DNA from: Sedimenticola sp.
GTDB taxonomy: Bacteria; Pseudomonadota; Gammaproteobacteria; Chromatiales; Chromatiaceae
Assembly: GCA_027083925.1 (NCBI GenBank)
Contig: JALWMK010000031.1
Location: 1 to 64,000, forward strand
Direction: 5' to 3'
DNA: 64,000 nt
The translations under genes were made by a program, and so were the position numbers. This document shows positions 1 through 64,000 of the stretch, piece after piece (the stretch's first letter is position 1; every line of letters begins with the position of its first letter). Below the pieces are notes generated by a model. It made no database searches and was not told the DNA's origin. It was given only the letters and a program-made list of their open reading frames with translations.

Positions 1-888
1 AGGATTCTCCTGCAGATGACGGCGTACCGCGCCAGTGGAGGCCATACGCAGATCGGTGTCGATATTGACCTTGCGCACGCCGTTCTTGATGCCTTCGACG
101 ATTTCTTCCACGGGCACGCCATAGGTCTCGCCCATGTCGCCGCCGAATTCATTGATGATCTTCAGCCATTCCTGGGGCACGGAAGAAGAGCCGTGCATGA
201 CCAGATGGGTGTTGGGCAGGCGCTCGTGAATTTCACGGATACGGTCGATGCGCAGCACTTCACCAGTGGGGGGCTTGGTGAACTTGTAGGCACCGTGGGA
301 GGTGCCAATGGCGATGGCCAGGGCGTCCACGCCGGTCTTCTTGACGAAATCGGCGGCTTCATTTGGATCGGTGAGCAGCTGATCCACGTCCAGCTTGTCA
401 TCAGAACCATGGCCGTCTTCCTCGCCCATCATGCCGGTTTCCAGGGAACCCAGGCAGCCCAGCTCCCCTTCCACGGACACGCCACCGGCGTGCGCCATGT
501 CCACCACGGTTTTGGTGGTGTTAACGTTGTATTCGAAACTGGAAGGGGTTTTCATGTCCGCCATCAGGGAGCCGTCCATCATTACCGAGCTGAAACCAGA
601 CTGGATGGAGCGCAGGCATACCGCAGGTTCGGAACCGTGATCCTGATGCATGACGATGGGAATGTGCGGGTACATTTCGATCGCCGCCGTAATCAGGTGG
701 CGCAGGAAAGGTTCACCCGCATAGGAACGGGCGCCGGCGCTGCCCTGCATGATAACGGGGCTGTCCAGCTCATCGGCAGCCTGCATGATGGCATGCACCT
801 GCTCCATGTTGTTGACGTTGAATGCGGGCATGCCGAAGTCATTTTCAGCAGCATAGTCCAGTAGTTGACGCATGGAAATAAGAGCCAT
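1..888 (-). CDS. fba: Fructose-bisphosphate aldolase class II (partial, runs off window start)
   Basis: Reverse-strand translation from ATG at 888 begins [30 protein letters not shown]; the long + strand ORF 16..864 is its antisense shadow. Confidence 0.9.
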
Positions 889-924
889 GATTCTCTCCTT
901 TTCGGGTTATTTTAAACTTAGGAT

Positions 925-2373
925 TCAGTCGCTTTCGGGAATATACAGATCCCCGACGCGCACAATTTTCATTACATTGGTGCCGCCTTCCTTACCGGAA
1001 AGATCGCCTTTGGTGATGATCACCAAATCACCATCGCGCACCGCGCCACGGCGGCGCAATTCCTCGATCACTTCCACATTGGCCATTTGGGAATTGTAGC
1101 CGGTGACATCGAAGCTTACCGGATATACACCCCGATAAAGCGTCACTTTACGGCGCGTGGCCACATGGGGGGTCAAGGCGTAGATGGGAATGCCGGAAGA
1201 AATCCGCGACATCCATTTCGCCGTGGAACCGGATTCCGTAAGGGAGGCAATCGCCTTCACCCCCAGGTGGTTGGCTGTGTACATGGATGCCATGGCAATG
1301 GATTCATCGATACGCCCGAACACACTATGCAAACGGTGATCGGACATGCGGGTGGCCGCCTGTTTTTCGGCCTCGGCACACACCCGCACCATGGCTTCCA
1401 CCGCCTTTGAGGGATACTTGCCAGCTGCCGTCTCGGCAGACAGCATGACCGCATCAGTGCCATCGATAACCGCGTTGGCCACATCGAAAACCTCGGCCCG
1501 GGTGGGAATGGGGCTTTCGATCATGGACTGCATCATCTGCGTCGCAGTAATCACCACGCAGTTCAGGGAACGCGCCTTGCTAATGAGCATCTTCTGCACG
1601 GCGGGCAGTTCGGCATCACCGATTTCCACGCCCAAATCGCCCCGCGCCACCATGATTGAATCGGAAGCATCGATGATATCCTCGATGGCATCCAGGGCTT
1701 CCGCCCGCTCGATCTTGGAAATGATGCCACCCTTGCCGCCGGCTTCCGTCAGGAGCCTGCGCGCCACATGGACATCATCCGCCGTGCGCACGAAAGACAC
1801 GGCGATATAATCCGCCTCGATACTGGCGGCGAACTTGATGTCCTCCTTGTCTTTCTTGGTCAGCGCAGGTGCGGACAGGCCGCCCCCCTGCTTGTTGATG
1901 CCTTTCTTGTCGGAAAGCGGGCCACCCACGGTAACCTTGCAACGCACCTCGGTACCAATAACCTCATCCACCCAGAGCACGATCTGGCCATCGTCCAGCA
2001 ACAGGGTATCTCCCCGGGAAACCTCTTCCGGCAATGCCTTGTAGGTAACGCTGACCCGCTCCAGGCTACCGCTTTTCTTGCCCAGCGCCGTGTCCAGAAT
2101 AAAGCGCCCGCCCTCTTCAAGGCGTACCGGGCCGTCCTTGAAAGAACCGATACGAATCTTCGGTCCCTGCAAGTCCACCAGCACACCCACCTGCCTGCCA
2201 GAAGCCCGGCAACGGTTACGGATGCGTTCTGCTCTTTCCGCATGTTCCGCGTGGGTGCCATGCGACAGATTCAGACGCACCACGTCCACACCAGCGGCAA
2301 TTACCTCGTCCAGCATCTTGGGATCATCCGTAGCGGGTCCCAGCGTGGCTACAATTTTTGTACGTCTTGGCAT
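925..2373 (-). CDS. pyk: Pyruvate kinase
   Basis: MPRRTKIVATLGPATDDPKMLDEVIAAGVDVVRLNLSHGTH...; full-length 482 aa. Confidence 0.96.
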   Translation of the reverse strand: MPRRTKIVATLGPATDDPKMLDEVIAAGVDVVRLNLSHGTHAEHAERAERIRNRCRASGRQVGVLVDLQGPKIRIGSFKDGPVRLEEGGRFILDTALGKKSGSLERVSVTYKALPEEVSRGDTLLLDDGQIVLWVDEVIGTEVRCKVTVGGPLSDKKGINKQGGGLSAPALTKKDKEDIKFAASIEADYIAVSFVRTADDVHVARRLLTEAGGKGGIISKIERAEALDAIEDIIDASDSIMVARGDLGVEIGDAELPAVQKMLISKARSLNCVVITATQMMQSMIESPIPTRAEVFDVANAVIDGTDAVMLSAETAAGKYPSKAVEAMVRVCAEAEKQAATRMSDHRLHSVFGRIDESIAMASMYTANHLGVKAIASLTESGSTAKWMSRISSGIPIYALTPHVATRRKVTLYRGVYPVSFDVTGYNSQMANVEVIEELRRRGAVRDGDLVIITKGDLSGKEGGTNVMKIVRVGDLYIPESD

Positions 2374-2430
2374 AAATACTCTCGGTCAATACAGCATCGG
2401 CCACAGCGCTGTGCAGCCAACAAGGATAAA

Positions 2431-3612
2431 TCAGGATTTGGCGCGCTCTTCCAGCATGGCAACCGCAGGCAGCTTCTTTCCTTCCAGAAACTCGAGAAAC
2501 GCACCACCACCTGTAGAGATATAGGATACACGATCTGCGATGCCATATTTATCTACCGCGGCCAGCGTGTCTCCACCACCGGCAATAGAAAATGCGCTGG
2601 ATTCGGCAATCGCCAAGCCCAGGGCTCTGGTTCCTTCACCGAACTGGTCAAATTCGAACACGCCAACCGGGCCATTCCAGACAATGGTGCCGGCAGTTTT
2701 CATTATTTCGCCGAACCTGGCGGCAGTTTCCGGGCCAATATCGAAAATCATGTCGTCATCTTCGACTTCATCCACTTTCTTCACTATCGCCTCCGCACCT
2801 TCAGAGAACTCCTTGCCGACCACCACATCTGTGGGAACAGGGATTTCGCCACCCTTTGCTCTGGCAGCCTCCATCAAGCGTTTCGCTTCTTCGACCAGGT
2901 CAGCTTCATACAATGATTTTCCTACGTTGTAGCCAGCTGCTGCAATAAAGGTGTTGGCAATGCCGCCACCGGGAATCAGCTGATCCACCACCTTGGAGAG
3001 ACTTTCCAGCACGGTAAGCTTGGTGGATACCTTGGAGCCGCCAACGATGGCCGCCATGGGACGCCTGGGGTTGTCCAGCGCTTTGCCCAGTGCTTCCAGC
3101 TCTCCCGCCAGCAATGGCCCGGCACAAGCCACCGGCGCATAGACACCGACACCATGGGTGGAGGCCTGAGCGCGGTGAGCAGTGCCAAAGGCATCCATCA
3201 CATACACATCGCACAAGGACGCATATTTTTTTGCCAGCGCTTCATCATTGGCTTTTTCGCCGTTGTTAAAACGCACGTTCTCCAGCAAGACTACCTGGCT
3301 GTTGTCCAGCAGCGGCGCATGTTCCAGATAATCCATTACCAGTCGCACTTCCTGCCCCAGGGCGTCACCCAGGTAGTCCGCCACCGGCTTGAGGGAAAAC
3401 TCCGCCTCAGGCTTGCCTTCGGTGGGGCGGCCAAGATGGGACATGAGCATGACTTTTGCACCCTGCTCGATACAGCGCTGGATGGTGGGAATGGAGGCAC
3501 GGATACGCTTGTCGGAAGCGACCTTGCCGTCTTTAATCGGGACATTGAGATCCTGACGAATAAGCACACGCTTACCGGCCAGATCGAGATCGGTCATCTT
3601 GATCACAGACAT
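2431..3612 (-). CDS. pgk: Phosphoglycerate kinase
   Basis: [31 protein letters not shown]...; start placed at the internal Met of ORF 2431..3768. Confidence 0.95.
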
Positions 3613-3748
3613 GCTGACATCTCCTGCTGGAATGTTGAATTTCAGAATATTTTGCAAAACCCCGGGGTTTTGCAAAGCAGACTGACATGCGCCGCCACAG
3701 CCATCCCCGGCCTCTCGCGGCATAACCCCATACATGGGCATAAAAACA

Positions 3749-3772
3749 CAGGGTGGAAGCCATTCCACCCTG
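3749..3772 (-). terminator. Candidate intrinsic terminator downstream of gap
   Basis: Perfect 10-bp stem CAGGGTGGAA/TTCCACCCTG followed in minus direction by TGTTTTTATG. Confidence 0.6.
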
Positions 3773-3782
3773 CGGATACTGC

Positions 3783-4787
<1,005 letters not shown>

Positions 4788-4850
4788 TTATCTCCAATTC
4801 TCCAGAAAAATACCAACGGGCGCCCTCCATCGAGGCAAGGCGCCGGAACA

Positions 4851-6836
4851 TTACATTACGCCTTTTACCGCGCTCACAACGTGATCAACGGTGAAGCCGA
4901 AGTGTGGGAACAGCTCATTTGCAGGTGCAGATTCACCGAAACGATCAATACCGATCACCCGGCCGGTGCCGACATACTTGTACCAGAAATCGGTAACGCC
5001 AGCCTCAACCGCTACCCGGGCGGTAACGCCGGAAGGCAGTACGGACTCTTTATATTCCTCATCCTGCTCGTCGAAAACCTCGGTGCAAGGCATGGAAACC
5101 ACGCGGATCTTCTTGTCGCTCAATACCTTGGCAGCACCCATGGCCAGCGCCACTTCAGAGCCGGTAGCGATAATGATGGCATCGGGCGTGCCATCACAGT
5201 CCTGCAGGATATAGCCGCCATGAGCAATCAGGGAAAGCTGATCATCGGAGCGCGCCTGATGAGGCAGACCCTGGCGAGAAAAGATCAGGCAGGAAGGACC
5301 GCTTTTCTTCTCGATTGCGCACTTCCAGGCCACTGCTGTCTCCACCGCATCACAAGGACGCCAGGTGCTCATGTTCGGAATCAGGCGCAGGGTGGAAATC
5401 TGCTCGATGGGCTGATGAGTCGGGCCGTCTTCCCCCAGGCCAATGGAATCATGGGTATAAACAAACAGGCTGCGGATACCCATCAATGCCGCCATGCGCA
5501 GGGCATTGCGTGCATATTCGGAAAACATCAGGAAGGTGCCACCGAAAGGAATGAAGCCGCCATGCAGGGTCACGCCGTTCATGATGGCGGACATGCCGAA
5601 TTCCCGTACGCCATAGGAAATATAGTTTCCGTCGGCCACGGTATCGGTAATGGTTTTTGCATCCGGCCAGGAGGTCAGATTGGACGGTGTCAGGTCGGCG
5701 GAACCACCGAGGAATTCGGGCAGGGCTGCTGCATAGGCGGTAATCGACTTCTGGGAAGCCTGGCGGGTAGCAGGGCTGGCGGCCGCCTCGTCCGTTGCCT
5801 TGATGTAGTCATCCGCCACCTGCTGCCAGTTATCCGGCAAGTCGCCATTCATGCGACGCTCGAACTCGGCAGCCAACTCGGGGTGGGCAGCCTTGTAGGC
5901 AGCAAATTTCTCGTTCCAGCTGTCTTCGGCAGCCTTACCCTTTTCTTTCGCATCCCAGCCGGCATAGATTTCATCGGGAACCTCAAATGGCGCATAGGGC
6001 CAGCCCAGGTTTTCGCGGGCTGCCTGGATCTCTTCGTCACCCAAGGGGGCGCCGTGGCAATCATGGGAGCCACAAAGGTTGGGAGAGCCATAACCGATGA
6101 CGGTCTTGCAGCAAATCAGGGTGGGCTTGTTGTTCACGGACTTGGCTTCATGAATGGCCTTGTCGATGGCTTCAGCATCATGGCCATCCACATCGCGGAT
6201 CACATGCCAGCCATAGGCCTCAAAGCGCTTGGGCGTATCATCACGGAACCAGCCTTCGGTATGGCCATCAATGGAAATGCCATTGTCATCCCAGAACGCG
6301 ATCAACTTGCCCAGACCCCAGACACCGGCCAGAGAGCAGCTTTCGTGGGAGATGCCTTCCATCATGCAGCCGTCACCAAGGAAGGTGTAGGTGTAATGGT
6401 CAACGATAGGGTGGCCTTCACGATTGAACTGGGCCGCCAGGGTGCGCTCGGCGAGCGCCATGCCGATGGCATTGGTAATGCCCTGCCCCAAGGGGCCGGT
6501 GGTGGTCTCCACCCCGGGGGTGTAGCCATACTCTGGATGACCGGGTGTTTTGGAATGCAGTTTGCGGAAGTCTTTCAGGTCATCGATGCTCAAATCATAA
6601 CCGGTCAGGTGCAACAGGGAATAGATCAACATGGAACCATGGCCATTGGACAGTACGAAACGATCACGATCCGCCCATGCGGGGTCGGAAGGGTTGTGTT
6701 TCATGTGGCCGTTCCACAATACTTCGGCGATATCCGCCATACCCATGGGTGCACCGGGGTGGCCGGAGTTTGCTTTTTGAACCGCATCCATACTCAGAGC
6801 ACGGATAGCATTGGCAAGATCTTTACGCGAGGACAT
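4851..6836 (-). CDS. tkt: Transketolase
   Basis: [41 protein letters not shown]...; start at internal Met of ORF 4851..6920. Confidence 0.95.
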
Positions 6837-7162
6837 AAGCCCCTCCCTAAATGATTTCAAACTGATAGAAAACCCTTCCCCTCCAAACCACAAAGCTGGA
6901 AGGATGGATTCAGGACACACGGGGACTTGCCTAGCCGCCCCCTAATAGTAAAACAAATACCGGATACCCAGAAAAAACGCCGTGCCCGCCACTGGCCGGT
7001 GGGCGATGGCGCTTCTAAATATACCCATAATCCATAATTTGACCAATAACGTCCCTGACCACGAGGCCAAAAATAGCATAATTCAGAATGCCAGGAGGCA
7101 TTCTTCAGTGACCGGAGCAAGCAAACTCCATGGCGCACAAAAAAGACTGTAATCGCAGACAG

Positions 7163-7720
7163 TTATTCATCAATCCATTTTATGGAACAACCCATACCGG
7201 GAATCTGGTCTTCCGGCCCTTTTCCGGTCTCGGCCACCTGGCGCATGGCTTCAAACAAATCCCGGCGGGCATCCTCAGGCGCGGCTTCCTTGCGGCTGGC
7301 ATCCAGACGCCCGCGGTATTGCAGCTGAAGATTGGCGTTATAACCAAAGAAATCCGGTGTGCATACTGCACCATAAGCTTTCGCCACCTGCTGGCTCTCA
7401 TCCAGCAAATAGGGAAAAGGGAAGTCGTACTCCCGGGCTATTTTCTGCATGTTCTCGAAGGAATCCTCTTCGTACTGGTGAGGGTCGTTGGACATGATGG
7501 CGACTGCATTCACACCCAGTGCCCGCAACTCCCGGCTATCCCGCACCAGGCGCTGCAAAATCGCCTTCACATAAGGGCAGTGATTGCAAATGAACATCAC
7601 CAGCAGACCCCTTTCCCCCTTGCAATCTTCCAGGATCCAGACTTTACCATCAACGCCAGGGAGGGCAAAATCAATCGCGGCGCGTCCAAATTCACATACT
7701 GGTGTTTGCAGAGAAACCAT
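7163..7720 (-). CDS. Thioredoxin-family / redoxin-domain protein
   Basis: 185 aa; IDFALPGVDGKVWILEDCKGERGLLVMFICNHCPYVKAI peroxiredoxin/thioredoxin-like fold signature. Confidence 0.8.
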   Translation of the reverse strand: MVSLQTPVCEFGRAAIDFALPGVDGKVWILEDCKGERGLLVMFICNHCPYVKAILQRLVRDSRELRALGVNAVAIMSNDPHQYEEDSFENMQKIAREYDFPFPYLLDESQQVAKAYGAVCTPDFFGYNANLQLQYRGRLDASRKEAAPEDARRDLFEAMRQVAETGKGPEDQIPGMGCSIKWIDE

Positions 7721-7791
7721 AGCTGATCCTGATACTCCGGTTGATCGTGTTGTAGCCGGTTAGTTTACCAACAGCGCGACAAAATAAAAAG

Positions 7792-7819
7792 TTGACAATT
7801 CAGCACAGATAACGATAAT
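7792..7819 (+). promoter_or_regulatory. Candidate sigma70 promoter of metK leader
   Basis: TTGACA (7792-7797), 16-bp spacer, GATAAT (7814-7819); predicted start ~7826 just before the riboswitch. Confidence 0.65.
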
Positions 7820-7827
7820 CAAGAGCC

Positions 7828-7879
7828 TTGCGCCAATTTGAACTCAGATTGCGGGCGCACTATAAATGCAGCTAAAGCG
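7828..7879 (+). ncRNA. SAM-II-like riboswitch (metK leader)
   Basis: TTGCGCCAATTTGAACTCAGATTGCGGGCGCACTATAAATGCAGCTAAAGCG; P1 TGCGCC/GGCGCA, pseudoknot TTGCG/TGCAG, conserved TAAATG-AGCTAAA tail as remembered from SAM-II. Confidence 0.85.
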
Positions 7880-7901
7880 AGCTTCCGGCAAAAATGCCGA
7901 G

Positions 7902-7935
7902 AAACCCGTCTTTGCTGCGCAGGACGGGTTTTTTT
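7902..7935 (+). terminator. Intrinsic terminator in metK leader (attenuator)
   Basis: AAACCCGTC tttgctgcgcag GACGGGTTT followed by T tract. Confidence 0.8.
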
Positions 7936-8056
7936 ATGTACTAGTGATGTACGGTATGGCGCGAGTGCAGGGCACTGGAATGGTTCCAGACAGTTCCAGT
8001 ATTTCCTCCATCCATGGATGGTCAAGCGCAGAACCGGCACACAGGAGCAATGTTAA

Positions 8057-9235
8057 ATGAGCAACTTTACCTTTACTTCCGAATCTGTATCCGAGGGCCA
8101 CCCCGACAAGGTGGCCGACCAAATCTCCGATGCCGTTCTCGACGCCATCCTCGAACAGGATGACAACCCGCAGCATGCCCGTGTGGCCTGTGAGACCATG
8201 GTCAAGACCGGCGCGGTCATCGTCGCCGGAGAAATCACCACAGACGCCTGGGTGGATCTGGATGAGCTGGTACGCAAGGTCATCTGCGAAATCGGCTACA
8301 CCAGCTCGGATGTGGGCTTCGACGGCAGCACCTGCGCGGTAATGTCCCTCATTGGCAAGCAATCGAGCAACATCGCCCAGGGCGTGGACAGGGAGAAACC
8401 GGAAGACCAGGGTGCGGGCGACCAGGGCATGATGTTCGGCTACGCCACCAACGAAACCGATGTCTTGATGCCCGCGCCCCTCACCTATGCCCACCGCCTG
8501 GTGCAGCGCCAGGCCGAAATGCGCAAGAGCAAGGTGCTGCCCTGGCTGCGTCCCGACGCCAAGAGCCAGGTGAGCATGCATTACCAGGACGGCAAAATCG
8601 TTGGCGTGGATGCCGTTGTGCTCTCCACCCAGCATGACCCTGAAATCGAACTGCATGACCTTCAGGAAGCGGTAATGGAAAACATCATCAAGCCCGTATT
8701 GCCGGAAGAATGGATCACCGAAAACACCCGCATTCACATCAACCCCACCGGCACATTCGTCATCGGCGGCCCGGTGGGAGACTGCGGACTCACCGGCAGA
8801 AAGATCATCGTGGACACCTATGGCGGCGCGGCCCGCCATGGTGGAGGCGCATTTTCCGGCAAAGACCCCTCCAAGGTGGATCGCTCCGCAGCCTACGCCG
8901 GGCGTTATGTGGCCAAGAATATCGTCGCCGCAGGCCTGGCGGACCGCTGTGAAATTCAGGTATCCTATGCTATCGGCGTAGCCAAGCCCACATCGGTTTC
9001 CATCAACACCTTCGGCACCGCCAAGGTAGCGGACAAACTGATCGAGGAGCTGATAAACAAGCATTTCGATCTGACGCCCTGGGGCATCAGCCAGATGCTG
9101 GATCTGGTTCGCCCCATCTACCGCCAGACGGCAGCCTACGGGCATTTTGGCCGGGACTACGATGAAGCAACCGGCGCTTTCAGCTGGGAACGCACCGACA
9201 AGGCGGCCGCGTTGAAGGCAGACGCCGGAATTTAA
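8057..9235 (+). CDS. metK: S-adenosylmethionine synthetase
   Basis: [31 protein letters not shown]... Confidence 0.97.
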
Positions 9236-9249
9236 ACGATACTCGCCCG

Positions 9250-9320
9250 TGCCGAGGAGCGCTGCGACAGGATCTCCTGCCAGGCTCGACACAGGTTTCA
9301 ACAGAACAAACGGCGCTCAT
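9250..9320 (+). ncRNA. S-adenosylhomocysteine (SAH) riboswitch
   Basis: gtgCCGAGGAGCGCTGCgacaggatctcctgcCAGGCTCGacacaggtttcaacagaacaAACGGCGCTCAt matches the conserved SAH riboswitch layout immediately upstream of ahcY. Confidence 0.93.
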
Positions 9321-9346
9321 CATTTGACATAGAACGAGGTTGAATC

Positions 9347-10744
9347 ATGAGCAACGAAGACTATAAGGTAGCAGACATGTCCCTGGCGGGCTGGGGACGC
9401 AAGGAAATCGCTATCGCCGAAACCGAAATGCCCGGGCTGATGGCTCTGCGCGCCAAGCATGGAGGCAGCAAACCCCTGAGTGGCGCCCGCATCGCAGGCT
9501 CCCTCCACATGACCATTCAGACGGCGGTTCTCATCGAGACCCTGACCGCCCTGGGCGCCGAGGTACGCTGGGCATCCTGCAACATCTACTCGACCCAGGA
9601 TCATGCCGCCGCAGCCATTGCCGCAGAAGGCGTCCCCGTGTTTGCCTTCAAGGGTGAAACCCTGACTGAATACTGGGACTACACGCACCGCATCATGGAA
9701 TGGAGCGATGGCGGCACTCCCAACATGATTCTGGATGACGGCGGCGATGCCACCCTGCTCATCAATCTGGGCGCCAAGGCGGAAAAGGATCTTTCGGTGC
9801 TGGACAACCCCACCAGTGAGGAGGAAGAGGTGCTGTATGCGGCAATCAAGAAGCGCGTTGCAGAGCAGCCCGGCTGGTATTCCAATATTCTCAAGAACAT
9901 CAGGGGAGTGACCGAAGAAACCACTACCGGCGTACACCGCCTTTACCAGATGGCGGAAAACAACGACCTGCCCTTCCCGGCATTCAACGTCAACGATTCG
10001 GTCACCAAGTCCAAATTCGACAATCTCTACGGTTGCCGCGAATCCCTGGTGGATGGCATCAAGCGCGCTACCGACGTGATGATCGCCGGCAAGATTGCCG
10101 TGGTGCTTGGCTATGGTGACGTAGGCAAGGGCTGTGCCCAGTCTCTGCGCGGCCTCGGCGCTACCGTTTGGATCACGGAAATCGATCCCATATGCGCACT
10201 GCAGGCAGCGATGGAAGGGTATCGGGTAGTCACCCTGGACGATGCTGCTTCCCAGGGCGATATCTTCGTTACCGCCACCGGCAACTTCCACGTCATCGAC
10301 CATGACCACATGGCAGCCATGAAAGACCAGTCCATCGTCTGCAACATCGGGCATTTCGACAATGAAATCAATGTCGCCAGCCTGGAGCAGTACCAGTGGG
10401 AAGAAATCAAGCCCCAGGTGGATCACATCATCTTCCCCGACGGCAAGCGCATCATCCTCCTGGCCCAGGGGCGGCTGGTGAATCTGGGCTGCGCTACCGG
10501 CCACCCCAGCTTCGTCATGTCCAATTCCTTTACCAACCAGGTACTGGCGCAGATGGAACTGTTCAACCAGACGGGAGAGTACAAGAACGAAGTCTATATC
10601 CTGCCGAAAAAACTGGATGAAGAAGTCGCCCGCCTGCATATCGACAAGATTGGCGTCAATCTCACACAGCTTTCCAAGGTTCAGGCCGACTACATCGGCG
10701 TCCCCGTGGAAGGGCCATACAAACCCGATCATTACCGCTACTGA
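9347..10744 (+). CDS. ahcY: Adenosylhomocysteinase
   Basis: [35 protein letters not shown]...KPDHYRY C-terminus. Confidence 0.97.
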
Positions 10745-10794
10745 GGGCAGGTCGCCGGAGTTCGCACTCATGAAATCCGGCGGCTGTTTCAACC

Positions 10795-11667
10795 ATGGAT
10801 ACAGCAAACCAAGAAACACCCGCCATCAGCTTCGAACTGTTTCCGCCCAAGACCGAAAAGGGCATGGAGAAACTCAAGGCGGTGGTGATCCAGCTCAACG
10901 CACTCAAGCCGGAATATTTCAGCGTCACCTATGGCGCCGGCGGCTCTACCCAGGAGCGCACCTTCGCCACCGTGGACTGGCTGCGCGGGCAAGGCATAGA
11001 TACGGCGCCCCATCTGTCCTGCATCGGCGCGGACAAGGATGAAATCCTGGAAATTCTCAAGCGCTACCAGACGCAAGGCATACGACGCATCGTCGCCCTG
11101 CGCGGGGATCTGCCCTCGGGATCGGGCCTTGGCGGGCTGGGCGAGCTCAACTTCGCCAATGAACTGGTGGCTCTGATCCGGCAATCTTTTGGCAATGACT
11201 TTCATATCGAGGTCGCCGCTTATCCCGAATTCCATCCCCAGGCGGAAAACGCCAATCAGGACCTGGACAACTTCAAGCACAAGGTGGAAAGCGGCGCCCA
11301 TGGCGCAATCACCCAGTATTTCTACAATGCCGACGCCTACTGGCGTTTTCTCGACGACTGCAAACAGCGAGGCATAGAAATTCCCATCATCCCCGGCATC
11401 ATGCCCATCACCAACTACAGTTCTCTGGCGCGATTCTCCGACGCCTGTGGCGCGGAGATCCCACGCTGGATCCGCAAGCGACTGGAATCCTATGGCGATG
11501 ACCCGGACAGCACCCAGCAATTTGGCGTGGAAGTCGTCACCACGCTATGCCGGCAATTGCTCGATGGCGGTGCGCCAGGGCTGCATTTCTACACCATGAA
11601 CCAATCCGCCAACGTAATGCAAATCTGCGCGGCGCTGGGATTGCCAGACGGTGCGACTGCCTCGTAA
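10795..11667 (+). CDS. metF: Methylenetetrahydrofolate reductase
   Basis: ISFELFPPKTEKGMEKL...FSVTYGAGGSTQERT. Confidence 0.95.
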   Translation: MDTANQETPAISFELFPPKTEKGMEKLKAVVIQLNALKPEYFSVTYGAGGSTQERTFATVDWLRGQGIDTAPHLSCIGADKDEILEILKRYQTQGIRRIVALRGDLPSGSGLGGLGELNFANELVALIRQSFGNDFHIEVAAYPEFHPQAENANQDLDNFKHKVESGAHGAITQYFYNADAYWRFLDDCKQRGIEIPIIPGIMPITNYSSLARFSDACGAEIPRWIRKRLESYGDDPDSTQQFGVEVVTTLCRQLLDGGAPGLHFYTMNQSANVMQICAALGLPDGATAS

Positions 11668-12382
11668 CTGGGTTCCCCAGCCTCTGGCGGAAGGAGATGA
11701 ACTGCAGCTCCCTGCCGGGGTCACTCGCCATGTCCAGCAAGTGCTGCGCATGAAGCCGGGGCAGGAAATCATCTTGTTCAACGGCGCAGACGGGCGAGAC
11801 TATCGGGCAACGCTGATTCAGGCGGGAAAAAAAGCCGTAGCCGCCAGGATTACCGCTACCAGCGAAGTAGAACCTCCGCCACGACTATCCATCGGGCTTG
11901 CCTTGGGCATCTCCCGCAGTGAGCGCATGGATCTGGCCCTGCAAAAAAGCGTGGAGCTGGGGGTGGCGCAAATTTTCCCCTTGTTTACAGAACGCACCCA
12001 GGTGAAGCTTTCCCTTCAGCGTCAGCAAAAGCGCCTGCAGCACTGGCGGAGAATCGTCGCCAGCGCCTGTGAGCAGTGTGGACGGCGCTGGCTCCCGGTA
12101 TTGCATCCTGCGCAAAGCTACTGCCAGTGGCTGGAGCACAGGGGAAAGAATGCATTGTTCCTGGATCCTGGGGCAAAACTCAGCCTGCCCGATATCGACA
12201 CTCCGGAAGGCCATCTTTGTTTTCTCAGTGGTCCGGAGGGGGGGTTCAGCGAGGAAGAAAGAAAAGCCGCGATTGCAGCCGGCTGCACCCTGGTGCGTTT
12301 GGGCCCGAGGGTGCTGCGCACCGAGACTGCACCTCTGGCGGCAATTGCAGCCGCCCAGACGCTATGGGGTGACTTTCTGTAG
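11651..12382 (+). CDS. rsmE: 16S rRNA (uracil(1498)-N(3))-methyltransferase
   Basis: RNWVPQPLAEGDELQLPAGVTRHVQQVLRMKPGQEI..., FLSGPEGGFSEEE..., LGPRVLRTETAPLAA. Confidence 0.93.
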   Translation: MRLPRNWVPQPLAEGDELQLPAGVTRHVQQVLRMKPGQEIILFNGADGRDYRATLIQAGKKAVAARITATSEVEPPPRLSIGLALGISRSERMDLALQKSVELGVAQIFPLFTERTQVKLSLQRQQKRLQHWRRIVASACEQCGRRWLPVLHPAQSYCQWLEHRGKNALFLDPGAKLSLPDIDTPEGHLCFLSGPEGGFSEEERKAAIAAGCTLVRLGPRVLRTETAPLAAIAAAQTLWGDFL

Positions 12383-12838
12383 CAGCGCCCCCAGGCGCTC
12401 CAGATCGGGAATAAGCGCTTCTGCATCCAGCACCCGCACCCGGTCGCTGATGGGCCAGTCATCCGGCCAGGGATCGCCTTCCACCACCGTAAGGTTGTCC
12501 TCATTCAGGGTTACCAGGCGGGGCATGCCCGTGGCTTCGATGCCAATGAAAGGAATTTTCAGCTTGTCGGAAAAGACATGCACGATGATGATGCGCTTTC
12601 GTCCCCGCTTGCCTTCCCGTTCCACCCCGAGCACACGCTCCATGGAAACCAGGGGCAGCACCAGATTTCTCCAGGAAAAGCTGCCCAGCAACCAGCTTGC
12701 CTCGGTGGTGTTTTCATTGATTTCCCGATAACCCAGTATCTCGATTACGGCAGCCACCGGAAGCAGCAAAGGCATCTGCCGTTGCGGAATCAGTAACCCC
12801 TGCAGCTCATGTACCGTACCAGATTCAACGCTATGCAT
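12362..12838 (-). CDS. CheW-domain chemotaxis protein (ChpC-like)
   Basis: LLIPQRQMPLLLPVAAVIEILGY...WLLGSFSWRNLVLPLVSMERV; next to pilL/chpA; 3' end overlaps rsmE convergently by 21 bp. Confidence 0.8.
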   Translation of the reverse strand: MHSVESGTVHELQGLLIPQRQMPLLLPVAAVIEILGYREINENTTEASWLLGSFSWRNLVLPLVSMERVLGVEREGKRGRKRIIIVHVFSDKLKIPFIGIEATGMPRLVTLNEDNLTVVEGDPWPDDWPISDRVRVLDAEALIPDLERLGALLQKVTP

Positions 12839-15800
12839 CGCTATTCTCCGCCAGCAGCGTGTAGATATTCTCCAGCAAATCGGTTTCCTGGTAGGGTTTG
12901 CCCAAATAACGGTTTACGCCCAGCTCCATGGCGCGCTCACGGTGCTTTTCGCCGGTGCGGGAAGTAATCATGATGATAGGAATGTCTGCCAGATCCGGGG
13001 TATTGCGAATATGGCGCGCCAGCTCGTAACCATCCATACGCGGCATCTCGATATCCAGCAGCATGACATCCGGCCTGGCTTCCTGCAGCACCGTGATTGC
13101 GTCCACTCCATCACGTGCGGTAAGCACCTGCATGTTGTGACGCTCCAGCAAACGACTGGTAACCTTGCGCACAGTAATGGAGTCATCCACGACCATCACG
13201 GTTATACCCGCCGCTTCTTCTTCCTGCCTTACAATGGGCGCCTGGGTGACCACATCGGAACGAACCAGGGCGTTTACATCCAATAGCAGCGCAATCTTGC
13301 CATCGGCAAGAATGGTGCCGCCGGTAAACCAGCGCACACCACTGAGCTGCGCCCCGATGGATTTGACCACCACCTGGTAGTTACCCAGCAGATGATCGAG
13401 CTGGATCGCCATGCGTTGCTCGCCAGAGCGCACCAGCAGCAGCGGATACCACTTGATGTTTTCCTGGATCACCGGCTCGGAAATGCCCAGCATGGCGCCA
13501 AGGTAGCGAACCGGATAGTGATGCCCTCCATACTCGATCCCTTCTGTATACCCGTTGTAGCAAGCTGCCAGATCTTTCCGGGAAACCCGGATGATAACTT
13601 CCGCCGAACCATGGGGGATCGCCAGCACCTCATCTGCAACCTGCACCAGCAGGGCTTCGGAGATCGCCAGGGTAAAGGGCAGGCGAATAACAAAGCTGCT
13701 GCCCCGGCCCCACTGGGAAAGAATCTCCAGGGAACCACCCAGTTGCTTGATCTCGCTGACTACCGCATCCATGCCAACACCACGGCCTGCCACCTGGGTT
13801 ACCTCTGTCGCCGTGGTAAAACCGGGTTGCAGGATAAACTGATACAACGCATCGTCATTCACTTCCGCATCAGCTTCGAGCAAACCGTTGGCGACGGCCT
13901 TGTTGCGAATGGCTTCACTATCCAGCCCGGCACCGTCATCAGAGATACTCAACACCACCTCTGTGCCCTCTCTGGACAATACCAGGGAAACCTTGCCGTT
14001 CTGCGGCTTGCCATGAGCGGTGCGCTGCTCCGGTGGCTCGATGCCGTGTGCCACAGCATTGCGCAGCAAATGCTCCAGGGGACCCATGATTCGATTCAAT
14101 ATGGTGCGGTCGATCTCTCCTTCTGCCCCCCGCACATGAAGTTCTGCTTTTTTACCCAGATTCTGGGCTGTCTGGCGCACCACGCGTTGCAGCCGGGATG
14201 CCTGGCGGTTGAAGGGCACCATGCGGCTGCGCAGCAAACCGTCCTGCAGGTCGTTCGTCACCCGCGCCTGCTGCAGCATCAGGGTATCGGCATCCCGGGT
14301 TTGCTCGCTCAGGGTTTCGCCAATATTGGAAAGGTCATTGATGGTTTCCGACAATGCCCGGGACAGTTGTTGCAGGGTGGAATACTGATCCATTTCCAGT
14401 GGATCAAAATCCTGGTAACGTTTGCTTTCGCTCTCCCGTTCATGGCGTGAACGGATCTGTACTTCAGTTTCCAGCTCCAACGCACGCAGCTGCTTGCGCA
14501 GACGGGAAATAGTGTCATTGAGTTCCTGCAAATCACTCTGCACGGTTTTGTTGTGCTGCTCCAGGCGTGCGCGGTAGATGCTTACTTCACCGGCATTGTT
14601 TACCAGCTGATCGAGCAGTTCTGCCAGCACCCTGACGCGTTCTCCCTTCCCTGCAAGCTCTTCTTCCGCCTGTAGCGGCGGCGGCCGGCGTTTTGCCTTT
14701 GTGGGAATTTCGCCAGCCGGGAAAGGCAGCACCTTCCCTTCCACATCAAGCAGTTCACTGTCCCCCAAAAGCCCGGATTCGCCAAGCAATTGCGAGTCCA
14801 CCATCAAGGATGATTCCATCTGGGTATCAACGATGGTGCTGACTTCCGACATCTGGGATGTGCTTTGCGACAACAGAGATTCCGAAGCGCGCGCTTCCCC
14901 TGCTTCCGGCAACTGCCATTGCTCACCCGCAGCCGCCTGTTCCAGGGCATGGGTGACAGCGGAGAGTGCAGGCATGGCCCCGGATCGCTGCAGCTGATCG
15001 ATGGTGGTTTCAAGGGCATCCAGTCCCTGGCGCACCAGGGGAACCAGGTCGTCTGTGGCTGCAAGATCACCGGAAGCCAGATTCTCGAACAGGGATTCCA
15101 GCGCATGGCTCAGATCTCCCAGGGAAAACAGCCCGGCAAAGCGTGCGTTCCCCTTGAGGGTGTGCAGGTTGCGCATCCATCCGTCAATGGGTGCCTGGGC
15201 GGTAAGATCTTCCTGCCACTGTGTATAGAACTCTTCCAGCTGCTCACTCAGTTCTCCAGCTTCTTCGAGGAAGATCTCCAGCATTTCCGGATCAACATCC
15301 GGCCTGGCCGCAGCGGCAGCAGGCTGCGTCTCTTTTGCTGCAGTTTCCAAAGAAACCTCAGGAACAAGCTCGCCCTCTTCATGCCAGGATTCGGAAAGCA
15401 GGATGGATTCTGGCTCTTCTTCCAACTGCCCGGAAACCAGTTGCTGCAAGCCTTGGGCGAGATCGCCGGCAATCTCCGCCTGCGCCCCCAGATCCGGCAG
15501 CTTGCCGTTCAGGTGCAGCATGTCCAGCGCGCTCTCTACATCCTCAAGCACCTGACCGACGCTGTCCTTGGTATCTTCATCCACCTCTCCCCGGTTTTCC
15601 AGAAGCACCTCAAAAAAGGATTCCAGCCCCTGCAACACTTCACCCAGGGGAGCAAAACCTGCCAGTCGGGCGCCGCCCTTGAGGGAGTGCAAATCCCTGC
15701 AGATTTGCACTCCGACTTCAGACAAGGCGTTTTCCCGCCATACCGCCATGCGCTCCGCCAACTGCGGAAATATTTCTCCGGCTTCTTCGAGGAATACCTC

Positions 15801-18725
15801 TTGGGCTTCACGCTCAGGAGCCAGATCAGAAAGGATTTCACTGTCTGCTCCAACCTGCAACTCCGAAATCGCATCAGGCAGGGCATGATCCTGCTGTTGA
15901 ATATCGTCCACCAGCTTTTCCCAGCCAGCAATTTCGGTACCAGGCGTATTGATTGCCTCCAGCATGCGCCGCATGGTAGCACTGAACTTTGCAAACAGCT
16001 CCAGCGCCTGCTCGTCGCAAACATGGGACAGTTGATGCAGGTGCTTGCAGTACTGCTCCATTTCCCCTGCCAGTGCGGCCATGGGAAGCACTTCGGCAAG
16101 GTGCGAGCTTCCATGCAATGTATGCACAGCCAGAACTACATCAGCACCAACGGTACAGTCCTCACATTGCGCCATAAAATCATCAATAACGGCTAGATGG
16201 GTTGCAGATTCAGCCTTGAATATCTCAACCAGATCCTCCGCCAGCAAGATAGAGGAATTTTCCAGCTCGCCTTCCTGCGCGCCTGGTTCATCGCCACCCT
16301 GCCCGGGTAATTCTTCAGTGATCAGCTCTTCCTGTCCGGCAAATTCAGAGCCAGCCAGCGCCTCATCAACGGTTTTCGACTGATCCACCCTTTCCGCCAG
16401 AGCAAAACCACGCCGCCCCAGTTTTTCGACATCAATGTTTATGGACGCCCCCTCGGCCTGGGCGTTGACCAGTACAGGCACCACTGCAATAACATCATCA
16501 AGGTATGCGATTACCTCTTCATCGGGTTTTACACTGCCTTCCATGACGCCATTCAGCAGGCTCTCCACCGCCCAGGAAAATTCACCGATAATATGCGCCC
16601 CGACCATGCGCCCACTGCCTTTGAGGGTATGGAAAGAACGCCGAAAATTTTGCAGCGCATGCTCATCGCTATGGTCTGCTCTCCATAGTGGATACTGGGT
16701 CTGGATCACTTCCAGTTCTTCTACTGCTTCTTCCATGAAGATATCGAAAATATCCGGGTCGATCTCATCCATTTGCAGGGTAATCTCGGCATCTTCCATT
16801 TCCGGAGCTTTTATTTTTGCACCCTCTGTTGCGGCGACTTCTCTCGTATCAGGTGCAGCCTCCTGCTCTTCACCTACGAAGTCGTCACCAGGAATATCCC
16901 CCTCCGGCAACAACTCGGAAGCAAGCTGCTGGTCTTCCGGCAGGTCATCCGAAAGCATGGAATCCGTAAACAGCTCCTGGTCGGCTGCAGGCGCCTTTGT
17001 TTCCTGTTCTTCAAACTCCGGATGCGCCTGCGCTTCTTCCGCCGCTTCTTTTGAAGTCAACCTGAGCAACGCGTCTGCAGCATATTCTGTAAACTGTTCC
17101 AGTTTGCTGCGCTTTTCCAGGCGGGCTTCCAAATAGTATTCAATGCCCGCAAACAGATCCACCAGGGCGCTTTGCTGAACGCTGTTCAACTGCACCTCCT
17201 CATTGCTCAGCTCACGCAGTATGGGCTCAGCCTGGCGCATCAGGTCGGTCACAGCATCCAGATTGGCCAGCTCAAAGACGCCTACCAGCTTGTGCACACT
17301 TTCGGCAACTTCAACCAGGCCGCCACTGTCAGTCGCACCTCGAAGATACCGTTCCACACCTGACTTGATCTGTGAATATTCGGTAAACGCTTCCGAAATG
17401 ACCGCCACGATGCTGTCTTCAGTCTCCTGATCATGCGCCGCCTCCTGTTCCTGTAGCGAATCTGCACTGGGCAGTTTTCCCGAGCCAGGCGTGGTCAGCG
17501 CAGATTCAACCTCTACAATGACCGTCGCAATCTGCATAAGCTGCTCATCATCCAGCAGTTCTTTGGCGGCCTCCGATTCAGACAGGTTGCCCGCCACTGC
17601 AGAAAGCTTTTCCCGCAAAGAGCCGCGCCCCAGCATTCCGAGAGTATCTCCCGCTTTGAGCAATTGGCCGCTCAACCCCTGTAGGCGATGCGTTTCTTCC
17701 CTGTCGCCACGAATATAAAGATCCAGGGCTTCTTTCACTTGCAGCAGATCTTCCAGCAATGCACCGGCAACTGCTTGCAGCACGTTTTCATCTGCTCCCA
17801 TCGTGGCTTCCGCCGGGGATTTATGGATTTGGTCGGGAAAACTGTTGGCCAGGTCAGCAGTGCGCTTTACCGTCAGCACCACAGGGTTGACCGAATGCGA
17901 GCGTGAAACGAAATACAGCAGGTTCTTCAGCAGATCGGTGGGGAAGTCGGTTACTGCTGCCTCTTCACCCTCTTCAGCCAGCCGCTTCAATACGCGGTCG
18001 ATCCGGCTGAACAACTGTTTTACTTCCGTATCAGCGGTAAATTCGCCGTCAATAAGGGTGACTACCAGCGCTTCCCCTGCGTCCATGAGACGGCGCAGGC
18101 GCAAAGTGCCAGCCACCGCATTGATCTTTTGCAAAACGTCCAGAACTTCGTGCAGTCCCTCATCCAGTTTGTCGTCTCGATACCAAAGCAACAGACCCTT
18201 GTGGTAACGGTTACGCAGTCGCCGTATGATGCCGGGCAATTGTTCATTTCCCGAGCCAGGAACCACAGGCTCGCGCTCGACCAGGCGATCCAGATTCGGC
18301 GCATAGAGCACAATCTCCGATGCCGGCGCCACATTGCGCAGCGCACGCAAATCATTCAGCACAGGCAACAGCACCAGGGGGATATCCGGCTCGCCCTTTT
18401 CCAGTCGTTGCAAATAGGGTGGCAGTTGAACCAGGCCCAACATCAGGGATTCTGCAATACGCTCACTGCCCGAAAATGCGCCATCAGCCAGCAGCCGGGC
18501 AACACGCTCCATTTCTTCCACCAGCATGCCGGCCCCGTAGACCTGCACCATGCGCAAGGTTCCCAGGAGCTGATGGACATGCTTCAGATAAACCTGAATG
18601 CCATCGCCGCTGAAACCGGCACTCACATACTCTTCGAGCGCCTGGCGGGCGAGCAGTATGGTTTCATCCATACCTTCTTTCACCCAGCGCAAGGTGGCGT
18701 AATCAGGCTTTTCCATGTCAGTCAT
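12831..18725 (-). CDS. pilL: PilL/ChpA hybrid chemosensory histidine kinase (multiple Hpt, CheA core, CheW, REC)
   Basis: ~1964 aa; Hpt motifs FHTLKGSGRMVG, VHTLHGSSHLAE, LHSLKGGARLAG, LHTLKGNARFAG; HATPase; C-terminal receiver VMVVDDSITVRKVTSRLLERH. Confidence 0.93.
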   Translation of the reverse strand: MTDMEKPDYATLRWVKEGMDETILLARQALEEYVSAGFSGDGIQVYLKHVHQLLGTLRMVQVYGAGMLVEEMERVARLLADGAFSGSERIAESLMLGLVQLPPYLQRLEKGEPDIPLVLLPVLNDLRALRNVAPASEIVLYAPNLDRLVEREPVVPGSGNEQLPGIIRRLRNRYHKGLLLWYRDDKLDEGLHEVLDVLQKINAVAGTLRLRRLMDAGEALVVTLIDGEFTADTEVKQLFSRIDRVLKRLAEEGEEAAVTDFPTDLLKNLLYFVSRSHSVNPVVLTVKRTADLANSFPDQIHKSPAEATMGADENVLQAVAGALLEDLLQVKEALDLYIRGDREETHRLQGLSGQLLKAGDTLGMLGRGSLREKLSAVAGNLSESEAAKELLDDEQLMQIATVIVEVESALTTPGSGKLPSADSLQEQEAAHDQETEDSIVAVISEAFTEYSQIKSGVERYLRGATDSGGLVEVAESVHKLVGVFELANLDAVTDLMRQAEPILRELSNEEVQLNSVQQSALVDLFAGIEYYLEARLEKRSKLEQFTEYAADALLRLTSKEAAEEAQAHPEFEEQETKAPAADQELFTDSMLSDDLPEDQQLASELLPEGDIPGDDFVGEEQEAAPDTREVAATEGAKIKAPEMEDAEITLQMDEIDPDIFDIFMEEAVEELEVIQTQYPLWRADHSDEHALQNFRRSFHTLKGSGRMVGAHIIGEFSWAVESLLNGVMEGSVKPDEEVIAYLDDVIAVVPVLVNAQAEGASINIDVEKLGRRGFALAERVDQSKTVDEALAGSEFAGQEELITEELPGQGGDEPGAQEGELENSSILLAEDLVEIFKAESATHLAVIDDFMAQCEDCTVGADVVLAVHTLHGSSHLAEVLPMAALAGEMEQYCKHLHQLSHVCDEQALELFAKFSATMRRMLEAINTPGTEIAGWEKLVDDIQQQDHALPDAISELQVGADSEILSDLAPEREAQEVFLEEAGEIFPQLAERMAVWRENALSEVGVQICRDLHSLKGGARLAGFAPLGEVLQGLESFFEVLLENRGEVDEDTKDSVGQVLEDVESALDMLHLNGKLPDLGAQAEIAGDLAQGLQQLVSGQLEEEPESILLSESWHEEGELVPEVSLETAAKETQPAAAAARPDVDPEMLEIFLEEAGELSEQLEEFYTQWQEDLTAQAPIDGWMRNLHTLKGNARFAGLFSLGDLSHALESLFENLASGDLAATDDLVPLVRQGLDALETTIDQLQRSGAMPALSAVTHALEQAAAGEQWQLPEAGEARASESLLSQSTSQMSEVSTIVDTQMESSLMVDSQLLGESGLLGDSELLDVEGKVLPFPAGEIPTKAKRRPPPLQAEEELAGKGERVRVLAELLDQLVNNAGEVSIYRARLEQHNKTVQSDLQELNDTISRLRKQLRALELETEVQIRSRHERESESKRYQDFDPLEMDQYSTLQQLSRALSETINDLSNIGETLSEQTRDADTLMLQQARVTNDLQDGLLRSRMVPFNRQASRLQRVVRQTAQNLGKKAELHVRGAEGEIDRTILNRIMGPLEHLLRNAVAHGIEPPEQRTAHGKPQNGKVSLVLSREGTEVVLSISDDGAGLDSEAIRNKAVANGLLEADAEVNDDALYQFILQPGFTTATEVTQVAGRGVGMDAVVSEIKQLGGSLEILSQWGRGSSFVIRLPFTLAISEALLVQVADEVLAIPHGSAEVIIRVSRKDLAACYNGYTEGIEYGGHHYPVRYLGAMLGISEPVIQENIKWYPLLLVRSGEQRMAIQLDHLLGNYQVVVKSIGAQLSGVRWFTGGTILADGKIALLLDVNALVRSDVVTQAPIVRQEEEAAGITVMVVDDSITVRKVTSRLLERHNMQVLTARDGVDAITVLQEARPDVMLLDIEMPRMDGYELARHIRNTPDLADIPIIMITSRTGEKHRERAMELGVNRYLGKPYQETDLLENIYTLLAENSDA

Positions 18726-18821
18726 CAAAGATCCCCAGGACGAGCTACAGCACGCGGGCAATACCGGTCAAGCAGGAAACAGCCAACCAGGATAAACCGG
18801 AAGCACATGCAAGCAGTACCG

Positions 18822-20939
18822 TTACATTTTTTCCGGAAGCACAAACCCGGCGACAGACTGGCGCAGACGATTGGTCTTTTCCGCCAGCTCGCCGATTTCG
18901 GCAGCTGCGTTGGCGGTGCCATCTGTTGTCTGCTGCGTGATTTCCTGGACAACACCCATGGTATCGTTCAGCTGCCGGGCTTCCGCAGACTCCTGCTGGG
19001 CGGAATCAGCCAGCTTGGTGATAATGCCAGCAATCTCATTGGAAACTTTCTCGATTTCCTGCAATGCAGTATCTGCATCCTCCGCCAGACCCGCACCGCT
19101 GACCACTTCTGTGGTACTCGCTTCCATTGAGCTAACCGCCTCGTTGGTGTCTGCCTGGATGGTCTGTACCAGCGCTTCAATCTGCTTGGTCGCATTGGCG
19201 GACCGCTCCGCAAGGCGCTGTACTTCGTCCGCAACCACCGCAAAACCACGGCCGGCCTCACCCGCCATCGCCGCCTGCATGGCAGCATTCAATGCCAGGA
19301 TGTTGGTCTGGTCGGCAATATCCTCAATAAGCTCAACAATATTACCGATTTCCTGGGAGCTCTCACCAAGGCGCTTGATCCGCTTGGAGGTTTCCTGAAT
19401 CTGCTCACGAATATTATCCATGCCGTTAATGGTGCGGCGCACCGCCTCTCCACCTTTGGACGCCAGTTCTACCGAGCTTCCTGCAACCTGCGCAGACTCT
19501 GTAGCACTATTTGACATATCTTCAAGAGCTGCCGTCATCTTGTCGATCGTGGAGCTGGCTCCCGTTATCTGTTCACGTTGATGCTCGGCGGCATCTGCCA
19601 GGTGCATGATCGTCGCCTGGGTATCCTGTGCAGAACCAGACACTTCTTCGGTGGTCTGGTTGATGGATTCAACCACCTCGCGCATGGCTTCAATCGCATA
19701 GTTGATGGAGTCAGCAATGGCGCCGGTAATATCTTCTGTTACCGTAGCCTGTACCGACAGATCACCATCGGCCAGGTCACCCATTTCGTCCAGCAGACGG
19801 CGAATCGCTTCCTGGTTTCTCTGGTATTGCTCGGCAGTATACTGTTCCCGCTTGCGCGCCTGGCCAATCAAAACCATACCAAGCAAGATCAGCAGCGCGG
19901 GAATCAATGCGCCCAGCGCAGTCACCAAAGCAGTATTGATGGGAATGCCGGCAATTTTCATGCTTCCCGCTTCGGTGCCATACAGCCTGATGGTCTCACG
20001 CGCTTCTTCCGCTACCTTGTCTGAGGACAACGCAAGTTGGTTTGGCACATCCATATCCGGCAATACTTCCCCTTCAGCCAGCGCTTCCTGGGCCATTTCC
20101 GCCATGCCCACTTCGCCGATAGCTTCCAGTGCAGGCAACACGTTTGAGATCATGCCCAAAATCACGCCCAGAGATTCATCGATATCCCCGAGAACAGCTT
20201 TGGCTTCCAGCAACTGTCCTTTCAGGCGCTCATCGTCTACCGCCTCGATTCCCAAGGCGGCGCTGCCGCCAACCAGGGCATTGACCACGGTTTTCAACTC
20301 ATCCACGTCCTGCGTCAACTGATCTACAGCAAGGGCTGTGGCCGCCCCCCCGGACAGGACTGCATTCAACGAGGAATTGATACGCTCCGCCAGAAACAGC
20401 TGCCGGGAAGCATAGAATATCTGTGTTGGCGTAGCGTTCGTCTCCACCAGCGCATTGGTAACCTCGGAGGATATCTCCAGCAAATCCGGCAAGGTATCCC
20501 GGATGGCGCTGATGATTTCATTTACCGAAAGAATCGATTCCTTATTGTTAAGAATGGCATCCGCATGGGAGCGTAGCTCCAGCCAGGCGTTTTCCAGCTT
20601 GCGCAGTTGCGGCTGCATGGCGGCAGGTGAAGGCGGCAGATCCAGCTCGGGCTGACCGTTCTTCAAGGCATCCAGCAGCTCTGAAAACCGGCTCCTGGCC
20701 TCTTGCGCGAGGGTAAACGAGGCTTCTTTACCACTTGCCGCCTCCCTGGCATATTTGGCAATCTGGTGCGCAAGCACTTGCTGCTCAGAAGCGTACAGAA
20801 CATACTTTTCCAGATGTGCTGTGTGCTTTGCCCAAGTGACAAAGGCCAAGACTCCCGCCGCTAAGGCCACAATCAGCAACACGGAAAGCAGTGGAACCAA
20901 TGCCGACCGGCTGAATCCTTTATTTGCTCTAGCTACCAT
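18822..20939 (-). CDS. pilJ: Methyl-accepting chemotaxis protein PilJ
   Basis: MCP signalling domain ([34 protein letters not shown]), N-terminal TM; pil chemosensory context. Confidence 0.9.
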
Positions 20940-21036
20940 TTCAATACCCCATTTTTCGTGAGCCTGACTCACCCAACCAAGTTATTATTCGCCTTGTGGC
21001 ATCACTGCCCGAATCAAACGAGCTTCCTTAAACCTT

Positions 21037-21591
21037 TTATAAAGCGGCCGCCATGAAATGTTCATCATTGGCCAATGCCGCCATGCTGAAAACCGGCCAA
21101 ACACCATCATCCAGCCCAAATACATCATAAACATAGCGCCCGAGAGCGCCTTCAAAATGCGCATCTACAATTTGCTTACTGGCCGGAAGGTGGCGCATGC
21201 CGATAACAGATGACACCAGCAATCCTGTGGAGGCGCCCCGATTACGAATCACCAGTACACGAGACTGCTCGTTTACCGCCACGACTCCACCGCCAATGAA
21301 CTGCTGCAGATCAACTATGGGAAGCAGTTCTCCACGAATATTTGCCAGCCCCAGCATCCAGCTCCTGGTTCCGGGAACCCGGGTAACAGATTCCGGATAG
21401 GGCAGCAGCTCACGAACCTCATTCATTGCAGAGATCACTTTCACCCCGTCCAGGACGAAGGCCAGCCCCTGCCAGTCTTCTTCCTTGACCATGGTTGCAG
21501 GAACCAGTGATTCCTGCGCCCTGCTGCGCCGGTCTGCTTCAGCCAGCCGCACCAGCACAGCCCGTGAATCCTGAGCGTTATCCCCGGGCAT
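21037..21591 (-). CDS. pilI: CheW-like protein PilI
   Basis: LVPATMVKEEDWQGLAFVLDGVKVISAMNEVRELLPYPESVTRVPGTRSWMLGLANIRGELLPIVDLQQF. Confidence 0.88.
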   Translation of the reverse strand: MPGDNAQDSRAVLVRLAEADRRSRAQESLVPATMVKEEDWQGLAFVLDGVKVISAMNEVRELLPYPESVTRVPGTRSWMLGLANIRGELLPIVDLQQFIGGGVVAVNEQSRVLVIRNRGASTGLLVSSVIGMRHLPASKQIVDAHFEGALGRYVYDVFGLDDGVWPVFSMAALANDEHFMAAAL

Positions 21592-21959
21592 CAGCCAATC
21601 AACTCGCCTACCTTGGCCACGAGCCGGGCCGAATCCACTGGTTTCACCAGATAATCCTTTGCCCCTTGGCGCATACCCCATTCCCGATCCGTTTCCTGAT
21701 CCTTGGTAGTGACGATAACAATGGGAATATGCTTTGTGGACGCATTTCGATGGATCTTGCGCGTGGCCTGAAAGCCGTTCAGGCCGGGCATGACCACATC
21801 CATCAATATCAGATCCGGCATTTCTTCAATCGCTTTTTGCACACCCTCTTCACCATCAGTGGCAACCACCACCTGATAGCCCTCGGCACCCAGTGCAGTG
21901 CTGAATATATGCACCTCTGTGGGGGAATCATCAACAATCAATACTTTTGCCATATTCAA
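21591..21959 (-). CDS. pilH: Twitching motility response regulator PilH
   Basis: MNMAKVLIVDDSPTEVHIFSTALGAEGYQVVVATDGEEG...PDLILMDVVMPGLNGFQATR. Confidence 0.92.
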   Translation of the reverse strand: MNMAKVLIVDDSPTEVHIFSTALGAEGYQVVVATDGEEGVQKAIEEMPDLILMDVVMPGLNGFQATRKIHRNASTKHIPIVIVTTKDQETDREWGMRQGAKDYLVKPVDSARLVAKVGELIG

Positions 21960-21981
21960 ATTTCCACTTGTTTAATTATTG

Positions 21982-22380
21982 TCATGCTGCCTTTGGAATG
22001 TGCCGCCGTATAGCATCCAGCAATTCATCCCGGCTAAAAGGTTTGGTGAGATATTGATCAGAGCCGGCCAGGCGCCCCTTTGCACGGTCAAACAAACCGT
22101 CCTTGCTGGACAGCATCACTACCGGTGTGTCGCTGTAGGCCTTGTTGTTCTTGATCAAGGCGCAGGTCTGGTAACCATCGAGCCTCGGCATCATAATATC
22201 GACAAAGATGAGATCCGGATGATGATCTGCAACCAGAGACAGGGCTTCGAACCCATCCGTAGCGGTTACAACATCACACCCTGCTTTCTTCAGAAGATTC
22301 TCCGCAGTACGCCGGATGGTCTTGCTGTCATCAATAACCATAATCTTTAAACCGGTAAACCCGGTGCCTGAATCACTCAT
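21982..22380 (-). CDS. pilG: Twitching motility response regulator PilG
   Basis: LKIMVIDDSKTIRRTAENLLKKAGCDVVTATDGFEAL...DLIFVDIMMPRLDGYQTC. Confidence 0.92.
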   Translation of the reverse strand: MSDSGTGFTGLKIMVIDDSKTIRRTAENLLKKAGCDVVTATDGFEALSLVADHHPDLIFVDIMMPRLDGYQTCALIKNNKAYSDTPVVMLSSKDGLFDRAKGRLAGSDQYLTKPFSRDELLDAIRRHIPKAA

Positions 22381-22540
22381 CGCTGCTACTCATGACCTAT
22401 AAATTCATTTCCATGCAAACAAATACTTCATCCTGCCTATTAGACCTTACCAACATCCAAACACTTTTGCCGGGCAAACGGCGTGAATCAAATCACGTCC
22501 CAAAGCGGATGCTGGCTATTCTTTCGCGCTGGTGATACCC

Positions 22541-22687
22541 GAATGGCACTTACCTTAAAACCTGAAAGATCTCGTTATTCGCCATTCCGGCCCGGCCGGA
22601 ATCTGGAATCTCGGGAATGCAAGTGGCTGCCCTGAATCCCGGTCTGCGCCGGGATGACCATGATTTTCGGTACGGCAAGTGCCATTC
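22541..22687. repeat. Palindromic/MITE-like intergenic element between pilG and gshB
   Basis: Inverted ends GAATGGCACTTACC ... GGTACGGCAAGTGCCATTC; internal palindrome ATTCCGGCCCGGCCGGAAT and a REP unit. Confidence 0.5.
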
Positions 22688-23007
22688 CAGGTAATATCCC
22701 AGAATTCCCACATACGCATACCGCTGCGATAGTATCTGATTTTGTCAAACAGACAGCCCGCCGCCAGCAATCCGTGAATCACCCCATTTGCATAGTTAAA
22801 GACATCGGGCGGTTGTTTTCCAACTTTAATCCTGGATATACCGTCCCCATAACCAACTAACTATTTTTGGCAAACTTTTTGCATTTATGCTCGCAACATA
22901 GCAAGCTATGTTTTTAAGCGCAAGGCTGTTACTTAAAATCTTTGTGCCAATCCACACCAGAAATAGAAACGCAAGCCACCATACACTTTCGGGCCGGTAA
23001 ATATAGC

Positions 23008-23958
23008 ATGTCAGTCAATCTCGGGATTGTGATGGATCCCATAAATACCATCAAAACCAGCAAGGACAGCAGCTTTGCCATGCTGCTGGAAGCACAGCGC
23101 CGCGCCTGGAATCTGTGGTACATGGAAATGAACGATCTGTTTCTGCTGGAAAACCAGCCTATGGCAAGAATGAAGCAACTTCGCGTAGCGGATGACCCCC
23201 TGCGCTGGTTTGAGTTTTGCAGCGAAAAAACAGCTCCCTTGAGCGGCCTGGATGTGATTCTCATGCGCAAAGACCCGCCGTTTAACATGGAATATATCTA
23301 TGCCACCTACCTGCTGGAGCAGGCGGAAACCCGTGGCAGCCTGATTGTAAATCGCCCCAGCGCTTTGCGCGATGCGAATGAAAAACTGTATACAAGCTGG
23401 TTTCCCGGGTGCGCGCCCCCCACGTTGGTGTCACGCAACTATCGGGATTTCAAAAGTTTTCTTGAAAAATACGAGGACATCATCCTCAAGCCCCTGGGGG
23501 GGATGGGAGGGGAATCCATTTTTCGCCTGCATCAGGGCGACCCCAACACCAATGTCATCCTGGAAACCCTGACCACAAAACAAACCCGCTACGCCATGGC
23601 GCAAAAATTCATCCCGGAAATCAGCGCCGGAGACAAACGCATTCTTGTCATCGATGGGGAAGCCATCCCCTGGGCGCTGGCGCGAGTGCCCCGGGCCGGG
23701 GAGAACCGCGGCAATCTGGCAGCAGGTGGAAACGCTCATGGCATCGAACTGGGCGAACACGATCACTGGATTGTGAATCAGGTGGCACCCCGGCTGAAGG
23801 AGGCGGGGATTCTATTTGCAGGATTGGATGTAATCGGCGACTATCTCACCGAAGTCAATGTCACCAGCCCGACCTGCATCCGGGAACTGGATGCCATCTA
23901 CAACCTCAATATCAGCGCCGTACTGATGGATCGTATAGAAAACAAACTCAACCCATGA
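23008..23958 (+). CDS. gshB: Glutathione synthase
   Basis: MSVNLGIVMDPINTIKTSKDSSFAMLLEAQRR...GENRGNLAAGG. Confidence 0.95.
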   Translation: MSVNLGIVMDPINTIKTSKDSSFAMLLEAQRRAWNLWYMEMNDLFLLENQPMARMKQLRVADDPLRWFEFCSEKTAPLSGLDVILMRKDPPFNMEYIYATYLLEQAETRGSLIVNRPSALRDANEKLYTSWFPGCAPPTLVSRNYRDFKSFLEKYEDIILKPLGGMGGESIFRLHQGDPNTNVILETLTTKQTRYAMAQKFIPEISAGDKRILVIDGEAIPWALARVPRAGENRGNLAAGGNAHGIELGEHDHWIVNQVAPRLKEAGILFAGLDVIGDYLTEVNVTSPTCIRELDAIYNLNISAVLMDRIENKLNP

Positions 23959-25022
23959 GCACCGCTGTTCGCCTTTCCATCCTCTTGCTTGCCGGCATGC
24001 TGTTGCTCAGCGCTTGCGAAAGAACCCAACCGGTTCACAACGGCCAGTTCATGGCATTCGGCACCCTTACCGACATCAGCATTGCCGGCGTTACCCCGGA
24101 GCGGGCCGAATCTGCTATCGAGGCGCTGGAAGAAGATTTTGCCATCATGCATAAAGCCTGGCATGCCTGGGCGCCGGGGCCGCTGACCCGCACCAATAAC
24201 CTCCTTGCGGAAGGGGTGCGCTTTGCAGCGCCGCCCTCCGTGCTGACACTGATGGAAAAATCCAGGCAACTTGCACAACAAAGCGACAACCTGTTCAATC
24301 CCGCCATCGGACGGCTGGTCAAGCTGTGGGGGTTTCAGCAGGATGAGATAAAAAACCGGCGCCCACCGGACGATGCAGCCATTGCGAAGCTGCTGCATGC
24401 CGACCCGACGATGGAAGACATCAGCATTGACGGCATCCATGCCCGGTGCGGCAATCCTGCCGTACAGCTGGATTTCGGCGCCATCGGCAAAGGCTATGGC
24501 ATTGATCTGGCAATCGAACACCTCAGGGAGATGGGCATAGAAAACGCCATTGTCAACAGTGGTGGCGATCTGCGCGCCATCGGTTCCCGCAACGGCAATC
24601 CCTGGCGCATTGCCATTCGCAGCCCTTCCGGGTCGGGCGTCCTGGGATTCCTGCACATATCCAGCGACGAAAGCATTTTCACTTCCGGTGATTACGAACG
24701 CAATTATCTATGGAAAGGAAAACACTACCACCATATTATCGACCCCCGAACAGGCTACCCGGCAGAGGGAACCCGCTCGGTTACCGTTATTCATGACAAT
24801 GCAACCGTGGCCGATGCCGCCGCTACGGCGCTGTTTGTAGCCGGCCCCAAGGACTGGCACAAAATCGCCAGACAGATGGGCATCCGGTATGTATTGCTCA
24901 TCGACAGCAACAACGTGGCGCAGATGAATCCTGCCATGGAAAAACGCTTTGCGCTGATGAATAAAAACCAGGTGGTAGAAGTATCCGAACCGCTGATTGC
25001 CCCTCAAACAGAAAAGAAATGA
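23955..25022 (+). CDS. apbE: FAD:protein FMN transferase (ApbE family lipoprotein)
   Basis: Lipobox LLSAC; AIGKGYGIDLAIEHL...NSGGDLRAIG; HHIIDPRTGYPA. Confidence 0.92.
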   Translation: MSTAVRLSILLLAGMLLLSACERTQPVHNGQFMAFGTLTDISIAGVTPERAESAIEALEEDFAIMHKAWHAWAPGPLTRTNNLLAEGVRFAAPPSVLTLMEKSRQLAQQSDNLFNPAIGRLVKLWGFQQDEIKNRRPPDDAAIAKLLHADPTMEDISIDGIHARCGNPAVQLDFGAIGKGYGIDLAIEHLREMGIENAIVNSGGDLRAIGSRNGNPWRIAIRSPSGSGVLGFLHISSDESIFTSGDYERNYLWKGKHYHHIIDPRTGYPAEGTRSVTVIHDNATVADAAATALFVAGPKDWHKIARQMGIRYVLLIDSNNVAQMNPAMEKRFALMNKNQVVEVSEPLIAPQTEKK

Positions 25023-25900
25023 CCACCACTCACCGACAAAACCACAACGAAGCCATAATCACCATGGCGGTAATCGCGGTGATTCTGCATGCCCTGGTAT
25101 TCCTTGGCATCAGCTTTGAAATGCCCTCCCCTCTACCCCAGGCCACCCAGCCCAGCCTGGACGTAATCCTGCTGCCCACGGCAGAGAATTCATCACCACC
25201 GGAAGAAGCCGATTTCATGGCGCAGCACAGCCAGCAGGGGGGCACGGAAAAAGCCGGCCACGCCAGACCCAGGGCCGTGCCCAGCCAGCCTGCCCTGAAG
25301 AAAAGCCAGAAAGCGTCAGAAGAACGGATACGCAGTGGCGCCAAAGCGCCGGAAAGACAACAAAAACCAGATGTAGTGGCCAGCACAAGCGAGGCCGCAC
25401 GCAAAGTGCCGGCAGCACACAAGGCGCCGGTAAAAGCGCAACAGAAGCCGGATATCACCCAACTGCTGTCCAGCACCCGCCAGGAAATCGCCCGCCTCAC
25501 TGCAGAGCTGGACAGAAATAGCGAATACGCCTCGCAACGCCCCCGGCACAAGGCCATCAACGCCAGTACCAAGGAATACCGCTACGCCGCCTATCTGGAA
25601 GCCTGGCGCAAAAAAGTGGAGCGCGTGGGCAACCTCAACTACCCCGATGAAGCCAAGCGCAAGAAGCTGTACGGTGACCTGCTACTGCATGTCGCCCTGC
25701 GCGCCGATGGATCTGTGCAGCAAATCCGTGTGGTGCGCTCCTCGGGGCACAAGATGCTGGACGACGCCGCCGTGCGCATCGTACGCCTGGCCTCCCCCTT
25801 TGCCCCATTCCCGGCGGAAATCCGCAAGGAAATCGATATTCTGGACATCACTCGCACCTGGCAGTTCCTCAGCAACAACCGATTGTTTTCCGGCAAGTAG
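25019..25900 (+). CDS. tonB: TonB-family energy transducer
   Basis: N-terminal TM, Lys/Pro-rich middle, C-terminal YGDLLLHVALRADGSVQQIRVVRSSGHKMLDDAAVRIVRLASPF. Confidence 0.88.
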   Translation: MTTTHRQNHNEAIITMAVIAVILHALVFLGISFEMPSPLPQATQPSLDVILLPTAENSSPPEEADFMAQHSQQGGTEKAGHARPRAVPSQPALKKSQKASEERIRSGAKAPERQQKPDVVASTSEAARKVPAAHKAPVKAQQKPDITQLLSSTRQEIARLTAELDRNSEYASQRPRHKAINASTKEYRYAAYLEAWRKKVERVGNLNYPDEAKRKKLYGDLLLHVALRADGSVQQIRVVRSSGHKMLDDAAVRIVRLASPFAPFPAEIRKEIDILDITRTWQFLSNNRLFSGK

Positions 25901-25926
25901 GAAGATGGGCTGATATAATCCACTCC

Positions 25927-26490
25927 ATGAGTGAAGCTTCATCCCTCACGAATCATTTTCTCATTGCCCTGCCCACACTGCAGGACCCAAACTTCTCCCG
26001 TACCGTCACCTATATCTGCGAGCACACCCGCGAAGGCACCATGGGCATCATCATCAACCGCCCCAGCACCCTGCAGCTCGCCGATATTCTGCATCATATG
26101 GACATCGGGGAGAATGAACGTACGCCCTCTGAAATGCCCGTCTACATCGGCGGCCCGGTGCAGGAAGACCGTGGCTTTCTCCTGCATTCACCAGCCAAAC
26201 GCTGGGATTCCACGCTTTTCATCGGCGACGACCTGGCGGTAACCACCTCCCAGGATCTGGTCAAGTCCCTGGCGAAAGGAGAGGGCCCGGAAGATGTTTT
26301 TTTTGCCCTGGGTTATGCGGGCTGGGGGCCAGGACAGCTGGAGCAGGAGCTGCAACAGGACGCATGGATTTTCGGCCCGGCTGCAAAAGAGGTTCTTTTC
26401 CAGACCCCGGCAGAAAACCGCTGGGAATCCGCCGCAAGACTGGCCGGGGTTGATGTCAATCTGATCAGCAACATTGGCGGCCATGCCTGA
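25927..26490 (+). CDS. yqgE: YqgE/AlgH family protein
   Basis: LTNHFLIALPTLQDPNFSRTVTYICEHTREGTMGIIINRP. Confidence 0.93.
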   Translation: MSEASSLTNHFLIALPTLQDPNFSRTVTYICEHTREGTMGIIINRPSTLQLADILHHMDIGENERTPSEMPVYIGGPVQEDRGFLLHSPAKRWDSTLFIGDDLAVTTSQDLVKSLAKGEGPEDVFFALGYAGWGPGQLEQELQQDAWIFGPAAKEVLFQTPAENRWESAARLAGVDVNLISNIGGHA

Positions 26491-26902
26491 AGCGCAGACC
26501 GCCACCCTGCTCGGCTTCGACTATGGCACCCGGAAAATCGGCGTGGCCGTAGGCCAGCAACTCACCGGCACCGCCACACCACTGACGACCTTGCACCTGG
26601 TCAATAACAAACCCGACTGGCAGGGCATCGGGTGCCTGATCGAAGAATGGCAGCCCGATGCCCTGGTGGTGGGGCTGCCCATTGGGCCGGAAGAAAACGA
26701 AACACGCATGACCACCACCGCCCGCAAATTCTCCAGGCAGCTGGAGGGACGCTTTCGTCTGCCTGTACACCTGGCCGATGAACGGCTAACATCCCGGGAA
26801 GCCTGGAGCCGCATCGGCGGCATCGCCATCCGCGATGTCACCCGCATCGACGCCATGGCAGCAAAACTCATCCTGGAAACCTGGTTCAGCGCCAATGAGT
26901 AA
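26474..26902 (+). CDS. ruvX: Holliday junction resolvase RuvX/YqgF
   Basis: LLGFDYGTRKIGVAVGQ...LADERLTSREAW. Confidence 0.93.
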   Translation: MAAMPEAQTATLLGFDYGTRKIGVAVGQQLTGTATPLTTLHLVNNKPDWQGIGCLIEEWQPDALVVGLPIGPEENETRMTTTARKFSRQLEGRFRLPVHLADERLTSREAWSRIGGIAIRDVTRIDAMAAKLILETWFSANE

Positions 26903-27434
26903 TCGCAGCTTCATGCAACACCAGGCCATACTGGATCTGATCCAGGGTATGGCGCGCATCACCCGACGCCACTTGCGGGACAAATGCATCAACCGGCCCG
27001 CGATGATCGGCATTCATACCGGTGGCGTATGGGTTGCAGAGCGCCTGCATCAACTCCTGCAGATTGAACCACCCCTGGGGAAACTTGACATCAGTTTCTA
27101 CCGGGACGATTTTACCCGCATCGGCATGAATCCCCAGGTCAAGCCCTCACAGATTCCCTTTGCGGTTGAAGACCAGCATATTGTCCTGGTCGATGACGTC
27201 ATCCAGTCAGGACGCACCATACGTGCTGCCATGAATGAAATCTTCGACTTCGGGCGCCCCGCTTCCATCACCTTGGTCACCCTCATCGAGCGTAGCGGCA
27301 GGGAATTGCCCATACAGCCTGACATCATCGGCCTGGAGCCACCCTTGGCCGACGATGAGCACATCCGCCTGCTGGGGCCAGATCCGCTGATACTGCAAAT
27401 CAGCGGTGATCCGGGCAACAGGGGGGACGCATGA
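26895..27434 (+). CDS. pyrR: Bifunctional pyr operon regulator / uracil phosphoribosyltransferase
   Basis: [10 protein letters not shown]..., [27 protein letters not shown]. Confidence 0.93.
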
Positions 27435-28405
27435 GCATCGAGCAACTACAAACGGATGAACATGGTCGGCTGCGGCACTTCTTGAGCATTGAGGGCTTCC
27501 GCCGGGAACAGTTGCTGCAAATACTCGATACCGCAGAATCCTTCGCCATGCTGCCCGGGCGGCAAGTGAAGAAAGTGCCCCTGTTGCGCGGCAAGATCAT
27601 CACCAATTTGTTCTTCGAAAACAGTACCCGAACCCGCACCACTTTTGAGCTGGCGGCCAAGCTGCTGTCTGCCGATGTCATCAATTTCAACATAGACGTT
27701 TCCGCCACCTCCAAGGGTGAAACACTACTCGACACCCTGCGCAATATCGAAGCCATGCACTCCGATATGTTCGTGGTGCGCCACAGCGCATCCGGAGCCG
27801 CTCATTTCATTGCCCGGCATGCAGCGCCCGGGGTCAGCATCATCAATGCCGGCGATGGCTGCCATGCCCACCCCACCCAGGCGATGCTGGATATGTTTAC
27901 CATCCGCCGGTACAAGGGCGATTTCACCCCCTTGCGTATCGCCATCGTTGGCGATGTGCAGCATTCCAGGGTGGCCCGTTCCCAGATCATGGCTCTGAAC
28001 ATCCTGGGCGTTTCTGAAGTGCGGGTGATTGCACCACGCACCCTGCTGCCCGCAGACGTGCGCACCCTGGGAGTGCATGTCTTCCATGATCTGGAACAAG
28101 GGCTGAAGGACGTGGACGTGGTGATCATGCTGCGGCTGCAGCACGAGCGCATGGACAATGCCCTGCTGCCCTCCGCCCATGAATACTTCCAGCTCTACGG
28201 CCTCACGGCAGAACGCCTGGAATACGCAAAACCGGATGCCATCGTCATGCACCCCGGCCCCATCAACCGGGGCGTGGAAATCACTTCAGAGGTGGCGGAT
28301 GGTCCGCAGTCCGTCATCCTGCAGCAGGTCAGCTACGGCATTGCAATACGCATGGCGGTAATGTCCATGGCGCTGGGCAACAGCAGTGGGGAGCAAGGCT
28401 CATGA
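27431..28405 (+). CDS. pyrB: Aspartate carbamoyltransferase catalytic subunit
   Basis: [27 protein letters not shown]...[12 protein letters not shown]. Confidence 0.96.
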
Positions 28406-29691
28406 TCGCGGTAAACCTGCATATCCGGGGTGGACGTCTCATCGACCCGGCCAATGGCATTGATGCCCACCTCGACCTGTACCTAAAACACGGCCGGGTG
28501 TTTGCGGTGGGTGAAAAACCCGACGGATTCCGCATCGACAAGACCATCAGCGCCCGGGGGAAGATCGTTTGTCCCGGGCTCATCGACCTGGGCGTGCATC
28601 TGCGCGAACCCGGCGAAGAACACAAGGGCACTATCTGCAGCGAGGCGGAAGCCGCCGCCCGGGGAGGAATCACCACCCTGATCTGCATGCCAAATACCGA
28701 TCCAGTCATCGATACACCCGCCGTCTGGGAACTCATCCGCCGCCGCGCAAAAGCCTGCGGCAATGCCCGAGTGCTGGCGATTGGCGCACTGACCAAGGAT
28801 CTGACGGGGAAACAGCTGGCGGAAATGGGCGCGTTGAAGCAGGCAGGCTGTGTTGCCGTCAGCAATGCCCGCAAACGCATGGCCAATACCCTTGTGACCC
28901 GCCATGCCCTGGAATATGCCCGCACCTTCGATCTCCCGGTTATCCTGTGCAGCGAAGACCCGCACCTCAAGGACGGCGGCTGTGTACATGAGGGCAGCAT
29001 CGCCACCCGCCTGGGGCTGCCCGGCATTCCATCTGCAGCAGAAACCGTTGCCGTGGCCAGGGATCTGGCTCTGACGGAGCACACCGACAGCCGCAGCCAT
29101 TTCCACGCCCTGTCCACCGGCCGCGCCATCGAGATGATCCGTCAGGCAAGGCGCGGGGGCGCAAGACTGTCGGCGGATGTCGCCATCCACCAACTATTTC
29201 TCCTCGATACCGATGTAGACGGATTCAGCGCCAACTGCCATGTAGATCCACCGTTTCGCACCCAGACCGACCGCGACATCCTGCGCCAGGCGGTTGCCGA
29301 TGGCGATATCGAGGTCATTTGCTCCGATCATCAACCTCATGAAGAAGATGCCAAAACCGCACCTTTCCCGCTCACCGCCCCCGGCATCTCCGGGCTGGAA
29401 ACCCTGCTGCCCCTGTGCCTGAAGCTGGTGGAGGACGGGATTCTCGACCTGCCCACAGCCATCGCCCGCCTCACCCATGGCCCGGCACAGGCCCTGGGCC
29501 TGCCTTTGGGGCGCCTGGATGCCGGCCACAGCGCAGACATTTGCATCTTTGATCCCGACCATATCTGGACGCTGCACCCGGCCGGGCTGCACAGCAGCGG
29601 CAAGAACACGCCTTTTTGCAACTGGGAGTTCCGCGGCAAGGTAACGCACACACTGTTCGAGGGGCGCATCACCTGGAATTCAGAATCATGA
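28402..29691 (+). CDS. pyrC': Dihydroorotase-like protein (PyrC', predicted catalytically inactive)
   Basis: Dihydroorotase fold sequence with [10 protein letters not shown] in place of the metal-binding D-x-H-x-H; overlaps pyrB. Confidence 0.85.
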
Positions 29692-30575
29692 AGCATCCGC
29701 CACAACGCAACAGCATCTGCCTGGAAGATGCAGAAATCCTTTCACACCATGCCTATCCCGGCGATCAGCACATCATGCGCCTGCAGGCGCCGCAGTGCGC
29801 AGCCCGGGCAAAACCCGGGCAATTTGTACACCTTGGCGTCGATCCCCAGCGACCCATGCGCCGCCCCATTTCCATCATGCGCGCCTGCACGGATGAAGGC
29901 TGGATCGACCTTTTGTACAAGCGCGTGGGCGCAGGCACGGCGCTGCTGGCCGCACGCACCACCGGGGAATGCCTGAGCACCCTTGGACCCATCGGAGAAC
30001 CGTTCCGGGTCAAGGAAAAACGCCCCCTGCTCATCGGTGGCGGCGTGGGAATGCCGCCCATGGTGTTTGTCGCTGAAAGCCTCAAGGACAGCGAACACCA
30101 ACCCGTGGTCATACTGGGTTCGGAAGCACCTTTTCCCTTCACAGCCCGGCCTTCCAGCATTCTGCTGCCCGGCATGCCCGATGCCGTCATCGCCACCATG
30201 CCCTTGCTGGACGACTGGGGCATTCCCTGCCGCCTGGCAAGCCAGCAGCAGATGCCCGGCGTACATCAAGGTTACGTCACCGATCTGGCGAGGCATTGGC
30301 TAAACGCCCAGGAAGCCCGGGCGCGGAAGGAAGTCGGACTCTATGCCTGCGGCCCTCACCCCATGCTGGAGGCAGTGGTCGAGCTGGCCAGAGAGTTTGC
30401 ATTGCCGGTTCAGGTATCCCTGGAAGAGTTCATGGCTTGCGGCGTCGGCGGCTGCGCCGGCTGCAGTGTAGAGGTGCTGACAGAAAACGGGCCAGCCATG
30501 CAGCGGGTGTGCGTGGATGGCCCGGTGTTTGACGGCTATCAGGTGTTTAACCCGGAAATTGCACCAGGCCGCTGA
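29688..30575 (+). CDS. pyrK: Dihydroorotate dehydrogenase electron-transfer subunit (PyrK-like)
   Basis: FAD/NAD-binding ferredoxin reductase fold; C-terminal ACGVGGCAGCSVEV...RVCVDGPVF Fe-S cysteines. Confidence 0.85.
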   Translation: MKHPPQRNSICLEDAEILSHHAYPGDQHIMRLQAPQCAARAKPGQFVHLGVDPQRPMRRPISIMRACTDEGWIDLLYKRVGAGTALLAARTTGECLSTLGPIGEPFRVKEKRPLLIGGGVGMPPMVFVAESLKDSEHQPVVILGSEAPFPFTARPSSILLPGMPDAVIATMPLLDDWGIPCRLASQQQMPGVHQGYVTDLARHWLNAQEARARKEVGLYACGPHPMLEAVVELAREFALPVQVSLEEFMACGVGGCAGCSVEVLTENGPAMQRVCVDGPVFDGYQVFNPEIAPGR

Positions 30576-30617
30576 TTTTCTTCAATCACTCAATTTGAAA
30601 TCAAATGACAGCCCCCG

Positions 30618-31736
30618 TCAGTATTCGTCGATGAGCATGGCTGCATCCAGATCCCTGGCACGGGTTCCCGGCGTATTGTCGCCCAGCTTGATCATGAGGC
30701 GCACCTCATTGGAAGAGTCGGCATGCTTGAGAGCATCTGCCTCTGTGATCTCGCCTTCAAGGTAGAGCTCATACAGCGCCTGATCGAAGGTGATCATGCC
30801 ATGTTCCCGGGAACGCTTCATCAACTCCTTGAGTTCATGGATTTTTCCCTTGAGAATCAAATCCGATGCCAGGGGCGTGTTCAACAACACCTCAATAGCA
30901 GCCCGACGGCCAACACCATCCGCTCTCGGAATCAACTGCTGGGCAAGAATTCCCTTGAGGTTCAGGGACAAATCCATCAATGCCTGGGTCATGCGCTCTT
31001 CCGAGAAGAAATGCAGAATCCGCTCCAGTGCCTGGTTGGCATTATTGGCATGGAGGGTAGACAGTACCAGATGCCCGGTTTCAGCAAAGGTCAGGGCATG
31101 TTCCATGACCTCGCGGGTGCGAATCTCCCCGATCAGGATTACATCCGGCGCCTGCCGCAAGGTGTTTTTCAGGGCGACTTCATAGGATTCGGTATCAATA
31201 CCCACTTCCCGCTGGGCAACAATACAGCCCTGGTGATGGTGCAGGAATTCGATGGGATCTTCGATGCAAATAATGTGGCCATCGCTGTGTTTGTTGCGAT
31301 AACCCAGCATGGCGGCAAGGGAGGTGGACTTACCCGTTCCCGTGGCACCGACGAAAATGATCAGCCCGCGCTTGACCATGGCCAGTTGCTTGATGATCGG
31401 CGGCAGTTTGAGTTCTTCGAAGCTCGGGATGCTGGTTTCGATACGGCGCAGCACCATGGCCACCGCATCCCGTTGAATAAAGGCGCTGACGCGAAAGCGG
31501 CCGATATTTGCCGCACTGACGCCAAAATTGCATTCCTTGGTATGCCGGAACTCTTCCCTCTGCTCGGGGCTCATCAGGCCATAGGCCAGCTCCCGCGTCT
31601 GGTCGGCTGTCAGAGCAGTTTTTGCTATGGGTTTGATATGCCCATCCACCTTGATGCAGGGAGGGCGTCCCACAGTGACAAACAAATCGGACGCTTTCTT
31701 GTCCGACATCAAACGGAGTATATCGTTAAATTCCAT
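30618..31736 (-). CDS. pilU: Type IV pilus retraction ATPase-like PilU
   Basis: MEFNDILRLMSDKKASDLFVTVGRPPCIKVDG...VGATGTGKSTSLAAMLGYRN. Confidence 0.93.
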   Translation of the reverse strand: MEFNDILRLMSDKKASDLFVTVGRPPCIKVDGHIKPIAKTALTADQTRELAYGLMSPEQREEFRHTKECNFGVSAANIGRFRVSAFIQRDAVAMVLRRIETSIPSFEELKLPPIIKQLAMVKRGLIIFVGATGTGKSTSLAAMLGYRNKHSDGHIICIEDPIEFLHHHQGCIVAQREVGIDTESYEVALKNTLRQAPDVILIGEIRTREVMEHALTFAETGHLVLSTLHANNANQALERILHFFSEERMTQALMDLSLNLKGILAQQLIPRADGVGRRAAIEVLLNTPLASDLILKGKIHELKELMKRSREHGMITFDQALYELYLEGEITEADALKHADSSNEVRLMIKLGDNTPGTRARDLDAAMLIDEY

Positions 31737-31957
31737 CAACAAACCTCAAACAAATTTCAGACAGGGCGGACATGAAAACAAAAGGGCTACCCGTCATTCC
31801 GGCGCACAAACCCGTGGATGGGTGAAGGTAGAGCAATGCAGGGCAGATACAGGGATGCATCGTAGCAAAACAACGCAGGAGTAGTTGTCGGGCAATTGCC
31901 GAGGCCAGAATTCATGGAGGGAACACTCCTGGAGATGGTTTACGCCTTGCACCAGCA

Positions 31958-32995
31958 TCAAACAAAAGCTTCCTTGCTCTGCGCCCTGGCGCGAGCATCC
32001 TGGCGGGTAATCAAACCTTTTTGCAGCAACTCCTTGAGATGTTGATCCAGGGTCTGCATGCCCACCGCCTGGCCGGTCTGGATGGCAGAGTACATTTGCG
32101 CAACCTTATCCTCGCGAATCAGGTTACGAATGGCGGGCGTGCCAATCATGATTTCCCAGGCCGCAGTTCGCCCTCCACCCACTTTCTTCAGCAGGGTCTG
32201 GGCAATAACCGCCCGCAAAGACTCGGAAAGCATGGAGCGCACCATGGATTTCTCGCCAGCGGGAAAAACATCCACAATCCGGTCGATGGTCTTGGCGGCA
32301 GAACTGGTATGCAGGGTGCCAAATACCAGATGGCCTGTTTCCGCCGCAGTCAACGCAAGGCGAATGGTTTCCAGATCCCGCAGCTCGCCCACCAGAATAA
32401 TATCCGGATCTTCCCGCAAGGCGGAGCGCAAGGCTTCGGAAAACCCGTGGGTATCCCGATGCACTTCCCGCTGGTTGATCAGGCATTTCTTGCTCTGGTG
32501 CACGAATTCAATCGGGTCTTCAATCGTCAACACATGACCATATTCATTGTCATTGATGTAATCAATCATGGCCGCCAGGGTGGTGGATTTTCCCGAGCCC
32601 GTAGGCCCGGTGACCAATACGATGCCCCGGGGATTTTCACAAATGGTCTTGAAGGTGGAAGGACAATTCAGATCGTCCAGGGTCAATACCTTGGATGGAA
32701 TGGTGCGGAACACGGCTGCAGCGCCCCGGTCCTGATTAAAGGCATTGACCCGGAACCGCGCCAGTCCGGGAATTTCAAACGAGAAATCTACTTCCAGAAA
32801 CTCTTCATAGTCCCGGCGCTGCCTGTCATTCATGATGTCGTACACCAGGCCGTGTACGGCTTTATGATCCAGCGCAGGTACATTCACGCGCCGGATGTCG
32901 CCGTCAACACGAATCATGGGCGGCAACCCTGCAGATAAATGCAAATCCGATGCGTTGTGCTTAACGCTGAAAGCAAGAAGTTCTGTAATATCCAT
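31958..32995 (-). CDS. pilT: Type IV pilus twitching motility ATPase PilT
   Basis: MDITELLAFSVKHNASDLHLSAGLPPMIRVDGD...VTGPTGSGKSTTLAAMIDYIN. Confidence 0.96.
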   Translation of the reverse strand: MDITELLAFSVKHNASDLHLSAGLPPMIRVDGDIRRVNVPALDHKAVHGLVYDIMNDRQRRDYEEFLEVDFSFEIPGLARFRVNAFNQDRGAAAVFRTIPSKVLTLDDLNCPSTFKTICENPRGIVLVTGPTGSGKSTTLAAMIDYINDNEYGHVLTIEDPIEFVHQSKKCLINQREVHRDTHGFSEALRSALREDPDIILVGELRDLETIRLALTAAETGHLVFGTLHTSSAAKTIDRIVDVFPAGEKSMVRSMLSESLRAVIAQTLLKKVGGGRTAAWEIMIGTPAIRNLIREDKVAQMYSAIQTGQAVGMQTLDQHLKELLQKGLITRQDARARAQSKEAFV

Positions 32996-33349
32996 GAAAT
33001 CCCTCTATATTTCCGGGAAAACCCCGCCACACCACCCCGGCTTGTCCGCCTTTGCAGCCCAGCATCGCCCCCTTGTTGTTCTACCTGAATCCGTGGGTTC
33101 AGGGCGGATGCAGAGCGTATGCTATTGATTTCCCGGTGGAATCAAAAAATTCCAGCTTCACCCTCAGGTTAAGCGGGCATTTATTGAACCGCTGGGGGAT
33201 CAACAGCTTGCGCTATGCGCCGTCATCAACCCATGGATTCAGGTTCTATACAATCCGAATACCTTTATAATGATACAGACGAAAAACAAACTTATTAAGG
33301 TATTTTTTATGTTGGCGCCAGCACTTACACCAACATAAGACCATCAGCC

Positions 33350-34033
33350 ATGGGCAAGCTGCAACAAAGATTATCACAGGTGCAAGCGCAGATACGGGGC
33401 TTTGCCTTATCTTGTGACAGAGATCCAACCGAAATCAGGCTTATCGCCGTCAGCAAAACCCGCCCGGTCAGCGATATCCGCGAAGCCTGGAAAGCCGGGC
33501 AAGAGGCATTCGCTGAAAACTACCTGCAAGATGCTCTGCAAAAGATTCCAGTATTGCAAGATTGCGATATTGAATGGCATTTTATCGGGCGCATTCAATC
33601 CAACAAAACCCGCACCATCGCAGAAAATTTCTCCTGGGTGCATACCCTGGCCAGCTTCAAACATGCCCGGCGTCTGAGTGCGCAGCGCGCGGAATCACTG
33701 CCTCCCCTGAATGTCTGCATACAGATGAACCTGACCGGCGAGCAAAGCAAGGGGGGTATTGCAGAAAAAGAGCTGCGCCCTTTGCTTGAAAAATTGGCCG
33801 ATCTGCCCCATTTACACCTGCGTGGATTGATGACCATGCCTCCTGCCGCCGCATCCATCTCGCAGCAGCACCAGCTATTCGCGCAGTTGAGGCGGCTGCG
33901 GGATGATATGAACCAGCAAGGCCATGCCCTGGACACCCTTTCCATGGGCATGTCGGGAGATATGCAGGCAGCCATCTGTGAAGGCGCTACAATGGTACGC
34001 ATTGGTACAGCAATTTTTGGATCCAGAACATGA
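33350..34033 (+). CDS. yggS: YggS family PLP homeostasis protein
   Basis: LIAVSKTRPVSDIREAWKAGQEAFAENYLQD...LSMGMSGDMQAAICEGATMVRIGTAIFG. Confidence 0.95.
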   Translation: MGKLQQRLSQVQAQIRGFALSCDRDPTEIRLIAVSKTRPVSDIREAWKAGQEAFAENYLQDALQKIPVLQDCDIEWHFIGRIQSNKTRTIAENFSWVHTLASFKHARRLSAQRAESLPPLNVCIQMNLTGEQSKGGIAEKELRPLLEKLADLPHLHLRGLMTMPPAAASISQQHQLFAQLRRLRDDMNQQGHALDTLSMGMSGDMQAAICEGATMVRIGTAIFGSRT

Positions 34034-34857
34034 ACACAAAAACCCTGGCTTTTATCGGCGGCGGCAATATGGCCAGCGCCCTGATCAACGGCCTGATTGA
34101 AGACGGCATCCCCCCACAGAACATCCTGGTTGCCGAGCCTGATGAAAAGCGCAGGGAACAACTGGCAACACGCTTTGGCATCCGCACCGTAGATGATAAC
34201 AACGAAGCCGCCGCCCAGGCGGATATCCTGATACTGGCGGTCAAGCCCCAGGTATTGAAAGATGTCGCCACCACCCTGGCCCCCGCGCTGATTCAGAAAA
34301 CCCCCCTGTGCTTGTCTATCGCTGCAGGCATCCGTCATACCAGCCTGCAACGCTGGCTTGGGGAAGATATTCCCGTGGTGCGCGTGATGCCCAACACGCC
34401 TGCCATGCTCAAAGCCGGTGCCAGCGGGCTGTATGCCCCCAATAGCGTCAACGAGACGCAGCGCAGCGAGGCCGAACATATCGTTCGCGCTACCGGCATC
34501 GCCGTCTGGCTGGACAATGAGAACCAGATGGATGCACTGACCGCTGTCTCCGGCAGTGGGCCGGCCTACTTTTTTCTGTTCATGGAAGCCATGGAAAACA
34601 GCGCCCGCAAACTTGGTCTGCCGGAAAAAACCGCACACCTGCTGGTGCTGCAAACCGCCCTGGGAGCCGCCCGCATGGCAATGGAAAGCACCAGCGACCT
34701 GGAAGAACTGCGTAACAGCGTCACCTCTCCCGGGGGGACTACGGAAAAGGCGCTTGCCACCTTTCAGGAACACGAGCTGGAGCAACTGGTTGAAAAAGCC
34801 ATGACCGCCGCCCGGGATCGTTCCATTGCGCTGTCAGAATCACTGGGGACAGACTGA
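34030..34857 (+). CDS. proC: Pyrroline-5-carboxylate reductase
   Basis: LAFIGGGNMASALINGLI...VMPNTPAMLKAGASGLY. Confidence 0.96.
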   Translation: MNTKTLAFIGGGNMASALINGLIEDGIPPQNILVAEPDEKRREQLATRFGIRTVDDNNEAAAQADILILAVKPQVLKDVATTLAPALIQKTPLCLSIAAGIRHTSLQRWLGEDIPVVRVMPNTPAMLKAGASGLYAPNSVNETQRSEAEHIVRATGIAVWLDNENQMDALTAVSGSGPAYFFLFMEAMENSARKLGLPEKTAHLLVLQTALGAARMAMESTSDLEELRNSVTSPGGTTEKALATFQEHELEQLVEKAMTAARDRSIALSESLGTD

Positions 34858-35435
34858 TGGGGGCAGACTACGCCACCAATCCACTGGTTTTTATCCTGCA
34901 GTTTCTGTTTGGAGCCTACATCCTGATCATACTGCTGCGCTTCTTCCTGCAGCTGACCCGAGCCGATTTCTATAACCCGCTTTCCCAGTTTATCGTCAAA
35001 ATCACCTCACCCGCACTCGTCCCCTTAAGACGCTTCATCCCCAGTATGGGGGGCATGGATATCGCCGCTCTGGTGCTGGCCTGGGCATTGAAAACATTGG
35101 AACTACTCTTGGTTGTGTTAATTTCAACCGGCGTATTCGCCCCTGGGTTCGCCATCATTGGCGCGATCCCCGGCCTGATCGAGTTGTGCATCAATATCTT
35201 CCTGTACGGCATCATCATCCAGGCCATACTCAGCTGGGTCAGCCCCGGCACCTACAACCCGGCGACAGCGCTGCTCCATACCCTGACCGCCCCGGTGTTA
35301 CGACCCGTGCAGCGCTTCATCCCCCCCATCAGCGGCATCGACCTCTCCCCCATGGCTGCCATCCTAGGGCTGATCGTGCTCAAGATGCTGCTTATTCCTC
35401 CGCTCAACCAGCTGGTTGCCGGCCTGGTGTCATGA
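34857..35435 (+). CDS. yggT: YggT family membrane protein
   Basis: Two YggT repeats, FLQLTRADFYNPLSQFIVKITSPALVPLRRFIPS. Confidence 0.92.
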   Translation: MGADYATNPLVFILQFLFGAYILIILLRFFLQLTRADFYNPLSQFIVKITSPALVPLRRFIPSMGGMDIAALVLAWALKTLELLLVVLISTGVFAPGFAIIGAIPGLIELCINIFLYGIIIQAILSWVSPGTYNPATALLHTLTAPVLRPVQRFIPPISGIDLSPMAAILGLIVLKMLLIPPLNQLVAGLVS

Positions 35436-35534
35436 ACCGCTGCTGACGGAAGAAAGAAGGCCCGCTGCCCGGCGGCCGTCAATAACATGTAAAATACTCG
35501 CCTGGACATTCTCACAACACCGAATTAAGCAACC

Positions 35535-36914
35535 ATGAAAGAAAACCAGCCAGTTCCTGTGTACCCTGTGCAGTACATCCCCAATACAGATGATGAAATC
35601 AGTTTGGTGGATATCTGGCTAACCTTCAGAAAGCACCGCAAGCTGTTTTTCAAGGTGGCTGCCAGCGTCACACTCCTGGGGCTGGCAATAGCCTTGCTTA
35701 TGACCAAATCCTACGACCTGCGCACATCCATAGAAATCGGCACCGCCATCCGCGGTGACAACCCGACACCTATCGAAGCCCCGGAAACCGTCAAGGCAAA
35801 GCTGGAAAACTCACTGATACCGATGGTGATACACCAGCTGCATAAAAAGGAAGAAGAAGCAGAAGATTACAGAATCAGCACCAACATCCCCAAAAAAAGT
35901 TCGCTCATCGTGTTGACCAGCAAGACGCCGCTCGATACGGCAGAGCAGTACGAAAACCTGCATAACCGGGTGGTCGCCGCTCTGACCCGGGATCACGCCA
36001 GAATCATCAACGTGCTGAAAAAGAACCTGCAAACCGAGCTGGCGCTGGCGCGCATCGTGCTGGACGACCTGATAGACCCGGCCACTCTGGCAGCGTTGAT
36101 CAAAGAGCAGGAAAAAACGCTGGCAGAAGCAAAGGCAGACCTGGATGCACTAAGCAACCCGGAAATATTCGGCGTACAAATCATCACCGCAGAAAACAAG
36201 ATTCAAGGCGAAAAAAACAAGCTTGCCTCCTTGAAAAATCAAGCAACCATCCTGAATGAAAAACTCGAGAAAATTGATACCAACCAAAATCTGATCAAAG
36301 GACAAATCCAGGAGCTTGAAACGCAAATCAAGGCATCCATGGACTTGCAAAAGAGCGCAACCCAAGACGTAAAAACCGCAACCCAGGCCATGACGCAACT
36401 CATGATCGACAGTGAAATTCAGCAGAACCGAAAATGGCTGGCGCAACTGAAAGAGCGTCTGTTCATCACCCTGGAAAACAACAGGGCCGACATCCAGAAG
36501 TCACTGGAAGACAACAAACGCGCCCAGGAGCTGCAAAAAGAGCATATTGCACAAGCCGAAGCCGGCCTTAAGGAACTCACCGGCAGCAATGTGCTGGCAC
36601 AAAGCAAGCTCAAGGCCGTCATCGCCAAAAGTGAGGCAAACATCGCGAAACTGGCCAACGATCAGAAACGCAGCATCGCCACCCAGCAGGAAAGCATTGG
36701 CGAACTGCAAGGGAAGCTGGACAACTTTGTGGAAACCCGTGCGGTAGTGGAGCCGCTGCTTTCCACCAAACCAACATCCACCTCCAAGCGCGTCATCCTG
36801 CTGATCGCAATATTCCTGGGCATCATCCTGGGCATCATGGCAGTATTCTTCGCCGAACTGCGTGAAAAAGTGCGCGAGAACTTGCTTGAGGACAGCAGGT
36901 CAGACCTGGCCTAG
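35535..36914 (+). CDS. Wzz/chain-length-determinant-like protein
   Basis: N-terminal DEISLVDIWLTFRKHRKLFFKVAASVTLLGLAIA, long coiled coil, C-terminal TM. Confidence 0.75.
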   Translation: MKENQPVPVYPVQYIPNTDDEISLVDIWLTFRKHRKLFFKVAASVTLLGLAIALLMTKSYDLRTSIEIGTAIRGDNPTPIEAPETVKAKLENSLIPMVIHQLHKKEEEAEDYRISTNIPKKSSLIVLTSKTPLDTAEQYENLHNRVVAALTRDHARIINVLKKNLQTELALARIVLDDLIDPATLAALIKEQEKTLAEAKADLDALSNPEIFGVQIITAENKIQGEKNKLASLKNQATILNEKLEKIDTNQNLIKGQIQELETQIKASMDLQKSATQDVKTATQAMTQLMIDSEIQQNRKWLAQLKERLFITLENNRADIQKSLEDNKRAQELQKEHIAQAEAGLKELTGSNVLAQSKLKAVIAKSEANIAKLANDQKRSIATQQESIGELQGKLDNFVETRAVVEPLLSTKPTSTSKRVILLIAIFLGIILGIMAVFFAELREKVRENLLEDSRSDLA

Positions 36915-36933
36915 TTTGCATGGTTATCGCCCC

Positions 36934-37074
36934 TGGATTCCGGCCTGCGCCGGAATGACAAGAGAAGTGCCACCCATCACACCCCGAAAAAGCGCCGTCA
37001 TCCCGGCGCACGACTCCAATGGATGGAGGAGGCCGAATGAAGCAGGAGGCCAGAATCGAGGCCGGGATCCAGGG
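36934..37074. repeat. REP-like palindromic repeats, paired
   Basis: TGGATTCCGGCCTGCGCCGGAATGAC plus imperfect inverted unit GTCATCCCGGCGCA...GCCGGGATCCA. Confidence 0.75.
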
Positions 37075-37090
37075 AATATCACTCCACCTC

Positions 37091-38503
37091 CTAGTATGCC
37101 TTCCTGTCCACAAATCCCCTGAGTACGGTCAGTACAATAATTTTCAAATCCAACCACAACGACCAGTTTTCAATATAGTACAGGTCGTATTCCACCCGTT
37201 TTTCCATCTTGTCCAGGGTATCGGTCTCTCCCCGCCAGCCATTGATTTGCGCCCACCCCGTAATTCCCGGTTTGACCCGGTGGCGTTGCATATAGGCTTC
37301 CACCTGATCCTTGTATAACTCATTGTGCGCCATCGCATGAGGGCGAGGACCAACAATGGACATGCGCCCCTGAAGCACATTGAAAAACTGGGGCAGTTCA
37401 TCCAGGCTGGTTCGCCGCAGAAAGGCACCGAAGCGCGTTACCCTGGGATCACCCATCGTTGCCTGAGTAACTTGCCCACCCTTTTCCCGGTGCACCTTCA
37501 TGGTGCGAAATTTGTAGACCTTGATGGGCTTTCCGTCCCAGCCATGACGTTTTTGCTTGAACAAGATCGGGCCGGGTGAACTAACTTTGACCCCCAGCGC
37601 AATCAAGACCATCAACGGGCTGATCAACAGCAGGATCCAGGCCGCCAAAACCCGATCCTCCACAGCCTTCAGTACGCGGTTTACTCCCTGCATGGGCGAG
37701 GAACGAAGATCCAGCACCGGTACGCCCGCAATCTCTGCAACCGAGTGATTCAGCAAATGAAATCCAAAAATATCCGGCACCAGACGAACATTTACCGTGC
37801 TGTGGCGAAGCATTTGCAAAATCTCGCGCATGCGCCCTTCCGCCCGCAAAGGCAATGCCAGCCATATTTCGTCAATATGTTTTTTTCCACCTTCCAGCTG
37901 TTTACAGCCTTCTTCACAGGAGATCACCGGCACAGATTCAACCTGCTTGCCTTGTAATTCCGGATTGTCATCCCAGAAAGCAACCAGGTCGTACCCGACC
38001 CAGGGGGCATCATTGAGCTGCCGGGCAACAGCCCTCCCAAGTTCACCTGCCCCCATGATGTAGATATGGCGATGATTCCAGCCGCGCTTGCGCATGAAAT
38101 TGAACAGCAAGCGCACAGCGACCCGCACCAGCACCAGCCCCGTCCACGCCAAAAGCACCCAGATAATCGCCCAGTAGCGCGAATACAGGGCGCCACTTTT
38201 GAATCCGAAAGCCAGCAGCATCAATATGAGGACCACTGCAGCCCAGGCGAGCGTGGTTCTCCAAATATGCCGCCAGAGCTCTTTGCCGCGCCAGGAGTGA
38301 TAGAGCTTGAACAAAGGCAGAATAATGGCCGAAAGCAAGGCGCCGACAACCAGCGCCAGTTCGTAGTAATCGTATATCCGGAGATGTCCGAAACGGACGT
38401 AATAGGCCAGAAGCCCGGTACCGATAACAATGCACAGATCCAGTATGCGCGCCCCAAACGATATAACAGGCGAGTACTCCCTGATCAGCCCTTTTTTAAA
38501 CAC
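37091..38503 (-). CDS. Undecaprenyl-phosphate glucose phosphotransferase (WcaJ-type initiating glycosyltransferase)
   Basis: C-terminal sugar transferase domain LFKQKRHGWDGKPIKVYKFRTMKV...RVTRFGAFLRRTSLDELPQFFNVLQGRMSIVGPRPHA. Confidence 0.93.
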   Translation of the reverse strand: MFKKGLIREYSPVISFGARILDLCIVIGTGLLAYYVRFGHLRIYDYYELALVVGALLSAIILPLFKLYHSWRGKELWRHIWRTTLAWAAVVLILMLLAFGFKSGALYSRYWAIIWVLLAWTGLVLVRVAVRLLFNFMRKRGWNHRHIYIMGAGELGRAVARQLNDAPWVGYDLVAFWDDNPELQGKQVESVPVISCEEGCKQLEGGKKHIDEIWLALPLRAEGRMREILQMLRHSTVNVRLVPDIFGFHLLNHSVAEIAGVPVLDLRSSPMQGVNRVLKAVEDRVLAAWILLLISPLMVLIALGVKVSSPGPILFKQKRHGWDGKPIKVYKFRTMKVHREKGGQVTQATMGDPRVTRFGAFLRRTSLDELPQFFNVLQGRMSIVGPRPHAMAHNELYKDQVEAYMQRHRVKPGITGWAQINGWRGETDTLDKMEKRVEYDLYYIENWSLWLDLKIIVLTVLRGFVDRKAY

Positions 38504-38781
38504 AATGTTTTCCTATTTAAAACAAATAGCTAATGCGCGACCAGATATCAACCCGGCTTACACCTTTTCTTTTCCCAACTACCAATAAAATCTGCCAATT
38601 CAAATCATGCGCCCAGAATACCTTCTTCCGTACCCGGCGTATTTTACCAACATCAGCACATTGCTGTCCGATGCCGGGGGGATTTCTTTCTGCCCGCTGC
38701 ATATCCACCCAATATATTTGATTATTGCGCCACCATAGGGGTATATTTATGGGTCAGCAGTAGACGGAGGGGAAACAGCAC

Positions 38782-40752
38782 ATGGGGACAGGTAAACTAC
38801 GGAGCCAGCTTCAGGGCTTTAGCCGCTGGAAAATGCGCCAGCTACACACCATGGAGCAACTGGAAGCCTGGCTCAAACAACAGGGGCTGTTTACCTCTCA
38901 GGCGCAAAAGGCATTGCAGCATGCAGACATCACCCTGCGGCAGGATCACGTTACCGTCGCTGTAGTCGGCGAATTTTCCCGCGGCAAGACAGAACTGATC
39001 AATTCCCTGTTTTTCGGCGATCACAACTTCCGCCTGTTGCCAACCGATGCCGGTCGCACCACTATGTGCCCCACGGAGATCTTCCAGGACGATTGTGAAG
39101 ACCCCTACCTCCGCCTTCTTCCCATCGAAACCCGTTTGGATGAAACCAGCCTGACCGACCTGCAAACCCAACCCGAACGCTGGGAACACATTCCCCTGGA
39201 TGTTGGGAACAGCGAAGACCTTTACAACAAGCTGCTGAAAATTAAAGAGAATAAAATGGTGGCCCGCGATGCTGCCGAGCAAATGGGGCTTGCCGACGTC
39301 AATCAAGCTTCTAGTGACCTTGATCGCCTGGTGTCCATCCCCGCATGGCGCCTGGCCCACCTCAACTACCGCCATCCGCTTCTTGCCCAGGGACTGCGCA
39401 TCCTGGATACGCCGGGGCTGAATGCCGTCAGCAGCGAACCGGAACTGACCTACGAGATATTACCCAACGCCCAGGCGCGCCTGTTCGTGCTGGGAGCCGA
39501 CACCGGCGTTACCCAATCTGACCTGGACATATGGACACAGCTGGTGCAGCAGCCCGGCGCCAAGCGGAAACTGGGGGTGATTGTGGTGCTGAACAAAACC
39601 GATACCCTTTGGGACGAATTGCGCACCGAGCATGAAATACAGAGCAGCATTGAAAGACAATGCATGGAGGTATCCCAGATTCTGGAAGTAAAACACAGGC
39701 AGGTATTTGCTGTCTCTGCCCAAAAAGGTTTGGTAAGCCGGGTGAAGAACGACCCCGAGCTGGAGAAGAAATCCGGGATCCCCCAGTTGGAAAAGCACCT
39801 GGCCGATACCCTGATCCGCAATCGGCAGGCACTGATTGTGGAGCAATCCACAGAGCTGGTCTGCAGCTCCCTGGACAACATCAAGACACTGGTTTCCTCC
39901 CGCCTCAAGCGCATGGAAAAACAATCCACTGAACTCAAAGATCTGAGCACAAAAAGCGAAGCTGCTATCGATGGTCTGCTCAAGCAAGCCCAAGCGGACA
40001 AAGCCCGCTACCAGGCCAGCATTAACGCCTACAAGCAGTCCCGCGCCGACTTCACCGCGCATGGAAAGATGCTGCTGGATGCGCTCTCGCCTTCCGTGCT
40101 GGAACACATTATCACCAAGGCCAAAAAACACATGGCTGGCGCTTGGACAACCATTGGCCTGAAAGAATCGATGGGGGAGCTGTTTGACGATATCAACCAG
40201 CAAATGGAAGCAGCAGGCAATCAGTCCCAGGAAATGAGGCGCCTCATTCGCACCATCTACCGTCGCTTTCATACCCGCCACAAAATGCGCCTGGACGACC
40301 CCAAAATGCTCTCCCTCATCAGCCACCAGGTGGAACTGAACCTGATCTACCAGGAAGCCGAGATTTATCGAAAAAGCCCCCGCACAGCACTCACCGAAAA
40401 GCATTTTGCCATCAAACGCTATTTTCATACCGTCGTTCGGCGGGTGGAACAAACCTTCCGCAACGCCCACAATGACGCCAAAGACTGGCTGGAAACGGCC
40501 CTCGACCCGCTCACAGCCCAGGTACACGAACACCGCAGCGTACTCTCCCAACAACTCTCTGACCTGAAGCTCGCAGGACGCTCCCGCACCACCATAAGGC
40601 AACGTCTGGCAACCCTGAAAAAAGACACCGCACAACAGCAGATGCAGCTCAATACCCTGCAAAAGGTCATTGCAAGTCTCCGTAACACCATGCCCGCCAG
40701 CGAACCTGAACCCCGAAAAGCTGCTGCGGTGGCAATCAAGAAAACCGCCTGA
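38782..40752 (+). CDS. Dynamin-like large GTPase
   Basis: P-loop VVGEFSRGKTELINSLF, ILDTPGLNAV (G3), VLNKTDTLWDE (G4), long helical C-terminal half. Confidence 0.85.
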   Translation: MGTGKLRSQLQGFSRWKMRQLHTMEQLEAWLKQQGLFTSQAQKALQHADITLRQDHVTVAVVGEFSRGKTELINSLFFGDHNFRLLPTDAGRTTMCPTEIFQDDCEDPYLRLLPIETRLDETSLTDLQTQPERWEHIPLDVGNSEDLYNKLLKIKENKMVARDAAEQMGLADVNQASSDLDRLVSIPAWRLAHLNYRHPLLAQGLRILDTPGLNAVSSEPELTYEILPNAQARLFVLGADTGVTQSDLDIWTQLVQQPGAKRKLGVIVVLNKTDTLWDELRTEHEIQSSIERQCMEVSQILEVKHRQVFAVSAQKGLVSRVKNDPELEKKSGIPQLEKHLADTLIRNRQALIVEQSTELVCSSLDNIKTLVSSRLKRMEKQSTELKDLSTKSEAAIDGLLKQAQADKARYQASINAYKQSRADFTAHGKMLLDALSPSVLEHIITKAKKHMAGAWTTIGLKESMGELFDDINQQMEAAGNQSQEMRRLIRTIYRRFHTRHKMRLDDPKMLSLISHQVELNLIYQEAEIYRKSPRTALTEKHFAIKRYFHTVVRRVEQTFRNAHNDAKDWLETALDPLTAQVHEHRSVLSQQLSDLKLAGRSRTTIRQRLATLKKDTAQQQMQLNTLQKVIASLRNTMPASEPEPRKAAAVAIKKTA

Positions 40753-40908
40753 TGCTTTGCAGCCGGTAGCTTCGGTTGAGGGTAATCCGGGCATACGCAG
40801 AAATGCACAAACGAGTGATGCACCCAATCTTGCTGTAATAGCCTATCCTGTACACATCCGGCACTCCGGTTGCCAACACAAAATACCGGGCTGATACGGA
40901 AAACACCC

Positions 40909-40941
40909 CCCCTCTCCCTCTGGGAGAGGGCCGGGGAGAGG
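40909..40941. repeat. CCCTCTCCC...GGGAGAGGG REP-type palindrome
   Basis: CCCTCTCCCTCTGGGAGAGGGCCGGGGAGAGGG. Confidence 0.6.
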
Positions 40942-40991
40942 GAATACCCCCAAAACCACCACCCCCCAGCCTGTGCTAACATGCTCGCACC

Positions 40992-41288
40992 ATGCGCCTA
41001 TCACCACGCAACCAGACCATCATCAAACAAACCGCCAGGGAAATCTTTGGCAATGCACGCATACATCTGTTCGGCTCACGCGTCCATGACAACCTCAAAG
41101 GCGGCGACCTGGATCTCCTGGTGGAATCTGATCGCATTATCAAAGACAAGGAAAAAAAACTGCTTCAACTGGCGGCCAGGCTACAAATGCGGCTGGGCGA
41201 TCAACCCATCGACATCCTGGTACTGGATCCCGAAACACCGCGCCAACCCATCCACGAAGAGGCATTGCGCCAGGGCGTGTTGCTATGA
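40992..41288 (+). CDS. mntA: MNT-type nucleotidyltransferase antitoxin
   Basis: HLFGSRVHDNLKGGDLDLLVE (GS...DxD motif); overlaps the next gene. Confidence 0.85.
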   Translation: MRLSPRNQTIIKQTAREIFGNARIHLFGSRVHDNLKGGDLDLLVESDRIIKDKEKKLLQLAARLQMRLGDQPIDILVLDPETPRQPIHEEALRQGVLL

Positions 41289-41800
41289 ACGAACTGCTCC
41301 CGGTCACCCGTTTCATTCATACACTGGAGACAGTGGAAAAAGAAATCCGGCACCTACAGTACAGTTGGCACCGGGTATTCTCTGAAGAAATCAACGCAAA
41401 CTGGGTGAAAAACCTGGAAAACACGCCGGAAACCGCTGAACGCATGGAAGCATTCATTTCCCGCTTTGGCAGAACCCAAGACACCATCAGCGACAAACTG
41501 TTGCCGCGATGGCTCATGGCACTGGCGGAAAAAACCGGCAGCCAAATCGAAATATTGAATCGCGCAGAACGACTCGGCATTCTCCAAAATACCGAAAACT
41601 GGTTGCAAGCCCGCTACCTGCGCAATCGCCTGGTACATGAATACATGACAGATCCCGCTGCATTCGCCAAAGACCTGCTCCTCGCAAAAACATACAGCCC
41701 AATGTTTTCATATACCTACAATCAGGCTCGTCAGTTTGCCATCGACAGGATGCAAATTGATCCTGGCAATCTTCCTGAAAAAGCAAAGGGTTTCTTCTGA
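41285..41800 (+). CDS. HEPN-domain toxin-like protein
   Basis: RNRLVHEYM fits HEPN RX4-6H motif; directly downstream of MNT gene. Confidence 0.78.
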   Translation: MNELLPVTRFIHTLETVEKEIRHLQYSWHRVFSEEINANWVKNLENTPETAERMEAFISRFGRTQDTISDKLLPRWLMALAEKTGSQIEILNRAERLGILQNTENWLQARYLRNRLVHEYMTDPAAFAKDLLLAKTYSPMFSYTYNQARQFAIDRMQIDPGNLPEKAKGFF

Positions 41801-41946
41801 TGCCATATACACTGTTACGGCGATATCGCCCGAAATTACGCATAGAAAAACCCAAGAGCGCCCGTATATCTGCGAAATGAACCCAAAGTAGCGTATAATT
41901 CGCGTCTAACTTAGCCATAGCACAACACCTGATCCCCCTGCAACCA

Positions 41947-42030
41947 ATGATAAAAATCCTCGTCATTTTCGGCACCCGCCCCGAAGCCATCAAAATGGCG
42001 CCTGTAGTCAAAACACTGCAGAATCTACTA
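41947..42030 (+). pseudogene. 5' fragment of UDP-GlcNAc 2-epimerase (WecB/NeuC family)
   Basis: MIKILVIFGTRPEAIKMAPVVKTL typical N-terminus, then homology lost. Confidence 0.75.
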
Positions 42031-42307
42031 GCTGATGAAAAGGTTGCTGTTATCGGCAATACGGTTGTTTCTGATTTCCGGCCATCGAGTGAAAAACTCT
42101 GGTGGAGGCCTCAAACAAATCTGCCCAGCACCAAGGAACCTGTGATTAGATCATTGTCCCAGCGTCGACCGGGATGCTGGTTATTGATATCCCTGGGTTC
42201 CAGTCTACGCCTGGATGACGCAAAAGGGATTGACCAGGACTCCCTAAGCAATTCAATCACAACCTGCATCGACCAGGCTTGATCGGAGGCACCCAGAAAT
42301 CAGAAAA

Positions 42308-42610
42308 GTGCATGCATTGATAGAACAACATAGGCAAACCACCCAGCAGTTAGCTCATCAAAGAGGCATACACCATGTTCATCTGTTGGGTTCCATGAGC
42401 CAGAAAGATGCCACAGACAACGGTGATACTGAATTGGAAGGCGGGCAGTCCAGCTTAGCTTGGTACCAGGCGGTTTTTGCTGAATGTCTCAGAGTTATTA
42501 GGCCGCCCAGTTGACATGGTAACCCAAAGCTCATTGCATCCGCATACTTGAGAGAAAGCACTCTAAGGGGCGATGCCCTTATGAGCCAAAGGGATAGCGA
42601 TATTTTTTCT
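42308..42610 (+). pseudogene. Frameshifted MNT nucleotidyltransferase relic
   Basis: HVHLLGSMSQKDATDNGDTEL, then in another frame SELLGRPVDMVTQSSLHP, then in a third YLRESTLRGDALMSQRDSDIF. Confidence 0.7.
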
Positions 42611-42890
42611 GGTTCGACTCAAGGTTGATACGGGATGCGGTAGCGAGGAACCTGCAGACACTGGCAGAATCCAGTCAGCGCTTGCCAACCCAGCGGAAGG
42701 CGCCTTTCCCGTTGATACCCTGGAGAGAGATATCCGGATTTTCTCATAATAGATCAGGCAGAATTACCAAAGACAAATATTCTTGACGGATGCCAAGAAA
42801 ACTGGAGCAGCAACAGTCTCCGTCAGAATTCTCAATATGCAATAAGCTGCCTTGCTTGCCTCGGGATTTTTTAAATCGGATGTACAATAA

Positions 42891-44549
42891 ATGAAAATTT
42901 CTCAAGAATACTTAGGTCGGGTCATAGCTATCATCCCAGCAAGAGGTGGCTCAAAAGGAATACCCAAGAAAAACTTAAGACCTGTAGCCGGAAAACCCCT
43001 GTTGTACTACTCCATTCAAGCGGCATTGGCTGCCTCTACAGTTACCAAAGTTTATGTTTCTACAGACGACGACGAGATAGCATTGTTTGCAGAGCGTTTT
43101 GGCGCAAACATAATCATCCGCCCCGCCAAACTGGCTGACGACATCACCACGCTTGATCCGGTAATATCAAGCGCTGTTCAGGCTATAGAAAAAGATGAAG
43201 AGGACATCGACCTTGTGGTTACCATTCAACCAACGTCCCCATTGCTGACCGACAAAGATATAGACGGCGTAGTCACAAGTTTGATTGTAAATACGGCTGA
43301 TACAGCCATAACAGTTGTTGATGATAGGCATCTGTGCTGGACGATTGGCAGCAATGGCGCAACACCAGCTTATAAAAAGAGAGTAAACCGCCAGCAATTG
43401 CCGAAAAACTTTCGTGAAACAGGCGCGGTAGTAGCCTGCACAAGAGATCAACTGAAATCTGGCAGCCGCTTTGGCACCAAGGTAACTTTATATGAAGTTC
43501 CATACAATAGAAGCTTCGATATAGATACCTACGCCGATCTATACCTTTGTGAAGCAATGTTGATGCGGTTCCGTATCGTGTTCACCGTAGTTGGATATCC
43601 AGAAGTTGGCCTCGGGCATGCTTACCGAACCATCATGCTGGCACACGAGTTAGTTAAATATGAACTGATATTCGTATGCGAAGAAAAAAATAAGCTTGCT
43701 GCAGACTACATAAGCCAGCATGGCTACCACGTGACTGTTTGCAAAGAAAACACATTGGCGGAAACCGTATGTGCTTTATCTCCCGACCTGGTTATAAATG
43801 ATATTCTTGATACTGAACCTGAATACATAACAACTCTCAAACAATGTGGCTGCAAAATAGTGAATTTCGAAGATTTGGGGCCTGGCAGCATGGAAGCAGA
43901 TTTGGTTGTTAATGCCCTGTATCCATACAGCCTCCCATCGGATCACATTCTGGTAGGCCCCAAGTATTTTTGCTTAAGAGACGAGTTCCTGTACATCAAC
44001 AAAGAAGATACCCACAATCTATCTGGTCGGATTTTGTTGACATTTGGAGGGGTGGATGAGGGGAACCTTACTACCCGTGTATTGGACATTATTGCCCCAA
44101 TATGCATTGACAAAGGGTATATCGTGGAGATAGTTCTTGGGCCAGGATTCAAGCATATGAGAGAACTTGGAGTGTTGCTTTCTTCCATGAGGAAAATGAG
44201 GGTAAAGGTGATTCAGGATACAAAAAGGATCTCTAGCCATATGCTCAAAGCTGACCTCGCAATTACGTCTGGCGGCCGCACCGTGCTGGAATTGGCCGCG
44301 TTGAGCATTCCAACAATGGTCATCTGTCAAAATATTCGGGAAACAACACATACATACGCATCAAGTGAGCACGGCATATTAAACCTTGGCTTTCGGGATC
44401 ACGTGACAAATCATCAGATCAAAGAAACATTTTTAAAAGTGGCGACGGATGATACTCTAAGGAAAATAATGAAAAGCAAAGCCAGCTCCCTGGATCTTTC
44501 CAAGGGGAAAGAACGGGTAATAAAAAAAATACTCTCCCTTTTACACTAA
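42891..44549 (+). CDS. Fusion: CMP-nonulosonate cytidylyltransferase (NeuA/PseF-like) + SpsG/PseG-like domain
   Basis: N-term IAIIPARGGSKGIPKKNLRPVAGKPLLYYSI; C-term VVGYPEVGLGHAYRTIMLAHEL...DLAITSGGRTVLELAALSIPTMVI. Confidence 0.88.
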   Translation: MKISQEYLGRVIAIIPARGGSKGIPKKNLRPVAGKPLLYYSIQAALAASTVTKVYVSTDDDEIALFAERFGANIIIRPAKLADDITTLDPVISSAVQAIEKDEEDIDLVVTIQPTSPLLTDKDIDGVVTSLIVNTADTAITVVDDRHLCWTIGSNGATPAYKKRVNRQQLPKNFRETGAVVACTRDQLKSGSRFGTKVTLYEVPYNRSFDIDTYADLYLCEAMLMRFRIVFTVVGYPEVGLGHAYRTIMLAHELVKYELIFVCEEKNKLAADYISQHGYHVTVCKENTLAETVCALSPDLVINDILDTEPEYITTLKQCGCKIVNFEDLGPGSMEADLVVNALYPYSLPSDHILVGPKYFCLRDEFLYINKEDTHNLSGRILLTFGGVDEGNLTTRVLDIIAPICIDKGYIVEIVLGPGFKHMRELGVLLSSMRKMRVKVIQDTKRISSHMLKADLAITSGGRTVLELAALSIPTMVICQNIRETTHTYASSEHGILNLGFRDHVTNHQIKETFLKVATDDTLRKIMKSKASSLDLSKGKERVIKKILSLLH

Positions 44550-44570
44550 ACCCATGGAAATAGATTTTAC

Positions 44571-45641
44571 ATGCAACATAATTCAATAATTATTGGCCGC
44601 CATACTGTAGGAAACAGCTTTTCACCATATATTATTGCGGAAATAGGCGTCAATCATGAAGGAAGCATGCATTTGGCCAAGCGCCTTATTGCAGAAGCTG
44701 CAGAAGGAGGGGCGCATGCCGCCAAATTCCAATCCTACAAAGCCGGAAAACTCGCTTCCAAGCACAGTCCTGCGTATTGGGACACAAACAAAGAACCCAC
44801 AACAAGCCAGTACAAGCTGTTTAAGAAATATGACAATTTCGGTCAAGAGGATTACGAAGAACTAGCCATCTATTGCAAGGATTGTGGAATTGACTTTATG
44901 TCCACCCCTTTCGATCTTGAGGCCGTGGATTTTCTCAACCCCCTGGTTCCCGCGTTTAAAATTGCTTCGGCAGACATAACCAATGTGCCCTTAATACGAA
45001 AGTGCGCACAAACCGGAAAACCATTGCTAATGTCCACAGGCGCCTCAACCCTACCTGAAATAGAGTTCGCCATCCAGACCGCCCGCCAAGCCGGCGCCTC
45101 CCATATTGCTATTCTCCATTGTGTCCTAAACTACCCAACGCCTATTGAGCATGCTCAACTTGGAATGATTCTGGTACTTAAAAGAACATTCCCGGATTTA
45201 CTGATTGGCTATTCAGACCATGTAGTGCCAGATGAAACGATTAGCTCACTAGAAGTGTCCCTACTACTAGGCGCAAGCATCCTGGAAAAACACTTTACAC
45301 ACGACAAAAACCTACCTGGAAATGACCACTACCACGCCATGAACAAACTGGATCTACAACGCTTTTGTGCAAAAGCCAGCAGATATGCCAAACTTATTGG
45401 TCATAAACGCCCGTCGATAGACAATGAAAAATCTGCGCGGGCCAACGCCAGACGAAGCATCGTGGCCGCGAGAAGTATAGGCAAAGGAGAAATATTTTCA
45501 GAGGAAAACCTGACCGCCAAGCGCCCGGGGCTTGGTATAAGCCCGATACACTGGGATGAGGTTATTGGCCGCCAAGCAGCCGAAAATATCGATGAAGATT
45601 CATTGTTATCCTGGAGTGCCATTCTGGATGAAAATGACTGA
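44571..45641 (+). CDS. neuB: N-acetylneuraminate synthase family (NeuB-like) with C-terminal SAF domain
   Basis: PYIIAEIGVNHEGSMHLAKRLI...FKIASADITNVPLIR...GYSDHVVPDE; SIVAARSIGKGEIFSEENLTAKRPG. Confidence 0.92.
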   Translation: MQHNSIIIGRHTVGNSFSPYIIAEIGVNHEGSMHLAKRLIAEAAEGGAHAAKFQSYKAGKLASKHSPAYWDTNKEPTTSQYKLFKKYDNFGQEDYEELAIYCKDCGIDFMSTPFDLEAVDFLNPLVPAFKIASADITNVPLIRKCAQTGKPLLMSTGASTLPEIEFAIQTARQAGASHIAILHCVLNYPTPIEHAQLGMILVLKRTFPDLLIGYSDHVVPDETISSLEVSLLLGASILEKHFTHDKNLPGNDHYHAMNKLDLQRFCAKASRYAKLIGHKRPSIDNEKSARANARRSIVAARSIGKGEIFSEENLTAKRPGLGISPIHWDEVIGRQAAENIDEDSLLSWSAILDEND

Positions 45642-45728
45642 AGCCATGCTGCGCATTGAAAGCATTTAGTCTACTTTCAATCATTACTCCTTTCAGCCCC
45701 CTTAAAAACAGCAACCGACCAATAAGAA

Positions 45729-46874
45729 ATGAGCAAAGATTACTACGTTATCCTGACCGGCTCAAAAAATAACGCCGGTGATTTTCTGATCAAGTATCGC
45801 GCCAAACAGTTATTTTCTCAGCTTAGACCTGATCGGGAAATAATTGACTTCGATGGCTGGGTTCCTTTTGATCAGAGTAAACTAGAAATCGTAAACAACG
45901 CAAAAGCACTGGTACTTACGGGAGGACCCGCACTACAAAAAAAAATGCGTCCGCGTGTTTATGGCCTGACCAGCAACCTCTCGGATATCAATACTCCCTT
46001 AGCAACAATGGGGATCGGCTGGTATTCTCCGCACGGCAAATGGCATAACACCCACCGCTATGCACTGAATTCTGATTCCAAAGCACTACTTGCAAGAATC
46101 GCAGAAGATGGTCTTATATCAAGCGTAAGAGATTACCATACCTTAAATGTGCTAAATAGCATGGGGTTTACAAACTACCTAATGACTGGTTGCCCCGCAC
46201 TTTACAGCAAAGAGCATATGAACTTGCCACTGCAACTTTCACCAAAGCCAAAAAAAATAGGATTCTCATTGGGCGTTGCATTTCAGGGATCCAGAAGAAT
46301 GCTGAAACAAATGCAGGACACCATACTCATGACCAGAGAACTATTCCCAGATTCCACACTGCAAATTGTGTTTCATCATGGAATTTCTGACGAATACCTG
46401 AAAACAGATGGTATGGCTAAATCATTGTTCAAAGCCCAAACTAGCTTTCTTGCATGGCTAGCAAAACAAAATATTTCTCATATTGATATTTCTGGCTCTG
46501 CAGAAAAGCTGGTTGAATATTATAGCAATTGTGATTTTCACATTGGCTATCGGCTTCATGCACATATATTTATGAGTAGTATTTCAAAACCTTCCGTCCT
46601 GCTGAATGAAGATGGGCGAGGCATAGGGATTTACAAGGTGTTGGGAGGGATCAATCTTGATGCCTACAGCAGAGTCACAAAAAATAAACTTGTTTCAGCA
46701 CTCCATAAATTCGGCATACCATTTGACCACATGAAACCAGCAAATAATCTATTACAAGACTACAAAAATACAATGGCATATGAAATGAAGAGTGGCGTAA
46801 GGTTATACCAACCTCGTGAAAACATTAGCCTCCACTACCGGGTGATGAAAGCATTTCTACGAGGACTCCCATGA
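45729..46874 (+). CDS. Polysaccharide pyruvyl transferase family protein
   Basis: YYVILTGSKNNAGDFLIKYRAKQLF...YSNCDFHIGYRLHAHIFMSS. Confidence 0.8.
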   Translation: MSKDYYVILTGSKNNAGDFLIKYRAKQLFSQLRPDREIIDFDGWVPFDQSKLEIVNNAKALVLTGGPALQKKMRPRVYGLTSNLSDINTPLATMGIGWYSPHGKWHNTHRYALNSDSKALLARIAEDGLISSVRDYHTLNVLNSMGFTNYLMTGCPALYSKEHMNLPLQLSPKPKKIGFSLGVAFQGSRRMLKQMQDTILMTRELFPDSTLQIVFHHGISDEYLKTDGMAKSLFKAQTSFLAWLAKQNISHIDISGSAEKLVEYYSNCDFHIGYRLHAHIFMSSISKPSVLLNEDGRGIGIYKVLGGINLDAYSRVTKNKLVSALHKFGIPFDHMKPANNLLQDYKNTMAYEMKSGVRLYQPRENISLHYRVMKAFLRGLP

Positions 46875-47521
46875 AGAAAAATATAAAAACAATACTGAAT
46901 AAAATACGTTTATGCAGGCACCTTAACACCATTAAAGATCCACATCTGTTATCACTAAACTGCCAGATCAAGAATTCTTCTCTTTCTCACGGCGTTATGG
47001 TTTCCCACGGAGCAAGCATACTGAATTCCTCCATAGCGCGCTACACTTCGATCGGCCGCAGCACCAAGATCGCCCACGCTACCATAGGCTCTTTTTGTGC
47101 TATTTCCTGGGATTGCACTATTAATGCCATCACCCACCCTATCAATCATTTAACGATCAGCGCTTTTCCTTATGCGCCCCATGTTGGCGCCTTTGTAGCA
47201 GAACGAAAACAAAAGCATCAAATCGTTACTATTGGGTCAGATGTTTGGGTTGGAACCAATGCTATAATTATGCCAGGAATTGAGATCGGCCATGGAGCCA
47301 TAATTGGGGCGGGAGCAATCGTTACACATAGCGTTCCACCATACCAAATAGTTGTTGGTAACCCAGCCAAAATACTACGTTCAAGGTTTGACCACCAAAC
47401 CGTTGAATCCCTCCTGGAACTGGAATGGTGGGCATGGGAAGAAGAAAAAATAAAGTCCAATATCTCTTTTTTTCAGCACCCAATATCACGATCAGATATA
47501 AGCAGTCTAAAAAGACTGTAA
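46871..47521 (+). CDS. Left-handed beta-helix acyltransferase (CatB-type)
   Basis: IGSDVWVGTNAIIMPGIEIGHGAIIGAGAIVTHSVPPYQIVVGNPAKILRSRF. Confidence 0.9.
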   Translation: MKKNIKTILNKIRLCRHLNTIKDPHLLSLNCQIKNSSLSHGVMVSHGASILNSSIARYTSIGRSTKIAHATIGSFCAISWDCTINAITHPINHLTISAFPYAPHVGAFVAERKQKHQIVTIGSDVWVGTNAIIMPGIEIGHGAIIGAGAIVTHSVPPYQIVVGNPAKILRSRFDHQTVESLLELEWWAWEEEKIKSNISFFQHPISRSDISSLKRL

Positions 47522-47528
47522 ACGCTTT

Positions 47529-48776
47529 ATGCTCCTTTCTTCTTCCATATACCTAGGATCGAGCCTGCTCAACAAAGCAGTTCCGTTTCTGCTTCTACCA
47601 CTCTTAACCAGCTATTTAACTCCTGCTGAATATGGAACAATCGCATTATTCCAAATGGGCGTTTCGCTATTTATAGCCCTATATGGCGGCCTCCACCTCA
47701 ACATATCCAGAACATACTTCAAGCTGGATATCAATAAATTTTCCCGCCTTCTGACTTCCATATACCTCATGCTTGTTAGCATTTGGATTTTCACAACCAT
47801 ACTCACCACGCTGTACTATTTCGCCGGAGGCACCACCTTTGGCCTGCCCCGGAACTGGCTTCTCGCCATGCCTGTTATAGCCGCAATGGGCATGGCCAAC
47901 CTGCTTAACTTGACATTACTTCGCAGCCAAGAACGCCCACTACAATACGCAAGGTGGGAGGTTTCACATTCGATCATCAACATGGGCATCAGCTACCTAT
48001 TGGTTGCGCACGTTTTGCTGGGTGCAGATGGCCGAATGCTTGGGATTTCCATTGCCATTCTTGTTTTTGGTGCACTCGGTATACTGCGCATCATTAAAAC
48101 CACCCCTTCTACAGGACACTTTTCTGCTGAAGACACAAAACAGGTAATTGCAATTTCTCTGCCGTTAATTCCCCATGTCCTCTCATCTGCGGCGATAACC
48201 AGCATTGACCTTGTTTTTATCCGCAACTACCTTGGTGAAAATGCTGTAGGGATATACTCCATTGGCTATCAGTTTGGCATGGTGGTCATGCTGTTCTCTG
48301 ACGCCTTCCTGAAAGCCTGGCAACCTTGGTTCTTCAAAACGATGAACAAAGAAACCCTACATAGCAAGATAGCAATCGTCAAAGGCATATGGAAGTTCTC
48401 TCTTATATTGGCTGTTAGCGCATTTGCCTGGGGTATTCTAGCCACATTGATGCTGCCATACGTTGCTAACATAAGATATGTTGATGCGATGTACTTGATT
48501 TTACCCATTTCCTTAAGCTACATTTTTTTTGGATGGTACCAGATAGTGTTTCCATTCTTGGTTTATGCCGGAAGAACATCTAGCATGGCATACATCACTC
48601 CTCTAGCTGCTTGTATCAATATTGGGCTAAACTACCTCCTTATCCCCAAGTATGGGTATTCTGGTGCAATAATAGCAACCGCTCTCGCCTACTTTTTTAT
48701 GTTTTCCGTGACATTCTATGCTGCAAATAAATACGTTAAAATGCCTTGGATCGCAAAAAATCAACATATAGCATAA
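47529..48776 (+). CDS. Oligosaccharide flippase (Wzx-like)
   Basis: Polytopic; SSLLNKAVPFLLLPLLTSYLTPAEYGTIALFQ. Confidence 0.88.
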   Translation: MLLSSSIYLGSSLLNKAVPFLLLPLLTSYLTPAEYGTIALFQMGVSLFIALYGGLHLNISRTYFKLDINKFSRLLTSIYLMLVSIWIFTTILTTLYYFAGGTTFGLPRNWLLAMPVIAAMGMANLLNLTLLRSQERPLQYARWEVSHSIINMGISYLLVAHVLLGADGRMLGISIAILVFGALGILRIIKTTPSTGHFSAEDTKQVIAISLPLIPHVLSSAAITSIDLVFIRNYLGENAVGIYSIGYQFGMVVMLFSDAFLKAWQPWFFKTMNKETLHSKIAIVKGIWKFSLILAVSAFAWGILATLMLPYVANIRYVDAMYLILPISLSYIFFGWYQIVFPFLVYAGRTSSMAYITPLAACINIGLNYLLIPKYGYSGAIIATALAYFFMFSVTFYAANKYVKMPWIAKNQHIA

Positions 48777-48787
48777 AGGCCGGCATT

Positions 48788-49756
48788 ATGCATAACTCAC
48801 TATTTATTTGCTATACTCCACTACATGCTATAATCGCAAGGAGAATCATTGAGGAAGAGAATATTACAAACTATTCTGTACTTTTCTTCTGTGCCACGGA
48901 TAATAAAAAACACCGACACTATTATGATGTCATATCGAGCGGCTCAATCTACTCAAAATTTGAAGTCATAAAAAGATCCCCCATAAAGGACTTTCTTTTT
49001 CTACGAAAGTTCGTCAAATACGTCCAAGGAATTGGCTACAATTGTGCTACTACTATTTATACAGGAAATATAAAAATTATTTACTCTCGGTTAATTTTAT
49101 ACTTAATGAAAGCGACCAAATACATTACTTTTGACGACGGATCAGGAAACATCAGCGGTGGCGGGTACTTCTATACCAACGACACTATACTGAAATCACT
49201 GACATTTAAGCTGGCAGCCCCTCGCCTTCAATACAGCACACTGAGAAACAGCATGCTGAAGCATTATTCTATATTCAAACTTCCCAACGTATATAGCAAT
49301 GCACACTATATAGCGATGCTTAAGCCCAAACTGGAATCTCGGGACAAGGATGCTCTGAGGGTTCTTCTTACCAGCCCTTTTAGCGAGGATGGAGAAATGA
49401 GCAAATATTACGAAAATAACCTGTATCGTAATATACTTGAAAAGTACAGGATTGATCAAATCTTACCACATCCCAGAGAAAAACAGAAAAAAATCACTAG
49501 CATTAATACAAAATACATAGATACTAATCTTGTTGCCGAAGACTACCTTAATAACTTGTCTAAGCAATATGCCATAACAGCTTTTGGACTGTATAGTACA
49601 GCCTTACTAACTTTAAATGAATGCAATGACATTAAAGTAGTCAATATTGACGCCCAGCTAAGAAAGCCAACAGACTGGCTAAAGCGCACCTTTTTTCAAC
49701 TGGGGATCCCTACGGAATCTGCACCCTTAAGCCCCCCCCATGAAACCAACAATTAA
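48788..49756 (+). CDS. Putative glycosyltransferase family 52 (sialyltransferase-like)
   Basis: NSLFICYTPLHAIIARRIIEEE... YITFDDGSGNISGGG; NulO locus context. Confidence 0.55.
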   Translation: MHNSLFICYTPLHAIIARRIIEEENITNYSVLFFCATDNKKHRHYYDVISSGSIYSKFEVIKRSPIKDFLFLRKFVKYVQGIGYNCATTIYTGNIKIIYSRLILYLMKATKYITFDDGSGNISGGGYFYTNDTILKSLTFKLAAPRLQYSTLRNSMLKHYSIFKLPNVYSNAHYIAMLKPKLESRDKDALRVLLTSPFSEDGEMSKYYENNLYRNILEKYRIDQILPHPREKQKKITSINTKYIDTNLVAEDYLNNLSKQYAITAFGLYSTALLTLNECNDIKVVNIDAQLRKPTDWLKRTFFQLGIPTESAPLSPPHETNN

Positions 49757-49956
49757 GGCAGGCGGATCTCAATTCTTCACACTCCAAACCCTTACTACAC
49801 CTAAAGCCCATGTACGCCACTGCAATCGCCAACTTGAGTAGAGCTTTCCAAACAAATCTTGGGATTATCATTGCCTCCCACTTCAACTATACTTGCCCTG
49901 AAGGCCCTTGAAACAACATTTGATCTCAGGACACACCTTAAGAAAAATACTTAATT

Positions 49957-50676
49957 ATGAATAATGATCAACACATATACCAATCTGGAGAATACCTGGA
50001 AAACAACCCGGATTGGCATCAAAGCGATAGCCAGTGGAAAGCGAAACACATCGGTTCCATATTAAAAAACAATGGGTTATCTCCAAAAACCATCGCCGAG
50101 CTTGGCTGTGGCTCAGGAGCGATACTTCGTGCATTACAAAAACGTTTTCCCAGTGACGTGGGTTTCCTCGGTTACGACATATCTCCCCAAGCCATAGAAC
50201 TGGCGAAAGTCCACGAAAATGACCGGATGTATTTTCATTGCCAGGACATCACTCACAACTTGCCAACGCAGCAGGACGTTTTGTTGCTTATTGATGTATT
50301 CGAGCATGTAGAGGACTACTTTGGCCTACTAAGGAAAATACGTAAAGCAGCAAAATACTGTGTATTTCATATTCCGATTGACATGTATGCATTAGCAGTG
50401 CTATTGAACTATCAAATGGTTGCAAGAGAAGCCTATGGACATTTGCATTATTTTTCGAAATCCACCGCATTGAAAAGCCTGGAAGAATGTGGATACAAGA
50501 TCCTAGACTGGCGTTACACCAAGCCAGGATGGGAGTTACCACCAGAGGGAAAAGTCAATGCAACAAAAGCCCGCTTATTAAAATATCCCCGAATGCTGCT
50601 TTTCCGGATTTCTCCAGAATTGGCAGCCCGAACGTTAGGTGGCTGCTCCATACTGGTTTTGGCAAAACCTGAATAA
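49957..50676 (+). CDS. Class I SAM-dependent methyltransferase
   Basis: IAELGCGSGAILRALQKRFP...VLLLIDVFEHVEDYFGLLRKI. Confidence 0.88.
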   Translation: MNNDQHIYQSGEYLENNPDWHQSDSQWKAKHIGSILKNNGLSPKTIAELGCGSGAILRALQKRFPSDVGFLGYDISPQAIELAKVHENDRMYFHCQDITHNLPTQQDVLLLIDVFEHVEDYFGLLRKIRKAAKYCVFHIPIDMYALAVLLNYQMVAREAYGHLHYFSKSTALKSLEECGYKILDWRYTKPGWELPPEGKVNATKARLLKYPRMLLFRISPELAARTLGGCSILVLAKPE

Positions 50677-50677
50677 A

Positions 50678-50895
50678 AGGCAGCCTTAGTAATTTACGCC
50701 TGGCATCTACGCACATTAGGGTAGCGATAACTTCGTTGACAAACACAGCGGAAGAAAGTCTGGGATAAAATCAACTCGGAGCATAGGCGCTGATTTGGGG
50801 GCGCTTACCAATAGACGGACATGGCTGCATGATTAAATCGGACAACTTTGTTGACAAACACCGAACCTGCTCAAACAGAATTAATAGAGGTGCCC
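50678..50895. mobile_element. MITE copy C (diverged)
   Basis: AGGCAGCCTTAGTAATT ... AATTAATAGAGGTGCCC with flanking TAAA/TAAA; shares GCATCTACGCACATTAGGGTAGCGATAACTTCGT with copy B. Confidence 0.75.
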
Positions 50896-50901
50896 TAAAT
50901 T

Positions 50902-52323
50902 ATGTTATCCATCAGCAATAGATTTAGAGCAGCGTCTTCATTCTACTTTTTTTTAGTATATTTATTTATCTATATATTATCACTGCTGTTTTTTTATGAA
51001 AATATATGGTGGAAACTAGAAGGCATAGCATACCTTGCCTGGCTATTTCACCCATTGGCACTCCTGCTTTTAGCATCCCTTCGCTGGGGCATAGGGAAGT
51101 TTACAGTATTTATTGTCCCCTTTCTTCTGATGTCGATCGCCTTCTACTGGTCCTCTATTTTTCTCCTAAATTCCTTTAGCACTTACGAAATAGCAGCATC
51201 TACTTATTATATTGGCCTGGCTGGCATAACTACGCCTGTGTTGATTTACTACCTACTGGACTATTTTTTCCCATCACCTCTTGCTAGAAACTTTGGGCCT
51301 CTCAGGAGGCGGCTATACGAGTTTGTCAGCGCTCATCAGCAGATAGTTTACCTTCTTACTCTCCTTTCTATTTTAATTTCAATCCTCTTTACACTTTTAT
51401 TTTTCATTAAGGCTGGTGGAATACCACTTCTTGCCGACAATCCTGAGCAAGCCAGAGTTGAAGCAATGAAGGGCGCAGGGTTAATTCACCGGCTGTCCTA
51501 TTTGCCATTGCAAATGGCAGCCATCCTCCTTGGCATAATTTTGGCTTTCCGAAACAATATAGCATCGGCAAATAAACGGATTATCTTTCTCGCCAGCCTC
51601 ATGCTCTTCACCGTATTTCTCAATATGCTGACAGGCCCAAGAGCATCCCCATTGTGGGCTCTTATATACATGTACATTTCTTATGAACTATTCAAGCATC
51701 AGAACGTCCGAATTCGCCATGGAATTTCTATTGTAGTAGCCATACTGACTTTGGTAGCCATCATGGGGGGGGTTCGATATTCCGGGCTTGAAGAGGTAAA
51801 TCTCGCTGATACCGTAGAGCGTTTTGTCAATCGAATATACATGAACCCTGTTAACACCGACAGAATTGTGCGAACCTTCGAGAACCAAACACTGGGCGGA
51901 AACAGTTTTTGGATAGATCTGGCGGTACTAAAGCCCGGATTTCAACCCGACCTAGGCACCATACTAAAAGAAAAAGTGGGTGCTGAATTTGATGGGGGAG
52001 GCATTACGGTACCATTGCCCGCCGAGGGATACCTTAACTATGGCATAACTGGTGTATGGATATACGCAGTTGTTTTTGCCTTTATGTTGAAACTTGCTGA
52101 GTATCTTGTATATTTTGTACCAAATATTTTACTCAAATCCATACTGTTAGTGATAACACCACTACAGCTAATGGGCGTAGTTACTATGGGAATTAGCGGT
52201 ATTATTGTAAAAACAGTTATACCGAGCTTGGTAGTCGCTTCTGCACTATATATTTTATTACTTACGATGCTGACAATTAAGGCGTTGATACAAAAACGGG
52301 ATTCATATGGAAAGCCAGCCTAA
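50902..52323 (+). CDS. O-antigen/oligosaccharide polymerase (Wzy-like)
   Basis: Polytopic membrane protein in polysaccharide locus; TGPRASPLWALIYMYISYELF. Confidence 0.7.
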   Translation: MLSISNRFRAASSFYFFLVYLFIYILSLLFFYENIWWKLEGIAYLAWLFHPLALLLLASLRWGIGKFTVFIVPFLLMSIAFYWSSIFLLNSFSTYEIAASTYYIGLAGITTPVLIYYLLDYFFPSPLARNFGPLRRRLYEFVSAHQQIVYLLTLLSILISILFTLLFFIKAGGIPLLADNPEQARVEAMKGAGLIHRLSYLPLQMAAILLGIILAFRNNIASANKRIIFLASLMLFTVFLNMLTGPRASPLWALIYMYISYELFKHQNVRIRHGISIVVAILTLVAIMGGVRYSGLEEVNLADTVERFVNRIYMNPVNTDRIVRTFENQTLGGNSFWIDLAVLKPGFQPDLGTILKEKVGAEFDGGGITVPLPAEGYLNYGITGVWIYAVVFAFMLKLAEYLVYFVPNILLKSILLVITPLQLMGVVTMGISGIIVKTVIPSLVVASALYILLLTMLTIKALIQKRDSYGKPA

Positions 52324-53038
52324 GGCACCCTTTCTAGCACAAATCGATAAAAAATTACTTCCAGGGTTCAAAGAGATCAGGAGGGGAACGGTTACTTTCC
52401 TCAACCCTTATTCTTATCTGGTTGCGAGAAAAAACCCCCAGTATCTTGACAGCATAGATTACATAGCGATTGATGGAAGTCTTCTCGCAAAATTTCTTAC
52501 TCTTACGTTAAGGAAAGTCGATCGACTTAGCTTCGACTTTACCTCTATGGCAAACCAAATTTTCTCCTCCTTGGAAAATTCTGGTGGTAGTGTCTATTTT
52601 GTGGGATCTACCAACAGTAACATAAAAAAATTCATACAAAAGGTCGCCCATATGTACCCTGATTTAAGTATTGTTGGTTATCGCGATGGTTATTTTAGCA
52701 ATCAAAATGAGATGGCATTGTGCATTGATGACATTATTCATAATAAAGCTGATGTTGTTATAGCAGGAATGGGAACAGGGCTACAAGAGCAATTTTTATC
52801 TCTCCTGAAAACGGAAGGATGGCCAGGCGCAGGATATACATGTGGCGGCTTCATTCATCAAATTGCCAATACTTCCAATGCGCAATATTACCCTGACTGG
52901 ATAAATAACTATGGACTAAGGTGGGCTTATCGTATATATGATGAACCAAAGCTTATCAAGCGCTACTTGGTTGATTACGGAACATTCTTACCAGTATTTA
53001 TATGGGATGCAATATATTACAAATTCAAATCTAGATAA
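52307..53038 (+). CDS. WecG/TagA/CpsF family glycosyltransferase
   Basis: TFLNPYSYLVARKN..., DGSLLAKFL, VYFVGSTNSNIKKFI, ADVVIAGMGTGLQEQFL. Confidence 0.88.
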   Translation: MESQPKAPFLAQIDKKLLPGFKEIRRGTVTFLNPYSYLVARKNPQYLDSIDYIAIDGSLLAKFLTLTLRKVDRLSFDFTSMANQIFSSLENSGGSVYFVGSTNSNIKKFIQKVAHMYPDLSIVGYRDGYFSNQNEMALCIDDIIHNKADVVIAGMGTGLQEQFLSLLKTEGWPGAGYTCGGFIHQIANTSNAQYYPDWINNYGLRWAYRIYDEPKLIKRYLVDYGTFLPVFIWDAIYYKFKSR

Positions 53039-53047
53039 AACACTTGT

Positions 53048-53064
53048 GGGCACCTCTATTAATT
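53048..53064. mobile_element. Solo MITE terminal inverted repeat
   Basis: Exact GGGCACCTCTATTAATT, identical to the TIR of copy B. Confidence 0.7.
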
Positions 53065-54483
53065 GGATTCTATTTTTTCCTCCCGGAGAACGTATAAATA
53101 GAGAATTGAGAATACGCTCATAGGAACCATATGAAACATCGCCCTATTAATTGTCGTTGAATCTACTGCCTCTATGTATCTATGGGTAAAGAAAAAAACG
53201 ATGAATATAAATGCACCTCCTGATACTATCACAGATAGTGGCAACAGCATATCAGAACTCCACCCCCTACTCAGATATAACAATATAAATAGAAAAACGA
53301 TTCCATAAAAATACAAATTCCAACTCAGGTATTGAAACGCATTCTTTATAATATATGGCCAAACCGCATGGTACTCTAGGGAAAATTTCATAAAACCGGG
53401 TATTTCAACTACATCCATATTGAGCCTTAGCATTCCAAATGATGGAATATCCACTGCCACCCCTCCCAATAGAAGTACCGCACCAACTAGTCCTAAAGCC
53501 GCTACAATTGAACGGATCCTATAACGAGCAGGAATAAGAATAAGCACTAATACTAAAAGCATCGTACCAACCCAAATAATTCCGGGAGATTTTGTTTGGA
53601 TACAAGCAATAGATGAAACAACGAATAAAACGAATTGCATTGTAGACCTAGTACTTGCCCAATTGAGTAAAGCCATACCTGCCAAACAGTAATATGCAGC
53701 CATCCATAAATCAGCGTACCCTGCAAGAGCCGTATGAACATTCATAAATGGCATACTAAGCAGAAGGTAAACAAACAATAGAGACACATGTGGCTTCACC
53801 TGTAGCATCCTGGCCTGCCCGTAAAATGCAAAACCAATCGCAGCACTGGCGAAAAACCATGGGGCGTTTATATAGTTGTCCCGCCAAAAACCTAAACCCA
53901 AGGCAGACCAAAGCTGAATTATCGGCACCGTTGGCGGGTAGTCCCATGCCACCCAATTACCTAACGTATAAACAGTATTGAGTGAAGACTCCACACGCCA
54001 AGCCACAGGATCCACAAATGGGACTAATTCATTCAGTTCAAACCAGACTCTGGCTTTCGGCGCCCAATTCATCCAACCATCCCAGGGAAACAGGGGGCGC
54101 CAAATTACTTCTAAAAAAAGAGTACCGAAACGCACAAGCAGGACTGCGAGCAGAAACAGTACTACCAAACGCTGCCACCCTTCGCTGCTCCCACCAGTCT
54201 TACAGCAGTCCGCTAAATGGAAGTTGGCGCTTTGATCTTTTCGGAGGACAATAGCCCAAGCCAATGCAAGCGCAATAATAAGAAGCAAGACAAAAATGAC
54301 GCTATAAAATGACAGCTCAAAGCCAAGCCATGCCAATAATCGAATTATTACTGTTACTAAAAACAGACCAATAAAGTACCCATAGCCCACTATTGCGGAC
54401 CAGTGCGCCCCTTTCCAGATATGGTGCAGCCAGGCGGCGCCAACCAAAAGGGGTAAAAATATGGAAATGCCCAATCCAATCAT
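53059..54483 (-). CDS. Polytopic membrane protein, glycosyltransferase 39-like
   Basis: 474 aa, many TMs; FPWDGWMNWAPKARVWFEL. Confidence 0.6.
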   Translation of the reverse strand: MIGLGISIFLPLLVGAAWLHHIWKGAHWSAIVGYGYFIGLFLVTVIIRLLAWLGFELSFYSVIFVLLLIIALALAWAIVLRKDQSANFHLADCCKTGGSSEGWQRLVVLFLLAVLLVRFGTLFLEVIWRPLFPWDGWMNWAPKARVWFELNELVPFVDPVAWRVESSLNTVYTLGNWVAWDYPPTVPIIQLWSALGLGFWRDNYINAPWFFASAAIGFAFYGQARMLQVKPHVSLLFVYLLLSMPFMNVHTALAGYADLWMAAYYCLAGMALLNWASTRSTMQFVLFVVSSIACIQTKSPGIIWVGTMLLVLVLILIPARYRIRSIVAALGLVGAVLLLGGVAVDIPSFGMLRLNMDVVEIPGFMKFSLEYHAVWPYIIKNAFQYLSWNLYFYGIVFLFILLYLSRGWSSDMLLPLSVIVSGGAFIFIVFFFTHRYIEAVDSTTINRAMFHMVPMSVFSILYLYVLREEKIESN

Positions 54484-54878
54484 AAACTTCGATCTTACAA
54501 AAAAGCCTTTCTTCCTGCCTGCCTGCCCCGTAGTCCTGCTTTCTCACTCTCGATTATCTTCAGAAGGCCCATATGTTATGGCTATCGGCCTGCACTTTCC
54601 AGAACAATCGTTCATCGCCTTGAGAACAGAAAATTTCTCAGCCCGCTAACAAGCCCCGCCGCCAACGATACCTTATTTCAGACTTGAAATGGTCTAATCG
54701 TCGTGTCCCGCGTGATCCTATTCCAAAAGAACATTATATGATCTATCGGGATTTGACATAACGAAACATGGGCGCAAAGCTTTCGCTAGCGGCTCGTCGA
54801 TTTTGTGTGCATTATCATACCAGAAGCCAATTTATTTATCTTATATTTCAGTAGCTTGTAATTGTTTAGCAGACTCTG

Positions 54879-55128
54879 GGGCACCTCTACTAATTCTGTT
54901 TAAGCAGATTCGTGCATGAGGACAGCGAGAACAAGGCGAAGATCGCAGCAAATACCACAGGGCACCTTATCTTACGCAAGCGCAATTCACCTTGTAGCAG
55001 GCAATTTGCAACATGTTCAAAGCTTCCGCTCCCAGCTTACGCCCCTCACCTGCATCCCTGTAGGCGACGAAGTTATCGCTGCCCTCATGTGCGTAGATGC
55101 CAATCATCATGAATGAATAGAGGTGCCC
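54879..55128. mobile_element. MITE copy A (250 bp)
   Basis: GGGCACCTCTACTAATTC...GAATGAATAGAGGTGCCC; flanks TCTG/TCTA. Confidence 0.85.
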
Positions 55129-55129
55129 T

Positions 55130-56503
55130 CTAATGAATACCATCTATAATGAAGGTGTCGCCAAACCTATCATGATCCAGATGACGCACCGAGAACTCTC
55201 CTTTTGCTCCCCATTTTAAAATTCCGGAATCTTGGTCAAAATGGGGAAGAGCGGTCGGTTGAAGCATTATTACGTAGTCACCCGGCTTGAAATATTTCGA
55301 CAACCAAGACGATGAAGTATACTTTCCATAGTTGTAAACATTGTGAGGCAACAAGTAATACATTAATTTTACGCGCCAATAACTTCTGTGTGCCTCACTG
55401 AATATAAAGATACGCGCCGGTTCTTTTGGTAGCACCTTTTCACGAAGCTTTTTTGCATAAACGTAGATATCCACGTCTGATGCCGCCAAATGCTGTTCAT
55501 GGTGGCTCTTTCCCGCAAACAAATACTTGGTATCTTCCAACTGCCGCCACAAATCCACCTGCCATTTTCCATCCAGCACCAACCAGGCGATCATGAACAT
55601 GATGACAATGGCTTTGAAGTCCCAGATTTGGCGGGTTATTGCGAAGGCAATGGTTAGTGGATTCCGGCCTGCGCCGGAATGACGGGTATCAGCGGAATGC
55701 TGAGCCGCTGATGCCTGTCGGACAGAGCGGCTTGCTTCTTCGACTTCCAGTTCAAACTTCACTTCAGACGCACGATAGAAAAACAGCCACAGGGTATAGA
55801 GCAGGATGGCCAGTCCGCACCAGGCAGCAGCTGCGACGACGGGTGACACCAACGCATTCTTGGGCATGCCTCTTATGGCATTGATGGATTTCTGGGTCCA
55901 GCCTTCGAAGGCATTCCATTCTGTCCATACGGTCAGCAGCAAGGATTTGACGGTCCACGGGCTAAAGGTGATCTGTTCGATGGTGACAGGTTGATTGCGC
56001 AGATCGCCAGACACACTGATACCCATCTCGGTAACGGGGCCTTTCCACTCCTCCTCGTTACTCATGTTGTAGGCAGACAGGTAATCACCGTTCCAGTGCA
56101 GTTTGGCAAACAGGGTTTCTTTGTTATGGGTCACGGTGCGCCAGTACAGGACCACCGTAGCGCCTGGCGTTCGTCCTGTTATCTTGTACTCGACAATGGG
56201 GTATTTCGTGGCATTGAACAGTGCTTTCCTGGACGAGATAACGGCAGATTTCGCTTCATCCAGCGCTTTCAGCTTCAGTGCACTGCCTTCATGACCTCCT
56301 TTGCCGATGGCAATATAGAAGTCTTTTCCTGTCAGGACGATGGGCTTTGTCTTGGCGCCTGCCACCAATTGAGGGTAATGCCAGGCCAGAAACCCTGCAA
56401 CCAGGATGAACCCGCTGATGAGCATGAACACAATGGCCGCAAGCAGCGCACGCAGAAAGCCCCGGTTGCTGTTACTTGGTCTGAATTTTTCGATCGCGGA
56501 CAT
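55130..56503 (-). CDS. Hypothetical membrane protein (bracketed by inverted MITEs, contains in-frame REP)
   Basis: MSAIEKFRPSNSNRGFLRALLAAIVFMLISGFILVAGFLAW...; three TM segments. Confidence 0.7.
   Translation of the reverse strand: MSAIEKFRPSNSNRGFLRALLAAIVFMLISGFILVAGFLAWHYPQLVAGAKTKPIVLTGKDFYIAIGKGGHEGSALKLKALDEAKSAVISSRKALFNATKYPIVEYKITGRTPGATVVLYWRTVTHNKETLFAKLHWNGDYLSAYNMSNEEEWKGPVTEMGISVSGDLRNQPVTIEQITFSPWTVKSLLLTVWTEWNAFEGWTQKSINAIRGMPKNALVSPVVAAAAWCGLAILLYTLWLFFYRASEVKFELEVEEASRSVRQASAAQHSADTRHSGAGRNPLTIAFAITRQIWDFKAIVIMFMIAWLVLDGKWQVDLWRQLEDTKYLFAGKSHHEQHLAASDVDIYVYAKKLREKVLPKEPARIFIFSEAHRSYWRVKLMYYLLPHNVYNYGKYTSSSWLSKYFKPGDYVIMLQPTALPHFDQDSGILKWGAKGEFSVRHLDHDRFGDTFIIDGIH
55658..55685. 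repeat. REP unit inside CDS 55130..56503
   Basis: TGGATTCCGGCCTGCGCCGGAATGAC, identical to unit at 36934; translates as RHSGAGRNP. Confidence 0.85.
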
Positions 56504-56869
56504 GCTGCTGGAAAAAAGGCACTTCCCTGTTTGGGTTGAGGCTATTATAGCCGATCGGGAATCATGGCCGGGCGATGTTTCCCCCATTGCTGTATCTATT
56601 GCGATAAAAGCAGAGGGAGGGGTCAGCCGGAGGGGATCAGAATATTCCTACAAGCTGATCGGAAGAATACGCTACCCTGAACATGGGCTGGTGCGTAGCA
56701 TATACCCATCGCCACAGACCGTTGCTCATTATGAGCTGGCAAGCAAGGAAGTTTGCAGGATATGGATTTCTCTGGTCTGCTCGCGAGTGAAAAGCCCTGG
56801 CCAGAAGGAAGCTGGCCGGGGCTATTCTTTGCGCTGTGCCTTGCATGCAACATTGATGTGCCAGATTAA

Positions 56870-57116
56870 GGGCACCTCTATTAATTCATGATTGGCATCT
56901 ACGCACATGAGGGCAGCGATAACTTCGTCGCCTACAGGGATGTAGGTGAGGGGCGTAAGCTGGGAGCGGAAGCTTTGAAAATCTTGCAAATAGCCTGCTA
57001 CAAGGTGAATTGCGCTTGCGCAAGAGAAGGTGCCCTGGGGCATTTGCTGCGATCTTCGCCTTGTTCTCACTGCCCTCATGCACGAATCTGCTCAAACAGA
57101 ATGAATAGAGGCGCCC
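56870..57116. mobile_element. MITE copy B (247 bp, inverted relative to A)
   Basis: GGGCACCTCTATTAATTC...GAATGAATAGAGGCGCCC with perfect TTAA duplication (56866-56869, 57117-57120). Confidence 0.88.
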
Positions 57117-57145
57117 TTAAGTCGAAACTAATACATCCGCTGCCA

Positions 57146-57365
57146 TTATTGATGCGCTACCGGACGGAGTTCGTAAATTCGTCCGTATTTTGCCGCCGAC
57201 TCCAAATTTCCTTGACGAATAGCGCCCCTTAATATCATCCAGTTTATAGGCATCCTCAACACTGAGATAAGGCGACCAACCAGTATCGTCTTCTAGTAAT
57301 TCAACTTCCACTTCAGCCACATACCGGCCTTCATGTACATACTTGATTTTCTTTCGCTGTTTCAC
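57146..57365 (-). pseudogene. Small conserved-type protein with a 1-nt frameshift
   Basis: GTG start, KIKYVHEGRYVAEVEVELLEDDTGWSPYLSVEDAYKLDDIK; alternate frame continues AIRQGNLESAAKYGRIYELRPVAHQ-stop after a GGGG run. Confidence 0.7.
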
Positions 57366-57367
57366 CG

Positions 57368-57470
57368 CTACCGCCTACTCGTGAAAGACTTATCCCATCG
57401 CTCCGGATCAGGCCGATAGGCGGTAATTAGAACCGCTGGCTTATCATGTCCTTTTGGGATACCCCGCACC
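57368..57470 (-). pseudogene. C-terminal relic of a DUF4258-like gene
   Basis: GIPKGHDKPAVLITAYRPDPERWDKSFTSRR-stop, parallel to WAVFITVYRPDPDRWIDWKIRVKK of 57771..58085. Confidence 0.65.
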
Positions 57471-57495
57471 GCTCAAGCCCAGCGAAGCTGGCAGT

Positions 57496-57774
57496 TTAAG
57501 CGGTCGGCTGGATGGCCTTTATAGGCCAATTTTCTTCAACCGTAAACGACTGCCCAAGAGTCTTAAAGTGGCTAAATTCCTGCTTTCGTAGCTTACCTCG
57601 AATTTCTTCAAATGATCTGATAACCTCTTCTGCATATAGCCTCTCTCCACAATGGAGGCATACCTCGGCGGTGACTTTCATAGAGACCGTATTACCACCG
57701 CCTCTTAGCAGTTTCTCTACTTGCTTATCCTCTAACTCACCACTACAAACAGGACATTTATTAAATGGTTTCAT
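57496..57774 (-). CDS. YgiT-type zinc-finger (MqsA N-domain-like) antitoxin
   Basis: CPVCSGELEDKQVEKLLRGGGNTVSMKVTAEVCLHCGERLYAEEV: two CxxC motifs. Confidence 0.85.
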   Translation of the reverse strand: MKPFNKCPVCSGELEDKQVEKLLRGGGNTVSMKVTAEVCLHCGERLYAEEVIRSFEEIRGKLRKQEFSHFKTLGQSFTVEENWPIKAIQPTA

Positions 57775-58085
57775 TTTTTCACCCTTATTTTCCAATCAAT
57801 CCAACGATCTGGGTCTGGCCGATAAACAGTGATGAAAACTGCCCATAAGCTTTCTGGATTATAGGCCCAAACACTATGAATGGGTTCACCCGAGAAATTT
57901 CTACCCAGAATCAAACAACTTGGATATGGTTTATCATTTAGATAATCCTCAATGATTTCACCTTGAATTACTGACGAGTATATTTCCTCATATGTCAGGC
58001 TATCGTCAAATGCCTCTTCATCAGCATGGTCAGTAATTCTTACCCGACTATTCCGAATTGAATTGATAATTTGTTCTATGTCCAT
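57771..58085 (-). CDS. DUF4258 toxin-like protein
   Basis: VRITDHADEEAFDDSLTYEEIYSSVIQGEIIEDYLNDKPYPSCLILG; overlaps the YgiT gene. Confidence 0.83.
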   Translation of the reverse strand: MDIEQIINSIRNSRVRITDHADEEAFDDSLTYEEIYSSVIQGEIIEDYLNDKPYPSCLILGRNFSGEPIHSVWAYNPESLWAVFITVYRPDPDRWIDWKIRVKK

Positions 58086-58172
58086 ACCTATGCTTCTTCT
58101 AGCCTAACACAGTGGCGAGGCTGTATGATATGACTTCCCTCTCCCCGGGAAAGAGGGAAACCGGATGGAAGA

Positions 58173-59066
58173 TCAGGTTTCCTTGCGCATCTGTTCTTCG
58201 ACTTTCTTGTTGCGGGCCTCGATCTCGGCCTGGGTGCGGGCTTCCCAGATTTCCCGCCGCTCTTCCACCCGTTTTTCCCAGACACCGGGTTTTTCAGGAA
58301 TGATTTTCTCGCCAAACAGCGCCTGGCGCATGAGTTTGTAGCCAAACTGCAGCAGGGCAACATCGTCCTTTTCGATCTGCTCGTAGGTCTCTTCGGAAAT
58401 ATCGTAGCTGGCGCGGAACTTGTCGCTGAGCACGAAGCGGCGGAACATGTCGGTGTTGTAGGAGGCCATGAAGAACAGTTGCAGGCTCATTTCATTGGGC
58501 TTGCCCACGCCAGGGCCTGCTGATTTTTTCTTCAGGATCAGTTCGTACCATTCCTTGTTGTAGAAATCGAATTCATCGCAGCCCTGCTCTTTGCGGTACT
58601 CCTCTACCGTCAGCTCGCGGTCTTCCTCGTGGCCCTTGCAGTGCGCCTCGACCACCAGGGAATACTGGATTTGCGGCTCACTGGAATCTTTTTCGCGGAT
58701 GTTCAGCACCGCCAGGGGATAGTAGCGGCATACTGTAGGACGGTCTTCATAGACGGTGCAGCCCGTTTCTTCATCCAGAAATGGACAGACGCCATCGTCA
58801 TGGACTTTCATCTTCAGGCCAGGCACCTGATCCTGATCCATGGGATAGGGCACGGTGTATTTGCCGAGGAATTCTTCGGATGTCATGCCGAAGTGCTGCT
58901 TGAGGCGCAGGACATCGTAAGGCACAAGCGTGATATCCGAGCGCTTGCAACAGGCGTTGAAGCAGGAAATACCCTTGTAGCAACTGAACTGCAGCCTGCT
59001 GTCTTCCGACAACACTTTTGGCAAGGCGGGACTCTTGAAGGGAATATCGAATTTTTCGTCACTCAT
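58173..59066 (-). CDS. YkgJ family cysteine-cluster protein
   Basis: FSCYKGISCFNACCKRSDITLVPYDVLRLKQHFGM...CPFLDEETGCTVYEDRPTVCRYYPLA. Confidence 0.88.
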   Translation of the reverse strand: MSDEKFDIPFKSPALPKVLSEDSRLQFSCYKGISCFNACCKRSDITLVPYDVLRLKQHFGMTSEEFLGKYTVPYPMDQDQVPGLKMKVHDDGVCPFLDEETGCTVYEDRPTVCRYYPLAVLNIREKDSSEPQIQYSLVVEAHCKGHEEDRELTVEEYRKEQGCDEFDFYNKEWYELILKKKSAGPGVGKPNEMSLQLFFMASYNTDMFRRFVLSDKFRASYDISEETYEQIEKDDVALLQFGYKLMRQALFGEKIIPEKPGVWEKRVEERREIWEARTQAEIEARNKKVEEQMRKET

Positions 59067-59113
59067 ATTGAAAACCTCAGTGCAGCCGAAGGCTGCAAAC
59101 CATCAAATCAATC

Positions 59114-59177
59114 ATTCTGTTTGAGCAGATTCGTGCATGAGGGCGGCGATGCCAATCATGAATTAATAGAGGTGCCC
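59114..59177. mobile_element. MITE copy D, internally deleted remnant
   Basis: ATTCTGTTTGAGCAGATTCGTGCATGAGGGCGGCGATGCCAATCATGAATTAATAGAGGTGCCC. Confidence 0.75.
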
Positions 59178-59266
59178 AATAGCCACAGGGTATTTCAACC
59201 CTGCTCTTCCTGGCGTCAAATTACCAGAGGGCATTCATTTGATCGTCAAAGTATCTCAGAAAATAA

Positions 59267-59294
59267 AATCCGGGCGCCTCGCGACGCCCGGATT
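59267..59294 (-). terminator. Intrinsic terminator of aprBA
   Basis: AATCCGGGCG cctcgcga CGCCCGGATT followed in minus direction by TTTATTTT. Confidence 0.8.
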
Positions 59295-59320
59295 CCCGTC
59301 TTCAGACTGCCAAGTAAGGC

Positions 59321-61318
59321 TTACTTGAACAACTTGGACTTGTCCACCAGATCTTTGTGGGCGCGCTTGAAGCAGGTCCACTTCTTGGTTTCCTTGTCGT
59401 AAACGGAATTTACGAAGCACTTCCAGTTTTCTTCATCAACGAAGTTCTTGTCCATGCGATAGTAGAAACCCGGGTAACGGCTCTCTTCACGGAACTGGAT
59501 GTGTTTCATATGCGCTTCCGCTGTGAGGATGCGATGGTAGTTTTCCCATGCACGCAGGAGCTCATGGAGATCCTTGGCACGCATCTTCAGGGAGTCTTCC
59601 TTCAGCATTTCCAGCTTCTGCTCCGCCAGGTCGAGCATGTGCTCGTTGGTGGTGTAGTAGGTGGCGACACCGGCTACATACTCATCCATGATCTTCTGCA
59701 GACGGAACTGCAGCATGCGGGGAGTGATGTAGTTGGGGTTGACATCGATGGCGGTGGTGTAGTCCTTGTGCTCAAGGAAGTTGCGCACGGGACGATAGAT
59801 CTCTTCCACCAGCTCGTCAACAGAGGTGTCCAGCTCGGGAACCCAGTCCTTGTTGTCCATGACGAACTTGACCATGGACTTGGCACACATACGACCTTCG
59901 GCATGAGAGCCGGAAGAGAATTTGTGGCCGGAAGCACCAACACCGTCACCAGCAGTAAACAGGCCTTGTACCGTGGTCATGCTACGGTAGCCCCAGTTCC
60001 AGCCGGAAGGCAGATGCTCGGGAATGCCCTCGCCCAGCGCTTCTTCAGTTGGCGCGCCAACATCTTCAGGACCGGATACCCAGATGCCGCAGCAGCCGGA
60101 GTGTGAACCCAGCAGGTACGGCTCGGTAGGCATCAGCTCGGAGTTCTTCTTCTCTGGCTCGATGTTCTCACCCGCCCAGATACCGCATTGACCGATACAC
60201 ATGTCGAGGAAGTCTTCCCAGGCTTCTGCTTCCAGATGCTTGACTTCGCGGGGAGAGAGGGTCTCGCGCAGGTTTGCCAGTGCAGTAACGGTATCCATCC
60301 AGATCGGGCCGCGACCTTCCTTCATCTCCTTGAGCATCAGGTGGTTACGCAGGCAGGATGCAGGTACGGCGGCATGGCCATAGGGAGGATAGTCATCCAG
60401 CATTTCCTTGTTGCGTACCATATACACTTCGCCAATACCATTGGTGGCCTGTGACTTGAACAACAGGAACCAGGCACCCACAGGGCCGTAACCGTCTTTG
60501 AAACGGGTAGGCACGAAGCGGTTTTCCATCAGCGTCAGCTCGGCACCAGCCTCGGCAGCCATGGAGTAGGTGGAACCGGCATTCCATACAGGATACCAGG
60601 CGCGTCCCTGGCCTTCACCAACAGAGCGGGGACGGAAGATATTTACGCAACCACCCGCTACCAGCAGGCAGGCCTTGAACTTGTAAACAACAACCTTGTC
60701 GTCGCGGGTGGAGAAACCGACAGCACCGGCGATGCGATTTTTGTCTTTCTTGTCGTTGACCAGCTTGACGATGAAGATACGCTCCTGGATGTTATTCACG
60801 CCCAGTGCTTTCTTCGCAGCTTCCGCCACGATCCACTTGTAGGATTCACCGTTGATCATGATCTGCCACTTGCCGGAACGCACGGGAGTGCCGCCGTCTT
60901 TCAGGGAAGTCATGCCTTTGGCGCCGTCGAAACGCTCACCGTTCTCATCTTTCTTCCAAATGGGCAGGCCCCACTCTTCAAACAGATGAACGGATTCGTC
61001 AACGGAGCGACCCAGGTCATAGGTCAGGTCGTCACGGGTGATGCCCATGAGATCATTGGAGACCATGCGGGCATAGTCTGCGGGATCCTGCTCGGGGCCA
61101 ATGTAGGTGTTGATTGCAGACAGACCCTGGGCAACGGCACCGGAACGATCCATGGCGGCCTTGTCTACCAGTTTCACGGAGATATCGACGCCTTCCTTCT
61201 TGGCAGCCTCGATCCAGGGGCCAATTTCATAAGCGGTACCGCAAGCAGCCATACCACCGCCGATGATGAGGATATCCACCTCTTCTTCGACTACATCGGG
61301 ATTACCGAATTCAGCCAT
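59321..61318 (-). CDS. aprA: Adenylylsulfate reductase alpha subunit
   Basis: VDILIIGGGMAACGTAYEIGPWIEAAKKEGVDISVKLVDKAAMDRSGAVAQGLSAINTYIG. Confidence 0.97.
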   Translation of the reverse strand: MAEFGNPDVVEEEVDILIIGGGMAACGTAYEIGPWIEAAKKEGVDISVKLVDKAAMDRSGAVAQGLSAINTYIGPEQDPADYARMVSNDLMGITRDDLTYDLGRSVDESVHLFEEWGLPIWKKDENGERFDGAKGMTSLKDGGTPVRSGKWQIMINGESYKWIVAEAAKKALGVNNIQERIFIVKLVNDKKDKNRIAGAVGFSTRDDKVVVYKFKACLLVAGGCVNIFRPRSVGEGQGRAWYPVWNAGSTYSMAAEAGAELTLMENRFVPTRFKDGYGPVGAWFLLFKSQATNGIGEVYMVRNKEMLDDYPPYGHAAVPASCLRNHLMLKEMKEGRGPIWMDTVTALANLRETLSPREVKHLEAEAWEDFLDMCIGQCGIWAGENIEPEKKNSELMPTEPYLLGSHSGCCGIWVSGPEDVGAPTEEALGEGIPEHLPSGWNWGYRSMTTVQGLFTAGDGVGASGHKFSSGSHAEGRMCAKSMVKFVMDNKDWVPELDTSVDELVEEIYRPVRNFLEHKDYTTAIDVNPNYITPRMLQFRLQKIMDEYVAGVATYYTTNEHMLDLAEQKLEMLKEDSLKMRAKDLHELLRAWENYHRILTAEAHMKHIQFREESRYPGFYYRMDKNFVDEENWKCFVNSVYDKETKKWTCFKRAHKDLVDKSKLFK

Positions 61319-61374
61319 TTTATTTACCTCTATCTTTTATCTAAAGATTAAATTCTAATGATCAGAACTATGGA

Positions 61375-61848
61375 TTACTTGCAGATCAGCTCGCTGGGAT
61401 CACCAGCACGGTAGCCGTTTTGCTCGTTGTGGTTGAAGAAGGTGGAATCGCCAATCTTGGCAATATCAGCTTCTGGCTTGTTGCCATACGGATCAATAGA
61501 ACCTTCCGGAGTGGTACGGATGGGAAACTTGAAGCGCTTCAGGGTGCCATTGCGGAACTTGATGGTCCACATAATGGAATCCGTACCGCGCAGAGGCTGC
61601 ACAGAAGCACCCAGAGGCACGATATCGGCGTAGGGACGCGCTTCGATAGCGTTCTGCGGGCAGATCTTGATGCAGGAATAACATTCCCAGCACTGATCAG
61701 GCTCCTGGTTGAAGGCCTTCATCGCATGTCCGGTTTCAGAACCGTCCATATCGAGTTTCATGAGGTCATGCGGGCAGATGTACATGCAAGCGGTCTTGTC
61801 CTGACCCTTGCAGCCATCGCACTTATCGGTACGCACAAATGTAGGCAT
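61375..61848 (-). CDS. aprB: Adenylylsulfate reductase beta subunit
   Basis: MPTFVRTDKCDGCKGQDKTACMYICPHDLMKLD...CWECYSCIKICPQNAIEARPYADIVPLGA. Confidence 0.97.
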   Translation of the reverse strand: MPTFVRTDKCDGCKGQDKTACMYICPHDLMKLDMDGSETGHAMKAFNQEPDQCWECYSCIKICPQNAIEARPYADIVPLGASVQPLRGTDSIMWTIKFRNGTLKRFKFPIRTTPEGSIDPYGNKPEADIAKIGDSTFFNHNEQNGYRAGDPSELICK

Positions 61849-61870
61849 CGATAGTTCTCCTTAAAGTTTA

Positions 61871-61901
61871 CACTGCAGTGAATATTCACCGCCGAAGCGG
61901 T
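61871..61901. promoter_or_regulatory. Three overlapping palindromes in the aprB leader
   Basis: CACTGCAGTG, GTGAATATTCAC, ACCGCCGAAGCGGT (UUCG-loop hairpin on the minus strand). Confidence 0.5.
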
Positions 61902-62203
61902 CTTCTTTTCAATCGGATCAAGCAAAACCCCAAGCCTTGCCCGCTCCAAAAAATCTCTCGTTACCCTCTTGCGGAAGCACTCGATAGCAGTAAATATACC
62001 ACAGCACAAATTCATCCAGGGCAATACAGGGACGGTAAAAATAGTTTCTTGGCGGCAAAAACGCCAAACAATTTTACCGCTAGCAGGCATAAACAGGCTT
62101 TATCTGTAATATTGATAGACTTTGTAAATCAAGCCATTAGATTCAATAACAGGCATACTTGTCCCATCATGCATCCAACCGGAACTGACCCACATCAACT
62201 CCC

Positions 62204-62845
62204 ATGAACAAGCCAGCAGACGCATTATTACTCATCGCCCCCGGCTGCCCCCACTGCCAGTCGGTTCTCCACAGTCTTTCAGCGCTGGTGAAAAACGGGA
62301 ACATCGGCCGTTTGGAAACAGTCAACATCGCCGTCCATCCTGAAGCCGCCCAAGAGGCCAACACCCGTACCGTGCCATGGATGCGCATCGGAAACTATGA
62401 ACTAAGTGGCAATTATTCCCCTGGCGAACTGAAGGACTGGGCAGAAAAGGCAGCCTCCGGCGTTGCTTCTGCCGACTATATCCGCGAGCTGCTGGAACAG
62501 CAGAAGCTTAATCTGGCCATACGCCATTTGCATGATCACCCGGAACAACTATCGCAGGTACTGAAACTCATGCTCGAAGAAAACGCCTCACTCAGCGTAA
62601 AATTCGGCATTGGCGCGATCTTTGAAGAACTTGCAGGCTCCGAACGGCTGCAAGACCTCGCACCGCAACTGGGCGCGCTGACCCTTGACAAAAAAGCCAG
62701 CATTCGCGCAGATGCCGCCTATTACCTGGGATTGAGCCACTCCCCCCTGGCCAGGGAGTGGCTCACTCCCCTGCTGCAGGACCCGCAGCAAGATGTCCGC
62801 GAAATTGCGGCTGAATCACTGGATATGCTGGAGACCCAAACATGA
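62204..62845 (+). CDS. Thioredoxin-like (CPHC) + HEAT-repeat protein
   Basis: [19 protein letters not shown]-domain; C-terminal [46 protein letters not shown]. Confidence 0.8.
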
Positions 62846-63228
62846 ACAGCGCCCGAAACTACCTGCTCATCGGCGCCCTGGCGGGCTTTCTTGCCGTTGC
62901 CCTGGGGGCCTTCGGCGCCCATGGCCTGAAAAACATGATCTCGCCGACCATGCTGGATGTATTCAACAAGGGCGTGCATTACCAAAGCATCCACGCGCTG
63001 GCTTTGCTGGCTACCGGGCTACTGCTGCGGGAACAACCCCTCCCCAGCCTGCGTTGGGCGGGACGCTTTTTCACCCTTGGCATCCTCCTGTTTTGCGGCA
63101 GCCTGTATCTGCTGGCGACTACAACCAACCGATCCCTGGGCATGATCACCCCCCTGGGCGGCCTGTCTTTTCTCGCAGGATGGCTGCTCCTCGCCATCGG
63201 CAGCTGGAGTGCAGGAAAACCCCCATGA
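62842..63228 (+). CDS. DUF423 family membrane protein
   Basis: [25 protein letters not shown]...YHQ-type [13 protein letters not shown]. Confidence 0.9.
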
Positions 63229-64000
63229 CACACCGGTTGTTGATCGTGGAAGACGACAGCTCCCTGAGCCAGATGCTTACCCTGCATTTTGAAGACCAGG
63301 GCATGGAAGTGCAGGTTGCACACAGCTGCAACAGCGCCCTGGCGCAGGCAGAAAATTTCCAGCCAGGCCTGATCCTGCTGGATCAACAATTGCCCGACGG
63401 CCTGGGGAACGAGCTTATCACCGGACTGCTGGCGCTCAGCCCGTTATCGCGCATCATCATGATGACCGGTGTGCACGACCTGGAACTTGCTATCCAGACC
63501 ATCCAGAATGGCGCCGCCGACTTCATCCACAAGCCGGTGAAAACCCGCGTTTTACAGGCTGCCGTAGACAAGGCGCTTGCCTACTCTCCAGCAGTTGCAA
63601 CAGAACAGGGGCAGGCCACACCCCAGATTCGGGAACTGATCGGGCGTAGTGATGCAATGCTGGAAGTGAGCAAGCAAATCGCTCTGTCGGCGCAAAGCAA
63701 TGCCACGGTGCTCATCACCGGCGAATCCGGCACGGGCAAGGAAATTGTGGCGCGCCTTATTCACCAATACAGCAAGCGCAGCGGCGAGTTTGTCGCCATC
63801 AACTGCGCCGCCATCGTCGATACCCTGCTGGAAAGCGAACTGTTCGGCCATGAAAAAGGTGCTTTCACCGGCGCTACCAACAGCAAGCCCGGACGGTTTC
63901 AGCAAGCCGAGGATGGCACCCTGTTTCTGGACGAAATCGGCGAACTGGCGCAGCAGCTGCAAGCCAAACTGCTGCGTGCGCTGCAGGAGCAAATGGTGGC
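63225..64000 (+). CDS. Sigma54-dependent response regulator (NtrC family), partial at window end
   Basis: ATG at 63225: [26 protein letters not shown]...; [15 protein letters not shown] and [13 protein letters not shown] motifs. Confidence 0.93.

Follow-up and report, generated by a model that had tools for sequence, protein, structure and literature searches.

How do short repeats without a transposase gene come to be scattered through a bacterial genome, and what do they carry between their ends? Both questions are raised by the window, the whole 64,000-nt stretch analyzed here, which is contig C31 of a 2.58 Mb draft genome (G000, 176 contigs). MITEs are usually taken as decayed insertion sequences (IS). 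In the present family discrete inner modules may be present or absent, and one of them is common to elements with 4-bp and with 8-bp target duplications (TSD) in many gammaproteobacterial families. Our main reading, to which we give a probability of about 85%, is a non-autonomous family of IS5-type MITEs that is moved in trans and contains discrete hairpin modules in a BOX-like arrangement. An earlier note on this DNA had proposed a new MITE family. The family is real and had been rightly described in outline, and we class it as new and of IS5 type. The note had missed the modular interior, and this is the more unusual feature.

A scan of the window for the 17-bp TIR GGGCACCTCTATTAATT gave matches at 53048, 54879, and 56870 on the forward strand and at 50879, 55112, 57100, and 59161 on the reverse strand, and recovered copies A, B, and C, remnant D, and the solo end of the earlier note, each where it had been placed (Table 1). 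Copy B has fold z-scores of -7.0 and -7.8 on the two strands. The left TIR of copy C is decayed (AGGCAGCCTTAGTAATT) and its interior differs from that of the other copies, while remnant D has lost one TIR and keeps a complete TIR at the other end. An inner block, TTTGTTGACAAACACMG, is common to copy C (50678-50895) and a remnant on contig C27 (L257) and is a possible third module.

Table 1. Features of the MITE family in the window.
Feature	Positions	Strand	Evidence
MITE copy C, 218 bp, chimeric interior, TSD TAAA/TAAA	50678..50895	+	
Solo TIR, exact 17 bp, without partner or interior, remnant	53048..53064	+	
MITE copy A, 250 bp, of the 247-bp type, both modules present	54879..55128	-	TIR scan and BLASTN
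47-bp hairpin module within copy A	55021..55067	-	
TSD TTAA, left of copy B	56866..56869	.	
MITE copy B, 247 bp, near-palindromic core and both modules	56870..57116	+	TIR scan and BLASTN
47-bp module of copy B (CGCCTACAGGGATGTAGGTGAGGGGCGTAAGCTGGGAGCGGAAGC plus one or two flanking bases)	56928..56974	+	
42-bp central module of copy B (ACAAGGTGAATTGCGCTTGCGCAAGAGAAGGTGCCCTGGGGC)	57000..57041	+	
TSD TTAA, right of copy B	57117..57120	.	
Remnant D, in which one end is fused to a subterminal part of the other	59114..59177	-	

The copies are many and dispersed. Over the whole genome the TIR matched 149 times with up to three mismatches, vs. 5 times for a reversed-pattern control, and the family comprises about 75 elements in G000. 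The genome-wide BLASTN search with copy B that the earlier note had proposed found at least 40 places, several of them exactly at contig ends, indicating that the family probably also breaks the assembly. The elements are short (158-247 bp in the main forms, with a 17-bp TIR and the outer 54 bp of the arms ~80% alike) and, at 250 bp or less, contain no transposase gene. The frame noted in the 158-bp form has 42 codons; it was set aside as a gene candidate, since the 47-bp insertion and 1-bp indels shift the frame.

A size of about 220-250 bp had been given for the family. Sizes are not continuous: they fall into discrete classes, two of which (158 and 247 bp) are the main ones. At 158 bp, the smallest form is a near-palindrome (foldback) from end to end and lacks the 47- and 42-bp modules. 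A 200-bp form in genome G006 consists of this 158-bp core with the 42-bp block at its centre and without the 47-bp module, and the 247-bp form, represented in G000 by copies A and B, has the core, the 42-bp block, and the 47-bp block in its left arm. Together with a related element in G004 (L250), which has the 47-bp block but not the 42-bp one, these forms show that all four module combinations exist. Between species the two arms vary in concert: G000 has ATGAGGGCAG in each arm, G005 and most of G006 have TTGAG..CTCAA in each, and other variants occur in G009 and in G034, which is of another family.

The 4-bp target duplication of the earlier note holds for the genome as a whole, as it is exact at 25 of the 35 distinct TIR-to-TIR copies (~0.1 expected by chance), with a longer duplication at 0/35. 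The flanks TTAA/TTAA, TAAA/TAAA, and TCTG/TCTA were read correctly, but in place of the suggested "T..A/G" bias the target is TNNA as a rule (TTAA, TATA, TTCA, TGTA, TCTA, TTGA, TAAA, TGAA, CTAA, TTTA, and one ATAT), and the TCTG in the TCTG/TCTA flanks of copy A is one decayed TNNA site. Another palindromic repeat, of the GGTCATTCCGGCGCAGGCCGGAATCC type, repeatedly hosts the MITE, always at one TTAA of its right arm (L014, L016, L038; contigs C36, C71, C97); C118 has an unoccupied copy of this repeat. At L014 the flank past the MITE differs, which suggests a composite or one-ended event.

Empty sites, another check proposed earlier, were sought by comparing ten joined flanks with 18 relatives. 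MITE-free sites are present in the sister species G009, which mostly has 85-96% identity to G000 in matching stretches, and in other relatives. Base-level alignment gave a single target copy, TATA, in L306 and L310 and the related CGTA in L308, some other empty sites being too changed to read at this level, and G000 itself has one copy of a host repeat free of the MITE (contig C118, L315). One insertion, with target TATA, breaks a gene that in G009 is a whole 217-aa ORF, presumably a nitroreductase. Empty sites with one target copy and exact 4-bp duplications point to transposition and not to segmental duplication. At one mismatch, the TIR matches 3 times in G009 vs. 104 times in G000; this is a lineage-specific burst in the G000 lineage which, with no detectable transposase, makes a clear case for mobilization in trans.

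The IS with matching TIRs that the earlier note had advised looking for is found in the same genus, in the form of IS5-family (IS5_4) elements with similar ends; elements of this kind are widespread in proteobacteria. One such element in Sedimenticola sp. G007 (L075; L160 is apparently the same) has the ends GGGCACCTCTAAAAATTC and GGGCGCCTCTAAAAATG, and its gene scores 229 bits against NCBIfam IS5_4 (NF033581; cut-off 140) and has the Pfam domains DUF772 and DDE_Tnp_1. This gene is itself interrupted by a small palindrome of 151 bp (L075:2150-2300), which is bordered by CACA on each side and has TIR-like ends (GGGGATCTCG/GGGCACCTCG). An intact IS5-family element of 1259 bp in Ca. Sedimenticola endophacoides (L087/L117) has the end GGGAACCTCTAAAAATTC and the TSD AATT, and the IS5-family ends in the same genus and family read GGG[CA]ACCTCTAAAAATTC. 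Among 80 IS5-family relative loci fetched from other genomes, the ends were checked in 32; these are mostly GGGCACCTC[TG]A..AAT or close to it, about half with an exact 4-bp TSD. The IS5_4-type element L144 begins with GGGCACCTCTATTAATCC and has the TSD TTAA. The MITE ends match those of the autonomous elements L075, L087, and L144, being similar and not identical over 17 bp (even the nearest IS of the genus has 2 differences over the 17 TIR positions), and the TSD is 4 bp long in both the MITE and the IS5-family elements. The likeness is limited to the ~17 terminal bases; next to these the MITE departs from the examined IS ends, and on comparison no internal IS sequence was recognized in it.

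In the G000 assembly, which as a 176-contig draft may lack multicopy IS, neither a DUF772 or IS5_4 match nor a relative of the IS5-family protein was found. Its sole DDE_Tnp_1 gene (L043, contig C47) was considered as mobilizer and rejected, because it is of IS4 type, has the ends CACTGCTGTCCCATTAA, and has a frame broken by an in-frame TAG. From IS5-type ends and 4-bp duplications elsewhere and no such transposase in G000, we infer mobilization in trans, which the earlier note had proposed and which is the best reading. An IS5-family transposase (IS5_4, DUF772/DDE_Tnp_1) would have recognized the MITE ends and moved the element, and would since have been lost from the lineage or lie outside the assembly. 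A transposase of another family that gives 4-bp duplications, such as the IS1380, IS701, or IS1182 types, is an improbable mover: no transposase with exactly the ends of the MITE was found in G000, which leaves room for it, but its TIR and the length of its TSD fit the IS5_4 elements found in its genus, its family, and many other genomes, and the start and TTAA duplication of L144 argue the same way. That the copies arose by segmental duplication or recombination, without transposition, is very improbable. The same left neighbor does occur at L014, L016, and L038 and on contigs C36, C71, and C97, but this common flank is another palindromic repeat that hosts the MITE, with an uninterrupted copy in C118. 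Flanks are otherwise mostly unrelated, and the empty sites already refute duplication for most copies, whose target duplications are exact in 25 of 35 cases.

The 47-bp module is a conserved hairpin by prediction, separate from and not private to the IS5-type MITE family. In a sample of 369 Gammaproteobacteria spread evenly over the class, 22 had its pattern (0 for the control), with a maximum of 44 copies per genome, and in a phylum-wide draw of 299 genomes it was found in that of the window only. It is also present on Pseudoalteromonas and Saccharobesus plasmids, the plasmid records matching this module only. Phage records gave no match, and a literature search for the letters of the module found no paper quoting it. 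In G042 the module lies within a MITE whose TIR is GTAACTACTCAG and whose target duplications measure 8 bp and are exact in 9 copies; this second family (L207-L223) measures 197-250 bp and has length variants of its own. In G015 it lies within at least two other palindromes (L224-L243), and those ending in ATAGGATGTG/CACATCCTAT and in CTCTCGCCAAG/GCGAGAG look like further repeat families. Elements of the genus Sedimenticola have 0 or 1 module each. In other genera there are tandem arrays with a unit length of exactly 47 bp: L292 has six units, L282 five, and L265 two. The predicted hairpin is built around CCTACA-NGGA-TGTAGG. Over 58 distinct sequences, with three instances with indels left out, 92.5% of the cells pair vs. 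at most 46% when the structure is slid, relatedness inflating the shuffle tests. One pair is C-G in 25, U-A in 20, and G-C in 6, and another is A-U in 39, G-C in 10, and G-U in 6, while a G-U pair is kept in 46/58. Three Watson-Crick types at one pair would be hard to get otherwise than by conservation of pairing.

How one module came to sit in different hosts, and whether the folds act as RNA, may be answered in different ways. The module may be an internal relic that different elements inherited from one ancestral MITE, as its matching position in related elements from the genus (G004, G014) suggests; its presence between ends that are not related, with TSDs of 4 bp in G000 and of 8 bp in G042, its occurrence in several different palindromes of the one genome G015, and the existence of tandem arrays argue against this, and we hold descent from one ancestor to be possible and rather doubtful. 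We also regard as unlikely, and offer as speculation, that the module is a spreading unit which would enter the loops or stems of unrelated palindromes, multiply in tandem, and be kept by selection on the RNA fold, with MITEs of different transposase families as its vehicles across the Gammaproteobacteria. Selection on a transcribed, functional RNA hairpin, and not merely on palindromic DNA, could account for the co-varying arms of the MITE. In 18 of 56 arm pairs both sides are changed with pairing kept, and the covariation score is 0.205 (shuffles 0.100, slid structures no more than 0.060), related copies inflating the counts; the CG/UA/GC pair and the conserved G-U of the module point the same way. 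However, the arms change by exchange of a ~13-base block on both sides, the outcome to be expected of tract conversion or of template-switch correction in a palindrome, and no Rfam family matches the MITE or the module at gathering scores, relaxed thresholds giving chance-level matches only. The block-wise change of the arms is as suggestive of tract conversion in the palindrome as it is of RNA selection, and a functional RNA is to us a rather unlikely explanation. If transcribed, the modules would add stable hairpins to flanking mRNAs. The MITE has fewer consensus matches to outward promoters or terminators than shuffles, and by crude ORF calls no preference for convergent gene ends was seen (17 tandem, 8 divergent, and 5 convergent sites).

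Several known systems resemble the family in part. With the IS5 family, including IS5_4, and the MITEs on its ends it shares a GGGCACCTC-type TIR, a 4-bp duplication, a gene-less foldback, and a high copy number, but its interior is modular and, as far as seen, unrelated to the IS, and it has no autonomous partner in the G000 assembly. RUP (an IS630-type MITE) and Correia elements are likewise short foldbacks whose presumed mobilizer is an IS acting in trans, but they have other TIRs and targets, and we know of no inner module common to them. ERIC, also a palindromic gammaproteobacterial element, seems to differ in its ends and arms and duplicates TA. An alignment of its core GCTTACATAAGTAAGTGACTGGGGTGAGC with the module keeps their order and scores 23, vs. 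22 for the 99th percentile of shuffles; this weak, post hoc match concerns the core and may serve as a lead only.

In architecture the family parallels BOX of Streptococcus pneumoniae and S. suis. In pneumococcal BOX, boxA and boxC ends enclose a variable number of tandem boxB, and in S. suis the same boxB is carried by two kinds of ends (PMC3049150). Here also, two kinds of mobile outer parts with TIRs and target duplications, of 4 and of 8 bp, carry one module. Module size is similar, with 47 bp here and ~45 bp in boxB, and the number of tandem inner modules varies, being 0 or 1 in the genus and 2, 5, or 6 in other genera. We read the elements as mobile ends that enclose structured inner units in varying number. 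In contrast to BOX, they occur in another phylum, have IS5-type or 8-bp-TSD ends, and include a module found across many families; the larger MITE form may be called BOX-like, not BOX, the likeness being one of architecture alone. The origin and spread of BOX-like modular repeats thus become testable outside streptococci, with a natural series of 0, 1, 2, 5, and 6 units and empty sites at hand.
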